A stretch of DNA of 64,000 bases from a virus: positions 1 through 64,000 of the IMG/VR virus record IMGVR_UViG_3300042544_003680. One strand, given 5' to 3'. Made by a program: the position numbers and the translations under genes. Under the pieces are notes generated by a model, which made no database searches, was not told where the DNA came from, and saw only the letters and a program-made list of their open reading frames with translations. Position 1 is the first letter of the stretch. Every line of letters starts with the position of its first letter. Below, piece by piece: positions 1 to 64,000 of the stretch.

Positions 1-380
1 CCAACCCCACCGTGAGTACCATATGACAATTGCCCTGCCCACAAGCCCGAATCCATGGCAGTATCAATGTATTTCTGAAACACGTTGTTATCTTTTATAA
101 ATACATCATCTTCCATTAAGAATAAGAAATCATATCCTGCATTTCTCATTTCTTTTAATGCAATATTCTTGGCAATTCCCACAACAGTTGGATTGCGAGC
201 ACATTGTATAATTTTTGCATTTTCAGGATTTTTCTTAAACTGACTTCCTGCATTTATTATATACACTTTATCTACGGAATCATGATCTATGGAATCATAT
301 GCTTTATGTAGAAAATCTTCTCGATTGCACGAAATTAATGCAACTGCGGTTTTCTCTTTATAACGATTTAAATTTGACAT
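1..380 (-). CDS. Glycosyltransferase, GT-A type (partial, runs off left edge)
   Basis: The reading frame starts at the ATG complementary to 378-380 and is open to base 1, so the C-terminus lies outside the window. The N-terminus carries 'TAVALISCNRE', typical of family-2-like transferases, and about 80 residues later 'FLMEDDVFI', an acidic metal/nucleotide-sugar motif like the DXD of GT-A enzymes. It probably transfers a sugar to phage DNA, virion protein or a host surface component; the acceptor cannot be inferred. It is the last visible gene of a leftward unit that also encodes gp47, gp55, UvsW and UvsY homologues. Confidence 0.7.
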   Translation of the reverse strand, partial: MSNLNRYKEKTAVALISCNREDFLHKAYDSIDHDSVDKVYIINAGSQFKKNPENAKIIQCARNPTVVGIAKNIALKEMRNAGYDFLFLMEDDVFIKDNNVFQKYIDTAMDSGLWAGQLSYGTHGGV

Positions 381-415
381 TTGTTTAATTTATATTTGTT
401 TTAATCTTTTTTCAA

Positions 416-1408
416 TTATCTAGTGCAAGTTTTATACAATTGTTTAAAACGGTTTGCTAAATATTCCTTTTCAACCGAACTAACTTCTAATAAACTAGTA
501 TATTCATCTGCGGCATCATCAAAGTTAACTCCTTTAAACTCTGTCATTGCAACACTATCAGAAATTTGTTTAACTGGTTTTATTGTGGTTCGTACATCTT
601 TTGCATTTAATTTTTTCAACTTTGTTACTATTTTATTAAATTCAGCAGGATCACTGATTTCGATAGAAACAAAATTATTATTTGCTTTTTCATAATCTTT
701 TTCATTTCGAATATATTCGAACCGAGGACTAATTTCATTTTCGATCATTTCATATTGTAGAGTTTCTGAGTCCAAAATATATAGATATTTTTTCTCTCCA
801 GATTCTCCCCAATTTAATTGAAATGCACTGCCTGAATATATTAACGGTTTTTTATCATAAAATCTAATTTGAGGTTTATGATAATGACCACTCATTAATA
901 TTTTACATTTTTGCATAAGGTCTGATGCAGAGAAACCATGTTCCGATACTTTAGCAGAACTAACTTGAAATCCTTTTATATCAAAATGACCGAATAATAT
1001 ATCAGAATTTGGTATATCATCTATTTTTACTCCCCATCCACAAAAACAAATGTTATCTAAAACTGTTACTTTTTCATGAACTGTTATATTTGGCCAATTA
1101 CTCAATAATTTTAATGAATGAACCTCACTACTATCATTATAGAAAGAATCGTGATTTCCAGTAATTATATGTATATTATAATTTTGAAGTTTTTCGAAAA
1201 ATTGATGAGCACAATTAATTGATGGATTATGTACCATTTCTCGGAAATGAAAAACATCACCTAATTGAACTATATTCTTTATATTCTTTGATTTACAAAT
1301 CTGATTTATCCAATCTCCATATTCCAACACAATTTTGAAAAAATCAGGATTGTTTCGATTGTTTCCTATATGTAAATCCCCGATAACTAAAATTTTGGAA
1401 TTTTTCAT
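416..1408 (-). CDS. 47: gp47-like recombination endonuclease subunit (Mre11/SbcD family)
   Basis: The 330-aa protein has the full calcineurin-like metallophosphoesterase signature: D11-x-H13, GD at 50-51, GNHD at 84-87, GH at 140-141 and GHYH at 174-177. Length (T4 gp47 is about 339 aa) and the neighbouring UvsW/UvsY/gp55 genes support the Mre11-type subunit of the phage gp46/gp47 complex, which resects DNA ends for recombination-dependent replication. Its start overlaps the end of the gp55 gene by 4 nt, so they are probably translationally coupled. No gp46 partner is visible here. A general phosphoesterase is less likely given the context. Confidence 0.85.
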   Translation of the reverse strand: MKNSKILVIGDLHIGNNRNNPDFFKIVLEYGDWINQICKSKNIKNIVQLGDVFHFREMVHNPSINCAHQFFEKLQNYNIHIITGNHDSFYNDSSEVHSLKLLSNWPNITVHEKVTVLDNICFCGWGVKIDDIPNSDILFGHFDIKGFQVSSAKVSEHGFSASDLMQKCKILMSGHYHKPQIRFYDKKPLIYSGSAFQLNWGESGEKKYLYILDSETLQYEMIENEISPRFEYIRNEKDYEKANNNFVSIEISDPAEFNKIVTKLKKLNAKDVRTTIKPVKQISDSVAMTEFKGVNFDDAADEYTSLLEVSSVEKEYLANRFKQLYKTCTR

Positions 1409-2142
1409 TCTTCAAACATACCATCATTTTCGTCCGAATCAATATATTTCGGTCTACGAACATTTCTAAAATTCTCATTTGCATATAATTCATCCCATGT
1501 TTTAGTCTGAAATGCTCTTTTAGTTTCTTCTAAAGAATTTTCCTTTTTCATTCTATTTAAAAATGAATGGCTAGTTATTCTTGAAAAATATCCAAATGGA
1601 TTTGCTTTAAATTTAATATAGTTCTTATTATTTTCTGTAAAAAACTCGTCGGATTCTTCTTGAACTTTGTCTTGGGTTTTTCCTTTTTTATCAATATAAT
1701 ATATAATTTTCTGATTATCACTATCAATTACTGTGTCAATAATTTCTGCAATAGTATAGCATTTAAAAGAGCAATCTCGGATTGCTTTAACCATTTTTAA
1801 TCGTGCATCTCCCATCATTTCGTCAATCCATGAATAATTACAGAAATTTGCCCGATATCCCATTTTGGTACTAATATCGTTGATAATAACCGTCAACCGT
1901 TTTGAAATAGGCGGAAAAGTATCTTTACGATGAGGCTTTTGAGTTTCCCAATCATAATCATCACCTAAAGATTTATAGTAATTATATAATTCATTCCACA
2001 TTTCATCCTTTGTAACATATTCAACCGTTTCTCTACTCTCGTCTTTTGTGCGGCGAGTTCTTTTACGAGGTTTTTCAAGAACAATTTCAGGTTCTTCAAT
2101 TTCATCTAAATCTTCATCAAAGGTTTCTGGTGAGTTCCACAT
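1405..2142 (-). CDS. 55: Late-transcription sigma factor, gp55-like
   Basis: In the C-terminal half, 'NYSWIDEMMGDARLKMVKAI' followed by 'NPFGYFSRITSHSFLNRMKKE' matches T4 gp55, a minimal sigma-2-like protein that directs RNA polymerase to late promoters. At 245 aa it is longer than T4 gp55 (about 185 aa). The extra length is a basic/acidic N-terminal extension (EKPRKRTRRTKDE) and an insertion of about 45 residues before the NPFGYF segment. RATAARTA boxes upstream of virion genes in this window fit its role. It overlaps gene 47 by 4 nt and lies 1 nt after uvsW. Confidence 0.85.
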   Translation of the reverse strand: MWNSPETFDEDLDEIEEPEIVLEKPRKRTRRTKDESRETVEYVTKDEMWNELYNYYKSLGDDYDWETQKPHRKDTFPPISKRLTVIINDISTKMGYRANFCNYSWIDEMMGDARLKMVKAIRDCSFKCYTIAEIIDTVIDSDNQKIIYYIDKKGKTQDKVQEESDEFFTENNKNYIKFKANPFGYFSRITSHSFLNRMKKENSLEETKRAFQTKTWDELYANENFRNVRRPKYIDSDENDGMFEE

Positions 2143-2143
2143 A

Positions 2144-3571
2144 TTAAATTTTTATTTTTGTAAGAGTGTATGTTATCTTTTGATCTTTATAAATTTTCAA
2201 ACGTTCTTTTAAATGACGAACTGAATAATTTAAGTCATCTGAAATATCAAAAATAACAGCTTTTTCTTTGGATGAATGTTTTCGAACAGTTCTACCAATT
2301 GTTTGCACGGTTTTTACTCCTCCTTTTCCCATATATGCAAAAATAGCATAATGTAAATTCTTAATAGAAATACCAGTGGAAAAGCATTTGCTCATTGCAA
2401 TACAAATTATGTTGTCTTCTGCATCCATTGTATTCTGAATAACTGTTCTTTCGTCCGTTGGAGTATTTCCTGTAATAATGTAAATCTTTTTTCCACAATT
2501 TTTCAAACAATCATGTATAGAACTAATATATTGAAGTCTATCTACAACAATAAGAGTGTTTCCATTTAATTTTTTAGCAATTTTTGCAATAACATTGTTG
2601 CGAGGTGTATAATTCATTACATAATCATATTCAAACATGTATGCATCAGTTGGTTCCGTAAAAACTGTGGTAGGAACTGGTTTTTTAATGTGTTGACAAA
2701 CTACTACTTTGATTTCAACATCTGTTATAGTTTGTTGCTTGCGAAGCTCAAATGAATTTTTTTCATAAACTATCGGACCTATTTTTCCAATAACATTCCA
2801 TGCACCCATCATAGAATCCGGCAATGTTCCAGTTAATCCAAATTTAAAAGGTGTTTTAATATTATGAATTACTTTACTAATTTTATTTTTCTTTTCATTA
2901 ATTGTATGAACTTCATCAACAATAATTACATCAAAATCCTTTACAACGGATAATGTATAATCTATATCTGCGATTAATATTTGATTATTCGCTATAATTA
3001 TGTTTTGGGATAAATCAGGAGTTTTGCCGTCTCCCCAGCGAGTAACATCATTAATACTAAATTCATCAATGAATGAATAATATAACTGATTAAGCAAACT
3101 AACATTGGGAACTATTATTAATATTTTATAGTTCGGATAATGATCTAAAAATGTTTTAGTTAATCCTGCTATGCATAGAGCTTTTCCACCACCTGTGGCA
3201 ATCAGAGAAATTCCTCTTCCATTTTCTACAAATTGTTTTATAGCATCTTCCTGATAATCATAATAGTTGAAAGAGTCGATTTTAGATATTTCTTCTATTC
3301 CTGTTTTTGGAAGAAATTGTTTTTTAAATTCATCTGTTAACTCTATGCTAATTGGTATATTTAAACTACGAATATAGTTTTCAATCTCATTCCATAATCC
3401 TACTTGAAATGCTCCTGACGGTGTTATTGCATACAAACGAGGTGCAAAACGACGACTATGAAAACTAGGATTCTTTACAGAAAACTTTTCTCTTACTAAT
3501 TTCAGAATATCTTTGGAGCATGTTAAAACTCCTCCTTTTTTCTGAAAATCTATTTTAATTTTCTCAACCAC
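2144..3571 (-). CDS. uvsW: UvsW-type recombination helicase (SF2)
   Basis: The 475-aa protein aligns along its length with T4 UvsW: motif I at 125-130 (ATGGGK, followed by Ala instead of Thr/Ser), 'ILIIVP' motif Ia, DEVH at 219-222, 'FGLTGTLPD' motif III, and 'STGISIKNLH' and 'QTIGRTVRKH' motifs V/VI. UvsW unwinds R-loops and branched intermediates and moves T4 from origin-dependent to recombination-dependent replication. T4 UvsW also deviates at the last Walker A residue, so the Ala may be tolerated. It sits directly after uvsY as in T4. Confidence 0.9.
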   Translation of the reverse strand: MVEKIKIDFQKKGGVLTCSKDILKLVREKFSVKNPSFHSRRFAPRLYAITPSGAFQVGLWNEIENYIRSLNIPISIELTDEFKKQFLPKTGIEEISKIDSFNYYDYQEDAIKQFVENGRGISLIATGGGKALCIAGLTKTFLDHYPNYKILIIVPNVSLLNQLYYSFIDEFSINDVTRWGDGKTPDLSQNIIIANNQILIADIDYTLSVVKDFDVIIVDEVHTINEKKNKISKVIHNIKTPFKFGLTGTLPDSMMGAWNVIGKIGPIVYEKNSFELRKQQTITDVEIKVVVCQHIKKPVPTTVFTEPTDAYMFEYDYVMNYTPRNNVIAKIAKKLNGNTLIVVDRLQYISSIHDCLKNCGKKIYIITGNTPTDERTVIQNTMDAEDNIICIAMSKCFSTGISIKNLHYAIFAYMGKGGVKTVQTIGRTVRKHSSKEKAVIFDISDDLNYSVRHLKERLKIYKDQKITYTLTKIKI

Positions 3572-3979
3572 TTATAATTGTTCCATTTTCATTAACTCAA
3601 TAAGATTTTTAAAATCAAAACTCATTTGACTAAACACTTTATTCACATTACTGTCTAAATATTCTACTAAAATTTCTTGATCTTTTATCTTTCTTTGTAA
3701 CGCTTTATATTCTTCATGACTATCTAATTTATTAGAAATAACAGCTTTTGACAATTTCAAAGGATTATCTCTATTCATTACGTTATTTAAAAAATTATCT
3801 TTCTCATTTATTAAATTTAACAATTCTCTTTTTGCCTTTGTTAATCTAAAAAGCCATTTATGCTTTGTATTCGGGCTGGAAAATTGTTTTTCTAGAATAT
3901 TTGTTACATCAATAGAAGTATCCATTTCTATTTCTTTGGAATACTCTTCTAATAAAACATTAGGATCTTTTTGCATCAT
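3572..3979 (-). CDS. uvsY: UvsY-like recombination mediator
   Basis: This 135-aa charged helical protein has the length of T4 UvsY (137 aa) and a comparable pattern: 'NILEKQFSSPNTKHKWLFRLTK', a Lys/Glu-rich helix, then a C-terminal hydrophobic/helical stretch. It is immediately upstream of uvsW in the same orientation. UvsY loads UvsX recombinase onto gp32-coated ssDNA; neither partner is visible in this window. Identity rests on moderate similarity plus synteny. Two adjacent ATGs (3979 and 3976) could serve as start; the nearby promoter leaves almost no leader. Confidence 0.7.
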   Translation of the reverse strand: MMQKDPNVLLEEYSKEIEMDTSIDVTNILEKQFSSPNTKHKWLFRLTKAKRELLNLINEKDNFLNNVMNRDNPLKLSKAVISNKLDSHEEYKALQRKIKDQEILVEYLDSNVNKVFSQMSFDFKNLIELMKMEQL

Positions 3980-3982
3980 TTT

Positions 3983-4011
3983 AATGTATCACGATGTTGA
4001 TAAGATTTCAA
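3983..4011 (-). promoter_or_regulatory. Sigma70-like promoter for the uvsY-uvsW-55-47 unit
   Basis: Reading leftward: TTGAAA (4011-4006), 17 bp ending GTGA, then TACATT (3988-3983), 3-6 nt before the uvsY ATG. The element also contains TGTATCAC, the half-site of the palindrome found at the RNase HI promoter. Confidence 0.5.
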
Positions 4012-4014
4012 GTA

Positions 4015-4022
4015 AATAAGTA
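4015..4022 (+). promoter_or_regulatory. Late-type (gp55) promoter box
   Basis: AATAAGTA lies 5 nt upstream of the ATG at 4028. It resembles the T4 late box TATAAATA and shares sequence and spacing with the box before the gene at 11280. Confidence 0.5.
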
Positions 4023-4027
4023 TTAGT

Positions 4028-4810
4028 ATGTTAAATTTTCGAACATTTTTTCAGTTTTTTATTGAACGAGCAGTTCATGTCAGTCCACATAATATAACTG
4101 ATAAATTTGATTTGAAATTTGTGGGAAGCGGTGAAGGAAATTCTACATATGGAAGCGGATTATATTTTACCAGTGCTTCATCCAATTCTCGCCCGGTATC
4201 CAACTATTATGCAGATTTGTTTAAGGACCGAGGACACTCATCAATTTACAAATATATTGTCGAAATAGACGCAAAAGAAGAAGAATTATTACATTGGAAT
4301 AAACCAATAGATGAGCAATCCAAATATGTAACTGATAGAATCAAAAATGCAGTGGATTATCTTAGAAAGTATTATTGGCATGTTTATCCCGATGGTCCCG
4401 GACGAGTATTTAGCCCCGAAGGATTTCCGGCGCATAATTTTCCTGCATTTTATAAAGAAGATATGGAAAATATTCAGTATGGATCGGGAGGCGATTTTTA
4501 TAAATTTGTATCCGGCTATTATAATTCTGAAAAAGAAGCATCTAAATCACTTTTAGATACTGGAGTAAAAGGAATACAATATTATGCAAATTCAAGAGGC
4601 GTTCCAGATGTTAATGTTATGAATTTTGTTATATTTGATGATAGCATCGTAAAAATAATTGATAAACAAAATATAAAAGAAATGACAGATGCAAGTGTTT
4701 TGGGAAATGATGGACCGTATGATACAAGTGATACAAGAATTCCTGCAATTTTAGGAACTATTTCAAGAAGAGGAAAAATTAAAAATAAACGTAGAAAACG
4801 AAAAAGATGA
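4028..4810 (+). CDS. ADP-ribosyltransferase-like protein (ART-PolyVal type) with capsid-targeting-like N-terminus
   Basis: Residues 1-13 (MLNFRTFFQFFIE) form an amphipathic tag ending in hydrophobic-x-Glu, the T4 capsid-targeting/gp21-cleavage pattern. The rest resembles the ART domain of phage polyvalent proteins: 'VHVSPHN', 'VGSGEGNSTYGSGLYF', 'HWNKPIDEQ', and near the end 'GVKGIQYYANSRG' and 'MNFVIFDDSIVKI'. Such enzymes would transfer ADP-ribose from NAD to a host protein; T4 Alt is a packaged analogue. The C-terminus is very basic (RRGKIKNKRRKRKR). Catalytic activity and target are inferred, not shown. A late-type box precedes it. Confidence 0.75.
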   Translation: MLNFRTFFQFFIERAVHVSPHNITDKFDLKFVGSGEGNSTYGSGLYFTSASSNSRPVSNYYADLFKDRGHSSIYKYIVEIDAKEEELLHWNKPIDEQSKYVTDRIKNAVDYLRKYYWHVYPDGPGRVFSPEGFPAHNFPAFYKEDMENIQYGSGGDFYKFVSGYYNSEKEASKSLLDTGVKGIQYYANSRGVPDVNVMNFVIFDDSIVKIIDKQNIKEMTDASVLGNDGPYDTSDTRIPAILGTISRRGKIKNKRRKRKR

Positions 4811-4812
4811 GG

Positions 4813-4820
4813 CATAAATA
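4813..4820 (+). promoter_or_regulatory. Late-type promoter box
   Basis: CATAAATA is 6 nt upstream of the ATG at 4827, immediately after the preceding stop codon. Confidence 0.5.
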
Positions 4821-4826
4821 ACCTTT

Positions 4827-5252
4827 ATGGATTGGGAAAACGTACCTGAAAATATAGACGAACATTTTGGTTTTATATACCGAATAACATGTATTTCTAA
4901 TAACAAGAAATATATTGGCAAAAAGCAATTTTTCAGTAATCAGAAACGTCCGCCCTTAAAAGGCAAAAAGAAAAGCAGAAGAGTTCAAAAAGAAAGTAAC
5001 TGGAAAGCGTATTATGGAAGTTCTAATGAACTTTTAGCAGATATAGAAAAATATGGCAAAGAGAACTTTCGTCGTGAAATCTTACAGCTTACTTCATGTA
5101 AATGGGAGAATGCATATGCAGAACTAATGTGGCAACTAAAAGAAAGTGCAATTGTTCGGGACGATTATTATAACGGCATATTAAACATTCGACTTGGTAA
5201 AGTCCCAAAAAACTTAAAGGAAAAATACACTAGCATTGTTGAAAAATCCTAA
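4827..5252 (+). CDS. GIY-YIG-fold nuclease-like protein
   Basis: The 141-aa protein begins with 'GFIYRITCISNNKKYIGKKQF', a GIY-YIG-like core in which the two motifs are FIY and YIG. It continues with 'WKAYYGSSNELLADIEKYGKENFRREIL' and 'ENAYAELMWQLKESAIV', matching the order of arginine- and glutamate-containing motifs in this nuclease family. A small single-domain member like this may process DNA during packaging or recombination, or be a free-standing mobile endonuclease; the sequence does not decide. It follows the ART gene and has its own late-type box. Confidence 0.65.
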   Translation: MDWENVPENIDEHFGFIYRITCISNNKKYIGKKQFFSNQKRPPLKGKKKSRRVQKESNWKAYYGSSNELLADIEKYGKENFRREILQLTSCKWENAYAELMWQLKESAIVRDDYYNGILNIRLGKVPKNLKEKYTSIVEKS

Positions 5253-5266
5253 ACATAGAGTATAAT
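5239..5266 (+). promoter_or_regulatory. Sigma70-like promoter
   Basis: TTGAAA (5239-5244), 16 bp, perfect TATAAT (5261-5266), then ACAGC and the ATG at 5272. It lies inside the end of the previous gene. Confidence 0.6.
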
Positions 5267-5271
5267 ACAGC

Positions 5272-5757
5272 ATGTTTCATTCGTTTGAATCAATCGACTT
5301 CTTTTTATATTCTATTGAAACCGAAATAATAAATTCATTATATGAATATAAATTATTGGAAAAGTTTGATAAGAATACAAAAAAGATTTTCTTTTTCTTG
5401 TTTGTTAAAAACTTTACAGAAAAAATAAAAACTTCATCAGAATCTCATATTTTCTATTACGATAAAAATTTATCTGATTCTCATGAATTATTCAATTATT
5501 ATTCGAAAATTGATGTTCAGAATTTTATAGAAAAGATATTAAACAAAATGAAAAAGATGACTAATAAAATAATTTTCTTAAAACAAAAAACCACACTTCC
5601 GGAAACATCGTTCATAAGTGAACTTGACGGAAGTGTGGTTGATGAGTTAATGCTTTTACAGCAGAAAAAACCTGCTAATCCAAAAGAATTAAAAAGTTTC
5701 TTGAAAGAGAATAATTTGAAAGATTTATTTTCCTCTCTTAGTAAGAAATTGTGTTGA
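5272..5757 (+). CDS. Unknown protein, 161 aa
   Basis: The protein is acidic/basic mixed and Phe-, Lys- and Ser-rich, probably helical ('KIFFFLFVKNFTEK', C-terminal 'LKSFLKENNLKDLFSSLSKKL'). I recognise no family, signal peptide or convincing membrane span. It has its own TATAAT promoter, ends 5 nt from a convergent gene, and contains a strong 13-bp inverted repeat in the coding sequence (5589-5640). Confidence 0.6.
   Translation: MFHSFESIDFFLYSIETEIINSLYEYKLLEKFDKNTKKIFFFLFVKNFTEKIKTSSESHIFYYDKNLSDSHELFNYYSKIDVQNFIEKILNKMKKMTNKIIFLKQKTTLPETSFISELDGSVVDELMLLQQKKPANPKELKSFLKENNLKDLFSSLSKKLC
5589..5640 (+). repeat. 13-bp perfect inverted repeat inside a coding gene
   Basis: AACCACACTTCCG (5589-5601) and CGGAAGTGTGGTT (5628-5640) are exact complements separated by 26 nt. 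A nested GTTCA/TGAAC hairpin lies in the spacer. It could fold in mRNA or act as a protein-binding site. Confidence 0.75.
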
Positions 5758-5762
5758 ATATT

Positions 5763-6350
5763 TTATTTACTATGTTTCAAAAATAATTCTTTGTGCTTCT
5801 GATTTCCTTTAATTATTTCATTCATTGATAAAAATCTATCAGGAACACAATTCATTACTTCTGGATGATCAAATCCTGAATGGAAGAAAATTCTTTTTTC
5901 AAAAATGTAATTATATGACAGTACATAAGAATTAGTCATTTTTTTATAAATTGAAATATCAATTGGTAATTGGTATTTTTTAACTAAACGAATTACTTTT
6001 TTATCACAATCCAATTCCATTTGTTGAATATTTCTAATATCTTTAATAGAGAATTTTTCGGATTTATATGCTATCCATTCACCAAACTTGGTTAGAGAAC
6101 TAGTGCTATCAAAATGTTCACCGTTTTTCCATTGAAGAAAATGACAATATTCATGTAAAAATAATGGAAAATTATCTAAAAAGTTTTCTTCTGAATAAAC
6201 CATAGATAACCGAGGATTTTCACCCCGATGATCAACTTCGAAAAAACTATAATTTATATTTGATATTTCTTCGCTAACGAATTGAATTGTAACTCCATAT
6301 TTCATCAATTCCCTCATGCATTTGCTAAAAAAAGCATCTACAGAAGTCAT
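5763..6350 (-). CDS. Zinc metallopeptidase-like protein (HExxH gluzincin)
   Basis: Residues 66-70 are HEYCH, a zincin active site in a hydrophobic helix (FPLFLHEYCHFLQW). A downstream helix with E112 in 'MELDCDKKVIRL' could supply the third zinc ligand, as in gluzincins. No signal peptide is seen, so it should act in the cytoplasm. It is the last gene of a compact leftward operon and overlaps the ATPase gene by 4 nt (ATGA), suggesting coupled production. Substrate unknown. Confidence 0.65.
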   Translation of the reverse strand: MTSVDAFFSKCMRELMKYGVTIQFVSEEISNINYSFFEVDHRGENPRLSMVYSEENFLDNFPLFLHEYCHFLQWKNGEHFDSTSSLTKFGEWIAYKSEKFSIKDIRNIQQMELDCDKKVIRLVKKYQLPIDISIYKKMTNSYVLSYNYIFEKRIFFHSGFDHPEVMNCVPDRFLSMNEIIKGNQKHKELFLKHSK

Positions 6351-7135
6351 TTCCTTTTTTGAAGATTTTTAATCAGATTTCTACATTCCTTGGCATAGCC
6401 GGGTGTATAATCTATAAGATTTGCTTTTTTATAATCTAAAATAAAAGAAGAATGTGTTGCAACAATTAATTGAAAATGTTCACTTAATTGTACCAAAACA
6501 TCAAACAATTCAATTTGTTTTGGAATAGACAACCCTTTTTCAGGTTCATCTAATAGTAAAGAGATTTTACCATCTCTGGACAATGAACTAATATATTGTA
6601 CTTCTAATTTTGCCAATTCTTTTGCAACAATATAATTAGGAATTATACTCAAATCTGGCGGATTTTGTATAACCTTCATAATCTTATTAATTTTATGAAT
6701 GCGATATTGACCAGAACTCGGCTTACTAGCCATAATATCCATTTGTTCTGCTTCTGTAGTAATACCATCTGCGCTTTGTGATGAATTCTTAAAGAACCAT
6801 GTATTGTCGTTTTTACCTAGTGCCTCACTGTCATTATAAAACGTCGGAACTCCATCCCATTCAACATTTGCATCAATTTGATTTGGAGCAAAATTGCGAT
6901 AACAAAATGGAAAATGAGAGATATTGTTGTATGCTAGTTTTGCTGGTTCGGAAATAGTGCTCCATCCTCCAGTTGATATGCCACAATATGCAGCCATTGT
7001 TTTTAATGCAGTAGATTTACAGCTACCTACATTACCAAAAAGAACATTAAACTTATCATTAAATTCAAATTTACGATCCTTTAAATGAGGATAAACAGTT
7101 GGAAAATTGTTTAAGAATTGGAAACTTTTAATCAT
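6347..7135 (-). CDS. ABC-type (SMC/RecF-like) AAA ATPase
   Basis: Walker A GNVGSCKST at 34-42, a possible signature segment SSGQ around 140-143, Walker B 'ISLLLDEPEKG' with D196-E197, and an H-loop 'VATHSS' with H228. There is no coiled-coil arm and no TOPRIM domain, so it is a minimal 262-aa ATP switch rather than SMC or OLD. It overlaps a 223-aa gene upstream and a zinc-peptidase gene downstream, each by 4 nt; the ATPase may control one of these partners. Confidence 0.75.
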   Translation of the reverse strand: MIKSFQFLNNFPTVYPHLKDRKFEFNDKFNVLFGNVGSCKSTALKTMAAYCGISTGGWSTISEPAKLAYNNISHFPFCYRNFAPNQIDANVEWDGVPTFYNDSEALGKNDNTWFFKNSSQSADGITTEAEQMDIMASKPSSGQYRIHKINKIMKVIQNPPDLSIIPNYIVAKELAKLEVQYISSLSRDGKISLLLDEPEKGLSIPKQIELFDVLVQLSEHFQLIVATHSSFILDYKKANLIDYTPGYAKECRNLIKNLQKRK

Positions 7136-7803
7136 GATTCTAATGGATTTGATAAATCTTCCAAACTTTGGAAATTTGTAACTACATTTTCACCAATTTT
7201 AGTTCTAATTGCATTAGCTTGTTTTGCAATTTCTTTTTCTATCAAATTCACGAATTGATAATATGAAATCACTGTATCTGTTGATTTCAAAGAATCAGGA
7301 TTTTTCTTTCCAAGATAATATGTTGTATGGGTTATATGCTTTATTTGATCCGCAGTTCTTAATTCATTATCAACTGGAAATGCAATAACGTATGGTGTTT
7401 CATTAAATTCGACAGAAAGATATACAAATTTCAAATCTTCAATTTTCGGCATTTCCAACAACGGTAAACTAGGATCTTTCCAACCTAAATCAACTGCAAT
7501 TTGGTCATATTCTTCAAGTTTATCATCCAACCTTTTCATTACAGCATCTATATCAATTGGTTTAAAATCATGGTAATTATCATTTTTCAGTGTTTCTGCA
7601 AAGGAAGAGTAATATTCTTCTGCGGCTTTTATTTCTGAAGTTATATATTCTAGCACATTGCTTTGCTCCTCATTGTTTCCGAAAAAACTGCCAACTGACA
7701 TTTTGTAATTAACTAATTCAGTATCAGGAGTGTCTAACGGAATTCCTAGTTCCAACAATAATTTCTTTTTATATTGTTCTTTGTCAAAGTTTACGTTACT
7801 CAT
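7132..7803 (-). CDS. Unknown protein, 223 aa
   Basis: I recognise no family. The N-terminal two thirds is acidic and probably helical ('EYITSEIKAAEEYYSSFAETL', 'DAVMKRLDDKLEEYDQIA'). The C-terminal third has beta-like segments ('FVYLSVEFNETPYVIAF') and ends in a helix. It overlaps the ATPase start by 4 nt and the 73-aa gene by 8 nt, so it is probably a component of the same complex or pathway. Confidence 0.6.
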   Translation of the reverse strand: MSNVNFDKEQYKKKLLLELGIPLDTPDTELVNYKMSVGSFFGNNEEQSNVLEYITSEIKAAEEYYSSFAETLKNDNYHDFKPIDIDAVMKRLDDKLEEYDQIAVDLGWKDPSLPLLEMPKIEDLKFVYLSVEFNETPYVIAFPVDNELRTADQIKHITHTTYYLGKKNPDSLKSTDTVISYYQFVNLIEKEIAKQANAIRTKIGENVVTNFQSLEDLSNPLES

Positions 7804-8017
7804 ATTTTTCTATAATTTTAGGTTTTGCTGGCAATTCAATAGTTTTAATTCTTATAGTGGAAGAGTCTATATAAGGAAGGTATTCCATATAATCTTTTAA
7901 CTCTTTTTCAGTTTTGTATAAATTGGTTTTTTGCCAAAGGTTAGAATCAATGTATTTAAAAAATCCTATATAAAAGGTTTCCATACTATTATCTATATTC
8001 TTTTCTTCTTTTGTCAA
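7796..8017 (-). CDS. Small unknown protein, 73 aa
   Basis: It lies 7 nt after the dda stop and overlaps the next gene by 8 nt, so it belongs to the operon. The C-terminal half (YMEYLPYIDSSTIRIKTIEL) looks like strands. No recognised family. Confidence 0.55.
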   Translation of the reverse strand: MTKEEKNIDNSMETFYIGFFKYIDSNLWQKTNLYKTEKELKDYMEYLPYIDSSTIRIKTIELPAKPKIIEKYE

Positions 8018-8024
8018 TGATTCC

Positions 8025-9365
8025 TTACAAAATATAAAGCATTTTTCGTGGACGAGTCATTGCAGTGTACAAAATTCGATTTTTTTCGTCCGATTTTTTA
8101 TTATATTCAATGTCCGTTGATAACACAAAGCAATTATCATAAGTGCTGCCTTGACTATTGTGTGCAGTTACTGCATAATTATACTTTACATTAGCAAAAC
8201 TTTCAACTAATTTAAAATATTCTCTCCAGAGTTTTAATCTTTTGGGATTATCTTTTTCTTCTTTTGCTGCACTGCTAAATTCTTTTAGTTTTTTCTGAAA
8301 AGCGATTTCTTCGCTTTCATGAAGAATGCTGATATTTTCTGTTGAGTCACTTCCACTCACTACACAACTATAATAAGTCCAATCTTTATCATACATTTTT
8401 TTGGATTTTATATCCAATGATTCTACAACCAAATCATCATTTGTATTAAACATTGCAAATGTTCCATCATCACTTTTAATTGGTCGATCTACAATTAGTT
8501 TTTCATCCAATACAATTTTCATTGCTTTTGGTCCATATTTTATTTTACGAACCAATTTATTATAATAATCAACTGTTACATTTCTCCATGCAATGATTTT
8601 GCAATAATTTGCATCTTTATCAAAATCTTCACTCTTAAAGTAGTAATCCAATAATTGAAGAAACACATTTTGCTGTGTGTCACTCATCATTACAACTCCA
8701 GATTCGTCCACCATTTCTTTTGTTCCCGGAGAAAATTGAAATTCCCGATTAATAACTGTTTGGGAATACTTAATAATTGGATTATTTTCTGCTTGACGAA
8801 CAATTGTATTCAATCGAAAATGACCAATATTATATTGTTTCCTTTTTTCTTCACTCATTGGAATTGAAATTGAGTGATTAATTGGATTAATTTGATTACT
8901 GTCGCCTATGAATAAAACTTTTTTCTTGCGATAATTCTGTTCTTCCATTTCATAAAACAATTGATTATCAATCATGCTGCTTTCATCCACAATAACCAAA
9001 TCATAAAATGGAAATTTAGTCATAATGTTTTTGTCACGAACAAAAATTTCTTTACCGTCTTTGGTAATTTCATGCTTTAAGCCTAACATTGAATGCACTG
9101 TAGAAAATGTTATGGAACTTTTAACAGTGTCCGGACACATTTCCTTCATTACTTTTAGTGCTTTGTGTGTTGGACTTGCCATACAAATGCTATGAGCATT
9201 TTTAGAATTATTGCTTGCCCATTCTACGAATTGTCCTAGTGTAGTAGTTTTACCAGTTCCTGCTGCACCTTCCAGCAAAAACAAATGCTGATTTGGATCA
9301 TCAAGAAAATTTTGTAGTGCTTGAAATGCACTACTTTGATCATTGTTTAAGACAATTTTTGACAT
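8025..9365 (-). CDS. dda: Dda-like DNA helicase (SF1)
   Basis: The 446-aa protein matches T4 Dda (439 aa) in order: 'LNNDQSSAFQALQNF' at the N-terminus, Walker A GAAGTGKT at 33-40, 'ASPTHKALKVM', 'STVHSMLGLK', 'DLVIVDESSMID', 'FIGDSNQINPI', 'VTAHNSQGSTYDNC' and 'LYTAMTRPRKMLYIL'. Dda is a 5'-3' helicase used in early replication and for displacing proteins from DNA. It heads a leftward operon with its own TTGACA promoter 5 nt from the ATG. Confidence 0.9.
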   Translation of the reverse strand: MSKIVLNNDQSSAFQALQNFLDDPNQHLFLLEGAAGTGKTTTLGQFVEWASNNSKNAHSICMASPTHKALKVMKEMCPDTVKSSITFSTVHSMLGLKHEITKDGKEIFVRDKNIMTKFPFYDLVIVDESSMIDNQLFYEMEEQNYRKKKVLFIGDSNQINPINHSISIPMSEEKRKQYNIGHFRLNTIVRQAENNPIIKYSQTVINREFQFSPGTKEMVDESGVVMMSDTQQNVFLQLLDYYFKSEDFDKDANYCKIIAWRNVTVDYYNKLVRKIKYGPKAMKIVLDEKLIVDRPIKSDDGTFAMFNTNDDLVVESLDIKSKKMYDKDWTYYSCVVSGSDSTENISILHESEEIAFQKKLKEFSSAAKEEKDNPKRLKLWREYFKLVESFANVKYNYAVTAHNSQGSTYDNCFVLSTDIEYNKKSDEKNRILYTAMTRPRKMLYIL

Positions 9366-9370
9366 CTCTT

Positions 9371-9399
9371 ATAGTACACTTTTTGAATAAATTTGTCAA
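9371..9399 (-). promoter_or_regulatory. Sigma70-like promoter for dda
   Basis: Leftward TTGACA (9399-9394), 17 bp ending GTG, TACTAT (9376-9371), then 5 nt to the dda ATG at 9365. Confidence 0.65.
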
Positions 9400-9407
9400 C
9401 AATCTTT

Positions 9408-10292
9408 TCACCAGAAAGGATTTTCTTCTTTTTTATTCCAAAATTGAAAACTTTTATGCAATGAATTTTCAACTGGCAAAAATGATAAACCTTGTTCTGA
9501 AATTTTAGAAGAATCTAAAATGCAATTACTTCTTGGTGCTTTTATAACTCTGGAAAATTCTTCCAGATTTGAAAAATATTCATATTTCTCTTTTTTTAGA
9601 TTATATTCTTTTGCTATTTCTAATATATCTTTTGCTGAAATTCCATTTGGATTAACCAAATTATAAGTTCCATACGAGATTTCTTTTATTAAAGAATAAT
9701 AGCAAATTTGAACAAATTCATCAATGTTTGTTAATGAATTATCGCAACTCCATACTTTAGAGTAATCAAATAATTTAGAAATATAATTTTTATTACCGGG
9801 AAGGTGATTAAAAGGCATTCGTAATCTCCAAATATAGCTTTTTTCCCAGCTTTTTCTAACAATATTTTCTCCTAATGCTTTTGTTCCACTATACCAACTA
9901 CATGTTCGGGTCGGAAAAGAAAAGTTAGGAAAGTCTTTTTCAGAAAAGACATATTCATTAGTTTCTGTATAATCGTTGTATATACAGCCACTGGAAACAA
10001 ATCCTAAAGGAACATTTTTTTCTTTACAAGCATCTGCAATAATTTCTGCAAGAGTTACATTTGCATACAAACATTTTTCTTTATTGTCTTCACAACTATC
10101 TACATTTGGATTTCCTGTATATCCAATACAATTAATTACAAAACTTGGATTATGTTTTTTTAAAAGACTGCTCACATAAGATTGCGAGGTATATTCTCTT
10201 AAACTCTCTACTGAGTAATTTACTTTTTTATATTTAAAAAAATCTTGAAAACGAGAACTAACATATCCATTTTTACCTAAAAGAAGAATCAT
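9408..10292 (-). CDS. NAD(P)-dependent nucleotide-sugar epimerase/reductase (SDR, RmlD-like)
   Basis: An N-terminal Rossmann start 'MILLLGKNGYVSSRF' replaces the usual GxxGxxG with a related glycine pattern. It is followed by 'NPSFVINCIGYTG' and 'GFVSSGCIYND', and the catalytic Tyr-x-x-x-Lys in 'WYSGTKALGENI'. The family reduces or epimerises nucleotide sugars such as dTDP-4-keto-hexoses. With the glycosyltransferases elsewhere in the window it could supply an unusual sugar. 294 aa is a normal length. Its exact substrate cannot be read from sequence. Confidence 0.75.
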   Translation of the reverse strand: MILLLGKNGYVSSRFQDFFKYKKVNYSVESLREYTSQSYVSSLLKKHNPSFVINCIGYTGNPNVDSCEDNKEKCLYANVTLAEIIADACKEKNVPLGFVSSGCIYNDYTETNEYVFSEKDFPNFSFPTRTCSWYSGTKALGENIVRKSWEKSYIWRLRMPFNHLPGNKNYISKLFDYSKVWSCDNSLTNIDEFVQICYYSLIKEISYGTYNLVNPNGISAKDILEIAKEYNLKKEKYEYFSNLEEFSRVIKAPRSNCILDSSKISEQGLSFLPVENSLHKSFQFWNKKEENPFW

Positions 10293-10322
10293 ATTTTTAT
10301 CTATCTTTTATAAGTCTCCTTT

Positions 10323-10787
10323 TCAAGACTTTTTAATTGTATAGTTTTTAGAATATGCATTTGAGCACATTTTATCAACATATTCATTCCAAACATTTTC
10401 TTTTGAATGACCTTTAATCCATTTTATTTTAACATTCGGCTTTAACAAAGAGTCTAATTCTTTCCATAAATCAGAATTGAGTATTTCTGAATGCTTTTTC
10501 TTGAAATTAATCTTTTTCCATTTTTCCAACCAACCTTTGTTAATTGGATTAGAAACGTATTCACTATCTGTACAAATAGTTATTTCCTCGTTTTTATCTT
10601 TTAAATGTTTTAATGCAGATATTATTGCAGATAATTCCATTCTATTGTTTGTAGTATTTTTACTAGTTTCTACTTTTTCGAATATTTTAACTCCATTTTC
10701 ATTAATAATTACAAATGCAAAAGATCCATTATTGTTTGATCCTTTTTTGTTGTAATCGCAACTACCATCTGTAAAAACTGTAAACAT
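10323..10787 (-). CDS. rnhA: Ribonuclease HI
   Basis: From the ATG at 10787 the protein is 154 aa with the complete RNase HI active site: D7 in FTDGSC, E51 in NRMEL, D74 in TDSEY and D138 in EYVDK, plus H127 in GHSKEN. It degrades RNA in RNA-DNA hybrids, complementing the FEN-type RNase H near the right end. A GTG further upstream would lie inside the operator/-10 region, so the ATG is preferred. Confidence 0.88.
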   Translation of the reverse strand: MFTVFTDGSCDYNKKGSNNNGSFAFVIINENGVKIFEKVETSKNTTNNRMELSAIISALKHLKDKNEEITICTDSEYVSNPINKGWLEKWKKINFKKKHSEILNSDLWKELDSLLKPNVKIKWIKGHSKENVWNEYVDKMCSNAYSKNYTIKKS

Positions 10788-10788
10788 A

Positions 10789-10805
10789 GTGATACAGTGT
10801 ATCAC
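10789..10805 (-). promoter_or_regulatory. 17-bp palindromic operator over the RNase HI promoter
   Basis: GTGATACA-G-TGTATCAC has perfect 8-bp arms. It covers the predicted -10 (TACACT, 10801-10796) of a leftward promoter whose -35 is TTGATT (10823-10818, 16-bp spacer). A binding protein here should block transcription of the RNase HI gene. Confidence 0.6.
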
Positions 10806-10841
10806 ATTTAATTAAAAAATCAAGTGAAAAAAGATTATCTG

Positions 10842-10879
10842 AAATTTTTTGCCTGAATATTCAAAATTTTTTCCCTGAA
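10842..10879 (+). repeat. Two 16-bp direct repeats, 22-bp period
   Basis: AAATTTTTTGCCTGAA (10842-10857) and AAATTTTTTCCCTGAA (10864-10879) differ at one base. They precede two copies of the palindrome ATTATATAAT (10900-10909 and 10917-10926) and two AGGGTCTT repeats (10893-10900, 10946-10953). The cluster could be an origin or regulator-binding region. Confidence 0.6.
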
Positions 10880-10880
10880 C

Positions 10881-10909
10881 TTGATTTTGTTAGGGTCTTA
10901 TTATATAAT
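10881..10909 (+). promoter_or_regulatory. Rightward promoter for a non-coding transcript
   Basis: TTGATT (10881-10886), 17 bp, TATAAT (10904-10909). No gene starts within 350 nt downstream, but an intrinsic terminator does follow. Confidence 0.5.
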
Positions 10910-10915
10910 ATATTA

Positions 10916-11207
10916 AATTATATAATTTATTAGATAACCATCTTGAGGGTCTTTTATACGGTAGAGAGAGGTAATCCTTTGTTCCTGTCAAATAACCCCC
11001 TACCCCCATAAGCTATTTTTATTAGTTATTGAGTAGTTTGTTATCTGAGGAAGTTTGGACTACATCTCTTTACCAATTCTAAATTTCTTTAGTACGTATA
11101 GAGTCGAGTATAAACCTTATAACTTCTTTCGCAGTGTTCGGAACGAATAAACCGAATAAGAAGTTACGTCCTGCCCCGCATGCCCCCTAAGACCATGCGG
11201 CGTTTTT
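10916..11207 (+). ncRNA. Candidate structured RNA of about 290 nt, family unknown
   Basis: The 474 bp between the RNase HI gene and the gene at 11280 has no convincing ORF. A promoter at 10881-10909 and a terminator at 11176-11207 bracket a transcript with nested pairing: TTAGATAAC (10930-10938) with GTTATCTGA (11040-11048, one G-U); TAACTTCTT (11120-11128) with AAGAAGTTA (11158-11166); and TTCGG (11137-11141) with CCGAA (11152-11156). I do not recognise a known family. A leftward TTGACA-17-TAAATT promoter (11258-11230) could also make antisense RNA. Confidence 0.45.
11176..11207 (+). terminator. Rho-independent terminator
   Basis: CCGCATG (11176-11182) pairs with CATGCGG (11194-11200) and is followed by CG and five T. 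Confidence 0.75.
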
Positions 11208-11266
11208 GTATGTAAAATCTGCTAAAGATAATTTAGTGTATGAGGGATCTGTTGTCAACAACTTTC

Positions 11267-11274
11267 GATAAGTA
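11267..11274 (+). promoter_or_regulatory. Late-type promoter box
   Basis: GATAAGTA, 5 nt upstream of the ATG at 11280; same spacing as the box before the gene at 4028. Confidence 0.5.
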
Positions 11275-11279
11275 TTTTT

Positions 11280-13391
11280 ATGAATTTTAAAAATTATTTT
11301 GAGGTGTTGCTGGAAAGCAATCCTGTAAAAAGAAAAGAGTATTTAAAAAATAAATACGGAAAACTCTTGGATCAATTAATTCAAAGTTATGACACTGATA
11401 AATCTTTTTATAGCACGACTTTTTATGGGATTTTCGGAAATCCGATTGATTTTGTAGTTGATAAAATTGATCCGACTAGTGGAAATTATTCTGAATGGAT
11501 AATAAAATCGCTGTTAGCGCAATCATTTACTAGAAGCGGGTTTGATAGATTCTGGAGTGAAGATTTTTTTAAAGTTCGTGAAGATTTGGAAAAGTTTCAC
11601 AAATATAAACATTTGTTTAAAAAATTAGGAAAAGAACAGGACGATCCGGAAATTTCTAAATTGACAGATTTAAACAGGATAAAAGGAATATATGATTTAT
11701 ATGAAAAATTAAAATTAATAACAAATGATATAGAGTTCTCGGAAAATGAAAAAGATGTTGATAAAATTTATGAATCAAATAATTACTTAATTGTTGTTCC
11801 AAAAACAAAAGAAGCAAGTTGTGCATATGGAAGAAACACTCGTTGGTGTACCGCAGCAAATTCCAGTTATAATGCTTTTAATCAATATAATAGAGAAGGA
11901 CCATTATACATAGTAATAGATAAAGCAAACGATATAAAAACACAATTTCATTTTCAGAGCAAACAATACATGGATGAAAAAGATGATCCAATAAATGTAC
12001 GACGATTTCTAAAAGAAAATAGCGAAATAAAGGATGTTATTTTAAATCTTGCAATCCAAAATGAAGATATTAATTTTGTTGCATTTCATGCTCCAGAAAA
12101 ATTAAATGGAATTTATCCAGATTTAACAGAAAAAAGTAAAATCGAATTAATACAAAATAATTTTACAATAGCAGTACCGTTGATAGAAAAATATAAAGAG
12201 GATGTTAATAAATATCAAAATTTACTTTTTATAACCGATGAAAATACAGTTAAAATAAAAACTGATGCAACTAGTTTTTCAGAATTTATAAAATTCTATA
12301 AAGACGATTATAGAAAAAATAGTAGAAAAACTGCTGAAAAAATATTAGATGGTGAATGGTATGATGCATATGATACAACAGATTACAGTGATTATATGTT
12401 ACACTTTTTAGATGCAGAAAATTCTAAAAGAATAATAGAATATACAAAAAAAAGGACAAATGAAGAAGTATCAGATGTGGAAGAAGCAATAAAAGAATTA
12501 AAGTATATTGGCGAAGCGGATTTTATAATTGATTTAATAGAAAAGGTTTATAATGAATATTATAATCGTGAATACATTGACGAAATATATAATAAAACGT
12601 TAAAAGGAATTTTAGAATTTACCGGAGAAAAATATTCATTTCAAGATTATCATATAGTTCTTGAATGGAGTATAGATAAATTAACGAGTTTGAATAATCG
12701 GTTGAAAAAATTTTTAAATGAAAATCCTTATGAGGATATACGTTGTAATTGGCGCGATGTTTATAGTGCATGGATTAGTGAATTAGATAATGGAAATGAT
12801 TTAATAGATTTTGATATTGATAATGTTTATATAAATCTTTCAAAAGAAACATTAATAGAAATGAATAGTGAAATAAGCGATGATCTAGAAATAATAGAAA
12901 AGAAATTAGAAGAAGAATTATTAAATTCTAACGAAGAAAAAGAAATAGAAGAACGTTTTAATATAAATAAAGTTATGACACAGTTTGATTCGTATGTTAA
13001 AAAAATAATGACAGAAGGTTTAGGAAATATGGGACAAGGAGGTTTGTCTAATAGAGGTCCAGCCGTTACCCAAAATAATAATTCATCTTCAACAACAGTG
13101 AATCGTTCAACAACATCCTCACAAGCCAATTCTGCTAACAAAAACAATTCTGCACTTGATGTTGGTGCATATTTCAAAAATCAATCTACAGATTGGGATC
13201 GTGAAATGAAAATGCCGGAATTTCAAAATGCAGTAGCAGCACACTATGATAACATGATGTTAGATCCAAAAACTCCGCCACAAGAGCGAAATGATTTAAT
13301 GATGAAAATTCAGAAAACTCCTGCTCTTCAAAAATATTTCCAGAATAGAACAAATCAACAAGCAAACTTAGGAGGACCAATTAATGTCTAA
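11280..13391 (+). CDS. Putative packaged head protein with GxxTRWCT motif, 703 aa
   Basis: Residues 1-12 (MNFKNYFEVLLE) are a capsid-targeting-like tag. The N-terminal domain carries 'YLIVVPKTKEASCAYGRNTR' then WCTAA (GRNTRWCT at 184-191), a motif I associate with uncharacterised phage proteins. The middle is a long charged, helical, possibly repetitive region. The C-terminal 130 residues change character: low-complexity Asn/Ser/Thr-Gln linker (about 600-640), then a compact helical tail. It is first in the late operon and overlaps the next gene by 8 nt. Function unknown; a large internal virion protein is the best inference. Confidence 0.6.
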   Translation: MNFKNYFEVLLESNPVKRKEYLKNKYGKLLDQLIQSYDTDKSFYSTTFYGIFGNPIDFVVDKIDPTSGNYSEWIIKSLLAQSFTRSGFDRFWSEDFFKVREDLEKFHKYKHLFKKLGKEQDDPEISKLTDLNRIKGIYDLYEKLKLITNDIEFSENEKDVDKIYESNNYLIVVPKTKEASCAYGRNTRWCTAANSSYNAFNQYNREGPLYIVIDKANDIKTQFHFQSKQYMDEKDDPINVRRFLKENSEIKDVILNLAIQNEDINFVAFHAPEKLNGIYPDLTEKSKIELIQNNFTIAVPLIEKYKEDVNKYQNLLFITDENTVKIKTDATSFSEFIKFYKDDYRKNSRKTAEKILDGEWYDAYDTTDYSDYMLHFLDAENSKRIIEYTKKRTNEEVSDVEEAIKELKYIGEADFIIDLIEKVYNEYYNREYIDEIYNKTLKGILEFTGEKYSFQDYHIVLEWSIDKLTSLNNRLKKFLNENPYEDIRCNWRDVYSAWISELDNGNDLIDFDIDNVYINLSKETLIEMNSEISDDLEIIEKKLEEELLNSNEEKEIEERFNINKVMTQFDSYVKKIMTEGLGNMGQGGLSNRGPAVTQNNNSSSTTVNRSTTSSQANSANKNNSALDVGAYFKNQSTDWDREMKMPEFQNAVAAHYDNMMLDPKTPPQERNDLMMKIQKTPALQKYFQNRTNQQANLGGPINV

Positions 13392-14058
13392 TTTTGATTT
13401 ATATATTTCTAAATTATTTCTGGAAGCAGAAAATCCAGAAGAAGGTCAATCACAAAATCAGGAAGCGCCAGCTAACACACAAGAATCGCCTCCAGACGAG
13501 GGTGTTCCTCCAGAAGGTGAAATGCCCCCAGAAGAATTAGCCCCTGCTGAAATCGTTCCTCCAGAAGAATTAGAACTTGCTAAACTTGCAGTTCGTGCAA
13601 TCTATTTTAATACTTCTAGTAAAGATGTTCATAACTTGAAAATGAAAGTAGGAGAACAATTAATTCCTTTTGAAAAAATTCCTGATTATTTTGAAAAAAC
13701 TAAAAAAATACTTCCTATTTTAGGATTTGTTGAATGGGCAATGGATCGTTATGAAGGAGTTAGTTCAAAATGGACAGAACAGCCAGAATTTAAAGGTCAA
13801 AGTATTGTTCAAAAAATTAAAAGTATGAATTCACAATTGCCGGAAGAACAAAAACTAGATAATGGCAAAAGAGTTTACTGGACGAGAATTATATTAAACT
13901 GCTTGCTAAGAGGAAGTAGTAATTTTAATCTTAATATTTCAGATATAAATGAGAAAAATATAAAAGAAGTATTTCGATTAATGAAGCAAGAATTTGGTCG
14001 GGATACACGCGGCTTGCTAGGAAGCGAAGTTGATTCAACTGGTCCGGGAACTTTTTGA
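13384..14058 (+). CDS. Putative packaged protein with Pro/Glu-rich segment, 224 aa
   Basis: It starts MSNFDLYISKLFLE, another tag ending in hydrophobic-x-Glu, followed by a Pro/Glu-rich acidic spacer (residues about 16-60, PPEGEMPPEELAPAE). A folded C-terminal domain of about 150 residues is unlike any family I know. AGGAGG about 10 nt upstream is one of the few good ribosome-binding sites here, as expected for an internal gene of an operon. Tag plus disordered spacer plus domain is the architecture expected of head-packaged cargo. Confidence 0.55.
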   Translation: MSNFDLYISKLFLEAENPEEGQSQNQEAPANTQESPPDEGVPPEGEMPPEELAPAEIVPPEELELAKLAVRAIYFNTSSKDVHNLKMKVGEQLIPFEKIPDYFEKTKKILPILGFVEWAMDRYEGVSSKWTEQPEFKGQSIVQKIKSMNSQLPEEQKLDNGKRVYWTRIILNCLLRGSSNFNLNISDINEKNIKEVFRLMKQEFGRDTRGLLGSEVDSTGPGTF

Positions 14059-14084
14059 TTGACTGGATTCTAGTGGTAGTGTAG

Positions 14085-14092
14085 ATTAAATA
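14085..14092 (+). promoter_or_regulatory. Late-type promoter box
   Basis: ATTAAATA, 5 nt before the ATG at 14098; weaker match to the RATAARTA consensus. Confidence 0.4.
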
Positions 14093-14097
14093 TAGTC

Positions 14098-15381
14098 ATG
14101 ACATTAACCAAAAAGAATAAACATTATGAGTATGATTTAGCAAAAGATGAATACACTTTTTTCACAGCTAAGAAGTTTGGTTCTGATTTGGTTTTTACAA
14201 ATAGTTGCATTAATCAAATAATAAAATTATATTCAAAGTTCTCCGGAAATTTAACTTCCACAGAAATAGGAAATAAACTAGGAATATCATCCAAAGTAAT
14301 TCAGCACATTTTGAGAGTCATGCACATAACACATGACTCTCTTTCTTTTACAGACGAATATATAAATTCCAAACCCGCAGAAGAAGTTGTTTCTGAAACT
14401 TTGGAATTTAAAAAGACGAAAATTGTAGAAAAACTTGAAAAGGTAGAATTTAATAAAATTAAAGAAAATGCCGAAAAATGGGAATTATTTGAACATAATT
14501 ATAAGAATGTAATAGACAGTTTTCTCCAAAATTGGACACCTCCAAAATATTTTGCTCCTACTCTTAGTAAAGAACAAAAAGAATCAGATCAGGAATTAAT
14601 TGTTGGTTGTTCGGATTGGCATTATGGATTAATTGCAGATGAACGCTATTTATATGCGCAAAAAGAGTGGAATATCAGCGCAACGGAAAAAGCGGTCGAA
14701 GAGTATTCAAATCAACTAGTTTCTCATGTAAAAGAAAATTCATATAAAAGAATTACTTTGGCATTTCTTGGAGATTTAATTCATGGATTGGATGGATTAA
14801 CTGATAAAGGTACAAAATTAGAAGCGCACCCAATTCAAGAAGCACAATTAGAAACTGCATTAAATTCGTCTTTGAAATTTATTCAGAACTTATTAACAGT
14901 TCATAATAACGTAAGAGTTTTGGCAGTTCCCGGAAATCATTCTAGTTTTGGAGATTATTTCTTATTGAAAATGCTTTCGTTAATTTTCCAAAATGATCAT
15001 CGCATAACTTTTGAAATTACGAATAAAAGATTTTTAACTTTTAATGTTGGTCAAAACTTGTTCCTTTTGGACCACGGTTATTCAGCAGTTACAAAAAGTC
15101 GTTTGCCTGCACCCGGTTCTGGTCGAGAAAACTATATAAACAATTTGTTTATGACTAAACCAGAACAATTACAAAATGCAAAAAGATTATACTATATTAG
15201 TGCAGATCAGCATCACATGGAAAGTTCTGAATTAACTAATGTGGAGCATTATATGTTTTCTACATTAGTTGGAGGATGCCGTTATGCAGATAATTCTGGA
15301 TATAAATCTCGCCCTCGCCAAAGTGCATTAGTAGTCACCGAAAAAGGAGTCACGCAATTTTTACATTTCTTCTTTGATTAA
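14098..15381 (+). CDS. Metallophosphoesterase with N-terminal helix-turn-helix
   Basis: Residues 52-78 ('TSTEIGNKLGISSKVIQHIL') look like a winged/HTH DNA-binding segment. The C-terminal two thirds is a calcineurin-like phosphoesterase: D173-x-H175 (CSDWHYG), GDLIHG at 225-230, GNH at 279-281 and 'DQHHMES' near the end. It should hydrolyse a phosphoester, possibly in nucleic acid given the HTH. It lies among tagged head proteins but itself has no tag, so it may act in the infected cell. 427 aa is long because of the N-terminal domain. Confidence 0.7.
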   Translation: MTLTKKNKHYEYDLAKDEYTFFTAKKFGSDLVFTNSCINQIIKLYSKFSGNLTSTEIGNKLGISSKVIQHILRVMHITHDSLSFTDEYINSKPAEEVVSETLEFKKTKIVEKLEKVEFNKIKENAEKWELFEHNYKNVIDSFLQNWTPPKYFAPTLSKEQKESDQELIVGCSDWHYGLIADERYLYAQKEWNISATEKAVEEYSNQLVSHVKENSYKRITLAFLGDLIHGLDGLTDKGTKLEAHPIQEAQLETALNSSLKFIQNLLTVHNNVRVLAVPGNHSSFGDYFLLKMLSLIFQNDHRITFEITNKRFLTFNVGQNLFLLDHGYSAVTKSRLPAPGSGRENYINNLFMTKPEQLQNAKRLYYISADQHHMESSELTNVEHYMFSTLVGGCRYADNSGYKSRPRQSALVVTEKGVTQFLHFFFD

Positions 15382-15382
15382 T

Positions 15383-15925
15383 ATGCAATTCTCGGATCTT
15401 TATAAAATGCTTTTAGGAGAAATGAGTGCTCCTTGGCCGGATTTTAGTAATCCAGGTAAAATTGCACAAAAAAGATGGGAAGAGTTTGGGAATAATTCTA
15501 GAAAAATACCCGGATTTGTTTCCGAACAATTCGGAGAAGTGGAAGTATTTTTGCACACTGAAAATCATACAAATCACTTTTTCTTTTTTGTGGGTGATAA
15601 TTTATGGGGAATGGTTGAGGCTGCAATTTTACGAGATGGAGGACTTCGAATAAAAGAAACAGTTAAATGTGTATCTCTTGGGCTTTATTTATCTGACATT
15701 TTCAAAGATTTTTTCCTTGAAAATTTTCTTTATATATTATCTGATTCATATCATACATCAGAAGGGTTTTCTTTTTATAAAAGATTAGCTGCTGACCCAT
15801 TAATCCAATTCACAGTAGTTGATGAAAATACAAAAGAAGAAATAACTTTAAAATCTTCAGATGAATTAGATAATTACTATGGCAGAAAAAAAGAAAATTT
15901 TGTTTATAAAATATCTAAAAAATAA
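15383..15925 (+). CDS. Tagged protein, copy A of a tandem paralogous pair, 180 aa
   Basis: The ATG at 15383 follows the previous stop after one base; it is preferred to a TTG 9 nt upstream because it gives the tag MQFSDLYKMLLGE. The protein then has 'PWPDFSNP', 'FFFFVGDN', 'LRDGGLRIKET', 'FSFYKRLAADP' and 'SSDELDNYYG'. It is the same length (180 aa) as copy B directly downstream and shares the pattern throughout. Family unknown; a globular alpha/beta domain delivered in the head is the likely interpretation. Confidence 0.6.
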   Translation: MQFSDLYKMLLGEMSAPWPDFSNPGKIAQKRWEEFGNNSRKIPGFVSEQFGEVEVFLHTENHTNHFFFFVGDNLWGMVEAAILRDGGLRIKETVKCVSLGLYLSDIFKDFFLENFLYILSDSYHTSEGFSFYKRLAADPLIQFTVVDENTKEEITLKSSDELDNYYGRKKENFVYKISKK

Positions 15926-15929
15926 GATT

Positions 15930-16472
15930 ATGGAATTTCATTCATTATATAAAATATTAGTTGATGAAATGAGTGAGCCTTGGGATTCTTATGTTAATCC
16001 TATAACTACTGTTCAAAATAAATGGCAAGAATATAAACATGATTCTAAACAAATAGTTCCGTTCAAAACAATGTATGGGACAGAAATAGATGTATTTTTA
16101 TATGATAAAGAAAAATTGAAAAGGCTTTTCTTTATAACAAATGACGTTCCGAGAGGAAATGTAGATTTTTATCTTTTAAAAGATGGCGGAATACAAATAT
16201 ATGAAACAATTAAAGGTGTGCCTTATGAATTTCACATGTCAGATGTTTTTAAAAATTATTTATTATTGAATTTTTCTTATATATTATCTTCTACTTTTCA
16301 TACAAAAGAAGGATTCCATTTATACAAAAGATTAGCAAAAGATTCAGATATAAAATTGACTGTAGTGGATACTGATAAAGGAACGGAAATAATTTTAAAT
16401 TCACCAGATGAATTAGATAATTATTATGGTACAGGCAAACGGAATTTTGTTTATAAAATATCTAAAAAATAA
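15930..16472 (+). CDS. Tagged protein, copy B of a tandem paralogous pair, 180 aa
   Basis: It starts at the ATG at 15930, 4 nt after copy A, giving the tag MEFHSLYKILVDE then 'MSEPWDSYVNP'. Conserved with copy A: 'LKDGGIQIYETIKG', 'YILSSTFHTKEGFHLYKRLA', 'SPDELDNYYG' and the identical last residues NFVYKISKK. Both ends are the best conserved parts and the middle has diverged, so this is an old duplication rather than a recent copy. Function unknown. Confidence 0.6.
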   Translation: MEFHSLYKILVDEMSEPWDSYVNPITTVQNKWQEYKHDSKQIVPFKTMYGTEIDVFLYDKEKLKRLFFITNDVPRGNVDFYLLKDGGIQIYETIKGVPYEFHMSDVFKNYLLLNFSYILSSTFHTKEGFHLYKRLAKDSDIKLTVVDTDKGTEIILNSPDELDNYYGTGKRNFVYKISKK

Positions 16473-16473
16473 G

Positions 16474-16501
16474 TTTACATATATTAGAACAATAGTATAA
16501 T
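16474..16501 (+). promoter_or_regulatory. Sigma70-like promoter
   Basis: TTTACA (16474-16479), 16 bp, TATAAT (16496-16501), then 6 nt to the ATG at 16508. Confidence 0.6.
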
Positions 16502-16507
16502 GAAGTT

Positions 16508-16714
16508 ATGCAATATTTAGCTGTTTTTAAAAGTCGGGAAAAATTTGTAGATCAGTACGGAGAATTAAATTATTTCCTATTTACAGAAGGAATTTCCTCA
16601 ATTTCGGATGATAAAGCAGTTTTATATGCCGAAGATAAAGCCGATAATTATAACTATGATTTATTACATGTTCATAATACATCAAACAATAAACAAATTC
16701 AACTCGCATTATGA
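16508..16714 (+). CDS. Small unknown protein, 68 aa
   Basis: Soluble, acidic in the middle ('SISDDKAVLYAEDKADNYNY'), no recognised motif. It has its own TATAAT promoter and overlaps the dioxygenase gene start by 4 nt (ATGA), so the two are probably made together. Confidence 0.55.
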   Translation: MQYLAVFKSREKFVDQYGELNYFLFTEGISSISDDKAVLYAEDKADNYNYDLLHVHNTSNNKQIQLAL

Positions 16715-17190
16715 TAACACTTATTCCAAATTTTATTAGAAATGTAGATGATATAATGATCTATATAAAACTGCATGATCATTTATTTCAGCCCCGAGAA
16801 AACGAAGATAAACATGAAAGTTTAATTCCGGGAATTTTTTCAAAGTTTAAAACTTTGAAAGATAACCAAATGAGTGAAGATTTGAAAAATTGTATTTTTG
16901 AGAATTCTGATTTTCCACAGGAATTAAAAGATTGCTATTCATTTATTCAAATTCAAAGATATGATCCGGGAGATTATATTTCGCCTCATCGGGATGCATA
17001 TATTGTGAGAAAAATCCATTTGATTACATTAACTGATTCGGAAGTTGATGGTTTGGTTTGTGAAGACCAAAATCATAATTTGGTTAAAGTTTTTGATAAA
17101 GCAGGTCAATATATAGATTTTCCTTATGATTCAGTTCATTGGGTATGTCCGGTAAAATATCAAAGATATTCTTTGGTAGTGGCAGAATAG
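16711..17190 (+). CDS. 2-oxoglutarate/Fe(II)-dependent oxygenase
   Basis: The 159-aa protein has the double-stranded beta-helix iron triad: H93 and D95 in 'ISPHRDAY' and distal H143 in 'SVHWVCPV', plus R152 in 'QRYSLVV' for 2-oxoglutarate binding. Preceding 'IQIQRYDPGDYI' is typical of prolyl-hydroxylase-like phage enzymes. It would hydroxylate a protein or nucleic-acid substrate that cannot be identified here. The stop codon is TAG, showing amber is a normal stop in this phage. Confidence 0.7.
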   Translation: MITLIPNFIRNVDDIMIYIKLHDHLFQPRENEDKHESLIPGIFSKFKTLKDNQMSEDLKNCIFENSDFPQELKDCYSFIQIQRYDPGDYISPHRDAYIVRKIHLITLTDSEVDGLVCEDQNHNLVKVFDKAGQYIDFPYDSVHWVCPVKYQRYSLVVAE

Positions 17191-17193
17191 TAG

Positions 17194-17222
17194 TTGCGAA
17201 ACATGATGGAGTGTGGTATATT
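17194..17222 (+). promoter_or_regulatory. Sigma70-like promoter with extended -10
   Basis: TTGCGA (17194-17199), 17 bp ending GTGTGG, TATATT (17217-17222), then 7 nt to the ATG at 17230. It decides the start of the VWA gene: an ATG further upstream would lie inside the promoter. Confidence 0.6.
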
Positions 17223-17229
17223 TTGCCAT

Positions 17230-19245
17230 ATGAAAATCGTAATTCCTAAAAATAATACCGAAAGTAAAGCTCCATCAAATTACTATTTTATTACGGATCT
17301 CAGCGGGTCAATGTATTCTGCGCAAAAACAATTGCGGGAAACCCTCAAAGCTGCAAAAGATTTGATTTCTCAAGGAGACACTTTTAGCCTTGCATATTTC
17401 TCCAGCTATGGTGACTTTAATTGGATTTGCAAAGGTTCCACAATTTCTTCAAAAGGTTTGGACAAAATCATTGAGGACAATATTTATGTTCGTGGACTCA
17501 CTTGCTTTACCCAAGTTTTGGAAAGTTTGAAGACTGTAGTCAAGGATGTCGAAACACTTAGTCAAAATTCTGACAATGTTCTTTATTTCTTGACGGATGG
17601 TTATCCAAATGATCATTCACCAACCCATGAAGTATTGAGTTTGAGTAAAGAACTCCGAGATAAGTTCACGCAAAAGAGAATCGTTGGTTATTCATCATAT
17701 TATAACCGTTCTCTTCTTATTGAAATGGCAGAGAATATTGGAGGAGTTTTTAACCATATTTCTGATTTTACCGAAATGAAAAAGAGTGCATCTGATATGA
17801 TTTCCAATAAGAAAACAGTTGTTTCTGTTAAACTTCCCCAATCTTTTGATTTGGTTTGGCAAGTAACAGACTCTGATATCCTCCCACTAGAAGTCAAAGC
17901 TGATAACACGGTTAGTGCATTGGCAACGAAAAAGGAGAGCGAACTATTTGCAGTAAATTATAATGAATTGAATACACTTCCAGCAGAACAATTGAATAAT
18001 CCTACATTTGTTTATTCTTTGGCACAAATTCTTTCTCAGAAGAATAAGGCTAATCTTGGTGTTCTAGTCCTTAGAAAGGCAGGAGATAATGTTTCTGCAA
18101 AGAAACTTCAAAAGGCATTTACTGTTTTGCAAAAAGGTCAAGCAGAAAACTTCTTGAAGGAAAAAGCAACCAGTCTTTCTGCGGTAGAAAAATCCGATCA
18201 AAATACTGGCATGACTCTTACCGAATTCTTAAAGAATATCAAAAAGGATATTGGTAAAGTTACCATTGACTTGCATAATTCTCAATACAAGTCTATTTCC
18301 CGAAAAGGAAATGACACTAGTAAAATAGAATTCGAAACCAGTGTTGCTCCTGCAAAGATTGTGAATATTGTTGGCAACGAGAATCGTGCAAATATTAGTT
18401 TCCTCACAGTTCGTGAAGGAAAGATTAAAACTATTCTTGACGAAGATTTGAAAAATCGAGTACTAGAATTTAATGCTAGGTCCACAACTCCGATTATTCT
18501 TCCAATTGAAAGCACTACATATCGAAATTATGCATTTGTGGCAAATGGTGATTTCAACTTTGGAAATATTGTTCTTCATAACGAGAATACGGATAAAGTG
18601 ATCAATCTTGTTCCGAATGACGTTATTGATCTTTTTGACGAAGAACAGAAAGACCTTTCCATACAAACTTTCTCCAATTTGTATAAAGCTCTGATTTCTG
18701 AAAAAGCTCATGCGAGTGTTCTTCGAATGTATATCAAGGCACATGCAACCCAAAAACATTCTGTTGACAAGCGAGTAGAACTCTATGGTACTGAAGGTGC
18801 TGCACTGTTGGAAGAAATGGGACTGGACTATGCTATGCGTTATTCTCCAAAAAGCGAATACAAGAGTAAGGATGAGAATGCAGACTTTATCCCATTTGTA
18901 GAATTGACCGCTCAATTAAAGGGCGCAAGTAAGATTACTGCAAGCGAAAGCTATAAGAAGTATCTTGCCAATGGCAAACAAAATCCCGGCGATGTTATTT
19001 GTTGGCCGCTCTTCAAGAAGTATGACGAACAATTGAATAATCTGGGTAAAGAAACCTTTGTAGAGTTTTGCCAGAAAACTTTGGAAGGGGTCGAAGATAC
19101 TGTCGAACTTCTTGCACAAAAAATCTCGTCACAAAAGTTCTATATGATGGTTACTAATTCATGGTTTACCGATATTGATAAATCCGAGAAATTCGAATAC
19201 AATGATTTGGTATTCAAGATTTCAGAAGTTAATGAATATCTGTAA
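17230..19245 (+). CDS. Large von Willebrand factor A domain protein, 671 aa
   Basis: The MIDAS motif D23-L-S25-G-S27 in 'FITDLSGSMYSAQ' and 'LYFLTDGYPND' define an N-terminal VWA domain (about 15-200) that would bind a divalent cation and a protein ligand. The remaining 450 residues are uncharacterised and may form beta-rich and helical domains. Codon use is visibly less AT-biased than in neighbours (more AAG, TTG, GAC), suggesting high expression or separate ancestry. A second, shorter VWA protein lies at 23351. No signal peptide, so cytoplasmic or virion. Confidence 0.75.
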   Translation: MKIVIPKNNTESKAPSNYYFITDLSGSMYSAQKQLRETLKAAKDLISQGDTFSLAYFSSYGDFNWICKGSTISSKGLDKIIEDNIYVRGLTCFTQVLESLKTVVKDVETLSQNSDNVLYFLTDGYPNDHSPTHEVLSLSKELRDKFTQKRIVGYSSYYNRSLLIEMAENIGGVFNHISDFTEMKKSASDMISNKKTVVSVKLPQSFDLVWQVTDSDILPLEVKADNTVSALATKKESELFAVNYNELNTLPAEQLNNPTFVYSLAQILSQKNKANLGVLVLRKAGDNVSAKKLQKAFTVLQKGQAENFLKEKATSLSAVEKSDQNTGMTLTEFLKNIKKDIGKVTIDLHNSQYKSISRKGNDTSKIEFETSVAPAKIVNIVGNENRANISFLTVREGKIKTILDEDLKNRVLEFNARSTTPIILPIESTTYRNYAFVANGDFNFGNIVLHNENTDKVINLVPNDVIDLFDEEQKDLSIQTFSNLYKALISEKAHASVLRMYIKAHATQKHSVDKRVELYGTEGAALLEEMGLDYAMRYSPKSEYKSKDENADFIPFVELTAQLKGASKITASESYKKYLANGKQNPGDVICWPLFKKYDEQLNNLGKETFVEFCQKTLEGVEDTVELLAQKISSQKFYMMVTNSWFTDIDKSEKFEYNDLVFKISEVNEYL

Positions 19246-19251
19246 TAATAC

Positions 19252-19279
19252 TTGAAAAGTTAAAAGAATAGGCTAAAAT
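19252..19279 (+). promoter_or_regulatory. Sigma70-like promoter abutting a hairpin
   Basis: TTGAAA (19252-19257), 16 bp, TAAAAT (19274-19279). Its expected start (about 19286) lies inside the 5' arm of the hairpin at 19280-19306, so its own transcript could not form the full stem. Confidence 0.55.
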
Positions 19280-19306
19280 AAAGGGAGGACCAAAAATCCT
19301 CCCTTT
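19280..19306 (+). terminator. Hairpin, probable terminator of the VWA gene
   Basis: AAAGGGAGGA (19280-19289) and TCCTCCCTTT (19297-19306) form a perfect 10-bp stem with a 7-nt loop. The U-tract is short because the next ATG follows at 19310. Confidence 0.6.
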
Positions 19307-19309
19307 ATT

Positions 19310-19813
19310 ATGTCCGAAAATAATTTCTTTTTATATGCATTATTTAATCTTTCTACTAGAAAGTTCACAACTTTTACATTTGATGTTTCTATGTTTCCAG
19401 AAACATTATTACAGAAAATGCTTATTAAAAAATATTCTTTTAGTGAGTTGGGTTTAACTGATAATAAAATAAATTTGAACCGATTTAAGTGGGAAGGAGA
19501 CTACGATTCAGGAAGATTAATTGATATTGTAACAGAAAAGAAATCAATTGTTTCTGAGAGAGAAGTAGATGTAAAATATAGCAGTATCTTTTTTGGAAAA
19601 TATAATAATGATTTAAATACTATTTTGTATGAAATTATATTAAACTTAGACATGAAAACGGAAAATGGTAAAGAAATGCAGAATTTTTTAAAAACATTAT
19701 TAGAAAAGAAAAAACAAGATATAGAATATTACAAGTCATCAAATCTTCATATATTTGAATCAAATGAAGATGTTATAAAACGCCAAAGAGATGCATTTAG
19801 TTCAACCAAATAA
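19310..19813 (+). CDS. Unknown protein, 167 aa
   Basis: N-terminal 'FFLYALFNLSTRKFTTFTFD' suggests strands; the C-terminal half is a charged helix ('EMQNFLKTLLEKKKQDIEYY'). No family recognised, no tag of the capsid-targeting kind. It has no separate ribosome-binding site beyond the GGGAGG inside the upstream hairpin. Confidence 0.55.
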   Translation: MSENNFFLYALFNLSTRKFTTFTFDVSMFPETLLQKMLIKKYSFSELGLTDNKINLNRFKWEGDYDSGRLIDIVTEKKSIVSEREVDVKYSSIFFGKYNNDLNTILYEIILNLDMKTENGKEMQNFLKTLLEKKKQDIEYYKSSNLHIFESNEDVIKRQRDAFSSTK

Positions 19814-19826
19814 AATAACAATATAG

Positions 19827-19834
19827 AATAAATA
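19827..19834 (+). promoter_or_regulatory. Late-type promoter box
   Basis: AATAAATA, 5 nt upstream of the lysozyme-like gene ATG at 19840. Confidence 0.5.
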
Positions 19835-19839
19835 TCTAT

Positions 19840-20778
19840 ATGAAATTTGATGAACTGTTCCATTTAGTAGTTGAACACCGAGATATTGTTGTAGAAGAAG
19901 GAGTAAAGGATTTTTTAAGAAAAATCGGAATGCTGGCAATTGCAGGAATAACATGGAGTGTTCCAAGTGATGTAGAAATGAAGGTGGCGAAATTGGCAGA
20001 AAATCCACAGAAATTTCAAGAAATTAAAACAGAAGTTGATCAAAAGTTAAAAGATCCAGATTTTGTAACAAAATTGCAAAATTTATACAAAACTAAAAAC
20101 TCATTTAATCAGCAACCAATTGCTCCAGTCACAACGACATTAGTGAATAAGTCATCAGTTGATGAATATAGTCGGTATAAAAATTTCATAGACACTGCAA
20201 TGCAGTATATTATGAAGCATGAAATTCAAGGAATAGGAATTCATACAAAAAGTTATCCAGATAATAAAGGATATAATACAATTGGAATAGGTCATTTAAT
20301 AATACCTTCGGATCTTAAAGACGGCACATTTAAACCAGATGAGGTGTTAACAAAAAATAAAAAACTGGTTAAAGTAGAAATATCTAAAGCTAGAGCAGTA
20401 GAAATATTCAAAAAAGATTTGATGAAAAAATTAATAACTGTCCGGAAACAGTTTTTAGGATTTGACGAATATCCATTATCGCTCAAGGTGGCGATTCTGG
20501 ACGGGTTTTTCCGAGGTGATCTGGCAGGATCAGTCACGGCCAAAAAGCTCATTAAGAAGGCAATGGATGCATACTTCAAGGGTGAACACAGAGTAGCAAG
20601 AGTGTATTTAAAAGCTGCTGCAAAAGAATACCTTAACAGTCGTGAATATAAGAAATATTCAGACCCTAAACAAAAAGGATATGGTATTGCATTACGTATG
20701 AAACGAAATGCGGGCGAAATAGAAAATGCGCTTCATCCTAATTACTCCTTAGATGTTAATAAAAACACTTACAAATGA
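19840..20778 (+). CDS. T4-type lysozyme (GH24) domain protein with capsid-targeting-like N-terminus
   Basis: The tag is MKFDELFHLVVE; a second possible cleavage site is VVEE at about 17-20. Residues 110-300 form a T4-lysozyme-like domain: 'YIMKHEIQG' with E128, 'SYPDNKGYNTIGIGHLI' with D141 and T147. The D-to-T spacing (6) equals that of T4 lysozyme (D20/T26). The catalytic Glu-to-Asp gap is 13 rather than 9. It should cleave peptidoglycan. With a tag and late box it looks like a head-packaged or virion lysozyme for entry rather than the lysis endolysin, although a lysis role cannot be excluded. Confidence 0.75.
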   Translation: MKFDELFHLVVEHRDIVVEEGVKDFLRKIGMLAIAGITWSVPSDVEMKVAKLAENPQKFQEIKTEVDQKLKDPDFVTKLQNLYKTKNSFNQQPIAPVTTTLVNKSSVDEYSRYKNFIDTAMQYIMKHEIQGIGIHTKSYPDNKGYNTIGIGHLIIPSDLKDGTFKPDEVLTKNKKLVKVEISKARAVEIFKKDLMKKLITVRKQFLGFDEYPLSLKVAILDGFFRGDLAGSVTAKKLIKKAMDAYFKGEHRVARVYLKAAAKEYLNSREYKKYSDPKQKGYGIALRMKRNAGEIENALHPNYSLDVNKNTYK

Positions 20779-21314
20779 AATTTACAGAATTTTACCAATT
20801 GTTTATTGAAAATACAACTCCAAGACCTTATGCATGTTTAATGTTAGACTTAGGGTTTCTTCTTCCGGACTTTCAGAAAATACAAGAAAAAATATGTCCC
20901 TGCGATGTTTATGATTTAACACCGAGACATGGGTTAGAGCAAAAACCGCATATTACCGTCAAGTATGGATTACATGATCAAAATTTCAGTTTTTTTGAAA
21001 AAAAGTTGAAATTTGAACCAATTACTTTTTCATTAACTAATATTTCATTGTTTAGGAATAAAGCATACGATGTTTTGAAATTTGATGTAAAATCAAAATC
21101 ATTAATGGAATTAAACGATATTATAACTAATAATTTTGATGCAACGGATAGCTATCCAAGGTATCATCCTCACTCTACTATTGGATATCTTCTTCCCGGC
21201 AAAGGAGAACAATATACCAAAATAAAAACCGACATTATTGGAAAAACATTTACCAGTAATAGGTTTGTGTTTTCCAATAATGTCGGTAATGAGACGTTTA
21301 AAACAGTTATTTAA
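20775..21314 (+). CDS. 2H phosphoesterase (LigT/2'-5' ligase-like) with capsid-targeting-like N-terminus
   Basis: Tag MKFTEFYQLFIE, then a 2H fold with two H-x-T motifs: H59-I-T61 ('KPHITVKYGL') and H133-S-T135 ('HPHSTIGYLLPG'). Enzymes of this fold cut 2'-5' or cyclic phosphodiester bonds. If packaged, it would be present in the host from the first minute, which suits destruction of cyclic-oligonucleotide alarm signals or RNA repair; both are inference. It overlaps the lysozyme gene by 4 nt and a convergent 2H gene by 8 nt. Confidence 0.75.
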   Translation: MKFTEFYQLFIENTTPRPYACLMLDLGFLLPDFQKIQEKICPCDVYDLTPRHGLEQKPHITVKYGLHDQNFSFFEKKLKFEPITFSLTNISLFRNKAYDVLKFDVKSKSLMELNDIITNNFDATDSYPRYHPHSTIGYLLPGKGEQYTKIKTDIIGKTFTSNRFVFSNNVGNETFKTVI

Positions 21315-21741
21315 GCCAAATATAAGGACGAACTCCTCCTTTTGTATTGCAAATAGTTAAATGCAAACCGTGACCGACACTTGCACCTAAGTAATTAACA
21401 ATTTCGTTTAATTGAACACTTTTTACATTTAAATACCAATTTCGGAAGTTTTTAGTATGTCCTCCTTGTATAATATATGGATTATATTCAAAAGGTATTT
21501 TATTATCCATATAAAACTTTTTAATAAATTTAACTTTAAACGAATCTAAAACACCATGAATTTTAGGATGAAATAGCGTGATATGGCTTCCATGCGCGGG
21601 GAAATTAGAAAATATACGATATTCTTTATCAATTAATGATTTGTAATATCGTATAAAATCCATTGATACTTTTAAACGAACTGCACCATTGGATATTTCT
21701 AATTTTCCTTCTGATTTAAGAAAATAATTCATATTGTTCAA
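21307..21741 (-). CDS. Second 2H phosphoesterase, possible Acb1 (anti-CBASS) relative
   Basis: The 144-aa protein has H53-I-T55 ('HGSHITLFHPK') and H127-L-T129 ('GHGLHLTICN'), spaced 74 residues apart exactly as in the neighbouring packaged 2H protein. It also has aromatic residues that could stack on a base (W102 region 'FRNWYLNV', C-terminal 'PYIWLK'). Size and layout resemble the T4 57B/Acb1 family, which hydrolyses CBASS cyclic nucleotides; that assignment is from memory and tentative. No tag. It overlaps the SLOG gene by 26 nt. Confidence 0.6.
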   Translation of the reverse strand: MNNMNYFLKSEGKLEISNGAVRLKVSMDFIRYYKSLIDKEYRIFSNFPAHGSHITLFHPKIHGVLDSFKVKFIKKFYMDNKIPFEYNPYIIQGGHTKNFRNWYLNVKSVQLNEIVNYLGASVGHGLHLTICNTKGGVRPYIWLK

Positions 21742-22261
21742 TTATTTGTAGGATATTTTCGCCGTAATGGTAGAGATTATACACAGGAACGTTATATTGT
21801 CGAGCGATTCTTATCGCCTGTCCTGTTCCACCAGTATCTTTTCCGTCTGCCGTGTAGCAGATAACCATATCACTAAAACTCCAACCAAAATATCGACCAT
21901 TTGTATTATAACGCCCCGAATCATCTCCTAATATTTGGTATGTATTTCTGGCATGTAATTTTTTAGCAGCATCTGATAAAGAACTCCAATTGGGATGATA
22001 GTATTCTGCCCTTTCGAGTGCTTCATTGCTTATATGATATAGTTCCGAAGAATTATTGTTAAAATTTTTCCAAGGAAGATATATTTCTTTTTTGCCACCA
22101 AACTTATCATATGCATTTTCCCAAAAAGTGTCTGCACCACTTGCTCCTCCGGAACGAAGAATATAATTACGAGAAATTAATTTCTCTGATATTTTTTCAA
22201 TTAAAGGAATATACGATTCAGGAGTGCTTCGACTTCCTATTCCGACGAAAAATTTATACAT
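21716..22261 (-). CDS. SLOG/DprA-like Rossmann-fold nucleotide-binding protein
   Basis: From the ATG at 22261 it begins 'MYKFFVGIGSRSTPESY', then 'LRSGGASGADTFWENAYD', the glycine-rich nucleotide-binding segment of SLOG proteins, and 'GGKKEIYLPWKNF'. Later 'FSDMVICYTADGKDTGGTGQ' and 'IARQYNVPVYNL' complete the fold. SLOG domains bind or process nucleotide-derived ligands. Its start overlaps the phosphoesterase gene stop by 8 nt; upstream in-frame starts would extend into that gene. Physiological ligand unknown. Confidence 0.7.
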   Translation of the reverse strand: MYKFFVGIGSRSTPESYIPLIEKISEKLISRNYILRSGGASGADTFWENAYDKFGGKKEIYLPWKNFNNNSSELYHISNEALERAEYYHPNWSSLSDAAKKLHARNTYQILGDDSGRYNTNGRYFGWSFSDMVICYTADGKDTGGTGQAIRIARQYNVPVYNLYHYGENILQIIEQYELFS

Positions 22262-23057
22262 GTTCGCATCCATGATGATCTTCAATAACAATAGTTTTAC
22301 TATGCATAATAGTTTCAATTTCTTCTATTTTGAAGAATGCAGTTCCATTATACTTTATTGCATTATCGACTCCAACATCTAGGATTTTACCTTGATTTTT
22401 ACATTCAGGATTTGCAGGAAATAAATGACCATGAGAATGCCCACAAATAGCCACATAATTAGAATGCTTTACTTTGTCCCAAATTCGGGGAGCCATGTGA
22501 CGGCAAAATAGAAAAGTATTTCCAATTTTGAAATAACCTTCTTCGCCCCAATAAACGATATCATTTTCTTGAACATCTTTCAATTTTTTCCGAAGTCCCG
22601 GAAACCCTGAATTAGTATATTTTCCCACTGAAAATGGGAAAGTTTGGAACGGATGATCAGAAACAGTGTTTATTCCGTCTAATGACCCGTGATCATGTCC
22701 TGCATCTCGCATAGAATAATCAAAAGTTTGCTTATAATAATTTCGAAGGGAATCTTTATAAAAACGAGAGTGATATGATTCATGGTTGCCGAAAATGTAA
22801 AACATTCGGGCATTTATTTTTTGCAACAATGCAGCACTTTGTTCAGGGGGAGAATTTAGGCTAAAATCTCCGAGAAAAATTAACAAATCGTTTTTCGTTA
22901 GTTTAGAAACTTCATTTTCCAAAAACATATCATGATCTTGAAAAGAAGAAAAACCACGCGGCTTCCACAAAAAATCTTTTTGATGATTGTAGTGGAAATC
23001 ACTGGAAAAGTAGATATTGTCGTAACTATTACGATTCAGTTTGTAAGGAGTGTTCAT
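22254..23057 (-). CDS. Metallophosphoesterase, 267 aa
   Basis: Calcineurin-like motifs: D20-x-H22 ('SSDFHYNH'), GD at 63-64 (FLGDFS), GNHE at 90-93 and 'CGHSHGHLF' near residue 210. This type hydrolyses small phosphoesters or nucleotides. It is first in a leftward unit with the SLOG and Acb1-like genes and has a TTGACA promoter 5 nt from its ATG, so the three probably act in one nucleotide-related pathway. Confidence 0.75.
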   Translation of the reverse strand: MNTPYKLNRNSYDNIYFSSDFHYNHQKDFLWKPRGFSSFQDHDMFLENEVSKLTKNDLLIFLGDFSLNSPPEQSAALLQKINARMFYIFGNHESYHSRFYKDSLRNYYKQTFDYSMRDAGHDHGSLDGINTVSDHPFQTFPFSVGKYTNSGFPGLRKKLKDVQENDIVYWGEEGYFKIGNTFLFCRHMAPRIWDKVKHSNYVAICGHSHGHLFPANPECKNQGKILDVGVDNAIKYNGTAFFKIEEIETIMHSKTIVIEDHHGCEHV

Positions 23058-23062
23058 AAATT

Positions 23063-23090
23063 ATGATACATGATACCGCAAAATTGTCAA
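23063..23090 (-). promoter_or_regulatory. Leftward sigma70-like promoter
   Basis: TTGACA (23090-23085), 16 bp, TATCAT (23068-23063), 5 nt to the ATG at 23057. Back to back with the rightward promoter at 23096. Confidence 0.65.
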
Positions 23091-23095
23091 CCCTC

Positions 23096-23123
23096 TTGAC
23101 ATGAAAATGTTGTAGTGTATATT
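23096..23123 (+). promoter_or_regulatory. Rightward sigma70-like promoter
   Basis: TTGACA (23096-23101), 16 bp ending GTG, TATATT (23118-23123), 6 nt to the ATG at 23130. Confidence 0.7.
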
Positions 23124-23129
23124 AAAAGA

Positions 23130-23318
23130 ATGGCTAAATTAGACAAGCATGAAAAAAAGTTTTTAGATCAGTTGGGTAAATTATTTTCCCAATATAAAAT
23201 GATGATTGATTGGGAGAAATTAGAAATTAAGGAATTGAATAAAAAAGATTTTATTAAATTCTTAAAAAAGATAAAACCAATTCAAAAGGAAGATAATGAA
23301 ACGGAGGAAAAATCTTGA
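23130..23318 (+). CDS. Small charged protein, 62 aa
   Basis: MAKLDKHEKK start; Lys-rich, helical, no recognised domain. The ATG at 23130 is preferred because an in-frame upstream ATG lies inside the promoter. Its stop overlaps the -35 of the next promoter. Confidence 0.55.
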   Translation: MAKLDKHEKKFLDQLGKLFSQYKMMIDWEKLEIKELNKKDFIKFLKKIKPIQKEDNETEEKS

Positions 23319-23343
23319 CAAATACAAAGAAATAATGTAACTT
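23315..23343 (+). promoter_or_regulatory. Sigma70-like promoter
   Basis: TTGACA (23315-23320), 17 bp ending ATG, TAACTT (23338-23343), 7 nt to the ATG at 23351. Confidence 0.6.
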
Positions 23344-23350
23344 ATAAAGT

Positions 23351-24001
23351 ATGAAGAATTATACAGACTTGAACATAATTTTAGACAGAAGTGGGTCAAT
23401 GAACAGTATTGCCCATGATATTACCGGAGGAATTAAAACTTTTTTGGAAAAAGAAAAAAATAGCGGAGATGAAACAAAAGTATCATTTTACCAATTTGAC
23501 GATCAATACGAAACAGTATTCACCGACAAGGACATTAAAGATGATATTAATATTTCCATTTCCCCAAGAGGATCAACTGCATTATTGGATGCAATTGGAA
23601 AAACAATGACAATTGTTGGAGAAAAACTGGTAAAAATGGCAGAAGAAGATCGTCCTAATCGGGTATTGTTTTTAGTTATAACAGATGGATTTGAAAATGC
23701 ATCCAAAGAATTCTCTGCATCCACTGTTTCGGAAAAAATTAAACATCAACGTGAAAAATATGCATGGGATTTTGTTTTCCTTGGTGCAGGAGAAGAAGCA
23801 GTGCTAAAGCAACATCAATCTCTTGGTATTACAGGTTCATCTTCTAGAGGTTTTGCCAGAGATTCGACAAGCATATCAGAAGGTTTTAAATCAGTTTGTG
23901 ACAGCTATACCTCTTATAAAACATTGGATCGAACAGATGCATCAACATATTGCCGCACTTTTAGCTTTGACGAAAAAGAGAATGATAAAGAAGTTGTATG
24001 A
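23351..24001 (+). CDS. von Willebrand factor A domain protein, 216 aa
   Basis: A single VWA domain with MIDAS D12-R-S14-G-S16 ('IILDRSGSMNSI') and 'FLVITDGFENAS'. Similar stand-alone VWA proteins in bacteria pair with AAA ATPases or kinases; here the next gene, overlapping by 4 nt, is a P-loop ATPase. It would act as a metal-dependent protein-binding module in the cytoplasm. The C-terminus (about 165-216) is Ser/Thr-rich. Confidence 0.75.
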   Translation: MKNYTDLNIILDRSGSMNSIAHDITGGIKTFLEKEKNSGDETKVSFYQFDDQYETVFTDKDIKDDINISISPRGSTALLDAIGKTMTIVGEKLVKMAEEDRPNRVLFLVITDGFENASKEFSASTVSEKIKHQREKYAWDFVFLGAGEEAVLKQHQSLGITGSSSRGFARDSTSISEGFKSVCDSYTSYKTLDRTDASTYCRTFSFDEKENDKEVV

Positions 24002-24690
24002 GAATTGCTATAACAGGAACGCAAAACAATGGAAAAACAACATTAGTTGAAACTTTTAAACAGTTTTGGCCTATGTATGAAACCCCGACGAAGTCTTACC
24101 GAGACTTGATTAGAGAAAAAGAATTAACTTTGAATGAAAATGGCACACTAGAATCACAGAAAATTATTCGTGATTTTCTTGTTGATCAAGCACTTGAAAA
24201 TTCAGGAAAAACAAAAACTCTACATGATCGGTGTGTATTGGATAATTTGGCATACTCCCTATGGTTAGCAGAATATAATAAGCTATCAGAGGATGAAAAT
24301 GCAAATAGTGAATTTCTTGCAACATCACTTCTCTTGACAAAAGAGAGTCTGAAGTTTTATGATATAATTTTTTGGCTTCCATTAAATCCGAATATACAAT
24401 TATCACCGTCCCCAAATCGTTCAACTAGTGAAAAATATCGTGAAGAAATTGATAATGTTTTTCACGGAATTTATGAACATTATAAAAAGAATAGCGGAGT
24501 GGTTTTTGATAAAGAAGATCAACCTGCATTTATTCTTTTAGAAGGTGACGTTCATGAAAAGATAAACACTATTCGGGAATACTTAAATCCAGAAGGTGAC
24601 TTGATTGAAACTGAACAATCAGTTTTGGGTGACTTGGAAACAATGTATGACGAAATTGCATTGAGAAGTCAAATCAAGAATGTAGTTTGA
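23998..24690 (+). CDS. P-loop kinase-like ATPase (AAA_28/NadR-like)
   Basis: Walker A 'GTQNNGKTT' at residues 7-15 and 'TKTLHDRCVLDNLAYSLWL' with a DR motif typical of the NadR/Ttd14 kinase group, followed by 'YDIIFWLPLNP'. These proteins phosphorylate small molecules or act as nucleotide switches. The gene overlaps the VWA gene by 4 nt (ATGA). Substrate not identifiable. Confidence 0.65.
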   Translation: MRIAITGTQNNGKTTLVETFKQFWPMYETPTKSYRDLIREKELTLNENGTLESQKIIRDFLVDQALENSGKTKTLHDRCVLDNLAYSLWLAEYNKLSEDENANSEFLATSLLLTKESLKFYDIIFWLPLNPNIQLSPSPNRSTSEKYREEIDNVFHGIYEHYKKNSGVVFDKEDQPAFILLEGDVHEKINTIREYLNPEGDLIETEQSVLGDLETMYDEIALRSQIKNVV

Positions 24691-24721
24691 AAAGACCCAG
24701 AAAAATAGTAAATAATAGCGT

Positions 24722-24904
24722 ATGGTAATAATAAATCAAAACACTGTTAAACTTTGCAGAGCAGGTTCTTGCTGCCCTTCAATTGAAAAAATCCCAGATA
24801 ATAATAGTTTTGTACTTCGTGATGATCATGGAGGAACATTACTATTAACACAAGATGAACTATCAATCTTAAAAGAAGCGATAACTCATTTCGAAAATCA
24901 ATAA
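24722..24904 (+). CDS. Small protein, 60 aa
   Basis: Contains 'LCRAGSCCPSIEKI' with three clustered Cys near the N-terminus and a helical C-terminus. A possible promoter TTGAAA-16-TAAATA (24687-24714) stands 7 nt before its ATG and a bidirectional terminator follows directly. No family recognised. Confidence 0.6.
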   Translation: MVIINQNTVKLCRAGSCCPSIEKIPDNNSFVLRDDHGGTLLLTQDELSILKEAITHFENQ

Positions 24905-24910
24905 AAATAA

Positions 24911-24938
24911 AAAACCCGGATTTTTATCCGGGTTTTTT
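24911..24938 (+). terminator. Bidirectional intrinsic terminator
   Basis: ACCCGGAT (24914-24921) pairs with ATCCGGGT (24926-24933), flanked by A- and T-tracts, between convergent genes. Confidence 0.9.
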
Positions 24939-24940
24939 AT

Positions 24941-25666
24941 TTAAGAGGTTATCAATTTTTTATAATCGCTATATCGTTTAGAAATGTATTTTACAAATGC
25001 ACTTCTCATAACAAGTTCAGGATCACGCAATTCAAAGTAGTGTATTCCATGTTTTTCAGATTCTGAATTATTGAAAAGATTAACTAGTTTAGAAAATTCT
25101 TGTTGAAAGTTTTTAGGCAAATCGCATTGATCAGAATCTGCAATTAAAAACATTTTGGAATTTTCTTCCAAGCGAGTCATAATTGTAATAAGTTCATTCA
25201 TAACAAAATTCTGTCCCTCATCAACAATAATAACTGCATTATCAAGACTTCGACCGCGAAGATAGGAAACCGGAATAACTTCGATAATTCCATCTTTAGT
25301 AAAATTGTCTATTTCTTCAGGTTTTAGGAGTTTATTTAGTGCATCATGAAATGGACCTGCATAAACAGCAATCTTTTCTTCCCAACTGCCCGGTAGCGCA
25401 CATAATTTACTTTGAGCAGATTCTACGGCACTGCGAACATAATATATTTTCTTACATTTATTTCGCTGAAGAATTCGTAGTGCTGCAAAAGTAGACATTA
25501 TTGTTTTTCCTGTTCCTGCTAAAGAATCGACTATGATACATTTAGATTTACAATCCAACATCTTTTCTAAAATCTCTTCTTGTTTATAATTCCAAGAAAA
25601 TGGCTCAGATATTAAGAACGAAGTTTTCATCCGTTCTTTTACGTTTTTGGCACGGTGTATTCCCAT
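24941..25666 (-). CDS. phoH: PhoH-like ATPase
   Basis: Walker A 'DSLAGTGKT' at 47-55, 'YYVRSAVES', then Walker B-like 'VIIVDEGQN' at 145-153, and 'ADSDQCDLP'. This is the standard order of PhoH proteins, common in myoviruses and often linked to RNA or phosphate metabolism. 241 aa is normal. A perfect palindrome containing TATAAT lies directly upstream. Confidence 0.85.
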   Translation of the reverse strand: MGIHRAKNVKERMKTSFLISEPFSWNYKQEEILEKMLDCKSKCIIVDSLAGTGKTIMSTFAALRILQRNKCKKIYYVRSAVESAQSKLCALPGSWEEKIAVYAGPFHDALNKLLKPEEIDNFTKDGIIEVIPVSYLRGRSLDNAVIIVDEGQNFVMNELITIMTRLEENSKMFLIADSDQCDLPKNFQQEFSKLVNLFNNSESEKHGIHYFELRDPELVMRSAFVKYISKRYSDYKKLITS

Positions 25667-25678
25667 GTATAATTATAC
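25667..25678 (-). promoter_or_regulatory. Palindromic -10/operator at phoH
   Basis: GTATAATTATAC is a perfect 12-bp palindrome containing TATAAT, touching the phoH ATG; the -35 match (TTTCCA, 16-bp spacing) is weak. Confidence 0.4.
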
Positions 25679-25688
25679 TTACCGTGGG

Positions 25689-26174
25689 TTATGTGGAAAG
25701 TAATTTTTCAATGTTATTTTCGTCGATAATAATGAATTGCATATTCTTTTTTTCGCAATATTTTTTTGCAGCCTCCCATTTTGCCTGATTAATAGCCCAT
25801 TGTACATTTTCATATAAAATTGTAGACTTTTTCTTGTTGCCATGAGTAGTCGGCTGTTTAGTTTGTTTATGCGGTTTAATCTCCACTAAAAATTCTTTAA
25901 TAGTTTCCCCGACTCTTAATTTCATATAAAAATCTACAAAATACCGTGCAATTTCTGTTCTTCCACTTTGAGCCGTTTTTATAGGATGAACATATGGAAC
26001 TATCACTTTTTCACTACTCCAAGACAACACATTAGGATTTTTATCCAAGACTTTCATAACCTTTAATTCCAAGCCGGAACGGTACTCAGGAGGCGTTTTG
26101 TTAAGACACTTGGCTGAGTCTACAGGTTTGAAGAACCCTTGCTTAAATTCACGATACGTGCGTTTCTTACTCAT
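25689..26174 (-). CDS. 4: Head completion protein, gp4-like (TnsA-type nuclease fold)
   Basis: The 161-aa protein matches T4 gp4: 'KKRTYREFKQGFFKP' at the N-terminus, 'YRSGLELKVMKVLDKNPNVL', 'WSSEKVIVPYVHPI', 'ARYFVDFYMKL' and 'FLVEIKPHKQTKQP'. E in the first motif, D in FVDF and E-x-K form the TnsA/restriction-like active site. In T4 it protects packaged DNA ends and completes heads. It heads a series of virion-related genes transcribed leftward. Confidence 0.85.
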   Translation of the reverse strand: MSKKRTYREFKQGFFKPVDSAKCLNKTPPEYRSGLELKVMKVLDKNPNVLSWSSEKVIVPYVHPIKTAQSGRTEIARYFVDFYMKLRVGETIKEFLVEIKPHKQTKQPTTHGNKKKSTILYENVQWAINQAKWEAAKKYCEKKNMQFIIIDENNIEKLLST

Positions 26175-26394
26175 TTTTTAAAACTTTTATTTCATCGTTT
26201 TGTGCTTTGACTTTTGAGTTTAATTTTTTAATAGTAGTTTCTTGGTAGAAATGTGATATAATTCCTCCGACCGTTGCATAAAAAATTTCTGGAGCGACTT
26301 TTCCCATGAAAAAGCCGATTATTATAGAACAAAGTGCTATTAATGTAAAAGTATATCTAACAAGATTATACGATTGATTATTTAAGAAGTTCAT
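26167..26394 (-). CDS. Small membrane protein with two transmembrane helices
   Basis: The ATG at 26394 (MNFLNNQSYN) is preferred to one 18 nt upstream because it overlaps the preceding stop only slightly. Two hydrophobic spans ('TFTLIALCSIIIGFFMG' and 'PEIFYATVGGIISHFY') are followed by a basic coiled-coil-like tail. This is compatible with a holin-like or spanin-associated role, but nothing specific proves it. Confidence 0.55.
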   Translation of the reverse strand: MNFLNNQSYNLVRYTFTLIALCSIIIGFFMGKVAPEIFYATVGGIISHFYQETTIKKLNSKVKAQNDEIKVLKNE

Positions 26395-26710
26395 TAAGTC
26401 GGTTTTCCGCAACTACTAAGTTTTGCAACATAACTTCTTCAGTTTGAACTTTCTGTTCAGTTACGGTTAAATCTAAGCCAACATATGGACCAAATTTTTC
26501 AAAAACTAATTTTACTTTAGATAAAACGCTTACAATTTGAGGTAGATTCTTTTGAAGAAGTTGACCAAGTTTTGTATCGTTTGTATGTTCACTGATATAA
26601 TTCAATGCAACAAGTGTTTTATTAATTGCTACATAAGTTCCATTCAAAACCGCTTTTATTTTTTCACGATTTTTAACTATTTGTAATGCTGCGATAAATT
26701 TCTTAAACAT
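26378..26710 (-). CDS. Unknown helical protein, 110 aa
   Basis: Amphipathic and mostly helical ('FIAALQIVKNREKIKAVLNG', 'LPQIVSVLSKVKLVFEKFG'). Overlaps the membrane-protein gene and follows the methyltransferase gene by 6 nt. No family recognised. Confidence 0.5.
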   Translation of the reverse strand: MFKKFIAALQIVKNREKIKAVLNGTYVAINKTLVALNYISEHTNDTKLGQLLQKNLPQIVSVLSKVKLVFEKFGPYVGLDLTVTEQKVQTEEVMLQNLVVAENRLNELLK

Positions 26711-26716
26711 AATAAA

Positions 26717-27382
26717 CTACTTATCGTTTCTAGTTGCAATAAACAATGCCAGAGAATTATCATTTGCTATGGATTGATATTTTACAGTATAACCCAAGGA
26801 AATTAATTTATCTACGAAATCTTTATGAGTTAATGATTTCCCATTTACAAAGTTTATAGGTAAATCACAAAGATGAACTTCACCTACTATATTTTCTATT
26901 TTCTCAAAAATATATTCCGGGCTTTCAAATATTATAGAATATTCACTACCTTCACAATCAAGTTTCATCAATTTAACATTGGAAGAAAGATTTTGAACAA
27001 TTTCTTCCAATGTTATAACTTCTATATCATTCCCCTCTGCCAAGCATAATCCTCCATAATTTTTTATTTCTGCATTTTTGATATTATCTCCTACGATTAT
27101 TTGCATATTTTTTAATCTATAATTTCCTCTAACTGCTTTTTGAAAAGCCTGAATATCTTTGCCTTCTATATTATTAGATAATATTTGGAAATTTTCATGA
27201 AACGGTTCATAAGTGTATATATTTCTGGAATTGCATTCCCATGCTTTTAAAGCGAATGACCCAATATGTCCGCCAATATCTAATATAATATCAGTCTCAA
27301 GAAACTTGTCAATCTTGTACTCATTGTAATAATATACACTGTTGAATACTATTTCATCGTTTGTATTTTTACGAAATATCAT
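26717..27382 (-). CDS. FkbM-type SAM-dependent methyltransferase
   Basis: Motif I 'IILDIGGHIGSFALKA', 'IYTYEPFHENFQIL' (acidic residue of motif II) and 'VKLMKLDCEGSEYSII' are diagnostic of FkbM methyltransferases, which usually O-methylate sugars or glycolipids. It overlaps the downstream end of a glycosyltransferase gene by 4 nt, so the pair may build a methylated sugar on a virion or host molecule. Confidence 0.8.
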   Translation of the reverse strand: MIFRKNTNDEIVFNSVYYYNEYKIDKFLETDIILDIGGHIGSFALKAWECNSRNIYTYEPFHENFQILSNNIEGKDIQAFQKAVRGNYRLKNMQIIVGDNIKNAEIKNYGGLCLAEGNDIEVITLEEIVQNLSSNVKLMKLDCEGSEYSIIFESPEYIFEKIENIVGEVHLCDLPINFVNGKSLTHKDFVDKLISLGYTVKYQSIANDNSLALFIATRNDK

Positions 27383-28425
27383 ATTATTTGTTTTATAGAT
27401 TTTGTAACATTTTCAAATGAATAATCATTTATATTAGAGAAGTTGTAAGTTGTTGACCCATAATTTTCAATAATATTTACTAATTTATCCACTGCATCGT
27501 CAAATTTTGGATTTGCCCATTGCCCTAAAAACAAATTATGATTTGTATCCACTAAATCATAATCTATTAATAATCTCGGATCAGACATAAAATCCGTATT
27601 ACCCGAATAATTCGTTGCTAATGGAATTGTATTTAATGGAATTGCTTCTGCCAAGCACAATCCGAAACCTTCACTTCGATGCATGGATAATAATACATGA
27701 GATTTTGCGATTAATTCTTGAACTTGTAATGACGAGTAATATTCGTCTATTACTGTTATGTCAGCGTCTTGGTTTAAATAAGAAATAAGACTTCGTTCTG
27801 TATCAGATATTGTAAATGTTTTAAATAAAATTCGGGTTTCGGGATACAACGATTTCACAGTTTTTGCAACACTCAAACTATCCATTATATTTTTCCGATC
27901 AATGTTACTAGATATATTTCCCATGATTAGAATAGTGAATTTCTCGAATTTGCTATAATTCTTCAAAGGAAAAGGAATGGGATGCTTTATTATTCTAATT
28001 TTATCGGAAGAAATATAATTAGAAAATATTTGTTTGCAATAATTACTTGCGGTCCATATTTCATCAAAATCAGATAACATTTCTGCTTCTTCATCTTCTA
28101 ATTTACTACTTTCCCATACAAAATAACCGATTTTTTTATAATCATCTAGGTTTCTACAACAACTGCAACGAGGTTTAGTTATTTTTGAAAGTTCTAGATA
28201 ATTTTTTATTGTTGTGTGAATAAATCGAATATTATGATCAATTTTTTTAGTGTATTTAGGAAAAAATACTTCGTCTGATTCAGAATTCGATGAAAAAATA
28301 TTTATATCAAAAACATCAGGATTAGAAAATTGTTGAAAACATTCCACATAACGACGGAAAACTTCCCCGAGAGATGTTTTACTATTTGCTAAACCGGATA
28401 GTATAATTTTATCGGTTGGGTTCAT
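27379..28425 (-). CDS. GT-B glycosyltransferase (family 1/4-like)
   Basis: C-terminal 'SHVLLSMHRSEGFGLCLAEA' and 'PLATNYSGNTDFM' form the E-x7-E nucleotide-sugar motif of GT4-type enzymes. Upstream are 'FTILIMGNISSN' and the Cys-cluster 'RCSCCRNLD', which could bind a metal. Confidence 0.8.
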   Translation of the reverse strand: MNPTDKIILSGLANSKTSLGEVFRRYVECFQQFSNPDVFDINIFSSNSESDEVFFPKYTKKIDHNIRFIHTTIKNYLELSKITKPRCSCCRNLDDYKKIGYFVWESSKLEDEEAEMLSDFDEIWTASNYCKQIFSNYISSDKIRIIKHPIPFPLKNYSKFEKFTILIMGNISSNIDRKNIMDSLSVAKTVKSLYPETRILFKTFTISDTERSLISYLNQDADITVIDEYYSSLQVQELIAKSHVLLSMHRSEGFGLCLAEAIPLNTIPLATNYSGNTDFMSDPRLLIDYDLVDTNHNLFLGQWANPKFDDAVDKLVNIIENYGSTTYNFSNINDYSFENVTKSIKQII

Positions 28426-28440
28426 TATAGATATTAACCG

Positions 28441-29064
28441 TTAACTACACATTAATTCAATAGTAAATTCATTTTGACTTGGACAACCGCTATATAATAC
28501 TGCTCCAGATTTTGATGTGATATAAACCCATGGAATAGATTCATGACAAACTCCGGGACCGAGACTACCATTCTTTCCTTTTTTAGGATTTCCTGCGACA
28601 TTACAAATTAATTGAAATGTTATTTTCTTTTCATCGACAGATGCAATACTTTCCGCTTCAGCAGTAGATAACACAAATGAGCTTTCTCTTTCACCTCCAG
28701 AAGGATAGTTGTCCAAGTTTACATCGCCCAAAAATAAACCATTTGCATAAAACAAATATCTGGACGCATTACAATTATGAGGTTGTGGACATGGATTTGT
28801 AATACCTTGATAAGTCGGATTTCCTGAATATATTACCCGAATAGTAATACCTTCAGTAATACACTTGTTTCCACATTCTTGTTCATCCGAAACTTTGATA
28901 AAACTGTAATCATAAAGGTTTGGATCAAAAAGAGTAGTTGATGATAGCAATGCAAAAGAATTAGTCTTTTCAACAAAGAATTTTTTACGAACGCCATTAA
29001 CAAACATTTCAATAAATTGCTCATTATAGTTGGCGAATAGTGGATCGTCGGTGCGGAAATTCAT
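28441..29064 (-). CDS. Probable virion protein, 207 aa
   Basis: Beta-rich and Cys-containing ('CPQPHNCNASRYLFYANGLF', 'LMCS' C-terminus). It overlaps the next structural-type gene by 4 nt, placing it in the same late module as the 1739-aa protein. A tail fibre tip or adhesin accessory is a reasonable inference; I see no named domain. Confidence 0.5.
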   Translation of the reverse strand: MNFRTDDPLFANYNEQFIEMFVNGVRKKFFVEKTNSFALLSSTTLFDPNLYDYSFIKVSDEQECGNKCITEGITIRVIYSGNPTYQGITNPCPQPHNCNASRYLFYANGLFLGDVNLDNYPSGGERESSFVLSTAEAESIASVDEKKITFQLICNVAGNPKKGKNGSLGPGVCHESIPWVYITSKSGAVLYSGCPSQNEFTIELMCS

Positions 29065-30158
29065 GAAAATAAATCAGATAATTGTTCAATCGCTAATAAT
29101 TCTTCTGGACTATTAAAGATTTGACTAGGGGAGAATGATAATGCTCCACCATAAGGAATAGCTTCACCACATTCTGTTAAAATATATTTAGGAACACTGT
29201 CACAATATTTACGATTTTCATAAATGGCATTAAGATCCAATGAATTATAGCAATCACTGCAAATATTTCTTGGACAAAATTCGATATTGGAGTAAGGATG
29301 ATATGTCCAAGAATTGTTTATAATTTTATAGAAAAATGCTCCACCACTTGTAACAGCAACATCTTTTAAATCGAATAGTATAATTTCTTCTGGAGGAATA
29401 ACTTCTAATTCGATATATTTAGATTTATAGATATTATACAAATTATTATATTGTGTTATATATGAATCGAAATATGCTAAATCAATTTCACTGAAATTAG
29501 CTAATTGTGTTGAACTGAAAATGTTTGTACTCTTATCAAATTCCACAAATGTAGAATAACTGCTAAGGTCTTTAATTTTATCAACGTAAAAATTTGTATA
29601 ATTGTACTTTTTTAATAAGAAATTTATTAAAGAGATAATTGCATTTAATTGATTTTTGATTCCTAAAAATCTATACACTTTTTTAACAGTTGTAGTATAT
29701 TTTAGAGCAATTTCTTCTAATTTAGACGAATCATAATTTAATATACGGGCACCCTCCAGCATTTCGTCACTATAATTTTTACATAAGAAATCGCAACGCA
29801 AGATTTGTGTTGGTGAAAAATCTGTTGCAGGAAAATAATCATTTAACCATGTTTCAATTTCTACAAAATTAGCCACATAATTAAATGTTTTATAAAAAGC
29901 TATTTGAACAGGTTCTTCCCAATATCCTTGTAGATTGTAAACAAGATCAGACGAATTTTTCCAATTAGCTGAATAAGAATTTAGAAACGTAGAAAGATCG
30001 CTCAATTTTGACGCAATTTCATTAAATTTCAACAGAGAGTTCCATTTACTAATATCACTATACAAAAGATCAATTCTAACATTAAATTCATTCATGTTAG
30101 AATTGATTTGAGCTAATCCATTACCAAGATATTTGTACTCTGAAATTTCTTGAATCAT
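29061..30158 (-). CDS. Probable virion protein, 365 aa
   Basis: Helical N-terminal half ('LGNGLAQINSNMNEFNVRID'), then a Cys-rich C-terminal region ('FCPRNICSDCYNSLD', 'RKYCDSVPKYILTECG'). Its N-terminus (Y-x-x-x-G-x-x-L-x-x-I-N-x-N) resembles that of the neighbouring 233-aa protein ('YENIGDSLSSINYNFKALE'), so the two share an oligomerisation or docking module. Transcribed after the 1739-aa gene. Confidence 0.5.
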   Translation of the reverse strand: MIQEISEYKYLGNGLAQINSNMNEFNVRIDLLYSDISKWNSLLKFNEIASKLSDLSTFLNSYSANWKNSSDLVYNLQGYWEEPVQIAFYKTFNYVANFVEIETWLNDYFPATDFSPTQILRCDFLCKNYSDEMLEGARILNYDSSKLEEIALKYTTTVKKVYRFLGIKNQLNAIISLINFLLKKYNYTNFYVDKIKDLSSYSTFVEFDKSTNIFSSTQLANFSEIDLAYFDSYITQYNNLYNIYKSKYIELEVIPPEEIILFDLKDVAVTSGGAFFYKIINNSWTYHPYSNIEFCPRNICSDCYNSLDLNAIYENRKYCDSVPKYILTECGEAIPYGGALSFSPSQIFNSPEELLAIEQLSDLFS

Positions 30159-30160
30159 AA

Positions 30161-30862
30161 TTAATAAAGTGCGGAATCATAAATCCAACTAGTTCCTTGA
30201 GGATTGACAACAAATTTTAAACCTGCGAAATTACTAATAAACTGATCGGCAGCAGATATATCAATTCTTTGATTTCCCAAATCTACATTCACGGTTTTTA
30301 CTCCTCCTCTGGTTCCTCGACCAATACAATTCACTGTATATTCGACCTCAATTGTTTTTGTTCCTAAGTTTGCTTCTTGAGAAAATATCTTATTGACTTG
30401 AGAATATTGAGGAGTAAAAACAAATAATTGTTGTCCAACAACAAAATTTCTACAACTTGTAGTGGCAACTGGAATAGTTTCGTTTATCCAAACAGAAACT
30501 ACATTAATAATATCTTCTTCAGAACCATCAATATTAAATGGATAAGGATAGATTAATGAAACGGGTTTTAACCAATATGCACTCAAAGTTTTAACAGTAT
30601 TATATGTTTCTTGCCAACAACTGCTATTTGTCTGCACATTATTCACTAGATTTTCCCAAATTGCACTATTTTGTGTAAATGCGGAATATAGTGGATTCCA
30701 AATATTATTTGCACTATATTCAAAATTACATGTATACACTTCCAATGCTTTAAAATTATAATTTATTGAAGATAATGAATCTCCAATATTTTCATAATCT
30801 TTGATTGGGAAAACTATTTGATTATCAGTTAATTTACAAATCTCTCTAGTGTAGGATGACAT
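30161..30862 (-). CDS. Probable virion protein, 233 aa
   Basis: N-terminal 'YENIGDSLSSINYNFKALE' and repeated W-containing helices ('NIWNPLYSAF', 'AIWENLVNNV', 'SCWQETYNTV', 'AYWLKPVSLI') give a short helical repeat; the C-terminal half is beta-like and Gly-rich. It lies 10 nt downstream of the 1739-aa gene with its own late-type box. Confidence 0.5.
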   Translation of the reverse strand: MSSYTREICKLTDNQIVFPIKDYENIGDSLSSINYNFKALEVYTCNFEYSANNIWNPLYSAFTQNSAIWENLVNNVQTNSSCWQETYNTVKTLSAYWLKPVSLIYPYPFNIDGSEEDIINVVSVWINETIPVATTSCRNFVVGQQLFVFTPQYSQVNKIFSQEANLGTKTIEVEYTVNCIGRGTRGGVKTVNVDLGNQRIDISAADQFISNFAGLKFVVNPQGTSWIYDSALY

Positions 30863-30869
30863 TATATAT

Positions 30870-30877
30870 TATTTAGC
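30870..30877 (-). promoter_or_regulatory. Late-type promoter box
   Basis: GCTAAATA read leftward, 7 nt from the ATG at 30862; located inside the end of the upstream gene. Confidence 0.35.
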
Positions 30878-33800
30878 AGAGGGATACGCAATCTTCAAAA
30901 ACGAAATCAGGAGTTTTGCAGCAATTATTTTCTAAATCGCTCCAACTAAAAGGATATCTGCAATTTCCACATTCTAATTCTTCCCATGTTAATGGGAATA
31001 AACTATTGCATTGAGTTTGTAGGAAATTCCAGCATATTAGTGAATGATTTCCGGGAACACCACCACGAAGCACGCACCATGATGAAATGCCGCTTAATTG
31101 TGTACTTCCAGTTATTTGATTACTACGAAGTTCTTTCCAAGAAATCGGATTTTTATTCAATGATGGTCGTTGAATAGAATCAATATAGTGATATTTCCAT
31201 GACCATTGCAAATTATTGTTATGATTTGGGTAAATGCTAAGATAATTAATATTATCTTTTAACTCCACAATACTATTGTATAGATTTTCAATACTACGAT
31301 TAATTGTGTCATATAATACTGGCTCATTTGTTCCTAGTAATATAGGACGATTAGTCAATGCACTCGGAGATACTGAACTAGTAGATTGATAAATTACATC
31401 ACCTTTTTCATCAATATTAATATATAATTTTTTAAATATTCGGCTATTCAACAAGTTTGCATTATCATATATTTTTTGGAATGAATCGTTATAAATGTAT
31501 GCAGTTACAAATTCTTTTTCTGATACGAAAATATTATTCCATTGGAAACCTGCTTTGTCTTCATCCTCATCAATGATTTTGTCTATTTCAGTGAAATCAA
31601 TATAACGATAAATGTATTGAGGAGTTAAAACATATAGGTTTGTATAGTCGAAGAATACTTCAATTATTGGATCAAAGAATGTTTTAGATGAAATTTTTGT
31701 TCCGTTGAGAGAATATTTGAAAAGAGTATTATTTGAAATAGCATATACGATTCCATCATAAATTTGATTTAATACCGCATTATTACATTCAGGAACAAAG
31801 AAAGAATTAATTATTTTTTCATTTTTATCGAATACAGTGATGTAATTATCTTCTGTTAATACGATAAAAATTCCATCTTTTTCGGAAATAGAAATTGGAC
31901 GATTGTTTGCAGAGAAATTATCTAACTGAATATTATTTAACCAGTTTAGATTTTTATTATAAACTTTGATGATATAAGAATCTTTATCAACAATATATAA
32001 TTGTTCATCTTTATCAACACAGAAATCAGTAGGACTGTTTAGTTTAGTACGATCAGTTCTTTCACCGACACCTCCCCAATAATGAGTAAGTTTGATATTT
32101 TGAGGAACATTTATATCAAATTCACAAACAAAAAAAGTATTTTTTCCACGATCAAGAATGAACAATCTTTTTTCATTAGAATTATATCTAATGGTAATTG
32201 GTTCTTCTAAAACTTCACCATCTCCTAAACGATTGAAAGAATATAATAATTCAGGTGTTTCGTCAATTGAATATATCTGAATATAATTTTCATTAACAGT
32301 TAATAGTTTGTCTTCTATGATTTGTGCAGATTTCAAATTTTTAAAATAAATATCCTGAATATTATCAGGAGAATAAATAGTATGCCATTTGAAATTACCA
32401 AATAGCGAACCTAAGAAACCAGCATTTGCTTTAGGGAAATTGATATTGTTTATAGAACAACTTGCACTCAAGTATTCCATATTTGTTTGGAATTTCGTTA
32501 AGCATTGATTTATTTTATCAGCAAATTGCCAATCATTAGGGTTAATTCTAGTTTCTTCTAAATTATATGGTAAAATTATTTCATCATAAAATTCTCTTTG
32601 AATGCTAGGGTCATATTTTTCAAAAGAGTTTTTTACATAAATCATATTATGCCAAGTTTGAACTGTAGTTGAGCCATCATTTAAAATTCCAGTTAATGAA
32701 GGAGATTTATTTCCTTCTGAAGAGTATGAAGTAGTTAAAAATTCTGATAAAGAACTTTGTAGAGATCCTTCCCCATTATCGAATACAAATGAAGAAAATC
32801 CAGAAAAAGGTAATGACGAAAAGTTCGTATTACTTCCATTATAAAAAGTAGCAGTTTCCCCGGTAGATAGCAAATTCTTACCAGTGTACAAATAAAGATT
32901 AGGACCATTATATGCAATCAAATCCACAATATTAGAAAATAATGGTACATTTTGAGTGCAATAATCATAACCGGGAATATTAATTCCTATATTTCCTGAT
33001 AAGAATACTTTACAATGATTAACGGAATTTTCATTAATAATAAAATCAGAGTTCTCAATATTAATTTTTAGTAATTTAGAAAATATTGATTGATTTCCAT
33101 TTAAAGATTTTGTTTGAAAGAAATTAGCACTACTCAATACCAAATTGACATTATAATTAACAAGAGTTGTATATGATGTGTTTATTGTACAATTTAATTC
33201 CGGGGTTTCTGCATATTTATTAACATTAAAATAATTGTTACTCAGTGTTATAAATACGTCTGGACTTGGGAAATCATAGAATTGAACGTCTTCACGAAAC
33301 ACCGAAGAATTATCAGAAGATGCAGAATTGTAAATTGAAACAGGATTGCTTTCAATAAAGATTGAATTGTATGCAGAAACTGAAACTGTATTGTTTGATG
33401 AAACATCATTGTATGTTACAGGGATAACTGCAAAACTACTATTTGTTTCATATATCTTAGAACCTATTTTCCAAACATAACGATCAAAACCGGGAGTTGC
33501 AGAGAATTGGAAATTTTCCGTATGACATGGTTTATATGCACTCATTCCTAATGAGTTTAAATAAGAATTATTCTGGAATGATAATGCGGTAGTATTTCCG
33601 TCTCTATCTCCAATTTCTTGTTGATAAATTGGAACATAAATATTACTTGGTATTCCAATATAACTAAAAGGTTGAATACTTGATAACAAATAGAAACACA
33701 TATAATCTGTGAAATTATATGCTTTAAAATCACCATCAACTGGAGTTGCATTAAATGCAGACAAATAAACACATGCACTTGCCGTATTTAACGTAATGTT

Positions 33801-36092
33801 TAACGATGAACCTGTTGCATTACCAACTGTTCCATTGCTATACTTGTAATCCCATTTAACATCAGCACTATTAACATTCAAGTTTGCATAAATGGCTGAT
33901 AAAAGAATCGTTCCAGAAGTGGAATAGAATATATTAGTGTATTCGTCACTACGGTAAACATTTGAATCACTTTCTTTTTTGGCATCAATAAACAAATATT
34001 GTTTGAGAGGATATTGACGAAAACTAAACATTTTTGTAGCATTAAAATTAAAATCATCACGAAACAAATTACATGAGATATTGAATAAAACTTGTTTAGG
34101 ATCGGATTCTACAGGAATTGTAGAAAAGGTTGCATTTATTAGAGAATAATTATTAGAACTAGAATATATAGTTGATTCTTTAATAGTTTTTAAATTATCT
34201 TTTGTATATAACACTACACTTCCACGATTATCGTTTGCAGTTTCATTCCATATAATATTAGCGTTTGTAGGAACTCTATACGAATATCCATTACGATTAA
34301 CAAATGCACTAAGCGTGGAATAATTGGCGCTATTATAATCGTTTGTATCGCCTTTTATTTCTAAATATGCACTTCCGAAAACACTGCTTGGAGGAAACCA
34401 AAACGTATTTGCTGATAAATCATATTCTTCAGAATATAAAACAATTTCAGTTTTGTCGATTCCCAAGTTTGAAACTTTGGAATAAACATGTAATGGATAA
34501 AATGTATTTCTTTCTAGAACGTTATCATTCTTATCTCTGAATATTATATTGTCTGGAGGATTTGCATCCCATTTTACTCGGTACTCATTGCTTGGAGTTG
34601 GGAAAATATTTGCTTCAACAATTGCGGTCGAATCTGTGGAAGATGTTAAGAATAAGTTAAAAACAACTTTATCTTTGTTTAGCAAAAATTGAATTTGATT
34701 TTCTTCTTCAAAAATAGCACCTGCGGCAGTTTGTAATTGAATACGAACTTTATGTTTATTACCGCTTCCATCGTTTTTAAAAACTATTTGTTGATGAGAG
34801 TTGGCAGGAAACCATTGCTCACTAACATAAGTTGTTGCAGGTGCAGCAGCACGATATGCTAATAATGAATTATCTCCTCTAGTTTCGATGAAACGTTTAA
34901 ACAATATATTGCTTGTTGTTGGCATGTCATAGGAATTTTGATAATAATTATCAACCATAACAGTTTCAACAGTTGTACTTGAAATTGTTTGTGATGTAAC
35001 AAAACTTGAAGGAGCAAATGTTACCGTGAATAAATCTTTGGTAGGAGATACAAAATTATAATTAAAAAGATAAACTGGAGAATTTGGATACACTCCTTGA
35101 TTAACACTTAATGAAAAATTATTAGTTGCAGTTTTTTGAAAAAGAACGCCTCCCGGAGCAATTGGACTAGATGTTTCATACCAAACAGTTATATCACTAT
35201 TTGGTTTAATATAAAGTGGTGGTTTTAATTCAATTAATACTCCACCACTTTTATCATTCATACTTGCTTGAACAGTGTAAGGTGTTGTTATTCCCATTTC
35301 TGTTAATACTTCACTTTCTAAACATGACAAGTTTGTGACAAAATTATTAGAGATATAATTGAAATTATCATTTGTAAAATAGTCATTATAAAAACTTAAA
35401 ATGAAAATTTGGTCAGGAACATCAACTGCAATATTAGTGGACGTAATAACAGGAATGTCAATTCGTAAACTATTAGCAATCAGATCAGGAGATAAACTAG
35501 AAGAATTGAAAACTCTGTAATAATTTATATTTCTAGAGTATTCGTAATTTTTTCTTCCTCCTGCAAGTGTTGCATAACCTGATAAAGTATCTATGTTTGA
35601 ATCACTAAAATCAACTGTGGAAAAATTAGTTTTTTTGACTAGTTTTCTAAAATCTGGAGTTTGAACTTCTCCATTGAATGCAGATGCACTAACAACCCCA
35701 ATATCCAATGACATTGAAAAATTGTTATTTTTTGTCATTTTTGGCATTGGGTGACTTGGCCAAATTGTTAATGCTGATAAACCTCCTAATAAAGTTAAAT
35801 AAAGATATTCTCGGTCGCTTTTAACATTCCAACGAAAAGGTGCTAAATCATTAGGATTTAAAAAATTAGTTGGAGAAGTTGCACTTAAAACAGTTCCAAC
35901 TGTGTTATTACCAATTAAAGTATAATCATTCGTTTTTCTAAAATTGATTTTGCCTTCCCATGTATCATAATAGAAATAACGAAATCTCACACCAAAACGA
36001 GCATTTGACAATTGAGGATTTAGTTCATTAAAAGAAATGTCGATTCTCTCGTTTGGATATGGATTAGCAATTTGTATAGCACTCAATAACAT
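30873..36092 (-). CDS. Giant virion protein with beta-propeller region, 1739 aa
   Basis: The largest gene of the window. Residues 1-1100 are Asn/Ser/Thr/Tyr-rich and beta-like, probably successive Ig-like or fibre domains. Around 1300-1600 are NHL/propeller-like repeats ('FCVDKDEQLYIVDKDSYIIK', 'RLFILDRGKNTFFVCEFD'). The last 120 residues hold five Trp-x-x-Leu units (ISWKELRS, SSWCVLRG, ICWNFLQ, LTWEELECG, FSWSDLENN) with many Cys. A tail fibre, tailspike or baseplate adhesin is likely. A late box precedes it. Confidence 0.65.
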   Translation of the reverse strand: MLLSAIQIANPYPNERIDISFNELNPQLSNARFGVRFRYFYYDTWEGKINFRKTNDYTLIGNNTVGTVLSATSPTNFLNPNDLAPFRWNVKSDREYLYLTLLGGLSALTIWPSHPMPKMTKNNNFSMSLDIGVVSASAFNGEVQTPDFRKLVKKTNFSTVDFSDSNIDTLSGYATLAGGRKNYEYSRNINYYRVFNSSSLSPDLIANSLRIDIPVITSTNIAVDVPDQIFILSFYNDYFTNDNFNYISNNFVTNLSCLESEVLTEMGITTPYTVQASMNDKSGGVLIELKPPLYIKPNSDITVWYETSSPIAPGGVLFQKTATNNFSLSVNQGVYPNSPVYLFNYNFVSPTKDLFTVTFAPSSFVTSQTISSTTVETVMVDNYYQNSYDMPTTSNILFKRFIETRGDNSLLAYRAAAPATTYVSEQWFPANSHQQIVFKNDGSGNKHKVRIQLQTAAGAIFEEENQIQFLLNKDKVVFNLFLTSSTDSTAIVEANIFPTPSNEYRVKWDANPPDNIIFRDKNDNVLERNTFYPLHVYSKVSNLGIDKTEIVLYSEEYDLSANTFWFPPSSVFGSAYLEIKGDTNDYNSANYSTLSAFVNRNGYSYRVPTNANIIWNETANDNRGSVVLYTKDNLKTIKESTIYSSSNNYSLINATFSTIPVESDPKQVLFNISCNLFRDDFNFNATKMFSFRQYPLKQYLFIDAKKESDSNVYRSDEYTNIFYSTSGTILLSAIYANLNVNSADVKWDYKYSNGTVGNATGSSLNITLNTASACVYLSAFNATPVDGDFKAYNFTDYMCFYLLSSIQPFSYIGIPSNIYVPIYQQEIGDRDGNTTALSFQNNSYLNSLGMSAYKPCHTENFQFSATPGFDRYVWKIGSKIYETNSSFAVIPVTYNDVSSNNTVSVSAYNSIFIESNPVSIYNSASSDNSSVFREDVQFYDFPSPDVFITLSNNYFNVNKYAETPELNCTINTSYTTLVNYNVNLVLSSANFFQTKSLNGNQSIFSKLLKINIENSDFIINENSVNHCKVFLSGNIGINIPGYDYCTQNVPLFSNIVDLIAYNGPNLYLYTGKNLLSTGETATFYNGSNTNFSSLPFSGFSSFVFDNGEGSLQSSLSEFLTTSYSSEGNKSPSLTGILNDGSTTVQTWHNMIYVKNSFEKYDPSIQREFYDEIILPYNLEETRINPNDWQFADKINQCLTKFQTNMEYLSASCSINNINFPKANAGFLGSLFGNFKWHTIYSPDNIQDIYFKNLKSAQIIEDKLLTVNENYIQIYSIDETPELLYSFNRLGDGEVLEEPITIRYNSNEKRLFILDRGKNTFFVCEFDINVPQNIKLTHYWGGVGERTDRTKLNSPTDFCVDKDEQLYIVDKDSYIIKVYNKNLNWLNNIQLDNFSANNRPISISEKDGIFIVLTEDNYITVFDKNEKIINSFFVPECNNAVLNQIYDGIVYAISNNTLFKYSLNGTKISSKTFFDPIIEVFFDYTNLYVLTPQYIYRYIDFTEIDKIIDEDEDKAGFQWNNIFVSEKEFVTAYIYNDSFQKIYDNANLLNSRIFKKLYINIDEKGDVIYQSTSSVSPSALTNRPILLGTNEPVLYDTINRSIENLYNSIVELKDNINYLSIYPNHNNNLQWSWKYHYIDSIQRPSLNKNPISWKELRSNQITGSTQLSGISSWCVLRGGVPGNHSLICWNFLQTQCNSLFPLTWEELECGNCRYPFSWSDLENNCCKTPDFVFEDCVSLC

Positions 36093-36098
36093 TAAAAT

Positions 36099-36106
36099 TA
36101 TTTATT
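36099..36106 (-). promoter_or_regulatory. Late-type promoter box
   Basis: AATAAATA read leftward, 6 nt from the ATG of the 1739-aa gene. Confidence 0.55.
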
Positions 36107-36144
36107 GGAAGGAACAATGGTTTGTAGAAAAAACCAAAAAGTTG

Positions 36145-36173
36145 TTGACAATCCACATCTTATAGTGTAAAAT
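36145..36173 (+). promoter_or_regulatory. Sigma70-like promoter for the first tRNA cluster
   Basis: TTGACA (36145-36150), 17 bp ending AGTG, TAAAAT (36168-36173); the tRNA begins 6 nt later. Confidence 0.7.
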
Positions 36174-36178
36174 AGAAT

Positions 36179-36260
36179 TGCTGGGTGTCTGAAGTTGGTC
36201 ATCAGGGAAGGCTCATAACCTTCTGCGCAAGCCTCGGAGGTTCGAATCCTCCCCCAGCAA
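36179..36260 (+). tRNA. tRNA with CAT anticodon (Met or Ile2)
   Basis: Acceptor TGCTGGG/CCCAGCA, anticodon stem GAAGG/CCTTC with loop CTCATAA, T-arm GGAGG-TTCGAAT-CCTCC. The variable region (12 nt) is longer than usual. CCA is not encoded. The CAT anticodon could be Met or, if modified by the phage TilS, an AUA-reading isoleucine tRNA. Confidence 0.8.
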
Positions 36261-36268
36261 CATAATTT

Positions 36269-36469
36269 ATGAGTATCACAATCCATAAAGCTAACTATAA
36301 ATCTAAGGTTAATGTTTATGTTGGATTTGGGCGCTACGAATTGACTCCGACCACTGTTTGTCGGGGAGGCAAAGGGTATTATTCCCAGCGCCCACCTCGC
36401 GGTCTGATGGTAAGAAATTGGAAGCATGTAACATGCAAACATTGTCTTAGATATTTTCCGAAAAATTAA
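36269..36469 (+). CDS. Small protein with C-terminal CxxC, 66 aa
   Basis: Contains 'VYVGFGRYELTPTTVCRGGK' and the ending 'VTCKHCLRYFPKN', a possible half zinc site. Starts 9 nt after the tRNA and lies 4 nt before the next gene, so it belongs to the rightward run. No known function. Confidence 0.55.
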   Translation: MSITIHKANYKSKVNVYVGFGRYELTPTTVCRGGKGYYSQRPPRGLMVRNWKHVTCKHCLRYFPKN

Positions 36470-36473
36470 AAAT

Positions 36474-36761
36474 ATGTCCGAAGAAAATCCTCAAAATATT
36501 ATACCAATTGCATTAATTACTAAAGTTTTAGAAGAGAATCACACGGATGATTTGGGTAGTCCTGCGGCGATAATTTTGAATAAAAATCAGAATGTGGGAT
36601 TCTATCCACGGTATGTAGCATCCGCAATGATTGCACTTTATGAAGCATTTCTCGCACATGTTCCAGAAAATATTCAGGTTGAATTTGAGCAACAAGTAAA
36701 ACATAATTTTGATGTTATGTTTGAAGAGAAAGACGATCACATGATAACAATAAAAGTATGA
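36474..36761 (+). CDS. Unknown protein, 95 aa, paralogue of the protein at 38903
   Basis: Shares with the 38903 protein the pattern F-Y-x-x-x-x-A-x-I/T-x-A-L-x-[ED]-A-F-x-x-x-V-P-E and a following helix ending K-x-[NY]-F-D. Soluble, acidic. Overlaps the next gene by 4 nt. Confidence 0.55.
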   Translation: MSEENPQNIIPIALITKVLEENHTDDLGSPAAIILNKNQNVGFYPRYVASAMIALYEAFLAHVPENIQVEFEQQVKHNFDVMFEEKDDHMITIKV

Positions 36762-37258
36762 ACGAATCAATCATAGAAAATTTAAAAAATATTTACCACT
36801 ATATTTGTACGACCAGACATACAGGTTTGGGACTCAGGCAAAGTATTGCTGCATTCAGTGATAAAAAACCTATAATTATAGTTCCAACAGAATTGCATAA
36901 AATAGCATATAGGGAGACACATCGGAATGTAGATGTAATATCATTACATGAAGTTAGTACCGCATTAAGAGGACGCAATCAACCAATAATCTTCGATACA
37001 GACACCGTAGGGGAGATTATATCAATGATATTAACGGATTTACATATTTGTATAAGTTCTACAGAAGTATTGCTTTCCCGAGAACTATCTGATTGGGAAA
37101 ATATAGTGAAATTTATAGAATCTGATGGATTTAAATTAATGAATGAATCAGTTAAACTGGCAATAAACGAAAAGAAATCAGAAATCGGCGGAAATATCAC
37201 ACGTTTAGAAAAACATTTACAATTTCTTGTAGAAAAAATTGCAAAAAAGAATAAGTAG
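36758..37258 (+). CDS. Unknown protein, 166 aa
   Basis: N-terminal 'ICTTRHTGLGLRQSIAAF' and beta-alpha segments 'PIIIVPTELHKIAY', 'QPIIFDTDTVGEII' suggest a Rossmann-like or degenerate P-loop fold without a clear Walker motif. C-terminal coiled-coil. Function unknown. Confidence 0.5.
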   Translation: MNESIIENLKNIYHYICTTRHTGLGLRQSIAAFSDKKPIIIVPTELHKIAYRETHRNVDVISLHEVSTALRGRNQPIIFDTDTVGEIISMILTDLHICISSTEVLLSRELSDWENIVKFIESDGFKLMNESVKLAINEKKSEIGGNITRLEKHLQFLVEKIAKKNK

Positions 37259-37268
37259 AAATAACAAC

Positions 37269-37487
37269 ATGGAAAATCTTCCAACATACAAGTTTTCGAC
37301 AAAAGAAAAGACAGCATCTGAAATATTTTCAATGCCAACTCATTTCCGTAGTCATTTTATGGCGGAAGCTCGACCTAGTTTTGCAGGAGCAGAGGCAAGT
37401 GGTTGGCGCAAAAGTCAGAGTTTTATTCAAACAGAAAATACAACTGGAAAAAATAAAAATTTTGACACAACCGTAAAAAATGCGTAG
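37269..37487 (+). CDS. Small unknown protein, 72 aa
   Basis: The ATG at 37269 (MENLPTYKFS) avoids the overlap that an upstream start would create. Polar, probably disordered C-terminus. A terminator follows 30 nt later. Confidence 0.5.
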   Translation: MENLPTYKFSTKEKTASEIFSMPTHFRSHFMAEARPSFAGAEASGWRKSQSFIQTENTTGKNKNFDTTVKNA

Positions 37488-37518
37488 GTAAAGAACTGTA
37501 TTAATTTTGTACTTTCAG

Positions 37519-37550
37519 AGCCTCGCCCAAAAAGCGGGGCTTTAATTTTA
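37519..37550 (+). terminator. Intrinsic terminator
   Basis: AGCCTCGC (37519-37526) pairs with GCGGGGCT (37534-37541) with one G-U, then TTAATTTTA. Confidence 0.75.
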
Positions 37551-37634
37551 TCAGAAATAGTCGTTGATCAAAACCGAGAATCAACTTAAAAGGCCAAAAA
37601 TGAGCTATAATCATTTAATCTGTGAAACAGGGTT

Positions 37635-38138
37635 ATGAATAATAACCGTAACAATCGTATGAAAAATTATAAAAAAGAAATAGAAAAGTTATTAGAACAA
37701 TCAACTGATTGGAAATGCACGGTTTGTAAAAACAGAACTGCCAGAGTTGTTCACTCTTTTATTCTGAATAGAAAAATTGAGAAAATAAGTGATTGCACAA
37801 TTGTTTGTAAATCTTGTAAAGAAGAAATAGATTTTGCGATAGAAAACCAATACATTTCCCAAAAAGTTTCCGAATTAGAAGAAATAAAAGAAAAAACATT
37901 GAGTCTTAGAAATGATTCTTATCAGTTTTGGAAAATCAAGTTTTTGGAAAAAAGAAGTTTGACAGAAGAAGAATTAGGGTGTATAGAAGGCTTAACAAAA
38001 GCAAGAAAAAGGAAACTTTCAAGTGCTTTGAAAAAAGATTTTCAAAGAAAAGATTTGTATAAAATGAAATTCAATGAAAAAGAAATTCAAAAAATGAAAA
38101 AGATGCTAATCACATTTCAATATAGAACCATAGTCTAA
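37635..38138 (+). CDS. Zinc-ribbon protein, 167 aa, ending inside a tRNA gene
   Basis: Two CxxC pairs ('WKCTVCKNR' and 'IVCKSCKEEID') about 33 residues apart indicate a zinc ribbon; the rest is basic and helical. Possibly HNH-derived but no His-Asn-His core is seen. The last 14 nt, including TAA, are the 5' end of the tRNA-Asp gene. A TATAAT (37606-37611) and a small hairpin (37563-37585) precede it. Confidence 0.55.
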   Translation: MNNNRNNRMKNYKKEIEKLLEQSTDWKCTVCKNRTARVVHSFILNRKIEKISDCTIVCKSCKEEIDFAIENQYISQKVSELEEIKEKTLSLRNDSYQFWKIKFLEKRSLTEEELGCIEGLTKARKRKLSSALKKDFQRKDLYKMKFNEKEIQKMKKMLITFQYRTIV

Positions 38139-38199
38139 CTGGCAAGACGCAACCCTGTCACGGTTGAAGATGCGGATTCGAATTCCGTTGGTTCTGCCA
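38125..38199 (+). tRNA. tRNA-Asp (GTC)
   Basis: Acceptor AGAACCA/TGGTTCT, anticodon loop with GTC, T-arm GCGGA-TTCGAAT-TCCGT, discriminator G and encoded CCA. Its first 14 nt are shared with the preceding protein gene. Confidence 0.9.
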
Positions 38200-38202
38200 T
38201 TT

Positions 38203-38295
38203 GGGTAGTTTAGTGGACAAGCGTGCCACGTTTGCTTGGAAAGCAAAATAGACTATAATAAAATATAGTCTGGGGAGCATGTCCTCAATTACCCG
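38203..38295 (+). tRNA. tRNA-Ser (GGA), atypical T-arm
   Basis: Anticodon stem TTTGC/GCAAA with loop TTGGAAA; long variable arm AGACTATA/TATAGTCT. Acceptor GGGTAGT/ATTACCC with a G-U. The T-arm (GGGG-AGCATGT-CCTC) lacks TTCG and is irregular; CCA is not encoded. Confidence 0.75.
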
Positions 38296-38299
38296 CCCT

Positions 38300-38436
38300 T
38301 AATCAACAATCGCTGCAAAAATGAGGTGCTGCATAAACCCAAATCCTCTAACAGTTCAAGATGTATTTGTTTTGGTTTATGACAAATGCCGTTGATTAGG
38401 CATCACTCATTAGAACTAGCTTACTCTAATGGAGTG
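38300..38436 (+). ncRNA. Candidate structured RNA in the tRNA cluster
   Basis: TAATCAAC (38300-38307) pairs with GTTGATTA (38391-38398), enclosing CATAAACC (38332-38339) with GGTTTATG (38374-38381). A separate hairpin CACTCATTAGA/TCTAAT-G-GAGTG occupies 38404-38436. The segment has no ORF and is co-oriented with tRNAs. Family unknown. Confidence 0.45.
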
Positions 38437-38442
38437 AACATT

Positions 38443-38514
38443 GCCTGTGTGGCTGAATGGTTAAGCACCTCTCTTGTAAAGAGGATTACGGGGGTTCGAT
38501 CCCCTCCACAGGCT
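38443..38514 (+). tRNA. tRNA-Thr (TGT)
   Basis: Acceptor GCCTGTG/CACAGGC, anticodon stem CCTCT/AGAGG with loop CTTGTAA, T-arm GGGGG-TTCGATC-CCCTC. Confidence 0.9.
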
Positions 38515-38520
38515 CATTAA

Positions 38521-38588
38521 TTTTTAGTCGAATAAGAAGTTCAACCTCCGGGAGGAGGGAAGTAAAGGTGCAAGTCCTTTATAAAAAT
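38521..38588 (+). tRNA. Degenerate tRNA-like element
   Basis: Acceptor-like TTTTTAG/ATAAAAA (one mismatch), three-base D-stem GAA/TTC and a T-arm AAAGG-TGCAAGT-CCTTT are present. The anticodon arm is only CCTC/GAGG with a 6-nt loop and no T33, so no anticodon can be assigned. Possibly a decayed tRNA. Confidence 0.35.
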
Positions 38589-38595
38589 TATATAT

Positions 38596-38669
38596 ACGCA
38601 TCAATGCCAAGGCTGGCGAATTGGACTCCAAATCCGATTGGCCCGATTCGATTTCGGGGGTGCGTGCCA
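38596..38669 (+). tRNA. tRNA-Trp (CCA)
   Basis: Acceptor ACGCATC/GGTGCGT, anticodon stem TTGGA/TCCGA with loop CTCCAAA, T-arm CCCGA-TTCGATT-TCGGG, discriminator G and encoded CCA. Confidence 0.85.
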
Positions 38670-38678
38670 CCAAAATTG

Positions 38679-38706
38679 TTGACAATCTCCGGATATGTGA
38701 TAAAAT
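38679..38706 (+). promoter_or_regulatory. Sigma70-like promoter upstream of a -10 repeat array
   Basis: TTGACA (38679-38684), 16 bp ending GTGA, TAAAAT (38701-38706), directly followed by four 14-bp repeats. Confidence 0.65.
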
Positions 38707-38762
38707 ACGACTATAAAAATACGACTATAAAAATACGACTATAAAAATACGACTATAAAAAT
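38707..38762 (+). repeat. Four tandem 14-bp repeats with -10-like boxes
   Basis: ACGACTATAAAAAT is repeated exactly four times (38707, 38721, 38735, 38749), each carrying TATAAAAAT. The last copy abuts tRNA-Gly. The array separates the TTGACA promoter from the tRNA by 56 bp. Confidence 0.9.
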
Positions 38763-38836
38763 GCGTGATTAGTTTAGTGGCAGAACATGACATTGCCAAT
38801 GTCGAAACGAGAGTTCGATTCTCTCATCACGCACCA
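38763..38836 (+). tRNA. tRNA-Gly (GCC)
   Basis: Acceptor GCGTGAT/ATCACGC, anticodon loop TTGCCAA, T-arm GAGAG-TTCGATT-CTCTC, discriminator A and encoded CCA. Confidence 0.9.
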
Positions 38837-38902
38837 TCTAATAATTAACGGAAATATGAAACATCAAATAGAAATCATCGGACAAATTGGAAATATGGAA
38901 AT

Positions 38903-39187
38903 ATGGAAAGTACATCAATAGATGGTAAAACGGAAGATCGTGGTGTAGTAAGATTGGAGACAGTTCCATTATCACTTGAGTTTAATGATGATAGTGGGAA
39001 AATTGATCCTCTTCGTCTTGCTTTTTATGCAGCAGGAACAATTAGGGCATTATTTGATGCTTTTTCAGTTTTAGTTCCTGAAGCAAAAGATTCTTTTAAA
39101 GAAAATTTTAAAAAATATTTCGACGAGTCCTTGGAAAAAGGTGAGGTTAAAATTTATAACAAAGATGAATATGAAATCATTGAATAA
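38903..39187 (+). CDS. Unknown protein, 94 aa, paralogue of the protein at 36474
   Basis: 'LAFYAAGTIRALFDAFSVLV' then 'PEAKDSFKENFKKYFDESL' aligns with the 36474 product. The N-terminal region is beta-like. Function unknown. Confidence 0.55.
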   Translation: MESTSIDGKTEDRGVVRLETVPLSLEFNDDSGKIDPLRLAFYAAGTIRALFDAFSVLVPEAKDSFKENFKKYFDESLEKGEVKIYNKDEYEIIE

Positions 39188-39209
39188 TACTAATAATTAA
39201 TAATATAAT

Positions 39210-39419
39210 ATGTACAATACTCTTAAAAATAACATTAATAATGCAGTAATATTGTGGTTTGATTCATATAGAAGAAAATCGTATCATGTAATATTTAAAT
39301 GGTTATATAATATATTAGTAGGATTGCCGGGAACAGCATTAATTATTGTTAATTTACCATTTGTAGCAGTTTTGGTATTTGTACGGATGGATTGTATCAG
39401 GTATACTGTATTTCATTGA
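39210..39419 (+). CDS. Small membrane protein, 69 aa
   Basis: One or two hydrophobic spans in 'WLYNILVGLPGTALIIVNLP' and 'FVAVLVFV' after a basic amphipathic N-terminus. No family recognised. Confidence 0.5.
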   Translation: MYNTLKNNINNAVILWFDSYRRKSYHVIFKWLYNILVGLPGTALIIVNLPFVAVLVFVRMDCIRYTVFH

Positions 39420-39464
39420 TAAGTCTATAGCTTTTGTTTTGAAGAATATAAAAAACGATAAATA

Positions 39465-39641
39465 ATGAAAACGTTTCAAGAACTCTTAAAAGAAGAGGAG
39501 GAAAAGGCACTTCAACTATTAAAAACGAGAAAAACATTTAAACAAATTTTAGAAGAGCAATTAGCAGAAGTTTTTCAAAAAGAGTTTCCAGACGCTACAA
39601 TAGATTCTTCTAAAATAAAAGTAACAGCATCTAAAAGATAA
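39465..39641 (+). CDS. 58-aa protein with T4-like capsid-targeting N-terminus
   Basis: Begins MKTFQELLKEEEEKA, very close to the T4 internal-protein tag MKTYQEFIAEA, and continues as a charged coiled coil to a basic C-terminus (KIKVTASKR). Too short for default gene calling but the start, stop and tag are clear. GATAAATA (39457-39464) touches the ATG. Candidate internal head protein. Confidence 0.5.
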   Translation: MKTFQELLKEEEEKALQLLKTRKTFKQILEEQLAEVFQKEFPDATIDSSKIKVTASKR

Positions 39642-39653
39642 CCATCAAACAAT

Positions 39654-39884
39654 ATGGAAAAATTAAAAATAATTAAAGATGGATTAGTAGCGATTTCTTA
39701 TTTGCTCCTAAACCTAGTGATCTTTGTACCAACATTATTGTTACTAGTGTTAATAGTCAACATTGGTAAACTAATTGCACGGGCAGGAAGTGTAATAGAA
39801 GGAATTGGCGAAAATATAGAGTATATATTCAAAAAATTAGCGATGAAGGTGATTAGATGCGGAGATAAAATATTTTTAGAATAA
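39654..39884 (+). CDS. Small membrane protein, 76 aa
   Basis: A long hydrophobic stretch (about 14-40, 'YLLLNLVIFVPTLLLLVLIV') followed by an amphipathic helix and a basic end. Ends 4 nt before tRNA-Ala. Unknown role, possibly lysis or membrane remodelling. Confidence 0.5.
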   Translation: MEKLKIIKDGLVAISYLLLNLVIFVPTLLLLVLIVNIGKLIARAGSVIEGIGENIEYIFKKLAMKVIRCGDKIFLE

Positions 39885-39888
39885 ACAT

Positions 39889-39968
39889 GGGGGTTGGGAC
39901 TGCTTGGAGTGGTCGCCTGTTTTGCAAACAGGATATTCAGGTGGGATCGTAACCCACAACCTCCACCA
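39889..39968 (+). tRNA. tRNA-Ala (TGC)
   Basis: Acceptor GGGGGTT/AACCTCC with a G3-U70 pair, the alanine identity element; anticodon stem CCTGT/ACAGG with loop TTTGCAA; T-arm GTGGG-ATCGTAA-CCCAC; encoded CCA. Confidence 0.85.
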
Positions 39969-39987
39969 TTATTATATAAATAATAGC

Positions 39988-40434
39988 ATGGAATTACCTC
40001 AGATATATGAAAACATGCTAATAGAATATTGTTCTGGAAATTTAATAAATGAATCTTTTATAGGAGATTATATCGAAAATACGGATGAATTTGATATGGA
40101 ACTGGTAGAAGAAATTAAATTAGATGAATATACTCTATTTTTAGCCAAGGATGAGGGTAATAATTATTGGTTGGGGTTAACCTCTGGTGAACGTCTTTGT
40201 TTTAATCCGGAACAGCAAAATAGGAAATATCCATGTTTAGCAGACCATATTAAAATAGGTGTAGCAAAACAACTTCTAGTTGTGTTAAAAACGTGGACAA
40301 AAAAATACGGATATATTTTAGTAGGTTCTTTTGATGTTAAAAAGTTAAAAAGTTATTATAAAATATTGAAATTTGCGAAATTTGATGTTACGACGTTTAG
40401 AAATGGACCTTTTGAGTGGTATATGATAAGATGA
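39988..40434 (+). CDS. Unknown protein, 148 aa (GNAT-like?)
   Basis: The ATG at 39988 lies outside the tRNA. The C-terminal half ('TKKYGYILVGSFDVKKLKSY', 'ILKFAKFDVTTFRNGPFEWY') faintly recalls an acetyltransferase-like fold, but no acyl-CoA motif is clear. Treated as unknown. Confidence 0.5.
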   Translation: MELPQIYENMLIEYCSGNLINESFIGDYIENTDEFDMELVEEIKLDEYTLFLAKDEGNNYWLGLTSGERLCFNPEQQNRKYPCLADHIKIGVAKQLLVVLKTWTKKYGYILVGSFDVKKLKSYYKILKFAKFDVTTFRNGPFEWYMIR

Positions 40435-40442
40435 AAGTATAT

Positions 40443-40513
40443 CTAGGCGTAGCTTAATGGGAGAGCGGTAGTTTGAATACAGGTTGTGGGGTTAATTCCC
40501 ATCGTCTAGACCA
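40443..40513 (+). tRNA. tRNA-Gln (TTG), copy 1
   Basis: Acceptor CTAGGCG/CGTCTAG, loop GTTTGAA giving TTG, discriminator A and encoded CCA. The anticodon stem has one mismatch. Confidence 0.75.
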
Positions 40514-40516
40514 TTT

Positions 40517-40590
40517 GCTTCTATAGTTCAGTGGTAGAACAGTTGTTTCATAAGCAACATGAAAAGGTTCGATTCCTTTTAGAAGCACCA
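40517..40590 (+). tRNA. tRNA with CAT anticodon (Met or Ile2), copy 2
   Basis: Acceptor GCTTCTA/TAGAAGC, anticodon stem GTTGT/GCAAC with loop TTCATAA, T-arm AAAGG-TTCGATT-CCTTT, encoded CCA. Confidence 0.85.
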
Positions 40591-40606
40591 AATACACATT
40601 TTCTTT

Positions 40607-40634
40607 TTGACAAAAGAACTTTACAGTGTATAGT
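40607..40634 (+). promoter_or_regulatory. Sigma70-like promoter
   Basis: TTGACA (40607-40612), 16 bp ending AGTG, TATAGT (40629-40634); tRNA-Pro starts 11 nt later. Confidence 0.65.
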
Positions 40635-40644
40635 ATAAAAATAT

Positions 40645-40719
40645 CAGGATGTGGCAGACAAGCAATGCGCTACGTTTGGGGCGTAGAATATGTGGGAGCG
40701 TTACCCACCATCTTGACCA
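40645..40719 (+). tRNA. tRNA-Pro (TGG)
   Basis: Acceptor CAGGATG/CATCTTG, anticodon stem CTACG/CGTAG with loop TTTGGGG, discriminator A and encoded CCA. Confidence 0.85.
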
Positions 40720-40722
40720 TTT

Positions 40723-40926
40723 ATGTTAATTAATAAAGATGAACATGCGAGATTTTTAGACCAGAAATATCAAGACGGTTTTAAAAATTTAAAGCCGGAA
40801 GATGTTTGTCCACCATGTCCTTCTTGTAATGGAAAAATGGAACCATGGGATCTTTGGTTGGTAACAGGCGCAAATTGCACTGTTTGTGGATGGAGTATGA
40901 CAGAAGGAACTGGTTGTCTCCTTTAA
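40723..40926 (+). CDS. Zinc-ribbon protein, 67 aa
   Basis: CPSC and CTVC pairs ('PPCPSCNGKM', 'ANCTVCGWSM') make a zinc ribbon. The ATG is 4 nt after the tRNA-Pro CCA. Likely binds nucleic acid or a protein; function unknown. Confidence 0.6.
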   Translation: MLINKDEHARFLDQKYQDGFKNLKPEDVCPPCPSCNGKMEPWDLWLVTGANCTVCGWSMTEGTGCLL

Positions 40927-40941
40927 AAATTATAATAACGT

Positions 40942-41136
40942 ATGGCAGACGAATCAACAATCCCTGAAAATACAAAACCTTCTAAGCGTTTTGTGCAGCG
41001 GGATGCATATATTTGCAAGTATTGTGAGGGAGTATATGCAGATGAACCAGTTTCTTCTTGTGATTGTCTTGAACATCTTGGTAAAAATCCTCCCCACTTT
41101 ATCAAAGGAAAAATTGAATATATTTTAACAAATTAA
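40942..41136 (+). CDS. Small Cys-rich protein, 64 aa
   Basis: 'YICKYCEGVYADEPVSSCDC' gives four Cys for a zinc site. Precedes thyX by 2 nt. Function unknown. Confidence 0.55.
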   Translation: MADESTIPENTKPSKRFVQRDAYICKYCEGVYADEPVSSCDCLEHLGKNPPHFIKGKIEYILTN

Positions 41137-41138
41137 AA

Positions 41139-41924
41139 ATGAAAGCACGTTTAATCACTAAAACCGCAGGAGTTGCAGAATATACAGACAAAAGTATTGA
41201 CGAAATTACAGTAGGAATTGCAAGACTCAGCAGTTCCAGAGATGTAAATGAATTGTTTAATGAACCTCATAAACTTCTTCGGCATTGTCTAAGAGAAGGA
41301 CATTGGAGTGTTTTTGCAATGGTTAATCTTGGAATTGAGATTGAAACGTCCCGTGCCATTGGACGAGAACTGTTGAGACATTGGAGCTTGCAACCTCAAG
41401 AATTGAGTCAACGATATAAAATTGTTAATGAATATGAAGAAATCGAATTGCGAGAACAATGCTCTAATAATCGTCAAAGTTCAACAAATTTGGTAGATCC
41501 AATTTTGTTTGTTTCTGATAATGACTTTTTCACCGATAAAACCGGAAAGGCAAGTGAAAAAGTCAAGGAACATATGAAAAATAGTTTTGAACTATATCAG
41601 GAACTAATAAACAATAACGTTGCCCGAGAAACAGCAAGATTCGTCTTGCCAGAAGCAACAACTACAAAAATTATTTTTAATGGTAAACTTCGTGATTGGA
41701 TTACCACTCTGAATAAAAGGTTGTATAAAACAGCGCAAAAAGAATGCCGGGAAGTGGCAGAAGTTATCCGGGATATTCTTATCCAAGAATGTCCAATAGT
41801 TTCTAAAATGCTTTGGAATTTTGAAGATGCATATCATATTGAAATTTTGGAAAGGTTGATTCTTGATCGTTGGGGAGTTTATGATTTGGTAAAAAATAAT
41901 AACTTTAAAAAGGTAGTTTTGTAA
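41139..41924 (+). CDS. thyX: Flavin-dependent thymidylate synthase
   Basis: The ThyX signature RHRxxSxNExSxRY appears as R80-H81-W82-S83-L-Q85-P-Q87-E88-L-S90-Q-R92-Y93, with W, Q and Q at three usually conserved sites. 'ETARFVLPEATTTKIIFNGK' and 'WITTLNKRL' are further ThyX landmarks. 261 aa is normal. It makes dTMP from dUMP using FAD and methylene-folate; T4 uses the unrelated ThyA type, so this phage has a different solution. Confidence 0.88.
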   Translation: MKARLITKTAGVAEYTDKSIDEITVGIARLSSSRDVNELFNEPHKLLRHCLREGHWSVFAMVNLGIEIETSRAIGRELLRHWSLQPQELSQRYKIVNEYEEIELREQCSNNRQSSTNLVDPILFVSDNDFFTDKTGKASEKVKEHMKNSFELYQELINNNVARETARFVLPEATTTKIIFNGKLRDWITTLNKRLYKTAQKECREVAEVIRDILIQECPIVSKMLWNFEDAYHIEILERLILDRWGVYDLVKNNNFKKVVL

Positions 41925-41927
41925 GTT

Positions 41928-42233
41928 ATGCGAAGATACTATCTTAAAAGATTAATAGGAGAAGGAAATATTCCAATTGAAGAAGATATGATAGCATATC
42001 TTTTGGATGAATGTGTGTTAATGATAACAGATGAAAATGATTCAATTAGTTTAACCATTAATGTAAGTGATTATTTTTACCCCGGAGCAGACGATGAAAA
42101 ATTTCCAATGAATGATATTCCAAAAATATATGAACTTTATAAAGAAAAACAGTATAAGGGTATATGTGAATATGTAGCAGAAAAAAGAAAAATCGAAAAT
42201 ATTTCATGGAAAGATAAACTAAAATCGAATTAA
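41928..42233 (+). CDS. Unknown protein, 101 aa
   Basis: Acidic, no recognised domain ('DDECVLM'-like segments; 'FYPGADDEKFPMNDIPKIYE'). Lies 3 nt after thyX and 4 nt before the CoaB-like gene. Confidence 0.5.
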   Translation: MRRYYLKRLIGEGNIPIEEDMIAYLLDECVLMITDENDSISLTINVSDYFYPGADDEKFPMNDIPKIYELYKEKQYKGICEYVAEKRKIENISWKDKLKSN

Positions 42234-42237
42234 AAGT

Positions 42238-43479
42238 ATGAAAAAGAAAATTTATGTTGTTGGTGGCGGAACGGTAGCTCATAGCAGTTGCCATTTAGGC
42301 TTGTGTGCCCCTGCATTCGGCTCAACCGCCCGAACGCTAATGAGTCTTGTTGAAAAGTTAGCTCCAGAAATGGATGCAGAACTGGTTTTAACGTCCATGG
42401 CAGGAGGAAATCACAGCTTGCAAAGTCCCAAAGATTTGGCTAAACTTGCAGAAAACATTGTAAATGACTTTTCTACAAAAATTGTTTTTTGGAGTCCAGC
42501 AGTTTGCGATTTTGAAATGATTGTAGATGCAGATAATTTGGATAAAAATGCTAATCCAAAATATAGCGGAAGATTAGATTCTAAAAAAGAATATAATGCA
42601 AAACTAATTCCTAATACGGAAAAAGTAGTTGATCTTTTTAGAAAAACTCGAAAAGATATTACTCTTGTTGCATTCAAGACAACTTGTGGAGCAACAGAAG
42701 ATGAGCAATATCTGGCGGGATTGAATTTGCTTAAAAAAGCAAGTGCTAATCTTGTACTGGCAAATGATACACTTCACCGTCGAAACATGATTATTGTTCC
42801 AGAAGAAGCACGTTATTGTGTTACTAATAATCGAAAAGAAGTTTTGGAAGAATTGGTAAAAATTGCACTACTAAGAAGTACATTAACTTTTACAAGATCA
42901 ACGGTTGTTGCAGGAAATCCTTGTGAATGGGATTCCCTTCTTGTTCCGGATGCATTGCGAGAAGTTGTAAATTATTGTGTGGAAAAAGGAGCATATAAAA
43001 AATTCCGAGGAGTAACCGCAGGACATTTTGCAGTAAAACTAAGCGAAACTAAATTTTTGTCTTCTCGTCGTAAAACTGATTTGGGAGATATTAAAAATGT
43101 TGGATTAGTTCTAGTTGAAACTGACGGTCCTGATAGAGTAATTGCATATGGCAGTAAACCAAGCGTGGGTGGACAAAGTCAAAGAATTGTATTTTCTGAT
43201 CATCCGGATTTTGACAGTATTGTTCATTTTCATTGTCCAAAAAAAGAAAACTCACTGGTTCCCACAATTTCTCAAAAAGAATATGAATGTGGAAGTCACG
43301 AATGTGGGAAAAATACTTCAAATGGATTGAAATCTTTTGGTAGGCTAAAAGCAGTATTTCTGGATAATCATGGTCCAAATGTAGTGTTTAACAGTAGTGA
43401 TCCCGGTATTGCAGAAGAAGTAAAGACGTTTATTGAAAATAACTTTGATTTGTCACAAAAAACTGGAGGATTGGTATAA
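42238..43479 (+). CDS. CoaB-like phosphopantothenoylcysteine synthetase fused to class II aldolase-like domain
   Basis: Residues 1-220 resemble CoaB/Dfp: 'VVGGGTVAHSSCHLG', 'IVFWSPAVCDFEM', 'SGRLDSKKEYNAKLIPNTEK', 'LVAFKTTCGA' and 'SANLVLANDT' follow the CoaB order. Residues about 250-413 look like an araD/class II aldolase fold ('FAVKLSETKFLSSRRKTDL', 'IVHFHCPKK'). It would act in coenzyme A or a related pathway. The fusion is unusual for a phage, and metal ligands of the aldolase part are incomplete (one HxH). Confidence 0.55.
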   Translation: MKKKIYVVGGGTVAHSSCHLGLCAPAFGSTARTLMSLVEKLAPEMDAELVLTSMAGGNHSLQSPKDLAKLAENIVNDFSTKIVFWSPAVCDFEMIVDADNLDKNANPKYSGRLDSKKEYNAKLIPNTEKVVDLFRKTRKDITLVAFKTTCGATEDEQYLAGLNLLKKASANLVLANDTLHRRNMIIVPEEARYCVTNNRKEVLEELVKIALLRSTLTFTRSTVVAGNPCEWDSLLVPDALREVVNYCVEKGAYKKFRGVTAGHFAVKLSETKFLSSRRKTDLGDIKNVGLVLVETDGPDRVIAYGSKPSVGGQSQRIVFSDHPDFDSIVHFHCPKKENSLVPTISQKEYECGSHECGKNTSNGLKSFGRLKAVFLDNHGPNVVFNSSDPGIAEEVKTFIENNFDLSQKTGGLV

Positions 43480-43637
43480 TGAAATTGACATTTAGTATTC
43501 CTGAATTTTTAACTAATAGTTATTTTTGGATTGGAGCAGGAGCAGCAACATTGTTTTGGGTTATATCAACATATATAGTATTATATGTAATAGGAGATTG
43601 TTTAGCTGATATATTTTCAAGTTGGTATAAACGTTGA
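43479..43637 (+). CDS. Small membrane protein, 52 aa
   Basis: ATG overlaps the previous TAA by one base. One hydrophobic span ('YFWIGAGAATLFWVISTYIV') and a basic C-terminus. Too short for default calling; unknown function. Confidence 0.5.
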   Translation: MKLTFSIPEFLTNSYFWIGAGAATLFWVISTYIVLYVIGDCLADIFSSWYKR

Positions 43638-43668
43638 ATATAAAAAGTAGAAAAACTCCTAAAACATG

Positions 43669-43696
43669 TTGACAACAGAAAACTTTGTGGTAAAGT
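43669..43696 (+). promoter_or_regulatory. Sigma70-like promoter for the second tRNA cluster
   Basis: TTGACA (43669-43674), 16 bp ending TGTGG, TAAAGT (43691-43696). Confidence 0.7.
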
Positions 43697-43713
43697 AGAA
43701 GAAGAAAAGACAG

Positions 43714-43789
43714 GTCGCTATAGTGAAACGGTTATCACGCAAGACTTTCAATCTTGAGTTGAGGGGTTCGATTCCCCCTAGCGATGCCA
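43714..43789 (+). tRNA. tRNA-Glu (TTC)
   Basis: Acceptor GTCGCTA/TAGCGAT, anticodon stem CAAGA/TCTTG with loop CTTTCAA, discriminator G and encoded CCA. Confidence 0.9.
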
Positions 43790-43804
43790 TTTAAATAAAA
43801 ATAT

Positions 43805-43879
43805 GCCTCTGTAATTCAACGGTAGAATAACAGACTTTTAATCTGAAGGCTATGGGTTCGAATCCCATCGGAGGCACCA
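43805..43879 (+). tRNA. tRNA-Lys (TTT)
   Basis: Acceptor GCCTCTG/CGGAGGC, anticodon stem CAGAC/.TCTG with loop TTTTAAT region giving TTT, T-arm ATGGG-TTCGAAT-CCCAT, encoded CCA. Confidence 0.9.
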
Positions 43880-43886
43880 TTTTAGT

Positions 43887-43954
43887 TTATTAGTAGAATA
43901 ATTGGTAATTCCTCTCATTGGGAGAGCATACAGGTTCAAATCCTGTCTAATAAC
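43887..43954 (+). tRNA. Aberrant tRNA with short anticodon loop
   Basis: Acceptor TTATTAG/CTAATAA, D-arm GAAT/ATTC and T-arm ACAGG-TTCAAAT-CCTGT are intact. The anticodon arm folds best as CTCTC-ATTGG-GAGAG, a 5-nt loop, so no anticodon can be assigned. A bulged alternative would present CAT. The D-arm is identical to that of the tRNA at 44376. Confidence 0.5.
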
Positions 43955-43965
43955 ATAATTTTTAT

Positions 43966-44040
43966 TCCCAAGTACCATAATGGCAATGGGATTGCCTGTT
44001 ACGCAATAATATGTAGGTTCGACCCCTACCTTGGGAGCCA
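43966..44040 (+). tRNA. tRNA-Asn (GTT)
   Basis: Acceptor TCCCAAG/CTTGGGA, anticodon stem ATTGC/GCAAT with loop CTGTTAC, T-arm GTAGG-TTCGACC-CCTAC, discriminator G and encoded CCA. Confidence 0.9.
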
Positions 44041-44059
44041 TTAAATATATAAACAAAAT

Positions 44060-44356
44060 ATGAAAGTTTATAAAACAACATTCGATAACTTAGAAAGTTC
44101 GATATTACCATCTTCATCAATAATTAGCGCAATTGAAGGATGGCTAGTAGAATGGAAAAAAGAATTTCAACGAAGACCAAGTAATCCCACTATTACAGTA
44201 GGTTTAAAATTACTAGATTATATAGAATCAGACAGAAAAGTATCAAACCTGAGCACATATCATCAATATCTAGTATTAAGTTTATATGATCTATCTATTA
44301 GAATAATTCCATCTTGGGAAATAGAATTGTATACAATGGAATTGTCTTTAGAATAA
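44060..44356 (+). CDS. Unknown protein, 98 aa
   Basis: Soluble helical protein ('IISAIEGWLVEWKKEFQRRP'), no recognised family. Lies between two tRNAs. Confidence 0.5.
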   Translation: MKVYKTTFDNLESSILPSSSIISAIEGWLVEWKKEFQRRPSNPTITVGLKLLDYIESDRKVSNLSTYHQYLVLSLYDLSIRIIPSWEIELYTMELSLE

Positions 44357-44375
44357 CAAAATAATTTTCACATTT

Positions 44376-44455
44376 GGGTTGGTAGAATAATTGGTAATTC
44401 GCACACATTTATATTGTAGTGTGAGATGTAGGTTCAAATCCTACCTGACCCTCCA
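44376..44455 (+). tRNA. Aberrant tRNA, possible Ile (TAT)
   Basis: Acceptor GGGTTGG/CTGACCC, D-arm GAAT/ATTC, T-arm GTAGG-TTCAAAT-CCTAC and encoded CCA are intact. The anticodon stem CACAC/GTGTG closes a 12-nt loop (44407-44418). Re-pairing with a bulged A gives a 7-nt loop TTTATAT with anticodon TAT, the AUA-reading isoleucine tRNA. Confidence 0.6.
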
Positions 44456-44467
44456 TTTTCAACTTTT

Positions 44468-44596
44468 CGGCTAGTAATTTAATTGGTAAAATATCCATCA
44501 TAATAAAAATATTATACATTATATTATTTTAAAAATTTAATTTGCTAATTTTTAAAAATATACCGGAAAATAAAGGTTCGAATCCTTTCTAGACGA
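44468..44596 (+). tRNA. tRNA gene interrupted by an AT-rich insertion
   Basis: Acceptor CGGCTAG/CTAGACG (one mismatch), D-arm ATTT/AAAT and T-arm AAAGG-TTCGAAT-CCTTT are present. The anticodon arm starts TCC-ATCATAA and its 3' partner GGA follows only after about 60 AT-rich nt, which include TTAAAAATT/AATTTTTAA. Either an intron-like insertion or a decayed gene; the apparent anticodon is CAT. Confidence 0.45.
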
Positions 44597-44617
44597 CAAT
44601 TTTAACACAATAAATAT

Positions 44618-45136
44618 ATGGGCTGTTGGCATGAAACATGTATAATTACTAATCTTCCTATTTTGGGAGAAGGTAAAGTAATCGCATTAAAAACAAATTC
44701 TTCACATGATATAGAATTTGTTTTAGATTCTTGGTGGTTTAATGGAATATCCTTTGCAAAAGGAGAACTAGACCCTTATGGAGAATTACATAATATAGAA
44801 TCAACATTGATTGATAATCGTCTTAAAAATAAAGAGTTTTCAACCGATAAACCCGGATTTATAGTTTTTTGTTATGCAGACGTTTGGGAAAAAATTATAA
44901 AATACGCAAGAGAAAATATAGATGATTTGGAAGAAAGTGTTTCTTGGAAAATTAGTTCAGAATTAGAACTTGACTTGTGTTATTTTTGTGCTATGATGTA
45001 TAGAGCCAGATCAGGATTTCCGAAAAACTTACAAAGAGGAAGTCAAGACCTTGACGTATCATATCGAAAATTTATTGCAGAAATCACATTAGAAAAAATT
45101 AAAGAAATTGAGAAAATACTAGAAAGCGAAAAATAA
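44618..45136 (+). CDS. Unknown protein, 172 aa, with 'MGCWHETC' start
   Basis: The N-terminus 'MGCWHETCIITNLPILGEGK' recalls a family of uncharacterised phage and bacterial proteins. Beta-rich N-terminal part, helical C-terminus. No catalytic motif identified. Confidence 0.55.
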   Translation: MGCWHETCIITNLPILGEGKVIALKTNSSHDIEFVLDSWWFNGISFAKGELDPYGELHNIESTLIDNRLKNKEFSTDKPGFIVFCYADVWEKIIKYARENIDDLEESVSWKISSELELDLCYFCAMMYRARSGFPKNLQRGSQDLDVSYRKFIAEITLEKIKEIEKILESEK

Positions 45137-45138
45137 AT

Positions 45139-45525
45139 ATGAATAATTTTACTCAAATTTCTTGGAAAGATTTTATAGACATTCTTCGTAAAGAAGATAT
45201 TGTAATTCAAGTAGAGGATAGATTGTACTTCTCAAAAGAATTACGAATAAATGATGATCTTATAAGGTTTATATGGGAAGGAGTTTATAAAAAAGAATTT
45301 AACGAAACTATAACAGTAGAGAATGACATTTATAATTTGAAATTTCAAATTTTTGACGAAGTTGAAACTGGAGAAGTTGAAGAATATGAAGGAATGTATG
45401 GAGAAATTAATTCTCGTCCATTAACTAAAAAACTTGAAACATACAAGTTAATAGAAAGAAAATTTAAAATATATTCACTATATAAAAACGGGTTGATGGC
45501 AGCGATGGTTCATGCATCTGTCTGA
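45139..45525 (+). CDS. Unknown protein, 128 aa, ending inside tRNA-Phe
   Basis: Soluble acidic protein. The reading frame runs 36 nt into the tRNA-Phe gene, so the last residues (GLMAAMVHASV) are encoded by tRNA sequence. The real ancestral C-terminus was probably cut by the tRNA. Confidence 0.5.
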   Translation: MNNFTQISWKDFIDILRKEDIVIQVEDRLYFSKELRINDDLIRFIWEGVYKKEFNETITVENDIYNLKFQIFDEVETGEVEEYEGMYGEINSRPLTKKLETYKLIERKFKIYSLYKNGLMAAMVHASV

Positions 45526-45565
45526 AGAACAGACTATCTCGGTTCGATTCCGAGTCAACCCACCA
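45490..45565 (+). tRNA. tRNA-Phe (GAA)
   Basis: Acceptor GGGTTGA/TCAACCC, anticodon stem TCTGT/ACAGA with loop CTGAAGA, T-arm CTCGG-TTCGATT-CCGAG, encoded CCA. Confidence 0.9.
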
Positions 45566-45571
45566 AAAATT

Positions 45572-45865
45572 ATGAATATTGGAAAACATATTAATCGAAT
45601 ACTAGATGTATTGTACCATGAATATATTTCATATGGAATGGAGGAAAACGTAATGTGGTGTACTAAATCTTTTGATTTGATCCAGATTAAAACAATGATA
45701 TTTGAATATAATATTTCATTAATTGAAAATCTCTCTATAAATGAAGTGGATGAACATACTTTGAGTTGGGGCGATAATAAAAGAAACATAGTGATTACCA
45801 CTTCAGTATCATCGTTCAATGATATTTCTAAAAGAGATAATCCAAAAATGGTAATATTTAATTAA
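45572..45865 (+). CDS. Unknown protein, 97 aa
   Basis: The ATG at 45572 is the first start outside the tRNA. Mixed alpha/beta, no known domain. Precedes the macro-domain gene by 3 nt. Confidence 0.5.
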   Translation: MNIGKHINRILDVLYHEYISYGMEENVMWCTKSFDLIQIKTMIFEYNISLIENLSINEVDEHTLSWGDNKRNIVITTSVSSFNDISKRDNPKMVIFN

Positions 45866-45868
45866 TTT

Positions 45869-46306
45869 ATGATTATAAAAGAAGGAAATCTATTAGAACA
45901 AAAAGGTTATTTGTTTCATCAAACAAATTGTAAATTTGTAATGGGAAGCGGAATTGCACTTCAAATAAGAAACACTTTTCCAAAAGTCTATAATAGTTAT
46001 ATCTCATTCGGAGATGAATGTAGAAAAAATGGAATTTCACCTCTTGGAACTTATCAAGTAGTGGAATTGGAAGAATGTAAAGTTGTAAATGTATTCAGTC
46101 AAGATTCTTATGGGAAAACAGGATTGCATACAGATTATGCTGCAATGGAAAACAGCTTTCAGCTTTTTGCGAATAATGAACTGTCTGGTATTTATAATTT
46201 TCCATATCTTTTTGGTTGCGGAACTGGTGGAGGTGATTGGAAAATTGTAAGTGAAATAATCGAAAGATATTTCCCTGATGCAATTATCTGGAAATATAAT
46301 AGTTAA
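45869..46306 (+). CDS. Macro domain protein (ADP-ribose binding/hydrolysing)
   Basis: The 145-aa protein is a single macro domain: 'LFHQTNCKFVMGSGIALQIR' with the loop that contacts ADP-ribose, and 'FGCGTGGGDWKIV', the second glycine-rich loop. This is close to the ALC1-like/TARG group that removes ADP-ribose from proteins or nucleic acids. The phage also encodes an ART-like protein, so it could reverse its own or a host ADP-ribosylation-based defence. Confidence 0.8.
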   Translation: MIIKEGNLLEQKGYLFHQTNCKFVMGSGIALQIRNTFPKVYNSYISFGDECRKNGISPLGTYQVVELEECKVVNVFSQDSYGKTGLHTDYAAMENSFQLFANNELSGIYNFPYLFGCGTGGGDWKIVSEIIERYFPDAIIWKYNS

Positions 46307-46329
46307 ACAAAATACAATAGATTTATAAA

Positions 46330-46836
46330 ATGAATGATAAAATGAATGATGAAATGAATGATGAAATCTTATTAAAAAATTGGATGCTCAAAATTTCAAA
46401 ACCTATTTTTGATAAATTTGATTTTGTCCAGAATTTCAGTTTTTTATTGCTTAATTTAGATGATCCCCGCATGTGGTATATAGACTATATCCTTGAGGTA
46501 AATGGAATACATATCTATGATTTGGATTTGTATAGTTTAGAGAAACCCATATATTATTTACAACGCGCACAAGATGCCATGATGCCAAAGGTAAAACATA
46601 AAGATAAATTCATCAAAAGTATTCAATCTTTACAAAAACGCATGGCAAAAGAGGAGAAAAAGTTAAATCTACGAATCAAAGAAGTGACTAATCCTGAATT
46701 AGACGAGTGGGTGAGACGACATGATTTTGTGGACGAGATTCGAACGCAATATTATAAAGTTTTTCCAGATGATACGGAAGAATGTGTTGGCGTTCTAGTT
46801 GATAGAGATAATTCAGTAACTTTTACACCACACTGA
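46330..46836 (+). CDS. Unknown protein, 168 aa
   Basis: The N-terminus repeats MND[KE] three times (12-nt DNA repeat), so the true start may be any of three ATGs. Otherwise charged and helical ('KFIKSIQSLQKRMAKEEKKL'). No family recognised. Confidence 0.5.
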   Translation: MNDKMNDEMNDEILLKNWMLKISKPIFDKFDFVQNFSFLLLNLDDPRMWYIDYILEVNGIHIYDLDLYSLEKPIYYLQRAQDAMMPKVKHKDKFIKSIQSLQKRMAKEEKKLNLRIKEVTNPELDEWVRRHDFVDEIRTQYYKVFPDDTEECVGVLVDRDNSVTFTPH

Positions 46837-46874
46837 AAATGTTTAAACAACTGAAAATTAAAATCCGAAAAATG

Positions 46875-46902
46875 TTGACATTTTCTCTAAAAGGTGTACG
46901 GT
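46875..46902 (+). promoter_or_regulatory. Sigma70-like promoter for tRNA-Gly and ncRNA
   Basis: TTGACA (46875-46880), 16 bp ending GGTG, TACGGT (46897-46902). Confidence 0.5.
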
Positions 46903-46922
46903 ATTAAACGAAAGTAAAATAT

Positions 46923-46997
46923 GGGATATTGATGTTAATAGTGAGCATCTGACACTTCCAATGTCAGCGGGAGAGTGCAAGTCTCTCATATCCTTCC
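46923..46997 (+). tRNA. tRNA-Gly (TCC)
   Basis: Acceptor GGGATAT/ATATCCT, anticodon stem TGACA/TGTCA with loop CTTCCAA, discriminator T and encoded CCA. Confidence 0.85.
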
Positions 46998-47110
46998 ATG
47001 CTGGAGTCCCCAGCACTCATTTCTGCGATAAAATCTATGGAACGCCACTGTGAACGTATGAGTTCCGAAGATGATTTTATGAGGGATTTATTAGGGTCAC
47101 AGTTAATAAA
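46998..47110 (+). ncRNA. Candidate structured RNA with kissing-loop complementarity
   Basis: Hairpins: TGCTGG/CCAGCA (46998-47014); ATAAAATC (47027-47034) with GATTTTAT (47072-47079) enclosing GGAAC (47038-47042) with GTTCC (47061-47065); and ATTTATTA (47085-47092) with TAATAAAT (47103-47110). The loop ACTGTGA (47046-47052) is exactly complementary to TCACAGT (47096-47102) in the last loop. No ORF. Follows tRNA-Gly directly. Confidence 0.5.
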
Positions 47111-47186
47111 TCAAGCAGATAAAATTTAAAGACAAAAGTGGTTGATAAATGCCATAAACAAACTATAGTAATAGAGGAACAAAATT

Positions 47187-47636
47187 ATGAAAATTAGTAT
47201 TAGCAAAGCATTGAAAATTAAAAACCGGATTGCCGGAGAATTAGCAAAAATAGAAGAATTGTTTAAGAGTTCTAACTGCCGTAGAGAAGGTGACGATAGT
47301 TCAATAGATCCTTCCTTACTTTATGGAGAGTGGGAACAATCAAAAAATCTTCTGATTCTTATCAAGCAAAAAATAGCAACAGCTTCAGCAGGTATTCAAG
47401 CAACATTAGTAGAACTAGCAGAAGCAAAATCTGCAATTTCATTTCATGAAAAAATAATCATAAATGAAGGAGTAGCAATGGATTATAGCACAACAGTTCC
47501 TCGCCAAATACCATGGGTCAACACAATCACAAAGTCGGATCAGAGATATTTAATCAACAAAATAAATAACAACATTGCAGATTTGCAGGATAGTGTGGAT
47601 GAATATAATGCAACCACAAAAATAGATTGGGACTAA
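47187..47636 (+). CDS. Unknown helical protein, 149 aa
   Basis: Begins 'MKISISKALKIKNRIAGELA', reminiscent of DIP1984-type proteins, with long amphipathic helices likely to form a coiled-coil hairpin. Similarity is too weak to assign a role. Confidence 0.5.
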   Translation: MKISISKALKIKNRIAGELAKIEELFKSSNCRREGDDSSIDPSLLYGEWEQSKNLLILIKQKIATASAGIQATLVELAEAKSAISFHEKIIINEGVAMDYSTTVPRQIPWVNTITKSDQRYLINKINNNIADLQDSVDEYNATTKIDWD

Positions 47637-47644
47637 ACATTTTC

Positions 47645-47819
47645 AATCTCTTTCTTCTCTTCGAAAGAAAAAAGCCACCAACCATTCTTCAAGGAATATG
47701 ACTTCGATATTGATAAAGACTTTAATCTTTAAAATTTTGTAGCTTAAACCTTAAAAATAAACTCGTAAACTGAAAACCGTAGACGGCAGAATTATCCGGT
47801 AGAAGAGAAGAAAGAGATT
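47645..47819 (+). ncRNA. Candidate structured RNA closed by an 18-bp perfect stem
   Basis: AATCTCTTTCTTCTCTTC (47645-47662) pairs exactly with its complement at 47802-47819 around a 139-nt interior with smaller hairpins (AAAGA/TCTTT, CCGT/ACGG). No ORF of note crosses it and a T-rich stretch follows. I know no RNA family of this shape. Confidence 0.55.
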
Positions 47820-47849
47820 TGATTTTTATATAAGTCCTAAAATAATTTT

Positions 47850-48161
47850 ATGAGATGTGATTTAAAAAGAGTACAGCCAAGAAAAATTTTTATTGTTGTT
47901 GGAGAATATAGTCCTTCGGGTGATAAAAAGTATTTTGATAGTGAAAAACCGTTTCTGCCTGATATAACAGTATACGCTTCTGAAAGCGAGGCTTATATTC
48001 ATGTATGGAAAAAAGGAGAAGAGTATTTTTATGCATTTGAAATTTACCCACTTCATTTCAAAAGTTACCCAGATGACACGGATTCTGTAGGAGTACAGCA
48101 TGTAACAGTTATAACTGAAGAAGAATATTTAGAGTATAAAAATTTACCATTTAATAATTAA
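47850..48161 (+). CDS. Unknown protein, 103 aa
   Basis: Beta-rich ('KIFIVVGEYSPSG', 'AYIHVWKKGEEYFYAFEIYP'), acidic C-terminus. No recognised family. Confidence 0.5.
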   Translation: MRCDLKRVQPRKIFIVVGEYSPSGDKKYFDSEKPFLPDITVYASESEAYIHVWKKGEEYFYAFEIYPLHFKSYPDDTDSVGVQHVTVITEEEYLEYKNLPFNN

Positions 48162-48189
48162 ACTTTATACGTTCATAGAACAAAAATCC

Positions 48190-48217
48190 TTGACAAACAA
48201 AGCAAATGTGGTAACAT
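48190..48217 (+). promoter_or_regulatory. Sigma70-like promoter
   Basis: TTGACA (48190-48195), 16 bp ending TGTGG, TAACAT (48212-48217), 7 nt to the ATG at 48225. Confidence 0.65.
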
Positions 48218-48224
48218 ACATTAT

Positions 48225-48836
48225 ATGAGTGCTAGACAAGAAATTCTAAAACTGAATGCCAGCTATTTTCCAATTGCTACAGCAAACTGGAAGGATGTTA
48301 TGGTGGACATTGTATCTGGGGTGTGTTATCCTATGGATATAAATTATGAATTTGATGAAAATGGGAATGTTGATAAAACAAAGATTTCTTATATGAATGT
48401 TGTTCGTTCATTCAAAGAATGGGAATCTCTGCCTATTCGTGAATTTGATGAATATGTTCGTAGTGCAAAAAATGTTTATCGGTTGCCGCCAATTGTGGTT
48501 TGCAGCAAATATGATAAAATTGTTCATAAAAAAGTAGTTTTCCCTACTAAAGCTAATATCTGGCGTCGGGACAATTATACCTGCGGATACACGGGAAAGA
48601 TTTTGGATAAAAATAACGTATCTACCGATCATATAATTCCTTCTAGCAGGGGAGGAGAGAACACATGGGAAAATCTAATAACATGTGACAAAACTCTTAA
48701 TACATGGAAAGGTAATCGTACACCAAAAGAGTGTGGATTGAAACTTCTATGGAAACCTACAAAACCTAAGAATGGAATGATATTTGATATTTATCGGGAG
48801 GAATGGTCTATTTTTCTAAATGCTAATATTTCTTAA
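48225..48836 (+). CDS. HNH endonuclease
   Basis: 'NYTCGYTGKILDKNNVSTDH' then 'IIPSSRGGENTWENLITCD' is an HNH core: D-H, N and the final asparagine/histidine site; Cys residues of the usual zinc pairs are partly present (C-x-Y-T-G, ITCD). N-terminal extension of about 100 residues. Free-standing homing-type nuclease or nicking enzyme. It converges on a LAGLIDADG gene, with a 21-nt tail-to-tail overlap. Confidence 0.7.
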   Translation: MSARQEILKLNASYFPIATANWKDVMVDIVSGVCYPMDINYEFDENGNVDKTKISYMNVVRSFKEWESLPIREFDEYVRSAKNVYRLPPIVVCSKYDKIVHKKVVFPTKANIWRRDNYTCGYTGKILDKNNVSTDHIIPSSRGGENTWENLITCDKTLNTWKGNRTPKECGLKLLWKPTKPKNGMIFDIYREEWSIFLNANIS

Positions 48837-49688
48837 ATATTCTTGTTGAGCTACATATGCCTGCTCTTCTGTTTCAAATCTACCGATATGTTTAGTTCTT
48901 TTTTCGAGTGGTAATCTACAACATGCAATCCATTTATTTCGGGTTTTATCATATGTAATATTTTTATACTTGGAAGAAGATTCAGAATAATATTTAGTGG
49001 CTTTGATTCGTAGTTTTTTTAATTCTAAATATTTTTCATATTTTCTTTCTAATTTTATAGTGCAATCTTTATACATCCAATCAGTGAATATTTCGACTTG
49101 TTTATTCCCATTTATTTCTAATACATGAATTTTACCTTTTTTAATGATATTTGTAGTTATATTTAAAAGATTTTCGATGATATCTTTTAATTTATCACAA
49201 AAAGAAAAACTACTCAAAATAGCAATTGTTGCTCTCTTCACATTATTTTTAGAATTGGATTTTATACTCAAACAGCCATCTCCATCAAAATATCCTCTTA
49301 TAAAATGATTATACAATGAAGAATCTAAATTTAATGGAAAAGTTAATGTTAATGATTTGGGCGATTCGTTACCAGTTTTGATTAAATCATTGACCATTTT
49401 TTTATTATATATTTGAAGTCTTATAAATCCTTTCGATTTTATAGGTCGATTCTTTATATATGATGTGTATTGTTTAGTATCAATTTTTGTTTTATCTTCT
49501 CCTAATAATACGATACTCATGTGCTTCAATAAATCTGAGTCTTTTACCGATAGATTCACATTAATTCGATTATTTTTTGAAGTAAAACAACCATCCGCAT
49601 ATAAAAATCCTAAAATATAAGCCTTAGTTTCATCATTAATAATTTCAAAAAAGTTTTCTTGCATACATATACTTATATTATAGACCAT
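48816..49688 (-). CDS. LAGLIDADG homing endonuclease with AP2-like C-terminus
   Basis: Two LAGLIDADG helices: 'YILGFLYADGCF' and 'FIRGYFDGDGCL', each ending in the catalytic acid. The C-terminal 50 residues ('YDKTRNKWIACCRLPLEKRT' and 'HIGRFETEEQAY') look like an AP2 DNA-binding domain. It is the only leftward gene in the long rightward block 36-60 kb, as expected of a mobile insertion. Start may be 24 nt internal (MQENFF). Confidence 0.8.
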   Translation of the reverse strand: MVYNISICMQENFFEIINDETKAYILGFLYADGCFTSKNNRINVNLSVKDSDLLKHMSIVLLGEDKTKIDTKQYTSYIKNRPIKSKGFIRLQIYNKKMVNDLIKTGNESPKSLTLTFPLNLDSSLYNHFIRGYFDGDGCLSIKSNSKNNVKRATIAILSSFSFCDKLKDIIENLLNITTNIIKKGKIHVLEINGNKQVEIFTDWMYKDCTIKLERKYEKYLELKKLRIKATKYYSESSSKYKNITYDKTRNKWIACCRLPLEKRTKHIGRFETEEQAYVAQQEYLRNISI

Positions 49689-49732
49689 ATTATTCCAAAT
49701 ATTTTAATTATATATTTTATAATATTTTTTAC

Positions 49733-49760
49733 TTGACTTTCTAGAAGAATGTCGTAAATT
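49733..49760 (+). promoter_or_regulatory. Sigma70-like promoter
   Basis: TTGACT (49733-49738), 16 bp ending TGTCG, TAAATT (49755-49760), 8 nt to the ATG at 49769. Confidence 0.55.
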
Positions 49761-49768
49761 TAATTAAT

Positions 49769-50047
49769 ATGTTATCTGAACATGAAATAGAACAATTATT
49801 TTTGGAAGGAACTATTCGAAAATTCGAAATGGCACACATTCTTACTAAGAAAAAATTCGATATTTATTATTATAAATTAGAATATGCTCCGAGTGTACGT
49901 GATGTTTGTGAAAAGAATAAAATAAAAATGTTTTATAATGAATGGTATGAAGAATATAGCGAACGAGTTCGCACTTTAGAAGAAAACAATATAAATAATG
50001 TTGTAGTCTTGATTAGTAAGGAAGATGCACAAAGATTTGGATTGTAA
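49769..50047 (+). CDS. Unknown protein, 92 aa
   Basis: Helical N-terminus 'MLSEHEIEQLFLEGTIRKFE', then 'NNVVVLISKEDAQRFGL'. Its N-terminus resembles the capsid tag only superficially and its promoter is early-type. Directly precedes the tmRNA. Confidence 0.5.
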   Translation: MLSEHEIEQLFLEGTIRKFEMAHILTKKKFDIYYYKLEYAPSVRDVCEKNKIKMFYNEWYEEYSERVRTLEENNINNVVVLISKEDAQRFGL

Positions 50048-50059
50048 AATCCAGTAAAT

Positions 50060-50503
50060 GGGGGTGTTTTGGTTTCGACTTAATGGTTGAAATTAACATA
50101 GCACGTAGTAGTTGATCAGTTGGCTACTTTAAAAGCTGATCAAAACAAATAAAAGCAGAAGACGCAGAAGTCAATGCCCTACTAGCGCAAGCTGAATACA
50201 TTTTCAACAATGCAGACGAATTCGTCGGTGTCGAAGAAATGGAAATGGTTGCCTAAGTTAAACAATAATGGATACTATTAAAATTATTGAGGTCTAAAAA
50301 TAGGTTGTATAAAAGCATTCTAATATACATAGAACAAAAAATGCAGGTAGCTATTAGCTTTTTGTAATAGCGGGTAATGACTCAAAAAAATCGGTTGATA
50401 TGCCAGCAAACCCAAAGTCTCAGAAATTGCGAAATATCTAAGCGTGTAGAATTGTTAAATTAGATTGTTAAACACAGGGGTTCGACTCCCCTCACCTCCA
50501 CCA
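50060..50503 (+). ncRNA. ssrA: tmRNA (transfer-messenger RNA)
   Basis: The tRNA-like domain is formed by GGGGGTG (50060-50066) and CACCTCC (50493-50499) with a G-U at the third pair, the alanine identity signal. It also has the GGTTTCGACT 5' motif, a T-arm with GTTCGACTC and encoded CCA. The best tag frame starts with GCA at 50155 and ends with TAA at 50254-50256: 33 residues, beginning AEDAEVNALLAQ and ending EEMEMVA. At 444 nt it is longer than typical bacterial tmRNA. It rescues stalled ribosomes and tags products. Confidence 0.92.
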
Positions 50504-50505
50504 AA

Positions 50506-50964
50506 ATGAACCAGTTAAATACAGAAATATTTGAAAACGAGAAATTTCCATTTGTGGCAAATATGCCATATTACTATACGGAAGATTTCGAAGTAGTATT
50601 GGAAAACACAATTTGGGTCAGTATAAATGATCCGGGTGTTTATTTGGCTAAGATTAGTCCATTTTTAATGGAAATTCCGAGATTACAAATAAACTTTTAT
50701 GACTTGGAAAAAGATGATGAAGAATATGCTTATAAAGCACCTTCTCCTGAAGATGCCAAAAAGATTGTTGATTTTCTCTTGCAAAACAAAGGTAGTAATG
50801 TAATAGTTAATTGTGTTGCAGGAATTAGCCGCAGTGGTGCAGTTGCTAAATTCTGCGAAGAAATTCTTGGTTATCATTGGATTCCTTTTTCAAAAAATCA
50901 TTCAATTCCTAATCCTACATTGTTCAATTTGATGAAAGAATACTATGAAAGAAAAACATCGTAA
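50506..50964 (+). CDS. Dual-specificity/tyrosine phosphatase-like protein
   Basis: 'VNCVAGISRSGAVAKF' holds the CxxGxSRSG phosphatase loop (C103 to R109) within a 152-aa compact domain; the conserved His before Cys is Asn here. The preceding helix and 'DAKKIVDFLLQNK' fit the DSP fold. It starts two bases after the tmRNA CCA. Targets could be phosphoproteins or RNA 5' ends. Confidence 0.7.
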   Translation: MNQLNTEIFENEKFPFVANMPYYYTEDFEVVLENTIWVSINDPGVYLAKISPFLMEIPRLQINFYDLEKDDEEYAYKAPSPEDAKKIVDFLLQNKGSNVIVNCVAGISRSGAVAKFCEEILGYHWIPFSKNHSIPNPTLFNLMKEYYERKTS

Positions 50965-51175
50965 AACTGCGGAAGTAATAATAAACTATATCATCCGTAA
51001 TAAATTGATAGAACTTCGCGCCGATTACACTTTATCCATAGCAAATAGTGAATGGTTGAAAGAAGGAGCAGCAGAACAACGTGTAAAAGAACTTGAAGCT
51101 GATATTAAAGGTCATACGAATTTTATAGAAATTTTAGACGAATATATAAGCAAATTTGAGGTTAAGCAAGAATAA
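50945..51175 (+). CDS. Small helical protein, 76 aa
   Basis: Charged coiled coil ('EGAAEQRVKELEADIKGHTN'). Overlaps the phosphatase gene end by 20 nt. Unknown role. Confidence 0.5.
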   Translation: MKEKHRKTAEVIINYIIRNKLIELRADYTLSIANSEWLKEGAAEQRVKELEADIKGHTNFIEILDEYISKFEVKQE

Positions 51176-51196
51176 AAACGATATTGTTTATAAGTT

Positions 51197-51613
51197 ATGA
51201 CTTTTGAATTAGCACAGAAAAAAATTGTTTTTTGGGCAGAGATAAAAGACCTTCATCAATGCAGAGATTATTTTTTATTTGCATATGAAAATCCTTTCTT
51301 TTATAAATTACTGAAAAGAGTTAATTATCCAGTTCCCGGCAGAAAGAAATTAAAGCAGATGGTTGAATCCATAAAAAAGGATAAGAAAAATTCCCATGAA
51401 ACATATATAACTGTCTCTGACGATTGGTATCCTTGTTACAGAGGAAATAAAATATGTATAAGTTTTCGCAATAATTTTATATATGCTTCTGGAAATGATG
51501 ATTTTGCTATGAGTAAACCAAATTCTACATTTGAAGAATTTTGTAATATAATCAAAATGAAAAATCTTAATAAAGAAATATTTAAATCTCTTGGTTTTGA
51601 ATATGATTGTTAA
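51197..51613 (+). CDS. Unknown protein, 138 aa
   Basis: Alpha/beta protein with aromatic-rich segments ('CRDYFLFAYENPFFYKLLKR', 'YPCYRGNKICISFRNN'). No family recognised. Confidence 0.5.
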   Translation: MTFELAQKKIVFWAEIKDLHQCRDYFLFAYENPFFYKLLKRVNYPVPGRKKLKQMVESIKKDKKNSHETYITVSDDWYPCYRGNKICISFRNNFIYASGNDDFAMSKPNSTFEEFCNIIKMKNLNKEIFKSLGFEYDC

Positions 51614-51640
51614 ATGAGTACAAGATTCTTCGAAAAAACC

Positions 51641-51668
51641 TTGACTTCTCTGAGAAAAGTGGTAAAGT
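51641..51668 (+). promoter_or_regulatory. Sigma70-like promoter for a tRNA/RNA region
   Basis: TTGACT (51641-51646), 16 bp ending GTGG, TAAAGT (51663-51668). No gene follows for 440 nt, only tRNA-like sequences. Confidence 0.6.
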
Positions 51669-51679
51669 AAGGATACACA

Positions 51680-51810
51680 AGAAGTGTTACAGCAAACATA
51701 AAAAAATCAAACTTCTATTTTGACGATAAAACACTTCTGAATAAGATTAATAACTGCAATGAAAAATTACAATCCAAATCGGTTTAGAAGGTTCGATTCC
51801 TTCCAACATT
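51680..51810 (+). other. tRNA remnant with isolated T-arm
   Basis: AGAAGTGTT (51680-51688) pairs with AACACTTCT (51730-51738). A textbook T-arm GAAGG-TTCGATT-CCTTC (51787-51803) stands without a matching acceptor or anticodon arm. Probably a decayed or rearranged tRNA. Confidence 0.4.
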
Positions 51811-51816
51811 CTAGTA

Positions 51817-51890
51817 TTGTTGTAGTGTAATGGTAACACCCCGATCCGTAAAAAAGAATTAATCTGTAAAAGATTCCAAACCGCAACAAA
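51817..51890 (+). tRNA. Degenerate tRNA-like element
   Basis: Acceptor TTGTTGT/GCAACAA and D-arm GTGT/ACAC with AATGGTA are intact. The T-arm is replaced by AATCT-GTAAA-AGATT and no anticodon stem is clear. AGATTCCAA (51871-51879) could instead pair with TTGGAATCT (51914-51922). Confidence 0.35.
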
Positions 51891-51978
51891 ATATTCTTGG
51901 TATAGAAACAAAATTGGAATCTGGAACAATCATAATATATGTTATGAGTAAAAATAATATAAAGACAACTTAAAATAC

Positions 51979-52049
51979 AGCCCCTTAGTATAATGGTAGT
52001 ACATTCGGTTTTGATCCGAATAGCGTTGGATCGTAACCAGCAGGGGTTA
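51979..52049 (+). tRNA. tRNA-Gln (TTG), copy 2
   Basis: Acceptor AGCCCCT/AGGGGTT, anticodon stem TTCGG/CCGAA with loop TTTTGAT, T-arm GTTGG-ATCGTAA-CCAGC. CCA not fully encoded. The rest of 51614-52108 holds only the elements listed. Confidence 0.8.
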
Positions 52050-52108
52050 CATATAATGGATATGTAAAATATAGTTGATGTTTTTATATACTCTCTTTAA
52101 ATAATCGA

Positions 52109-52858
52109 ATGCGGAGAAAAACAAGTAACATATGGTCAATTTCAGATGAACAATTCATTGAAAGAGTTAAGACATGTCGGTCAATGGCTGAATTGTTGAG
52201 AACCTTTTCTTTACAAAATAAAGGAAACAATTTTAAAACCGCTAAAAGACGAATTGAAGAATTAAGTATTGATTCTTCACATTTTCTATCGGCAATGGAA
52301 TCGAGTATTGTTACTCGGACTATGTCTAAAGAAAAATTCATGAATATATTGGAATCAGGAAAACGGATTACTAATACTAATGTTAAAAAATTTATTTTAA
52401 AATTTGATCTAATAAAAAATGAGTGCAAGAGTTGCGGACTTTCTTCTGAGTGGAATGGTAAAAAACTAGTTCTCCAATTAGAACATATGGATGGCAATTC
52501 TATTAACAATAAATTAAATAATTTATGTTTTTTATGCCCGAATTGCCATTCACAGACAGATACATTTGCTGGAAAAAAACTTAAAAAATATTATAAATGT
52601 TCTTCTTGTGGACAAAATATCTGCAAAAATGATAAATGCTGTTATCAGTGCTCTGGAAAAAAGAGAAGACTGGCTATGCGACCAGATAAAGAACAATTAA
52701 TAGAGATAATAAAAAAAGAACCGATGGAAACAATTGCTCATTCATTAGGGTTGAAAACGGGAAATACAATTAAAAAATGGTGTGTAGAATACAACATAAA
52801 TTTTAAAGAAATATCACCATATTCACGAATGAATCGGTCACGAATAAAAGAAAAATAA
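52109..52858 (+). CDS. HNH endonuclease with zinc ribbon and HTH tail
   Basis: 'ECKSCGLSSEWNGKKLVLQL' and 'LCPNCHSQTDTF' give two CxxC pairs around a DG/NN/H HNH core ('EHMDGNSINNKLNNL'), followed by a second zinc ribbon ('YKCSSCGQNICKNDKCCYQC') and a C-terminal HTH ('METIAHSLGLKTGNTIKKW'). A typical free-standing phage HNH nuclease. Confidence 0.8.
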   Translation: MRRKTSNIWSISDEQFIERVKTCRSMAELLRTFSLQNKGNNFKTAKRRIEELSIDSSHFLSAMESSIVTRTMSKEKFMNILESGKRITNTNVKKFILKFDLIKNECKSCGLSSEWNGKKLVLQLEHMDGNSINNKLNNLCFLCPNCHSQTDTFAGKKLKKYYKCSSCGQNICKNDKCCYQCSGKKRRLAMRPDKEQLIEIIKKEPMETIAHSLGLKTGNTIKKWCVEYNINFKEISPYSRMNRSRIKEK

Positions 52859-52859
52859 A

Positions 52860-53084
52860 ATGATAACGGAATTTAAGAATCCGATACCAGTAGTCTCTCC
52901 ATTAGGAGATGGATATGCAATTTATGTAAAAGAAAATGGAATGCATGAAAACGATGTATGGACAATAGTTTTAAAAGATGGAGGGAAGATAATGAATTTT
53001 CTCACAAATCAAATCTTAGTTCATTCTAATAAAACATATAGTATAGAAAAAAGTAAAGATTTGAAATATGAGAGCAACGAATGA
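52860..53084 (+). CDS. Small unknown protein, 74 aa
   Basis: Beta-rich ('DGYAIYVKENGMHENDVWTI'). Follows the HNH gene by 1 nt and overlaps the next gene by 17 nt. Unknown. Confidence 0.5.
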   Translation: MITEFKNPIPVVSPLGDGYAIYVKENGMHENDVWTIVLKDGGKIMNFLTNQILVHSNKTYSIEKSKDLKYESNE

Positions 53085-53256
53085 AATATGTAATATTTGT
53101 GGAAAATTCACTTTGCATCACAATTCAAATTGTGTAGAATGTAGTAGACGAAAAAAAGAAGAAGAATTTTTAATTTGGATAAATTCTCCTATTCAAGATA
53201 AAATCGAAAAACTAAGATTAAGAATTGAAGAATTGAAGAATTGGAAAAAAGAATAG
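53068..53256 (+). CDS. Small zinc-finger protein, 62 aa
   Basis: 'EICNICGKFTLHHNSNCVEC' provides four Cys for a zinc ribbon; charged helical tail. Confidence 0.55.
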   Translation: MRATNEICNICGKFTLHHNSNCVECSRRKKEEEFLIWINSPIQDKIEKLRLRIEELKNWKKE

Positions 53257-53285
53257 ACAGTTTAAACGCAACATATTAATCTTAT

Positions 53286-53567
53286 ATGAATAAGGAAGAA
53301 CCAAAAATTGTAAGCATTAAACTTTCTGAAATGGATTCACTAACGGTGAATATTCCTCCAGTTGTAAAAATTGAAAATGTAGTAAATTATTGCGGTTATG
53401 CAGTTTCGGGAACTTTTGATTTTTCAGGAATTCCCAAACAATACCACGGTTTATTTTTGCGTATTTTAATGGCTAGATTGGGAATAGAATATGAATATAC
53501 TGTTAAAAAAAATAAACCACAGAAGAAAATAAATTTCTGGACTAAATGGAAAAATAAGTTTAAGTAA
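53286..53567 (+). CDS. Unknown protein, 93 aa
   Basis: Basic C-terminus (KKNKPQKKINFWTKWKNKFK). No recognised domain. Ends 5 nt before tRNA-His. Confidence 0.5.
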   Translation: MNKEEPKIVSIKLSEMDSLTVNIPPVVKIENVVNYCGYAVSGTFDFSGIPKQYHGLFLRILMARLGIEYEYTVKKNKPQKKINFWTKWKNKFK

Positions 53568-53571
53568 TTAT

Positions 53572-53646
53572 GGGTTTTAAAGCATTTTGGTGATGCCATA
53601 GTTTGTGGAACTATCCAATCGGGTTCGATTCCCGATAAGACCCCCA
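53572..53646 (+). tRNA. tRNA-His (GTG) with encoded G-1:C73
   Basis: Acceptor GGTTTTA/TAAGACC extended by G at 53572 opposite C at 53643, the histidine-specific extra pair; anticodon stem ATAGT/ACTAT with loop TTGTGGA; T-arm TCGGG-TTCGATT-CCCGA; CCA encoded. Confidence 0.9.
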
Positions 53647-53713
53647 TCTTGAGTGTGCAATAAAATATAAAAATTTCTGTTGCACGTATCACAAGAACAT
53701 GTATAGTAGCTAC

Positions 53714-53802
53714 GGGAGGTTATGCAAGCTGGGCTTGTCGCGGTCTTGAAAACCGAGGGATCTCTAAAAAAGGTTGGGGTTCGATTCCTCAGCTTCCCGC
53801 CA
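53714..53802 (+). tRNA. tRNA-Ser (TGA)
   Basis: Acceptor GGGAGGT/GCTTCCC, anticodon loop CTTGAAA, long variable arm, T-arm TGGGG-TTCGATT-CCTCA, encoded CCA. Confidence 0.9.
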
Positions 53803-53810
53803 AATTTTAT

Positions 53811-53903
53811 GGAAGTGACGCAAATGCTGGTTTTTTGCGGAGATTTGCTAAATCTCTGATCTCTAAAAAAGGTCCAAGGGTTCGATCCCCTTCTCTTCCG
53901 CCA
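53811..53903 (+). tRNA. tRNA-Ser (GCT)
   Basis: Acceptor GGAAGTG/CTCTTCC (one mismatch), anticodon stem GAGAT/ATCTC with loop TTGCTAA, variable arm nearly the same as in tRNA-Ser (TGA), T-arm AAGGG-TTCGATC-CCCTT, encoded CCA. Confidence 0.9.
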
Positions 53904-53919
53904 ATTTAACTTATAAATT

Positions 53920-55113
53920 ATGACCACACAACAACTCTTTATTCCTAAGAAACTAAAAATCGGGTTTCGAGAAAGAACTGATACGTTTACTAAAAAACTA
54001 GCATATGTCATTTATTACGATGAAAAAAATGTGCTTCGTAAACAAAAAAGCTGGGACAGTTGGCGTGATAAAAATATTGAACCAATTGAATTGGATAACA
54101 ATCCAATGGACGGGTTTGTAATTAATAAAAATGTTGAGCGTTATAATTGGAGTCACTTTTCAAACAATAGAAGTTATATCCGAATCTATGATTCTAGAGG
54201 TGTAGAATTTGAAATTACTCCTGAAAACTTAATTGGAATTTTGATGCATTCTGATTGCAGTCGCCGGGTTTTAGAAGGAAAATATGTATATGCATGGAGC
54301 GGTAAAGAATTGGTGTTACTACCAACTAATAGTCAGGAATACGTCGATTCTGTTGCATATACTAAAAGATTAGAAACAAAAATTTCAGCACGGGAATTAA
54401 AAGCAGGTCTTTCATATAAAACTAAAAAAGGCGAAGATGTAATTTATATGGGTCGATATGACTTTTATCAAATGGATTATAACGAGCCTGATTATAGTCG
54501 TTCCCGGCATAAAAAAGAAAAGGTTTTTATTTTTGTGGACAAGGATGAAAAGATAAGATTGGGCATTTCTGTAAAACACTTGTCATTGTTGAATTCTCCG
54601 GAAATTGTTGCGAATTATGCAGAACTTTCGGATAGAATTTTAAGTGATGTTCGCTTCTACAAGGATGAAAAATGGGAAATGGTTCCAGTTGAAATTGATG
54701 ATATTTGTCGAAATAATACTGGAAACCACCCTGTTCATCTAAGATATTTCTTAAAGACGAATGATCCAGATATCTATAAATCAGTAGATGTCTTTAGTAA
54801 AAATCATGTCAGGTGGAATGCAATTATTGATAATATTATACATGATTACAAGTATCATAGAGATCCAGACCGAATTTTATCTCAATCAGAAATTGACGAA
54901 ATGGTACAAAATTCATATTTTTGCGTAGCTGACGGGTATTATTCAATAAACATAGCAAATCAGACCATTTTTAGTAGTAATTCGACCCATTATGGTAGGT
55001 ATAAAAACTCTCTCCACTCAGAAGAGAGTATTAAGAATTTAGGATTACTTGCAGTACAAATGGAACTTTCCAACAATAAAAAAGTTATTATTGAATCCCT
55101 AGACAAAATCTAA
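53920..55113 (+). CDS. Unknown protein, 397 aa
   Basis: Starts 'LKIGFRERTDTFTKKLAYVI', with 'KSWDSWRDKNIEPIELDNNP' and 'RVLEGKYVYAWSGKELVLLP' as distinctive segments; two or three beta-rich domains. Codon use is slightly less AT-biased than surroundings. I recognise no function. It is followed 4 nt later by a coiled-coil protein. Confidence 0.55.
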   Translation: MTTQQLFIPKKLKIGFRERTDTFTKKLAYVIYYDEKNVLRKQKSWDSWRDKNIEPIELDNNPMDGFVINKNVERYNWSHFSNNRSYIRIYDSRGVEFEITPENLIGILMHSDCSRRVLEGKYVYAWSGKELVLLPTNSQEYVDSVAYTKRLETKISARELKAGLSYKTKKGEDVIYMGRYDFYQMDYNEPDYSRSRHKKEKVFIFVDKDEKIRLGISVKHLSLLNSPEIVANYAELSDRILSDVRFYKDEKWEMVPVEIDDICRNNTGNHPVHLRYFLKTNDPDIYKSVDVFSKNHVRWNAIIDNIIHDYKYHRDPDRILSQSEIDEMVQNSYFCVADGYYSINIANQTIFSSNSTHYGRYKNSLHSEESIKNLGLLAVQMELSNNKKVIIESLDKI

Positions 55114-55117
55114 TTTT

Positions 55118-55567
55118 ATGACTAAAACATCAGACGAAAAAATCGAACAAATTTTTGCAATTTTGCAAGAAAAGAAAAAAGCACTCCTTTCTGCTGAAAA
55201 ACCAAAGTGGAAAACTCATCTTTCCTTCTCATATCAGGAAGAAGGAAAGAACGTTGAGCGAATTAATATTCAAGTGTGTAATGATTTACAAACACTAGTT
55301 AATATTGCTGCATTCTTGATTTCTAAAAAAGAATACACTGACAAGGCATATCAACTTTTGAATGTATCTAAAAGTTTTCCTTTTTGGCATAATTTTTCTT
55401 TTGATGATTGGATGAGTGATATCTCTACAAGAGTTAATCAACTTCAAATTTCCTCCAAAAAGAAAGAAATTGAAGATTTGGAAAAGAAATTGGATGTTTT
55501 GGTTAGTCCGGAAAAGCGCCGAGAAATGGAGCTTGAAGCGATTACAAAATCGCTTGCGGATTTATAA
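55118..55567 (+). CDS. Unknown protein, 149 aa
   Basis: Helical ends ('EIEDLEKKLDVLVSPEKRRE') with a central beta segment ('HLSFSYQEEGKNVERINIQV'). Possibly a partner of the 397-aa protein. Unknown. Confidence 0.5.
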   Translation: MTKTSDEKIEQIFAILQEKKKALLSAEKPKWKTHLSFSYQEEGKNVERINIQVCNDLQTLVNIAAFLISKKEYTDKAYQLLNVSKSFPFWHNFSFDDWMSDISTRVNQLQISSKKKEIEDLEKKLDVLVSPEKRREMELEAITKSLADL

Positions 55568-55573
55568 TTTCTT

Positions 55574-55792
55574 ATGCAAAAAAGATATCTAATAAGTCTA
55601 AAACCTGAGTACCATCAGGAAATAGTAGAAATAGCAGACAAAATAGCGTCTCTTGGTGGAATTATTCATCGTGTTATGTATAGTATTGGAATTATTAGTG
55701 CAACAATAGATAAGAATGTTTTGGAAAAACAAGATTTTTTTATCGAAAAAGTAAAATCATTTCGTGAAGACAACGTGGTAACAATCATATAA
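55574..55792 (+). CDS. Small protein, 72 aa
   Basis: Compact alpha/beta ('YLISLKPEYHQEIVEIADKI', 'GIISATIDKNVLEKQDFFIE'), ferredoxin-like in appearance and similar in outline to subtilisin-propeptide folds. Function unknown. Confidence 0.5.
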   Translation: MQKRYLISLKPEYHQEIVEIADKIASLGGIIHRVMYSIGIISATIDKNVLEKQDFFIEKVKSFREDNVVTII

Positions 55793-55850
55793 TCTCTAAA
55801 ATGTTGTTTATAATTTTCGTGTATGGGATAATCCCATGTTCTTGTTGCTT

Positions 55851-55916
55851 GGCCCGTCAGCAAGAATTTCGGAATATTTAGGAGTCCAAATCCTAAGTAA
55901 AGTTAACGGGCCGCCA
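55851..55916 (+). tRNA. tRNA-like element, possible Trp (CCA), no T-arm
   Basis: Acceptor GGCCCGT/ACGGGCC with discriminator G and encoded CCA. One arm TTAGGA/TCCTAA with loop GTCCAAA could present anticodon CCA, but a normal T-arm is missing and total length is only 66 nt. A perfect hairpin ATGGGA/TCCCAT (55823-55837) precedes it. Confidence 0.4.
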
Positions 55917-55929
55917 ATTTTTAATTAAA

Positions 55930-56283
55930 ATGAAAAAGCCGAAAAAGCCTGAAGAATATTTTTGGGAGACAACAATAATATCTGAAAAAACTATTTCCAG
56001 CGGTGAAATAGTTGATGATAAAATCCCCATAGAATATAGTGAAATTGTAATCACGGAATATAATGGCGATCCTATTGATTCTGTTAAAATAGTAGAATAT
56101 AAGCATAAAAAAATTCGGAATCTAAAATATAGCGAAGAACTTGCAATCTATTTAAAGGAAATGGAAGCGTATAAAGAAAAATGCGCCGAAATATATAAAA
56201 AATCCCAAGAAACTCAAAGACTCAATGCTATTAAAAAACTAGAAAAACTAGAAAAACTAGAAAAACTTCGGGCAAAACGATAA
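55930..56283 (+). CDS. Unknown protein with KLE repeat, 117 aa
   Basis: A 9-nt unit CTAGAAAAA repeats three times near the 3' end, giving KLEKLEKLEKL in a coiled coil. N-terminal half beta-like. Unknown function. Confidence 0.5.
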   Translation: MKKPKKPEEYFWETTIISEKTISSGEIVDDKIPIEYSEIVITEYNGDPIDSVKIVEYKHKKIRNLKYSEELAIYLKEMEAYKEKCAEIYKKSQETQRLNAIKKLEKLEKLEKLRAKR

Positions 56284-56294
56284 AAATTTTAATT

Positions 56295-56699
56295 ATGACA
56301 AGCCTAAATCATAACCATAGAGGTTTAGTTCTGTTGCCTGAAATTTGTCCAGAAGAAGAAATTTTTAATTTCTCTTGTGGTTATAATAGATTATACAGTT
56401 TAGAGAATAGTCCTGAAATTATTATTGGAGATTTTGATTGCTGCGGAAATACATTGACTAATTTAGAGGGCGGTCCAAAAATTGTGAAAGGTACTTATAA
56501 TTGTGAGTACAATTCATTAACCTCTTTGAGAGAAGGACCAAAAAATACTCGTTCATTTTGGATTGCATCTAATAAATTGACAAGCATGATTTATAGTCCG
56601 AAAAACAATGAACAATTGATATTTGCTGATCGAAACCATTTACTCACTTTGGATTATACTCATACCAGAGTCTTTTATTCTTATGTCTGGATTTTATGA
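56295..56699 (+). CDS. Leucine-rich-repeat protein, 134 aa (LRR copy 1)
   Basis: Phage/bacterial-type LRR units: 'LTNLEGGPKIVKGTYNCEYN', 'LTSLREGPKNTRSFWIASNK', 'LTSMIYSPK'. Likely a protein-binding solenoid. Overlaps copy 2 by 17 nt. Confidence 0.7.
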   Translation: MTSLNHNHRGLVLLPEICPEEEIFNFSCGYNRLYSLENSPEIIIGDFDCCGNTLTNLEGGPKIVKGTYNCEYNSLTSLREGPKNTRSFWIASNKLTSMIYSPKNNEQLIFADRNHLLTLDYTHTRVFYSYVWIL

Positions 56700-56979
56700 A
56701 TTTAGTAATAAAGATTTAATATCATTAATTGAAATTTTTCCCAAAAAAATTGAAGGTGATTTATATCTTTGGGAAAATAATCTAACTAGTTTAAAAGGAT
56801 CACCCATTTTCGTCAGTTGTTCTTTTATATGTTCCATAAACAAATTAACTACTTTACTATATTTTCCGAAAATTGTTAAAGAACTCGTACATGTTGATGC
56901 TAATAATTTATTAGGTTTAGATTATATTCCACAACTCAGTTGCGACGATCCATCATTTCCGTTGTTTATAAATTATTAA
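56683..56979 (+). CDS. Leucine-rich-repeat protein, 98 aa (LRR copy 2)
   Basis: 'SNKDLISLIEIFPKKIEGDL', 'NLTSLKGSP', 'KLTTLLYFPK', 'NNLLGLDYIP'. Clear paralogue of the next gene. The ATG at 56683 is preferred over an upstream one. Confidence 0.65.
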   Translation: MSGFYEFSNKDLISLIEIFPKKIEGDLYLWENNLTSLKGSPIFVSCSFICSINKLTTLLYFPKIVKELVHVDANNLLGLDYIPQLSCDDPSFPLFINY

Positions 56980-56981
56980 TC

Positions 56982-57258
56982 ATGACGACATACACTGCCT
57001 TAAATAGCAAAGGATTAATTTCATTAGTTGGAAATCTTCCAAAAGAAATTGAAAGCGATTTATATTGTGCCCATAACAAACTGGTTAATTTAAAAGGATC
57101 ACCAAAAATTATTAGAGGATGGTTTGTATGTTCTAGAAATAATTTAACAAGTTTTTTATATTCTTCGAAAATTATAACACTTTATTTTTGTATTGAAAAA
57201 ATAATCTGCTTAGTTTAGATTATGCAACTAATGGTCGTATATATCATGACTAAACCTT
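56982..57258 (+). pseudogene. Leucine-rich-repeat gene with frameshift (LRR copy 3)
   Basis: In frame it reads 'NSKGLISLVGNLPKEIESDL' ... 'NLTSFLYSSKIITLYFCIEK' and stops at 57218. A -1 shift at the A-run 57196-57201 restores the paralogous ending 'NNLLSLDYATNGRIYHD' and a stop at about 57258. Either decay or a slippage site. Confidence 0.55.
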
Positions 57259-57437
57259 TTTTATTAATGGCGGGACATTATTATGAACCGGAAACTGGAT
57301 CAGGATGCTGGAAGGAATTTTATGAAACCCGTGAAAAAGCAGAAAAAGATGTATTAATTATAGATACATGGTATTGGATAAAAGATCAAAGATATGAATG
57401 GTACGAAATTAAAGATATAAGAGAATTTACTAAATGA
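57246..57437 (+). CDS. Conserved phage-type small protein, 63 aa
   Basis: 'FLLMAGHYYEPETGSGCWKE' and 'FYETREKAEKDV' recall a widespread uncharacterised phage protein family of about this size. Function unknown. Confidence 0.6.
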   Translation: MTKPFLLMAGHYYEPETGSGCWKEFYETREKAEKDVLIIDTWYWIKDQRYEWYEIKDIREFTK

Positions 57438-57438
57438 T

Positions 57439-57466
57439 TTGACATATCAATTAAATGTGTTAAACT
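57439..57466 (+). promoter_or_regulatory. Sigma70-like promoter for tRNA-Ile
   Basis: TTGACA (57439-57444), 16 bp ending TGTGT, TAAACT (57461-57466); tRNA starts 16 nt later. Confidence 0.65.
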
Positions 57467-57482
57467 AAAATAGTCTGAATAT

Positions 57483-57558
57483 GGTTCTGTAGCTCACTCG
57501 GTAGAGCGTTTCCTTGATAAGGAAGGGGTAGCAGGTTCAAATCCTGCCAGAACCACCA
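57483..57558 (+). tRNA. tRNA-Ile (GAT)
   Basis: Acceptor GGTTCTG/CAGAACC, anticodon stem TTCCT/AGGAA with loop TGATA region giving GAT, T-arm GCAGG-TTCAAAT-CCTGC, encoded CCA. Confidence 0.9.
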
Positions 57559-57563
57559 ATTTT

Positions 57564-57656
57564 ATTTCTGTAGTTTAATTGAAAGTACAACTTTCATTGG
57601 TAAAACATTTTTTCTAGAGCGCGAATTTGCTGGTTCGAATCCAGCCGGAAATACCA
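57564..57656 (+). tRNA. Aberrant tRNA with D-loop hairpin insertion
   Basis: Acceptor ATTTCTG/CGGAAAT, T-arm GCTGG-TTCGAAT-CCAGC and encoded CCA are intact. The D-loop contains an extra GAAAGT-ACA-ACTTTC hairpin. The anticodon arm is not regular: best stem is ATTT/GAAT around a 12-nt loop. Anticodon unassigned. Confidence 0.5.
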
Positions 57657-57673
57657 TTTTCTCAGAAATTTAC

Positions 57674-57701
57674 TTGACAACGCTTCTTTTCTGAGTAAAG
57701 T
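57674..57701 (+). promoter_or_regulatory. Sigma70-like promoter
   Basis: TTGACA (57674-57679), 16 bp ending TGAG, TAAAGT (57696-57701), followed by a 44-nt leader to the beta-barrel gene. Confidence 0.7.
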
Positions 57702-57745
57702 AATTTTGTGGAAGTTAAAAGCCACAACAAAACAAAAAATAAATT

Positions 57746-58240
57746 ATGAAAAACATGATTACATCTATCGTAGTTGCTCTTGCAGCATTCGTCGCTCCTG
57801 TAAATGCAGGCACTCCAACTGTTGTCCCTCCAACCCCGGTTGAGGATACTAGTTTCGGAGTTACTGCAAAGGCTTTCGCAAGTGTTGTTCTTGACAATAG
57901 TGAAGAAGCCGTTGGCGGTGGAGTATCGCTTGAAGTTCCTGTTGTGGGAAATCTGAAGGCGGAACTCGTTGGTTCAGTTCTTGAAGATGAAGTTTATAGC
58001 CTTGGTGGCAATCTTCTTTATTATGTTCCTGTTTATAAGAATGTTTCCGTTTATGCACTTGCAGGTGGTGCATACGATTTTGAAACGGACCAGTGGGGTG
58101 TAAAAACAGGTGGTGGTGTGAGTCTTGCACTATCTCAAACTGTTAATGTATTTGCAGATGCTGCATATGTGTTTACCGTGGAAGATAGCGAATCTGATGG
58201 TGTGGTCAGTATTCGTGCAGGAGTCGGATTCAAGTTCTGA
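57746..58240 (+). CDS. Secreted outer-membrane beta-barrel-like protein, 164 aa
   Basis: A clear signal peptide (about 1-21: basic KN, hydrophobic ITSIVVALAAFVAPV, NA-G cleavage) precedes alternating-strand segments ('GGGVSLEVPVVGNLKAELVG', 'LGGNLLYYVPVYKNVSVYAL') and the C-terminal residue is Phe (VGFKF), as in outer-membrane barrels. Similar to Ail/Lom-like 8-stranded proteins in size. It could alter the host surface and block superinfection. Codon use is less AT-biased than neighbours, suggesting acquisition from a host-like source. Confidence 0.75.
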   Translation: MKNMITSIVVALAAFVAPVNAGTPTVVPPTPVEDTSFGVTAKAFASVVLDNSEEAVGGGVSLEVPVVGNLKAELVGSVLEDEVYSLGGNLLYYVPVYKNVSVYALAGGAYDFETDQWGVKTGGGVSLALSQTVNVFADAAYVFTVEDSESDGVVSIRAGVGFKF

Positions 58241-58283
58241 TAAGTAATAAAATATAAGAGTAGTAAAATACTCTTATATTTCT

Positions 58284-58372
58284 GGGAGGATTTCCTTACG
58301 GTGGACTGTAAATCCATTGCCTCAATTTGTAAGGTGGTCCGGCAGCAAGTTCGATTCTTGATTCTCCCACCA
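58284..58372 (+). tRNA. tRNA-Tyr (GTA)
   Basis: Acceptor GGGAGGA/TTCTCCC, anticodon stem TGGAC/.TCCA with GTA, long variable arm, T-arm with TTCGATT, encoded CCA. Confidence 0.9.
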
Positions 58373-58375
58373 TTT

Positions 58376-58449
58376 GTCTTGATAGTTTAATGGTAAAACC
58401 CAGATTTTACATGTCTGTGTCATAGGTTCGATTCCTATTCGGGATACCA
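58376..58449 (+). tRNA. tRNA-Val (TAC)
   Basis: Acceptor GTCTTGA/TCGGGAT with wobble pairs, anticodon stem CAGAT/GTCTG with loop TTTACAT, T-arm ATAGG-TTCGATT-CCTAT, encoded CCA. Confidence 0.85.
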
Positions 58450-58452
58450 TTT

Positions 58453-58527
58453 CGGTCTTTAGTATAATGGATAGTACGCAACGCTACGAACGTTGAGATG
58501 GGAATTCGATTTTCTCAAGACCGACCA
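58453..58527 (+). tRNA. tRNA-Arg (ACG)
   Basis: Acceptor CGGTCTT/AAGACCG, anticodon stem CAACG/CGTTG with loop CTACGAA, T-loop TTCGATT, encoded CCA. Confidence 0.9.
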
Positions 58528-58529
58528 TT

Positions 58530-58614
58530 GGGTATATGGCGTAATTGGTAGCCGCACCAGACTTAGAATCTGGCGGATTTATCCGTGTAGGTTCAAATCC
58601 TACTATACCCACCA
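58530..58614 (+). tRNA. tRNA-Leu (TAG)
   Basis: Acceptor GGGTATA/TATACCC, anticodon stem CCAGA/TCTGG with loop CTTAGAA, long variable arm, T-arm GTAGG-TTCAAAT-CCTAC, encoded CCA. Confidence 0.9.
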
Positions 58615-58627
58615 ATTTTTACTAAAA

Positions 58628-58846
58628 ATGAAAAAGGATCTAATAACTGTAACAGGTAGTGTTACAAAAATTCTACCAAATGCAATGTATCGTGTTTTAT
58701 TGAAAAACACTGAAAAAGAAATCTTGTGTTATTTATGTGGGAAAATGAGCAAACGATTTGTTAAACTAGAATTAGCAGACAATGTTCAAATTGAAATGAG
58801 TCCAATTGATTTGGAAAAAGGACGAATAATGAAACGGTTGACCTAA
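58628..58846 (+). CDS. infA: Translation initiation factor IF-1 homologue
   Basis: The 72-aa protein matches bacterial IF-1 in length and order: 'VTGSVTKILPNAMYRVLLKN', 'ILCYLCGKMSKRFVKL', 'VQIEMSPIDLEKGRIMKRLT'. IF-1 is an OB-fold protein binding the 30S A site. Deviations are two Cys and an Asn/Leu-rich loop. A phage copy could favour leaderless phage mRNAs, which would suit the promoter-at-ATG arrangement here; that link is inference. Confidence 0.88.
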   Translation: MKKDLITVTGSVTKILPNAMYRVLLKNTEKEILCYLCGKMSKRFVKLELADNVQIEMSPIDLEKGRIMKRLT

Positions 58847-58876
58847 AAAATTTACGAAAAACAAGCAAAAATCACT

Positions 58877-58904
58877 TTGACAAAACCCTAAAATCACTTA
58901 TATT
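58877..58904 (+). promoter_or_regulatory. Sigma70-like promoter
   Basis: TTGACA (58877-58882), 16 bp, TATATT (58899-58904), then 9 nt to the ATG at 58914. Confidence 0.65.
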
Positions 58905-58913
58905 ATCACTCTT

Positions 58914-59297
58914 ATGTACAGCATGACTATTAAATCTACCACAAATTCAACTATGATGAACTCTAAATCTAAACAAACTAAAACTCTTCCTAAGCTCAGT
59001 GCAGGATTCAAGAAACGCTGGGTGGATGCACTTCGTAGTGGGAATTATATCCGTCACCATGGAGGAAAACTTTATTGCTCCCACACAGATTCATATTCTC
59101 CGATTGGAGTAGCATTCAAAACTTCTGGTGTTCCCGCCTATATGCTGGAAGATGAATATTACCTCAATGATACTTGGAACTTTGTTCCAAAGGAATTGTG
59201 TGGTCAATCTCCAATTATTGAAAAGATTAACCACCTTAATAACCATAAAAAAATGTCATTCAATTGGATTGCAAGTTATATTGAACGATACCTCTAA
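58914..59297 (+). CDS. Unknown protein, 127 aa
   Basis: Three in-frame ATGs near the start; the promoter favours the first. Contains 'KRWVDALRSGNYIRHHGGKL', a pattern seen in small conserved proteins that may bind nucleic acid. Strong terminator follows. Confidence 0.55.
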   Translation: MYSMTIKSTTNSTMMNSKSKQTKTLPKLSAGFKKRWVDALRSGNYIRHHGGKLYCSHTDSYSPIGVAFKTSGVPAYMLEDEYYLNDTWNFVPKELCGQSPIIEKINHLNNHKKMSFNWIASYIERYL

Positions 59298-59311
59298 ATT
59301 TAACCAATAAT

Positions 59312-59349
59312 AAAAAAGCCCGCCATGGAAACATGGCGGGCTTTTTTTG
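59312..59349 (+). terminator. Strong intrinsic terminator
   Basis: GCCCGCCATG (59318-59327) and CATGGCGGGC (59332-59341), A-tract before and T7 after. Confidence 0.92.
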
Positions 59350-59377
59350 TTGACATTTTTCAGGAATCTTGTAGCAT
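59350..59377 (+). promoter_or_regulatory. Sigma70-like promoter for tilS
   Basis: TTGACA (59350-59355), 16 bp ending CTTG, TAGCAT (59372-59377), 5 nt to the ATG at 59383. Confidence 0.55.
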
Positions 59378-59382
59378 GTTTT

Positions 59383-60018
59383 ATGAGATTCATGAGCAAT
59401 GTTTTGAAGAAAGTTTATCCAAAAGCAGTTGTTGCACTTAGTAGCGGTGCAGACAGCATTGCAATTCTTCATTTTCTAAAAACGAAATATCCTAAATTAG
59501 ATTTGTCAGCAATTCATTATAATCACAATCTTCGTAGTCAAAATTTTGACATGCAAAAGAATGCTGAAATTTTTTGCAGTGATTATAATATTCCGCTGAC
59601 TGTAAACGTGCGAGAAGCGTCTGAGAAGGAGATTTCATATAGTGAGGCAGAACTACGCACCCTCCGGTATCAGTCGTTCAGGGGGCAAGGAAACGTCATT
59701 ACAGGGCATCACTTGGATGATGCCGTAGAAAGTTACTTGATGAACTGCTTTAACGGAACACCGGAATATCTACCAATTCCTAATGAAACGGAATATAAAC
59801 TTTTGGGTTTTTGTGTTTTTCGTCCTTTTTTAATTTCAACAAAAGAACAAATTTTAAAATATATTTCAAATCATAATTTAGAAAAGTATGTAATTGAAGA
59901 TGAAACAAATGTTGAATTAAAATACCGAAGAAATTGGATTCGTCATAAAATCATTCCAGAAGTTAAACAATTTTATAATCTACAAACAATTGTAAAAAAG
60001 AAATATTTGAAAAAGTAA
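59383..60018 (+). CDS. tilS: TilS-like tRNA(Ile)-lysidine synthetase (PP-loop ATPase)
   Basis: From the ATG at 59383 (211 aa) the PP-loop 'VVALSSGADSIAIL' (SSGADS at 20-25), 'LSAIHYNHNLRSQ' and 'VITGHHLDDAVES' match TilS in order, with 'RRNWIRHKIIPEV' at the end. Bacterial TilS is longer, so this is a core-only form. It converts CAT anticodons to lysidine-AT to read AUA, which fits two complete CAT tRNAs in the window. An alternative ATG at 59392 is possible. Confidence 0.78.
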   Translation: MRFMSNVLKKVYPKAVVALSSGADSIAILHFLKTKYPKLDLSAIHYNHNLRSQNFDMQKNAEIFCSDYNIPLTVNVREASEKEISYSEAELRTLRYQSFRGQGNVITGHHLDDAVESYLMNCFNGTPEYLPIPNETEYKLLGFCVFRPFLISTKEQILKYISNHNLEKYVIEDETNVELKYRRNWIRHKIIPEVKQFYNLQTIVKKKYLKK

Positions 60019-60022
60019 AAAT

Positions 60023-60054
60023 AAAAAAGGGAGAATTTAAATTCTCCCTTTTTT
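60023..60054 (+). terminator. Bidirectional intrinsic terminator
   Basis: GGGAGAAT (60029-60036) and ATTCTCCC (60041-60048) with A6 before and T6 after, between convergent genes. Confidence 0.9.
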
Positions 60055-60060
60055 ATTTTT

Positions 60061-60729
60061 TTATAATCTTGGTATTCCAGTTGGCGGACAGTCTCCTGTT
60101 GTTTGTTGAATTTTACTTTCGTAAGTTGAAAACACATCATCAATTAGGTTATTATTCACATTTGTAGAATCAACAATTCCTGTGTCATAACCTTGTGCTG
60201 GTCGCCAGTATTGATAATGAAATGCCGCAGTAAAGGTTGTTCCATCTACGCTTTCCTGATTGTATGAGATTTCGCTAACATTTTGAATATAAACACCATG
60301 TAATCGGTAAACACGAATAATTTGACATTTTGGTGATAAAACCGCAATATCAATACTTGTGTTTTCGCAAGGAAGATTAAACTTGCCACAGCTTGTTTCA
60401 TCATTAGCAGTCTCAAAGCTCCAACGTTCCAAAGCATTACGAGCAAGAAAGTCTCCTGCTGTGCGGAAAGTTAATGTCCAAGGATTGTTGTCATATGCTA
60501 CTTGACCCGGAACTTTAAAATTAAAACCTTGATAAGGAATATCAATGTTTTGAATACTGCGACCCGGAATGCTGGAACTTGTTATATAAACCCGTCCCTC
60601 TTGGTCAATCAATTCTCTACGAACATAATCTGGAACATTATTCATGTCCAAAAGTCTTAATTGGAAGTTACGTGAGAAGTCGTGTTGACTAAAAACTTGC
60701 ATTGCTTTTTTAATACTGCCTAGTGCCAT
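60061..60729 (-). CDS. 19: Tail tube protein, gp19-like
   Basis: The 222-aa protein has the T4-type tail tube outline: 'SRNFQLRLLDMNNVPDYVRR', 'YITSSSIPGRSIQNIDIPYQ', 'NPWTLTFRTAGDFLARN', 'CQIIRVYRLHGVYIQNVSEI' and a C-terminal 'TFTAAFHYQYW'. The tube stacks inside the contractile sheath. Clean late box GATAAATA stands 6 nt before the ATG. Confidence 0.8.
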   Translation of the reverse strand: MALGSIKKAMQVFSQHDFSRNFQLRLLDMNNVPDYVRRELIDQEGRVYITSSSIPGRSIQNIDIPYQGFNFKVPGQVAYDNNPWTLTFRTAGDFLARNALERWSFETANDETSCGKFNLPCENTSIDIAVLSPKCQIIRVYRLHGVYIQNVSEISYNQESVDGTTFTAAFHYQYWRPAQGYDTGIVDSTNVNNNLIDDVFSTYESKIQQTTGDCPPTGIPRL

Positions 60730-60735
60730 AATAAT

Positions 60736-60743
60736 TATTTATC
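60736..60743 (-). promoter_or_regulatory. Late-type promoter box
   Basis: GATAAATA read leftward, 6 nt from the tail tube ATG. Confidence 0.6.
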
Positions 60744-60762
60744 ATAAGAAATGGTTTTTAAT

Positions 60763-60799
60763 AAAAAAGACCCGGAAGTTTTCTTCCGGGTCTTTTTTT
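60763..60799 (-). terminator. Bidirectional intrinsic terminator
   Basis: AGACCCGGAAG (60768-60778) and CTTCCGGGTCT (60783-60793), 4-nt loop, A- and T-tracts. Ends the leftward operon just upstream of the tail tube promoter. Confidence 0.92.
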
Positions 60800-61121
60800 A
60801 AATTATGTATTCGTAATTTATTTCTGCAAAATCTATAGAATCTTCTAATTCTAGTGATAATGAATACTTAAACGGTATTCCTTTCATTTTTTTCAAACAT
60901 GTTTCAATGTCACCTCCAACTGAATCTATGTAATGAAGAATTTCTCTGTAATCTATATCTTTTTCCTTTACCTCAACACCTGTTAATTGACTTGTATGAT
61001 TTATAAACTTCAATGCATTGCAAAGTGCCATCCATTTACTAACTTCCTCGACATTCATGTCCTCCGCTTTTTTAATTGGATAATTATCCTGTGATGCGAA
61101 TTCTTGAATTTTTGGGTTCAT
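60798..61121 (-). CDS. Unknown protein, 107 aa
   Basis: Helical, acidic ('EEVSKWMALCNALKFINHTS', 'ILHYIDSVGGDIETCL'). Overlaps the preceding gene by 38 nt. No recognised family. Confidence 0.5.
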   Translation of the reverse strand: MNPKIQEFASQDNYPIKKAEDMNVEEVSKWMALCNALKFINHTSQLTGVEVKEKDIDYREILHYIDSVGGDIETCLKKMKGIPFKYSLSLELEDSIDFAEINYEYII

Positions 61122-61629
61122 ATATTCTTAAAAGAACTTCACCAACAAAAGGAACACTTTTAATTTTTAATGCTACTGGATTAAGATTGTCAATAACAAA
61201 TTCTATATTTTCTGGTAGAATTTTACAATTTTTTATAACATCAAAAGTAGAATTTTGAAGTATTAGTGCATCATTACTTGTTCGATTTGATGCTGCATAC
61301 CGATCAAAAATTTGACGCAAACTTTTTGATAAGGTTTGATAATGTTCTCCATAACGAGTCCAGAAATCAAACGGATTGCGCCTCATGCTTACTTCACATG
61401 ATTTACACATGAATTCTTCTTGAATTTTTTCTTCACTTCCAAGAGATTCAAAAAGAGATTGATATTGATCTGGATTTAGTATTTTTTCATTTTCGCAAAA
61501 GCCGCAGGTTACTGTTCGATTAACGCGAGAAAGTTCTTGTTTTTCAACAAGAACTGTTTTAGCAGGTTTCGCCCTTTTAACTTTATTTTTTGATAAGTCG
61601 GGTAATATAATTGATGATAAGTCTTCCAT
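61084..61629 (-). CDS. Zinc-binding protein, 181 aa
   Basis: 'VTCGFCENEK' and 'FMCKSCEVSM' are CxxC pairs about 36 residues apart; basic N-terminus (SKNKVKRAKPAK) and a C-terminal alpha/beta region. May bind DNA or a baseplate component; unknown. Confidence 0.55.
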   Translation of the reverse strand: MEDLSSIILPDLSKNKVKRAKPAKTVLVEKQELSRVNRTVTCGFCENEKILNPDQYQSLFESLGSEEKIQEEFMCKSCEVSMRRNPFDFWTRYGEHYQTLSKSLRQIFDRYAASNRTSNDALILQNSTFDVIKNCKILPENIEFVIDNLNPVALKIKSVPFVGEVLLRIYEPKNSRIRITG

Positions 61630-61632
61630 GTT

Positions 61633-62073
61633 TTAATAATTTTCGTAATTCAAAATTCCTGCTAATGCTCCTAAAAGAAGCGGAAGCAAAAATTTGTTTT
61701 CTACATTACCCTCTTTTGAAAATTTGTCAATAAGTTTTTCAATTGTTTCAAAAGAATTTCTAAGTTCTTCTAATTCACTTTCTTTTAAATGCGGAAAGGT
61801 TTTTTTAAACGAGAAAAAATATGAATCGCAAAACTTTCTAAAAAAAGATGCACTATCAAAAACATTAACATTTGTGCGAAATGTTAAATTTGTCGCTTTT
61901 GAAAAATGAACCAAGTTTGCATCAGGAATGCTTCTCAATAAATCGTTAATTGCATAATGTAAATTTTCTCTGGCAATATTTATATCTGAAATATTTAATT
62001 TTTCTGCTAGATTATTAGGAATTGCCGAACGATCTAATGGATCATAATCATAATCTGGTTTAAAGTAACTCAT
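61633..62073 (-). CDS. Unknown protein, 146 aa
   Basis: Helical ('FPHLKESELEELRNSFETIE'), with a hydrophobic C-terminal segment ('FLLPLLLGALAGIL') that could insert in membrane. Overlaps the next gene by 4 nt. Confidence 0.5.
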   Translation of the reverse strand: MSYFKPDYDYDPLDRSAIPNNLAEKLNISDINIARENLHYAINDLLRSIPDANLVHFSKATNLTFRTNVNVFDSASFFRKFCDSYFFSFKKTFPHLKESELEELRNSFETIEKLIDKFSKEGNVENKFLLPLLLGALAGILNYENY

Positions 62074-62465
62074 AATTCAGGATTGATAATCGGTTCTGTA
62101 ATTGCCGCAGTCATGAAATTTGTATGAATTCCATTAAACTTTTTGCAATTTTCACACCGAAATTCCGTATCAGTCAAATCAATTTCGATTTCATTTTTAT
62201 GTCCACAATGAGCGCAATTAAGAGGAATATAATATTTTTTATATGGTTTTTTAGAATATTCAGTGATTGCATTTGTAATCTTTCTTCCTTCCAAGTATTG
62301 ATCACGATAAATACTCCATGCAATTTGCAAACTATTGGCAATCCAAAAAACTGCCCAAAAAGGAATATTATATATTGCATTTAAACCATATGCTATTGCT
62401 CCACTAAAAACGCTTATAATGGAAAAAGATGTAATTATTAATAGTATTTTTTTACTAATTTTCAT
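62070..62465 (-). CDS. Membrane protein with zinc ribbon, 131 aa
   Basis: Two N-terminal transmembrane segments ('ILLIITSFSIISVFSGAIAY', 'PFWAVFWIANSLQIAW') followed by a cytoplasmic zinc ribbon ('NCAHCGHK', 'FRCENCKKF'). Confidence 0.6.
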   Translation of the reverse strand: MKISKKILLIITSFSIISVFSGAIAYGLNAIYNIPFWAVFWIANSLQIAWSIYRDQYLEGRKITNAITEYSKKPYKKYYIPLNCAHCGHKNEIEIDLTDTEFRCENCKKFNGIHTNFMTAAITEPIINPEL

Positions 62466-62466
62466 A

Positions 62467-62649
62467 TTATTTCTTAGGTGGTTCTATAATTTTGGTAATT
62501 CCTGTTTTTAAAAAGGTGCCGCATCTTCCGCAACGCCATTGACATTCCATTACTAGAGATCCATCAGCTTTACGAACAGGGGCTTCTCTACCCGGTGTCA
62601 TTTGGCGACAGTTGCGACATGAAATTGGTGTATTTTGTAATAAGTTCAT
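62467..62649 (-). CDS. Small zinc-ribbon protein, 60 aa
   Basis: 'ISCRNCRQM' and 'WRCGRCGTFL' form a zinc ribbon with a beta hairpin between. TGTAAATA (62655-62662) lies 5 nt upstream as a possible late box. Confidence 0.6.
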   Translation of the reverse strand: MNLLQNTPISCRNCRQMTPGREAPVRKADGSLVMECQWRCGRCGTFLKTGITKIIEPPKK

Positions 62650-62654
62650 ATTTT

Positions 62655-62662
62655 TATTTACA
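62655..62662 (-). promoter_or_regulatory. Late-type promoter box
   Basis: TGTAAATA read leftward, 5 nt from the ATG at 62649. Confidence 0.4.
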
Positions 62663-63587
62663 TTCGGATGAATGATAGTAAATCATTATTCGATTTATTC
62701 CTATCAAATAGATATTTCCATTCATTGAAATTATTCAGAAAAGCAATACATTCATATTCCGTGAATAAATCTTTTAAAGTTTCTTCATTAAAATCTGGAT
62801 TATTAATTTCTTCTTGCTTTTTATAAAAACTATATTCTTCAGGATAAACCACTTCAGTATTGGACAAATCCATAACGAGTAAGTTACGATTAATAATTTC
62901 CTGTTGTTCTTCTGTTAATGTCAAATCAACATTACTAAAATCTATATTGTTATTTTTATAAATCTTTTCTGCAAGGTTTTTTGCTTTAATTTTTCCGTAT
63001 TTTTCCAATCCAGAAATATTATCAGATTTATCTCCGAGAATACTTTTAAACAATACAAACATTTCAGGAGTTTTACAATTTGTATATTCTTGGAAATTAA
63101 TAATATCTACAATTAGATTTTTTGTAGGCAAGAATACGTGAATATTTTTTCTGATTAACTGTAGGAGATCATGATCGCTGGACACAATTAGTGTTTTTTC
63201 ATTTGTGTTAATTGTCAAGTAACGGATTACGTCATCTGCTTCCATATTAACAGGTAAAATTGTTTGAATGCCCAATGCATCAATAAATTTCTGAATATGA
63301 GAAATAGTATTCAATAATTGAGTTGTCTTGTCGTTTTCGACCCGATGTTCTTTATAAGGAACTAGTTCACGACGAAAGTTCTTTTTAAAAGAATTTAATT
63401 TTTTGTCCCATGTCAGAATGATTTTTTTAGCCCTATATTGCGACGTTACTGATTTCAACATATATAAGAACTGATGAATTGGTGTAACATTCAATTCATT
63501 TACAAATTTATCAGGACGATTTACAAAAAATGCACGGAATAGAAAATTATTGCCGTCGATAATAATGGTGTCGTAATAGTTTGACAT
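62658..63587 (-). CDS. rnh: RNase H / 5'-3' exonuclease (FEN-like, T4 Rnh type)
   Basis: 309 aa with the FEN-family acidic motifs: 'IIIDGNNFLFRAFF', 'ILTWDKKLNSFKKNFRRELV', 'MEADDVIRYL', 'LIVSSDHDLLQLI' and 'SILGDKSDNISGLEKYGK' (helix-hairpin-helix). T4 RNase H removes RNA primers of lagging-strand fragments. Its own TTGACA promoter lies 5 nt upstream. Confidence 0.88.
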   Translation of the reverse strand: MSNYYDTIIIDGNNFLFRAFFVNRPDKFVNELNVTPIHQFLYMLKSVTSQYRAKKIILTWDKKLNSFKKNFRRELVPYKEHRVENDKTTQLLNTISHIQKFIDALGIQTILPVNMEADDVIRYLTINTNEKTLIVSSDHDLLQLIRKNIHVFLPTKNLIVDIINFQEYTNCKTPEMFVLFKSILGDKSDNISGLEKYGKIKAKNLAEKIYKNNNIDFSNVDLTLTEEQQEIINRNLLVMDLSNTEVVYPEEYSFYKKQEEINNPDFNEETLKDLFTEYECIAFLNNFNEWKYLFDRNKSNNDLLSFIRM

Positions 63588-63592
63588 ATTTT

Positions 63593-63620
63593 ATATTACA
63601 ATAAAATATAAAATTGTCAA
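63593..63620 (-). promoter_or_regulatory. Sigma70-like promoter for rnh
   Basis: Leftward TTGACA (63620-63615), 16 bp ending ATTG, TAATAT (63598-63593), 5 nt to the ATG at 63587. Overlaps the end of the upstream gene. Confidence 0.65.
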
Positions 63621-63892
63621 ACTATATTTTTGTACAGTTCCTTCATTTCATTTCCAACTTCTTTTGGAACTTTTTCTACAAATTCAATAGAATTATATGC
63701 TAATAATGTTTCAAATGATAAGATACTCATATCAAATTTTTGAATTTTACCAATATTCAATTTTAATCCACTAACAGTTTTTTCATGTTTTTCTATAATT
63801 AATAAACCTAATCCTTGATTTAATTTTGAAGTATATGCATAATATCCATAAGGAATTATATGAATTACATTTTTAGTTTTTTCTGTTGACAT
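63617..63892 (-). CDS. Unknown protein, 91 aa
   Basis: Beta-rich N-terminus ('NVIHIIPYGYYAYTSKLNQG') and helical C-terminus. It occupies the position next to rnh where T4 has small DNA-binding proteins, but I see no sequence match. Unknown. Confidence 0.5.
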   Translation of the reverse strand: MSTEKTKNVIHIIPYGYYAYTSKLNQGLGLLIIEKHEKTVSGLKLNIGKIQKFDMSILSFETLLAYNSIEFVEKVPKEVGNEMKELYKNIV

Positions 63893-63946
63893 ATCTATAT
63901 AGTGATTTACTGTAAAAAGACGCTATTTCAATAAATAGTTTCATAT

Positions 63947-64000
63947 GTTGGTATGGTCGAGTGGCTAAGGCTCGGGTCTGCAACACCCGCCACACTGGTT
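63947..64000 (+). tRNA. tRNA-Cys (GCA), cut by the window end
   Basis: Anticodon stem CGGGT/ACCCG with loop CTGCAAC giving GCA; the 5' acceptor GTTGGTA and D-arm are visible; T-arm and 3' acceptor lie beyond base 64000. Confidence 0.8.

Follow-up and report, generated by a model that had tools for sequence, protein, structure and literature searches.

The window analysed here (64,000 nucleotides) opens the IMG/VR virus record IMGVR_UViG_3300042544_003680, which is 105,925 bp long and encodes a T4-type tail tube, helicases (one of them Dda-like), and an SbcD-like nuclease. At positions 58628-58846 on its plus strand lies a full-length open reading frame for initiation factor IF-1 (infA), with an ATG start and 72 codons for a protein of 72 amino acids. 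The features that define its surroundings, together with the tmRNA gene further upstream, are as follows.

About 50060-50503, plus strand: tmRNA gene (Rfam, 90 bits; missed by ARAGORN), with the next ORF 2 nt after its CCA end
57483-57656, plus strand: tRNA-Ile (GAU) and tRNA-Glu (UUC), the upstream part of the tRNA cluster, behind a promoter-like site at 57439 (ARAGORN/Rfam)
57746-58240, plus strand: gene for a secreted beta-barrel-like protein inside the cluster (weak Pfam match below the cut-off)
About 58280-58372, plus strand: tRNA-Tyr (GUA) of the same cluster, recognized by eye with no ARAGORN call
58376-58527, plus strand: tRNA-Val (UAC) and tRNA-Arg (ACG) of the same cluster (ARAGORN/Rfam)
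58530-58614, plus strand: tRNA-Leu (UAG), directly upstream of the IF-1 gene (ARAGORN/Rfam)
58615-58627, plus strand: A/T-rich leader of 13 nt from the CCA end of tRNA-Leu to the IF-1 start, with no Shine-Dalgarno sequence (read from the sequence)
58877-58906, plus strand: sigma-70-like promoter 7-9 nt upstream of the next gene's ATG at 58914 (promoter scan)
59312-59347, strand left open: terminator-like hairpin (16 pairs) separating orf58914 from tilS; the scan assigned it to the minus strand, but a T tract also follows the plus-strand copy
59347-60018, plus strand: gene for a TilS N-domain (tRNA-Ile lysidine synthetase), the second gene after IF-1 (profile match)

The neighbours of the IF-1 gene are tRNAs, TilS, and the tail tube, and genes for S13 and L36 are absent nearby; the setting is therefore viral and not that of a ribosomal operon. 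The original prediction had described a phage with a tmRNA and many tRNAs, and both descriptions were borne out: besides the tmRNA there are at least 23 tRNAs, 22 called by ARAGORN and one by Rfam (40443-40510), apart from the tRNA-Tyr seen by eye. A PTH2-type peptidyl-tRNA hydrolase is encoded at positions 73693-74208 of the record. Neither IF-2, IF-3, nor SmpB was found in the 105,925-bp record or in a 135.9-kb sister record. The beta-barrel-like secreted protein within the cluster hints at a Gram-negative host.

Several other features of this genome deserve mention in their own right. The TilS protein is short, consisting of the N-domain alone, and its PP-loop reads SSGADS where the usual motif is SGGxDS; a tRNA-Ile with a UAU anticodon is encoded by the phage as well. 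A tRNA with a CAU anticodon (36179-36261, plus strand) is preceded by a strong promoter-like site (36145), with a further acceptor-stem change in sister phages. It combines initiator-like traits (a weak U1-A72 pair and two G-C pairs next to the loop) with an elongator-like position 11-24, and its CCA is not encoded. An RNA-ligase gene is seemingly split by a GIY-YIG/NUMOD1 homing endonuclease (L010:15086-17307, record 99086-101307), and no Rfam intron was found between the ligase parts in that interval. A family of numerous small repeat-containing paralogues is encoded in tandem, on either strand, at window positions 56295-57218 and L010:8573-18664; its members carry a motif like LPxxPxxIxGxFxCxxNxLTSLxxxPK and match leucine-rich repeats weakly.

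The identification of the 72-residue product as a full-length IF-1 homologue, already proposed from the sequence, was confirmed. It matches the TIGR00008 infA equivalog at 74.3 bits (cut-off 61.15) over profile positions 1-68 of 69, the Pfam family PF01176 (eIF-1a/IF-1) at 57.5 bits, and solved IF-1 chains in the PDB with E values down to 2e-15. An AlphaFold model built on a 40-row alignment (pLDDT 89.9) has five strands and, in the loop joining strands 3 and 4, a short helix at residues 38-42, as in the IF-1 OB fold. The top PDB matches of this model are all IF-1 proteins, and it superimposes on E. coli IF1 bound to the 30S subunit (9fco_I) with TM scores of 0.92 and 0.95 at 0.9 Å. In PHROGs the protein matches phrog_30201, which is annotated as of unknown function and is probably the phage IF-1 family. 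A second infA match in the record (88452-88598, 17 bits) lies inside a YopX-family protein and was dismissed as chance.

The gene is also probably under selection. The start methionine is common to relatives in three phage lineages. Between the window and its sister phage L004 the IF-1 gene differs at four bases, all in third codon positions and all silent, so that the proteins are identical, whereas the neighbouring TilS is 95% identical between sister phages. Because all four differences are silent, purifying selection is the simplest reading, though the changes are few. When the tRNA-Leu at 58530-58614 is compared with its counterparts in L004 and L007, one arm is strongly different, and the adjoining IF-1 gene is only silently changed. 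No close relative turned up when bacterial genomes were scanned for exact peptides from this IF-1. Judged from its sequence, the ORF is a genuine IF-1, probably under selection and adapted to the phage, that is predicted to bind the 30S subunit.

What sets this protein apart became evident in a residue comparison with 68 other viral and 71 bacterial IF-1s, a set that left out the clade members L211 and L215. Position 41 is Ser in the window protein, Arg in 98% of the bacterial rows, and Arg or Lys in practically all viral rows; position 50 is Ala in place of an otherwise invariant Gly, and position 60 is Ile in place of an otherwise invariant Tyr. In structural work, R41 and R46 of IF-1 lie against the flipped bases A1492/A1493, and K39 lies against the 530 loop (PMC10913371), while the C-terminal Arg is needed for 30S binding (PMC4611024). 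Within the basic contact set that we checked (K39, R41, R46, R64, R66, and the C-terminal Arg, R69 in E. coli), Ser takes the place of R41, and K39, K46, K64, R66, and R70 are present or conservatively changed. A literature search for studies of an IF1 R40D mutant found none. The window protein also has a one-residue insertion at position 29 and a Cys34 followed by Tyr35, both of which it shares with a large share of viral IF-1s. The insertion and Cys34 are rare in bacteria (p ~1e-18 or lower for viral versus bacterial rows, with counts rounded from percentages and kinship ignored).

The branch to which this IF-1 belongs was found through the tail-tube gene and a dedicated scan. Its other members are L211/L212 (66% identity to the window protein), L213/L214 (65%), and L215 (54%); L215 scores 72.6 bits against TIGR00008, and L213, at 60.5 bits, lies just under the cut-off. 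Together with the window they form one clade of three lineages (support 100/99) in which Ser41 is fixed and Tyr60 has been lost, to Ile or Thr, in all three lineages while the positions around them vary; Ala50 is the window's own. All three lineages keep the gene near the tail-tube gene. In two of the three, IF-1 starts 7-13 nt downstream of a tRNA-Leu, the gap being 13 nt in the window and 7 nt in L215, where the tRNA-Leu is a different one; L211-L214 have no tRNAs near IF-1 and still keep it.

A first tree could not place the window protein, and its long branch shortened once L211 and L215 were added. The clade then stood beside the IF-1s of Kiritimatiellae and Akkermansia (support 99/84), with a branch still long and a placement that is uncertain. 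Since the tree puts the clade beside bacterial rows, the window protein's sharing of the position-29 insertion and Cys34 with other viral IF-1s may represent convergence or unresolved kinship. The Kiritimatiellae/Verrucomicrobiota proteins resemble the window protein in the KxLPxxMYRV stretch and reach 56% identity, but all 35 IF-1s sampled, nearly all of them from that phylum, have Arg41 and Gly50. This sequence-based placement hints at a Kiritimatiellae/Verrucomicrobiota host. Relative to bacterial IF-1 in general, the window protein is like infA in its full-length match, its OB fold, and the retained K39/K46/K64/R66/R70. It differs in lacking Arg41, Gly50, and Tyr60, in having the position-29 insertion and Cys34, and in being encoded by a phage gene that follows a tRNA gene, with L36 and S13 not near.

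The original prediction had also assumed that the phage messages are near-leaderless, and the promoter layout agrees with this. Of the record's 163 ORFs that begin with ATG, 2.5% have a Shine-Dalgarno-like word at the right distance, as against 8.6% at a control position. TAnnnT peaks 5 nt upstream of the ATG, and 17 of the 163 genes have a -35/-10 pair whose end lies 3-12 nt upstream of the start, compared with 1.7 in shuffled upstream regions (maximum 5 in 200 shuffles). From this geometry, transcription of such genes would be expected to start at the ATG or a few bases from it. The promoter at 58877-58906 is so close to the ATG at 58914 that a near-leaderless message is implied, and in the tilS region a promoter-like site at 59350 ends 5 nt before an ATG. 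One motif (TTGACA, about 12 bases, GTG, TAnnnT) recurs upstream of tRNA clusters as well as 5-9 nt ahead of start codons, with sites that include 36145, 43669, 48190, and 57439, and it looks, from its sequence, like one phage or host promoter class.

A second arrangement may lead to the same outcome. An ATG-started ORF of at least 50 codons begins within 20 nt after 8 of the 25 tRNA/tmRNA genes, where 9% would be expected (binomial p 0.001); the gaps are 2 nt for the tmRNA, 3 for tRNA-Pro, 6 for Phe, 7 for the CAU tRNA, 13 for Leu, 16 for Ser, and 19 each for Ala and Asn. Since these ORFs start 2-19 nt past tRNA or tmRNA 3' ends, RNA processing would yield near-leaderless messages. IF-1, 13 nt after tRNA-Leu, is one of the eight, and its own message is probably short-leadered through tRNA processing. 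In mitochondria, the punctuation of messages by tRNAs is a known processing arrangement. The phage layout is similar in where its ORFs begin, but here the processing is deduced from position, and other phage genes use near-leaderless promoters of their own.

IF-1 as such is already known from phages. Huge phages have been reported to encode IF1 and IF3, for which a part in redirecting host translation was proposed (Al-Shayeb et al. 2020, PMC7162821), so the idea of an initiation bias is not new; the Ser41 variant was not found described in the literature searched. Known phages with IF-1 include the Lak phages and Phosso, and our pattern scan of IMG/VR gave at least 568 confirmed IF-1 relatives. 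None of the 80 loci fetched from the matches listed had L36 or S13 genes beside IF-1. Acinetobacter MD-2021a, Staphylococcus Kay, Efs 1-1-1, and some faecal scaffolds, in which bacterial genes or the L36/S13 operon adjoin, are likely bacterial DNA and were left out. The IF-1s of huge phages, Lak phages, Phosso, and the IMG/VR relatives are, like that of the window, virus-borne, and huge phages as a group carry tRNAs and tmRNAs. In contrast to the window protein, however, phage IF-1s outside the clade practically all have Arg or Lys at position 41, are about 39-56% identical to it, and come, where sampled, from loci without near-leaderless enrichment.

This last point bears directly on function. 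Across 64 distinct viral IF-1 loci with 1047 genes, one locus being from the window's clade, near-leaderless promoters were not enriched (28, against 51 at the control position), and most of these loci use Shine-Dalgarno sites. Because most IF-1 phages are thus Shine-Dalgarno users without such enrichment, leaderless messages do not explain IF-1 carriage in general. Within the Ser41 clade, near-leaderless promoters precede 7 of 29, 5 of 19, 3 of 28, and 2 of 11 genes, with none at the control position, a difference from about 60 other IF-1 phage loci that gives a Fisher p of ~1e-8 with kinship ignored. With one clade behind it, the association counts as one event in phylogenetic terms. It could also reflect the host's own habits; the leaderless pattern was not found in a small sample of Kiritimatiellae/Verrucomicrobiota.

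The proposal that the phage factor biases initiation toward phage messages is therefore plausible but correlative. Leaderless translation in vitro is stimulated by IF1 and IF2 and inhibited by excess IF3 (review, PMC9031893), and among IF-1 phages near-leaderless promoters are enriched only in the branch with the altered IF-1; against this, the evidence is a correlation within that branch. The other role that the original prediction suggested, replacement of an inactivated host IF-1, is hypothetical. We give roughly even credence to the reading that the protein is a functional IF-1 that would act on the host 30S subunit and be adapted to Shine-Dalgarno-less, leader-poor phage messages. IF-1 would be the last product of the tRNA-cluster transcript, and 3' maturation of tRNA-Leu would release its message with a 13-nt leader. 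The protein would then occupy, as host IF-1 does, the A site of the host 30S subunit next to IF2 and IF3, and would shift initiation toward Shine-Dalgarno-less, near-leaderless phage messages. Part of this shift would come from an altered contact with the decoding bases A1492/A1493, given Ser in place of Arg41 and the loss of Tyr60. A stronger form, in which the IF-1 of the Ser41 branch has specialised in adjusting the host decoding centre to leaderless initiation and has co-evolved with the leader-poor layout of tRNA/tmRNA ends and start-codon-hugging promoters, is possible and on balance unlikely.

The main rival, to which we allow a substantial minority chance, is that the phage simply supplies IF-1 to top up the pool after host message decay or shut-off, with no message preference, and that Ser41, like the other substitutions, reflects tolerated drift. 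Hundreds of viral contigs carry IF-1, most of those sampled being Shine-Dalgarno users, and this phage also provides tRNAs, a tmRNA, TilS, and PTH2 as a general translation-support set. Drift does not readily account, however, for Ser41 and the loss of Tyr60 being held over 54-66% identity while their surroundings vary, nor for a departure from the Arg41 found in 98% of the bacterial IF-1s compared.

Alternatively, the protein may be a dominant-negative decoy that fills the 30S A site, fails without Arg41 to set A1492/A1493, and so damps Shine-Dalgarno-led host initiation, from which less factor-dependent near-leaderless phage messages would gain. The anchoring residues are kept and the A1492/A1493 contact (PMC10913371) is lost, as a decoy would have it, but the helix or its immediate flank retains the basic residues K42, R43, and K46, which could make that contact instead, and we consider this explanation improbable. 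Less probable still is a role as a CspA-like RNA chaperone or antiterminator for long tRNA-cluster transcripts in place of an initiation factor. The OB fold, common to IF-1 and cold-shock proteins, and the position of the gene at the end of a tRNA cluster would both suit such a role, but L211-L214 keep IF-1 without tRNAs nearby and most ribosome-contact residues are conserved. A passenger gene under no selection, which the long branch and the changes at invariant sites might suggest, is disfavoured to the point of being barely credible, given that the sister differences are silent throughout and that three diverged lineages have retained the gene near that for the tail tube.

That phages take over translation initiation has been proposed but, for the most part, not put to the test, and the Ser41 branch offers a clean one: a protein of 72 amino acids that has an evident bacterial counterpart and one conspicuous swap, Ser for Arg41, together with phage genes with atypical predicted leaders. 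If the swap alters message choice, it would show a virus re-tuning the ribosome by means of a very small protein and would help to settle the contribution of IF-1 to leaderless initiation.
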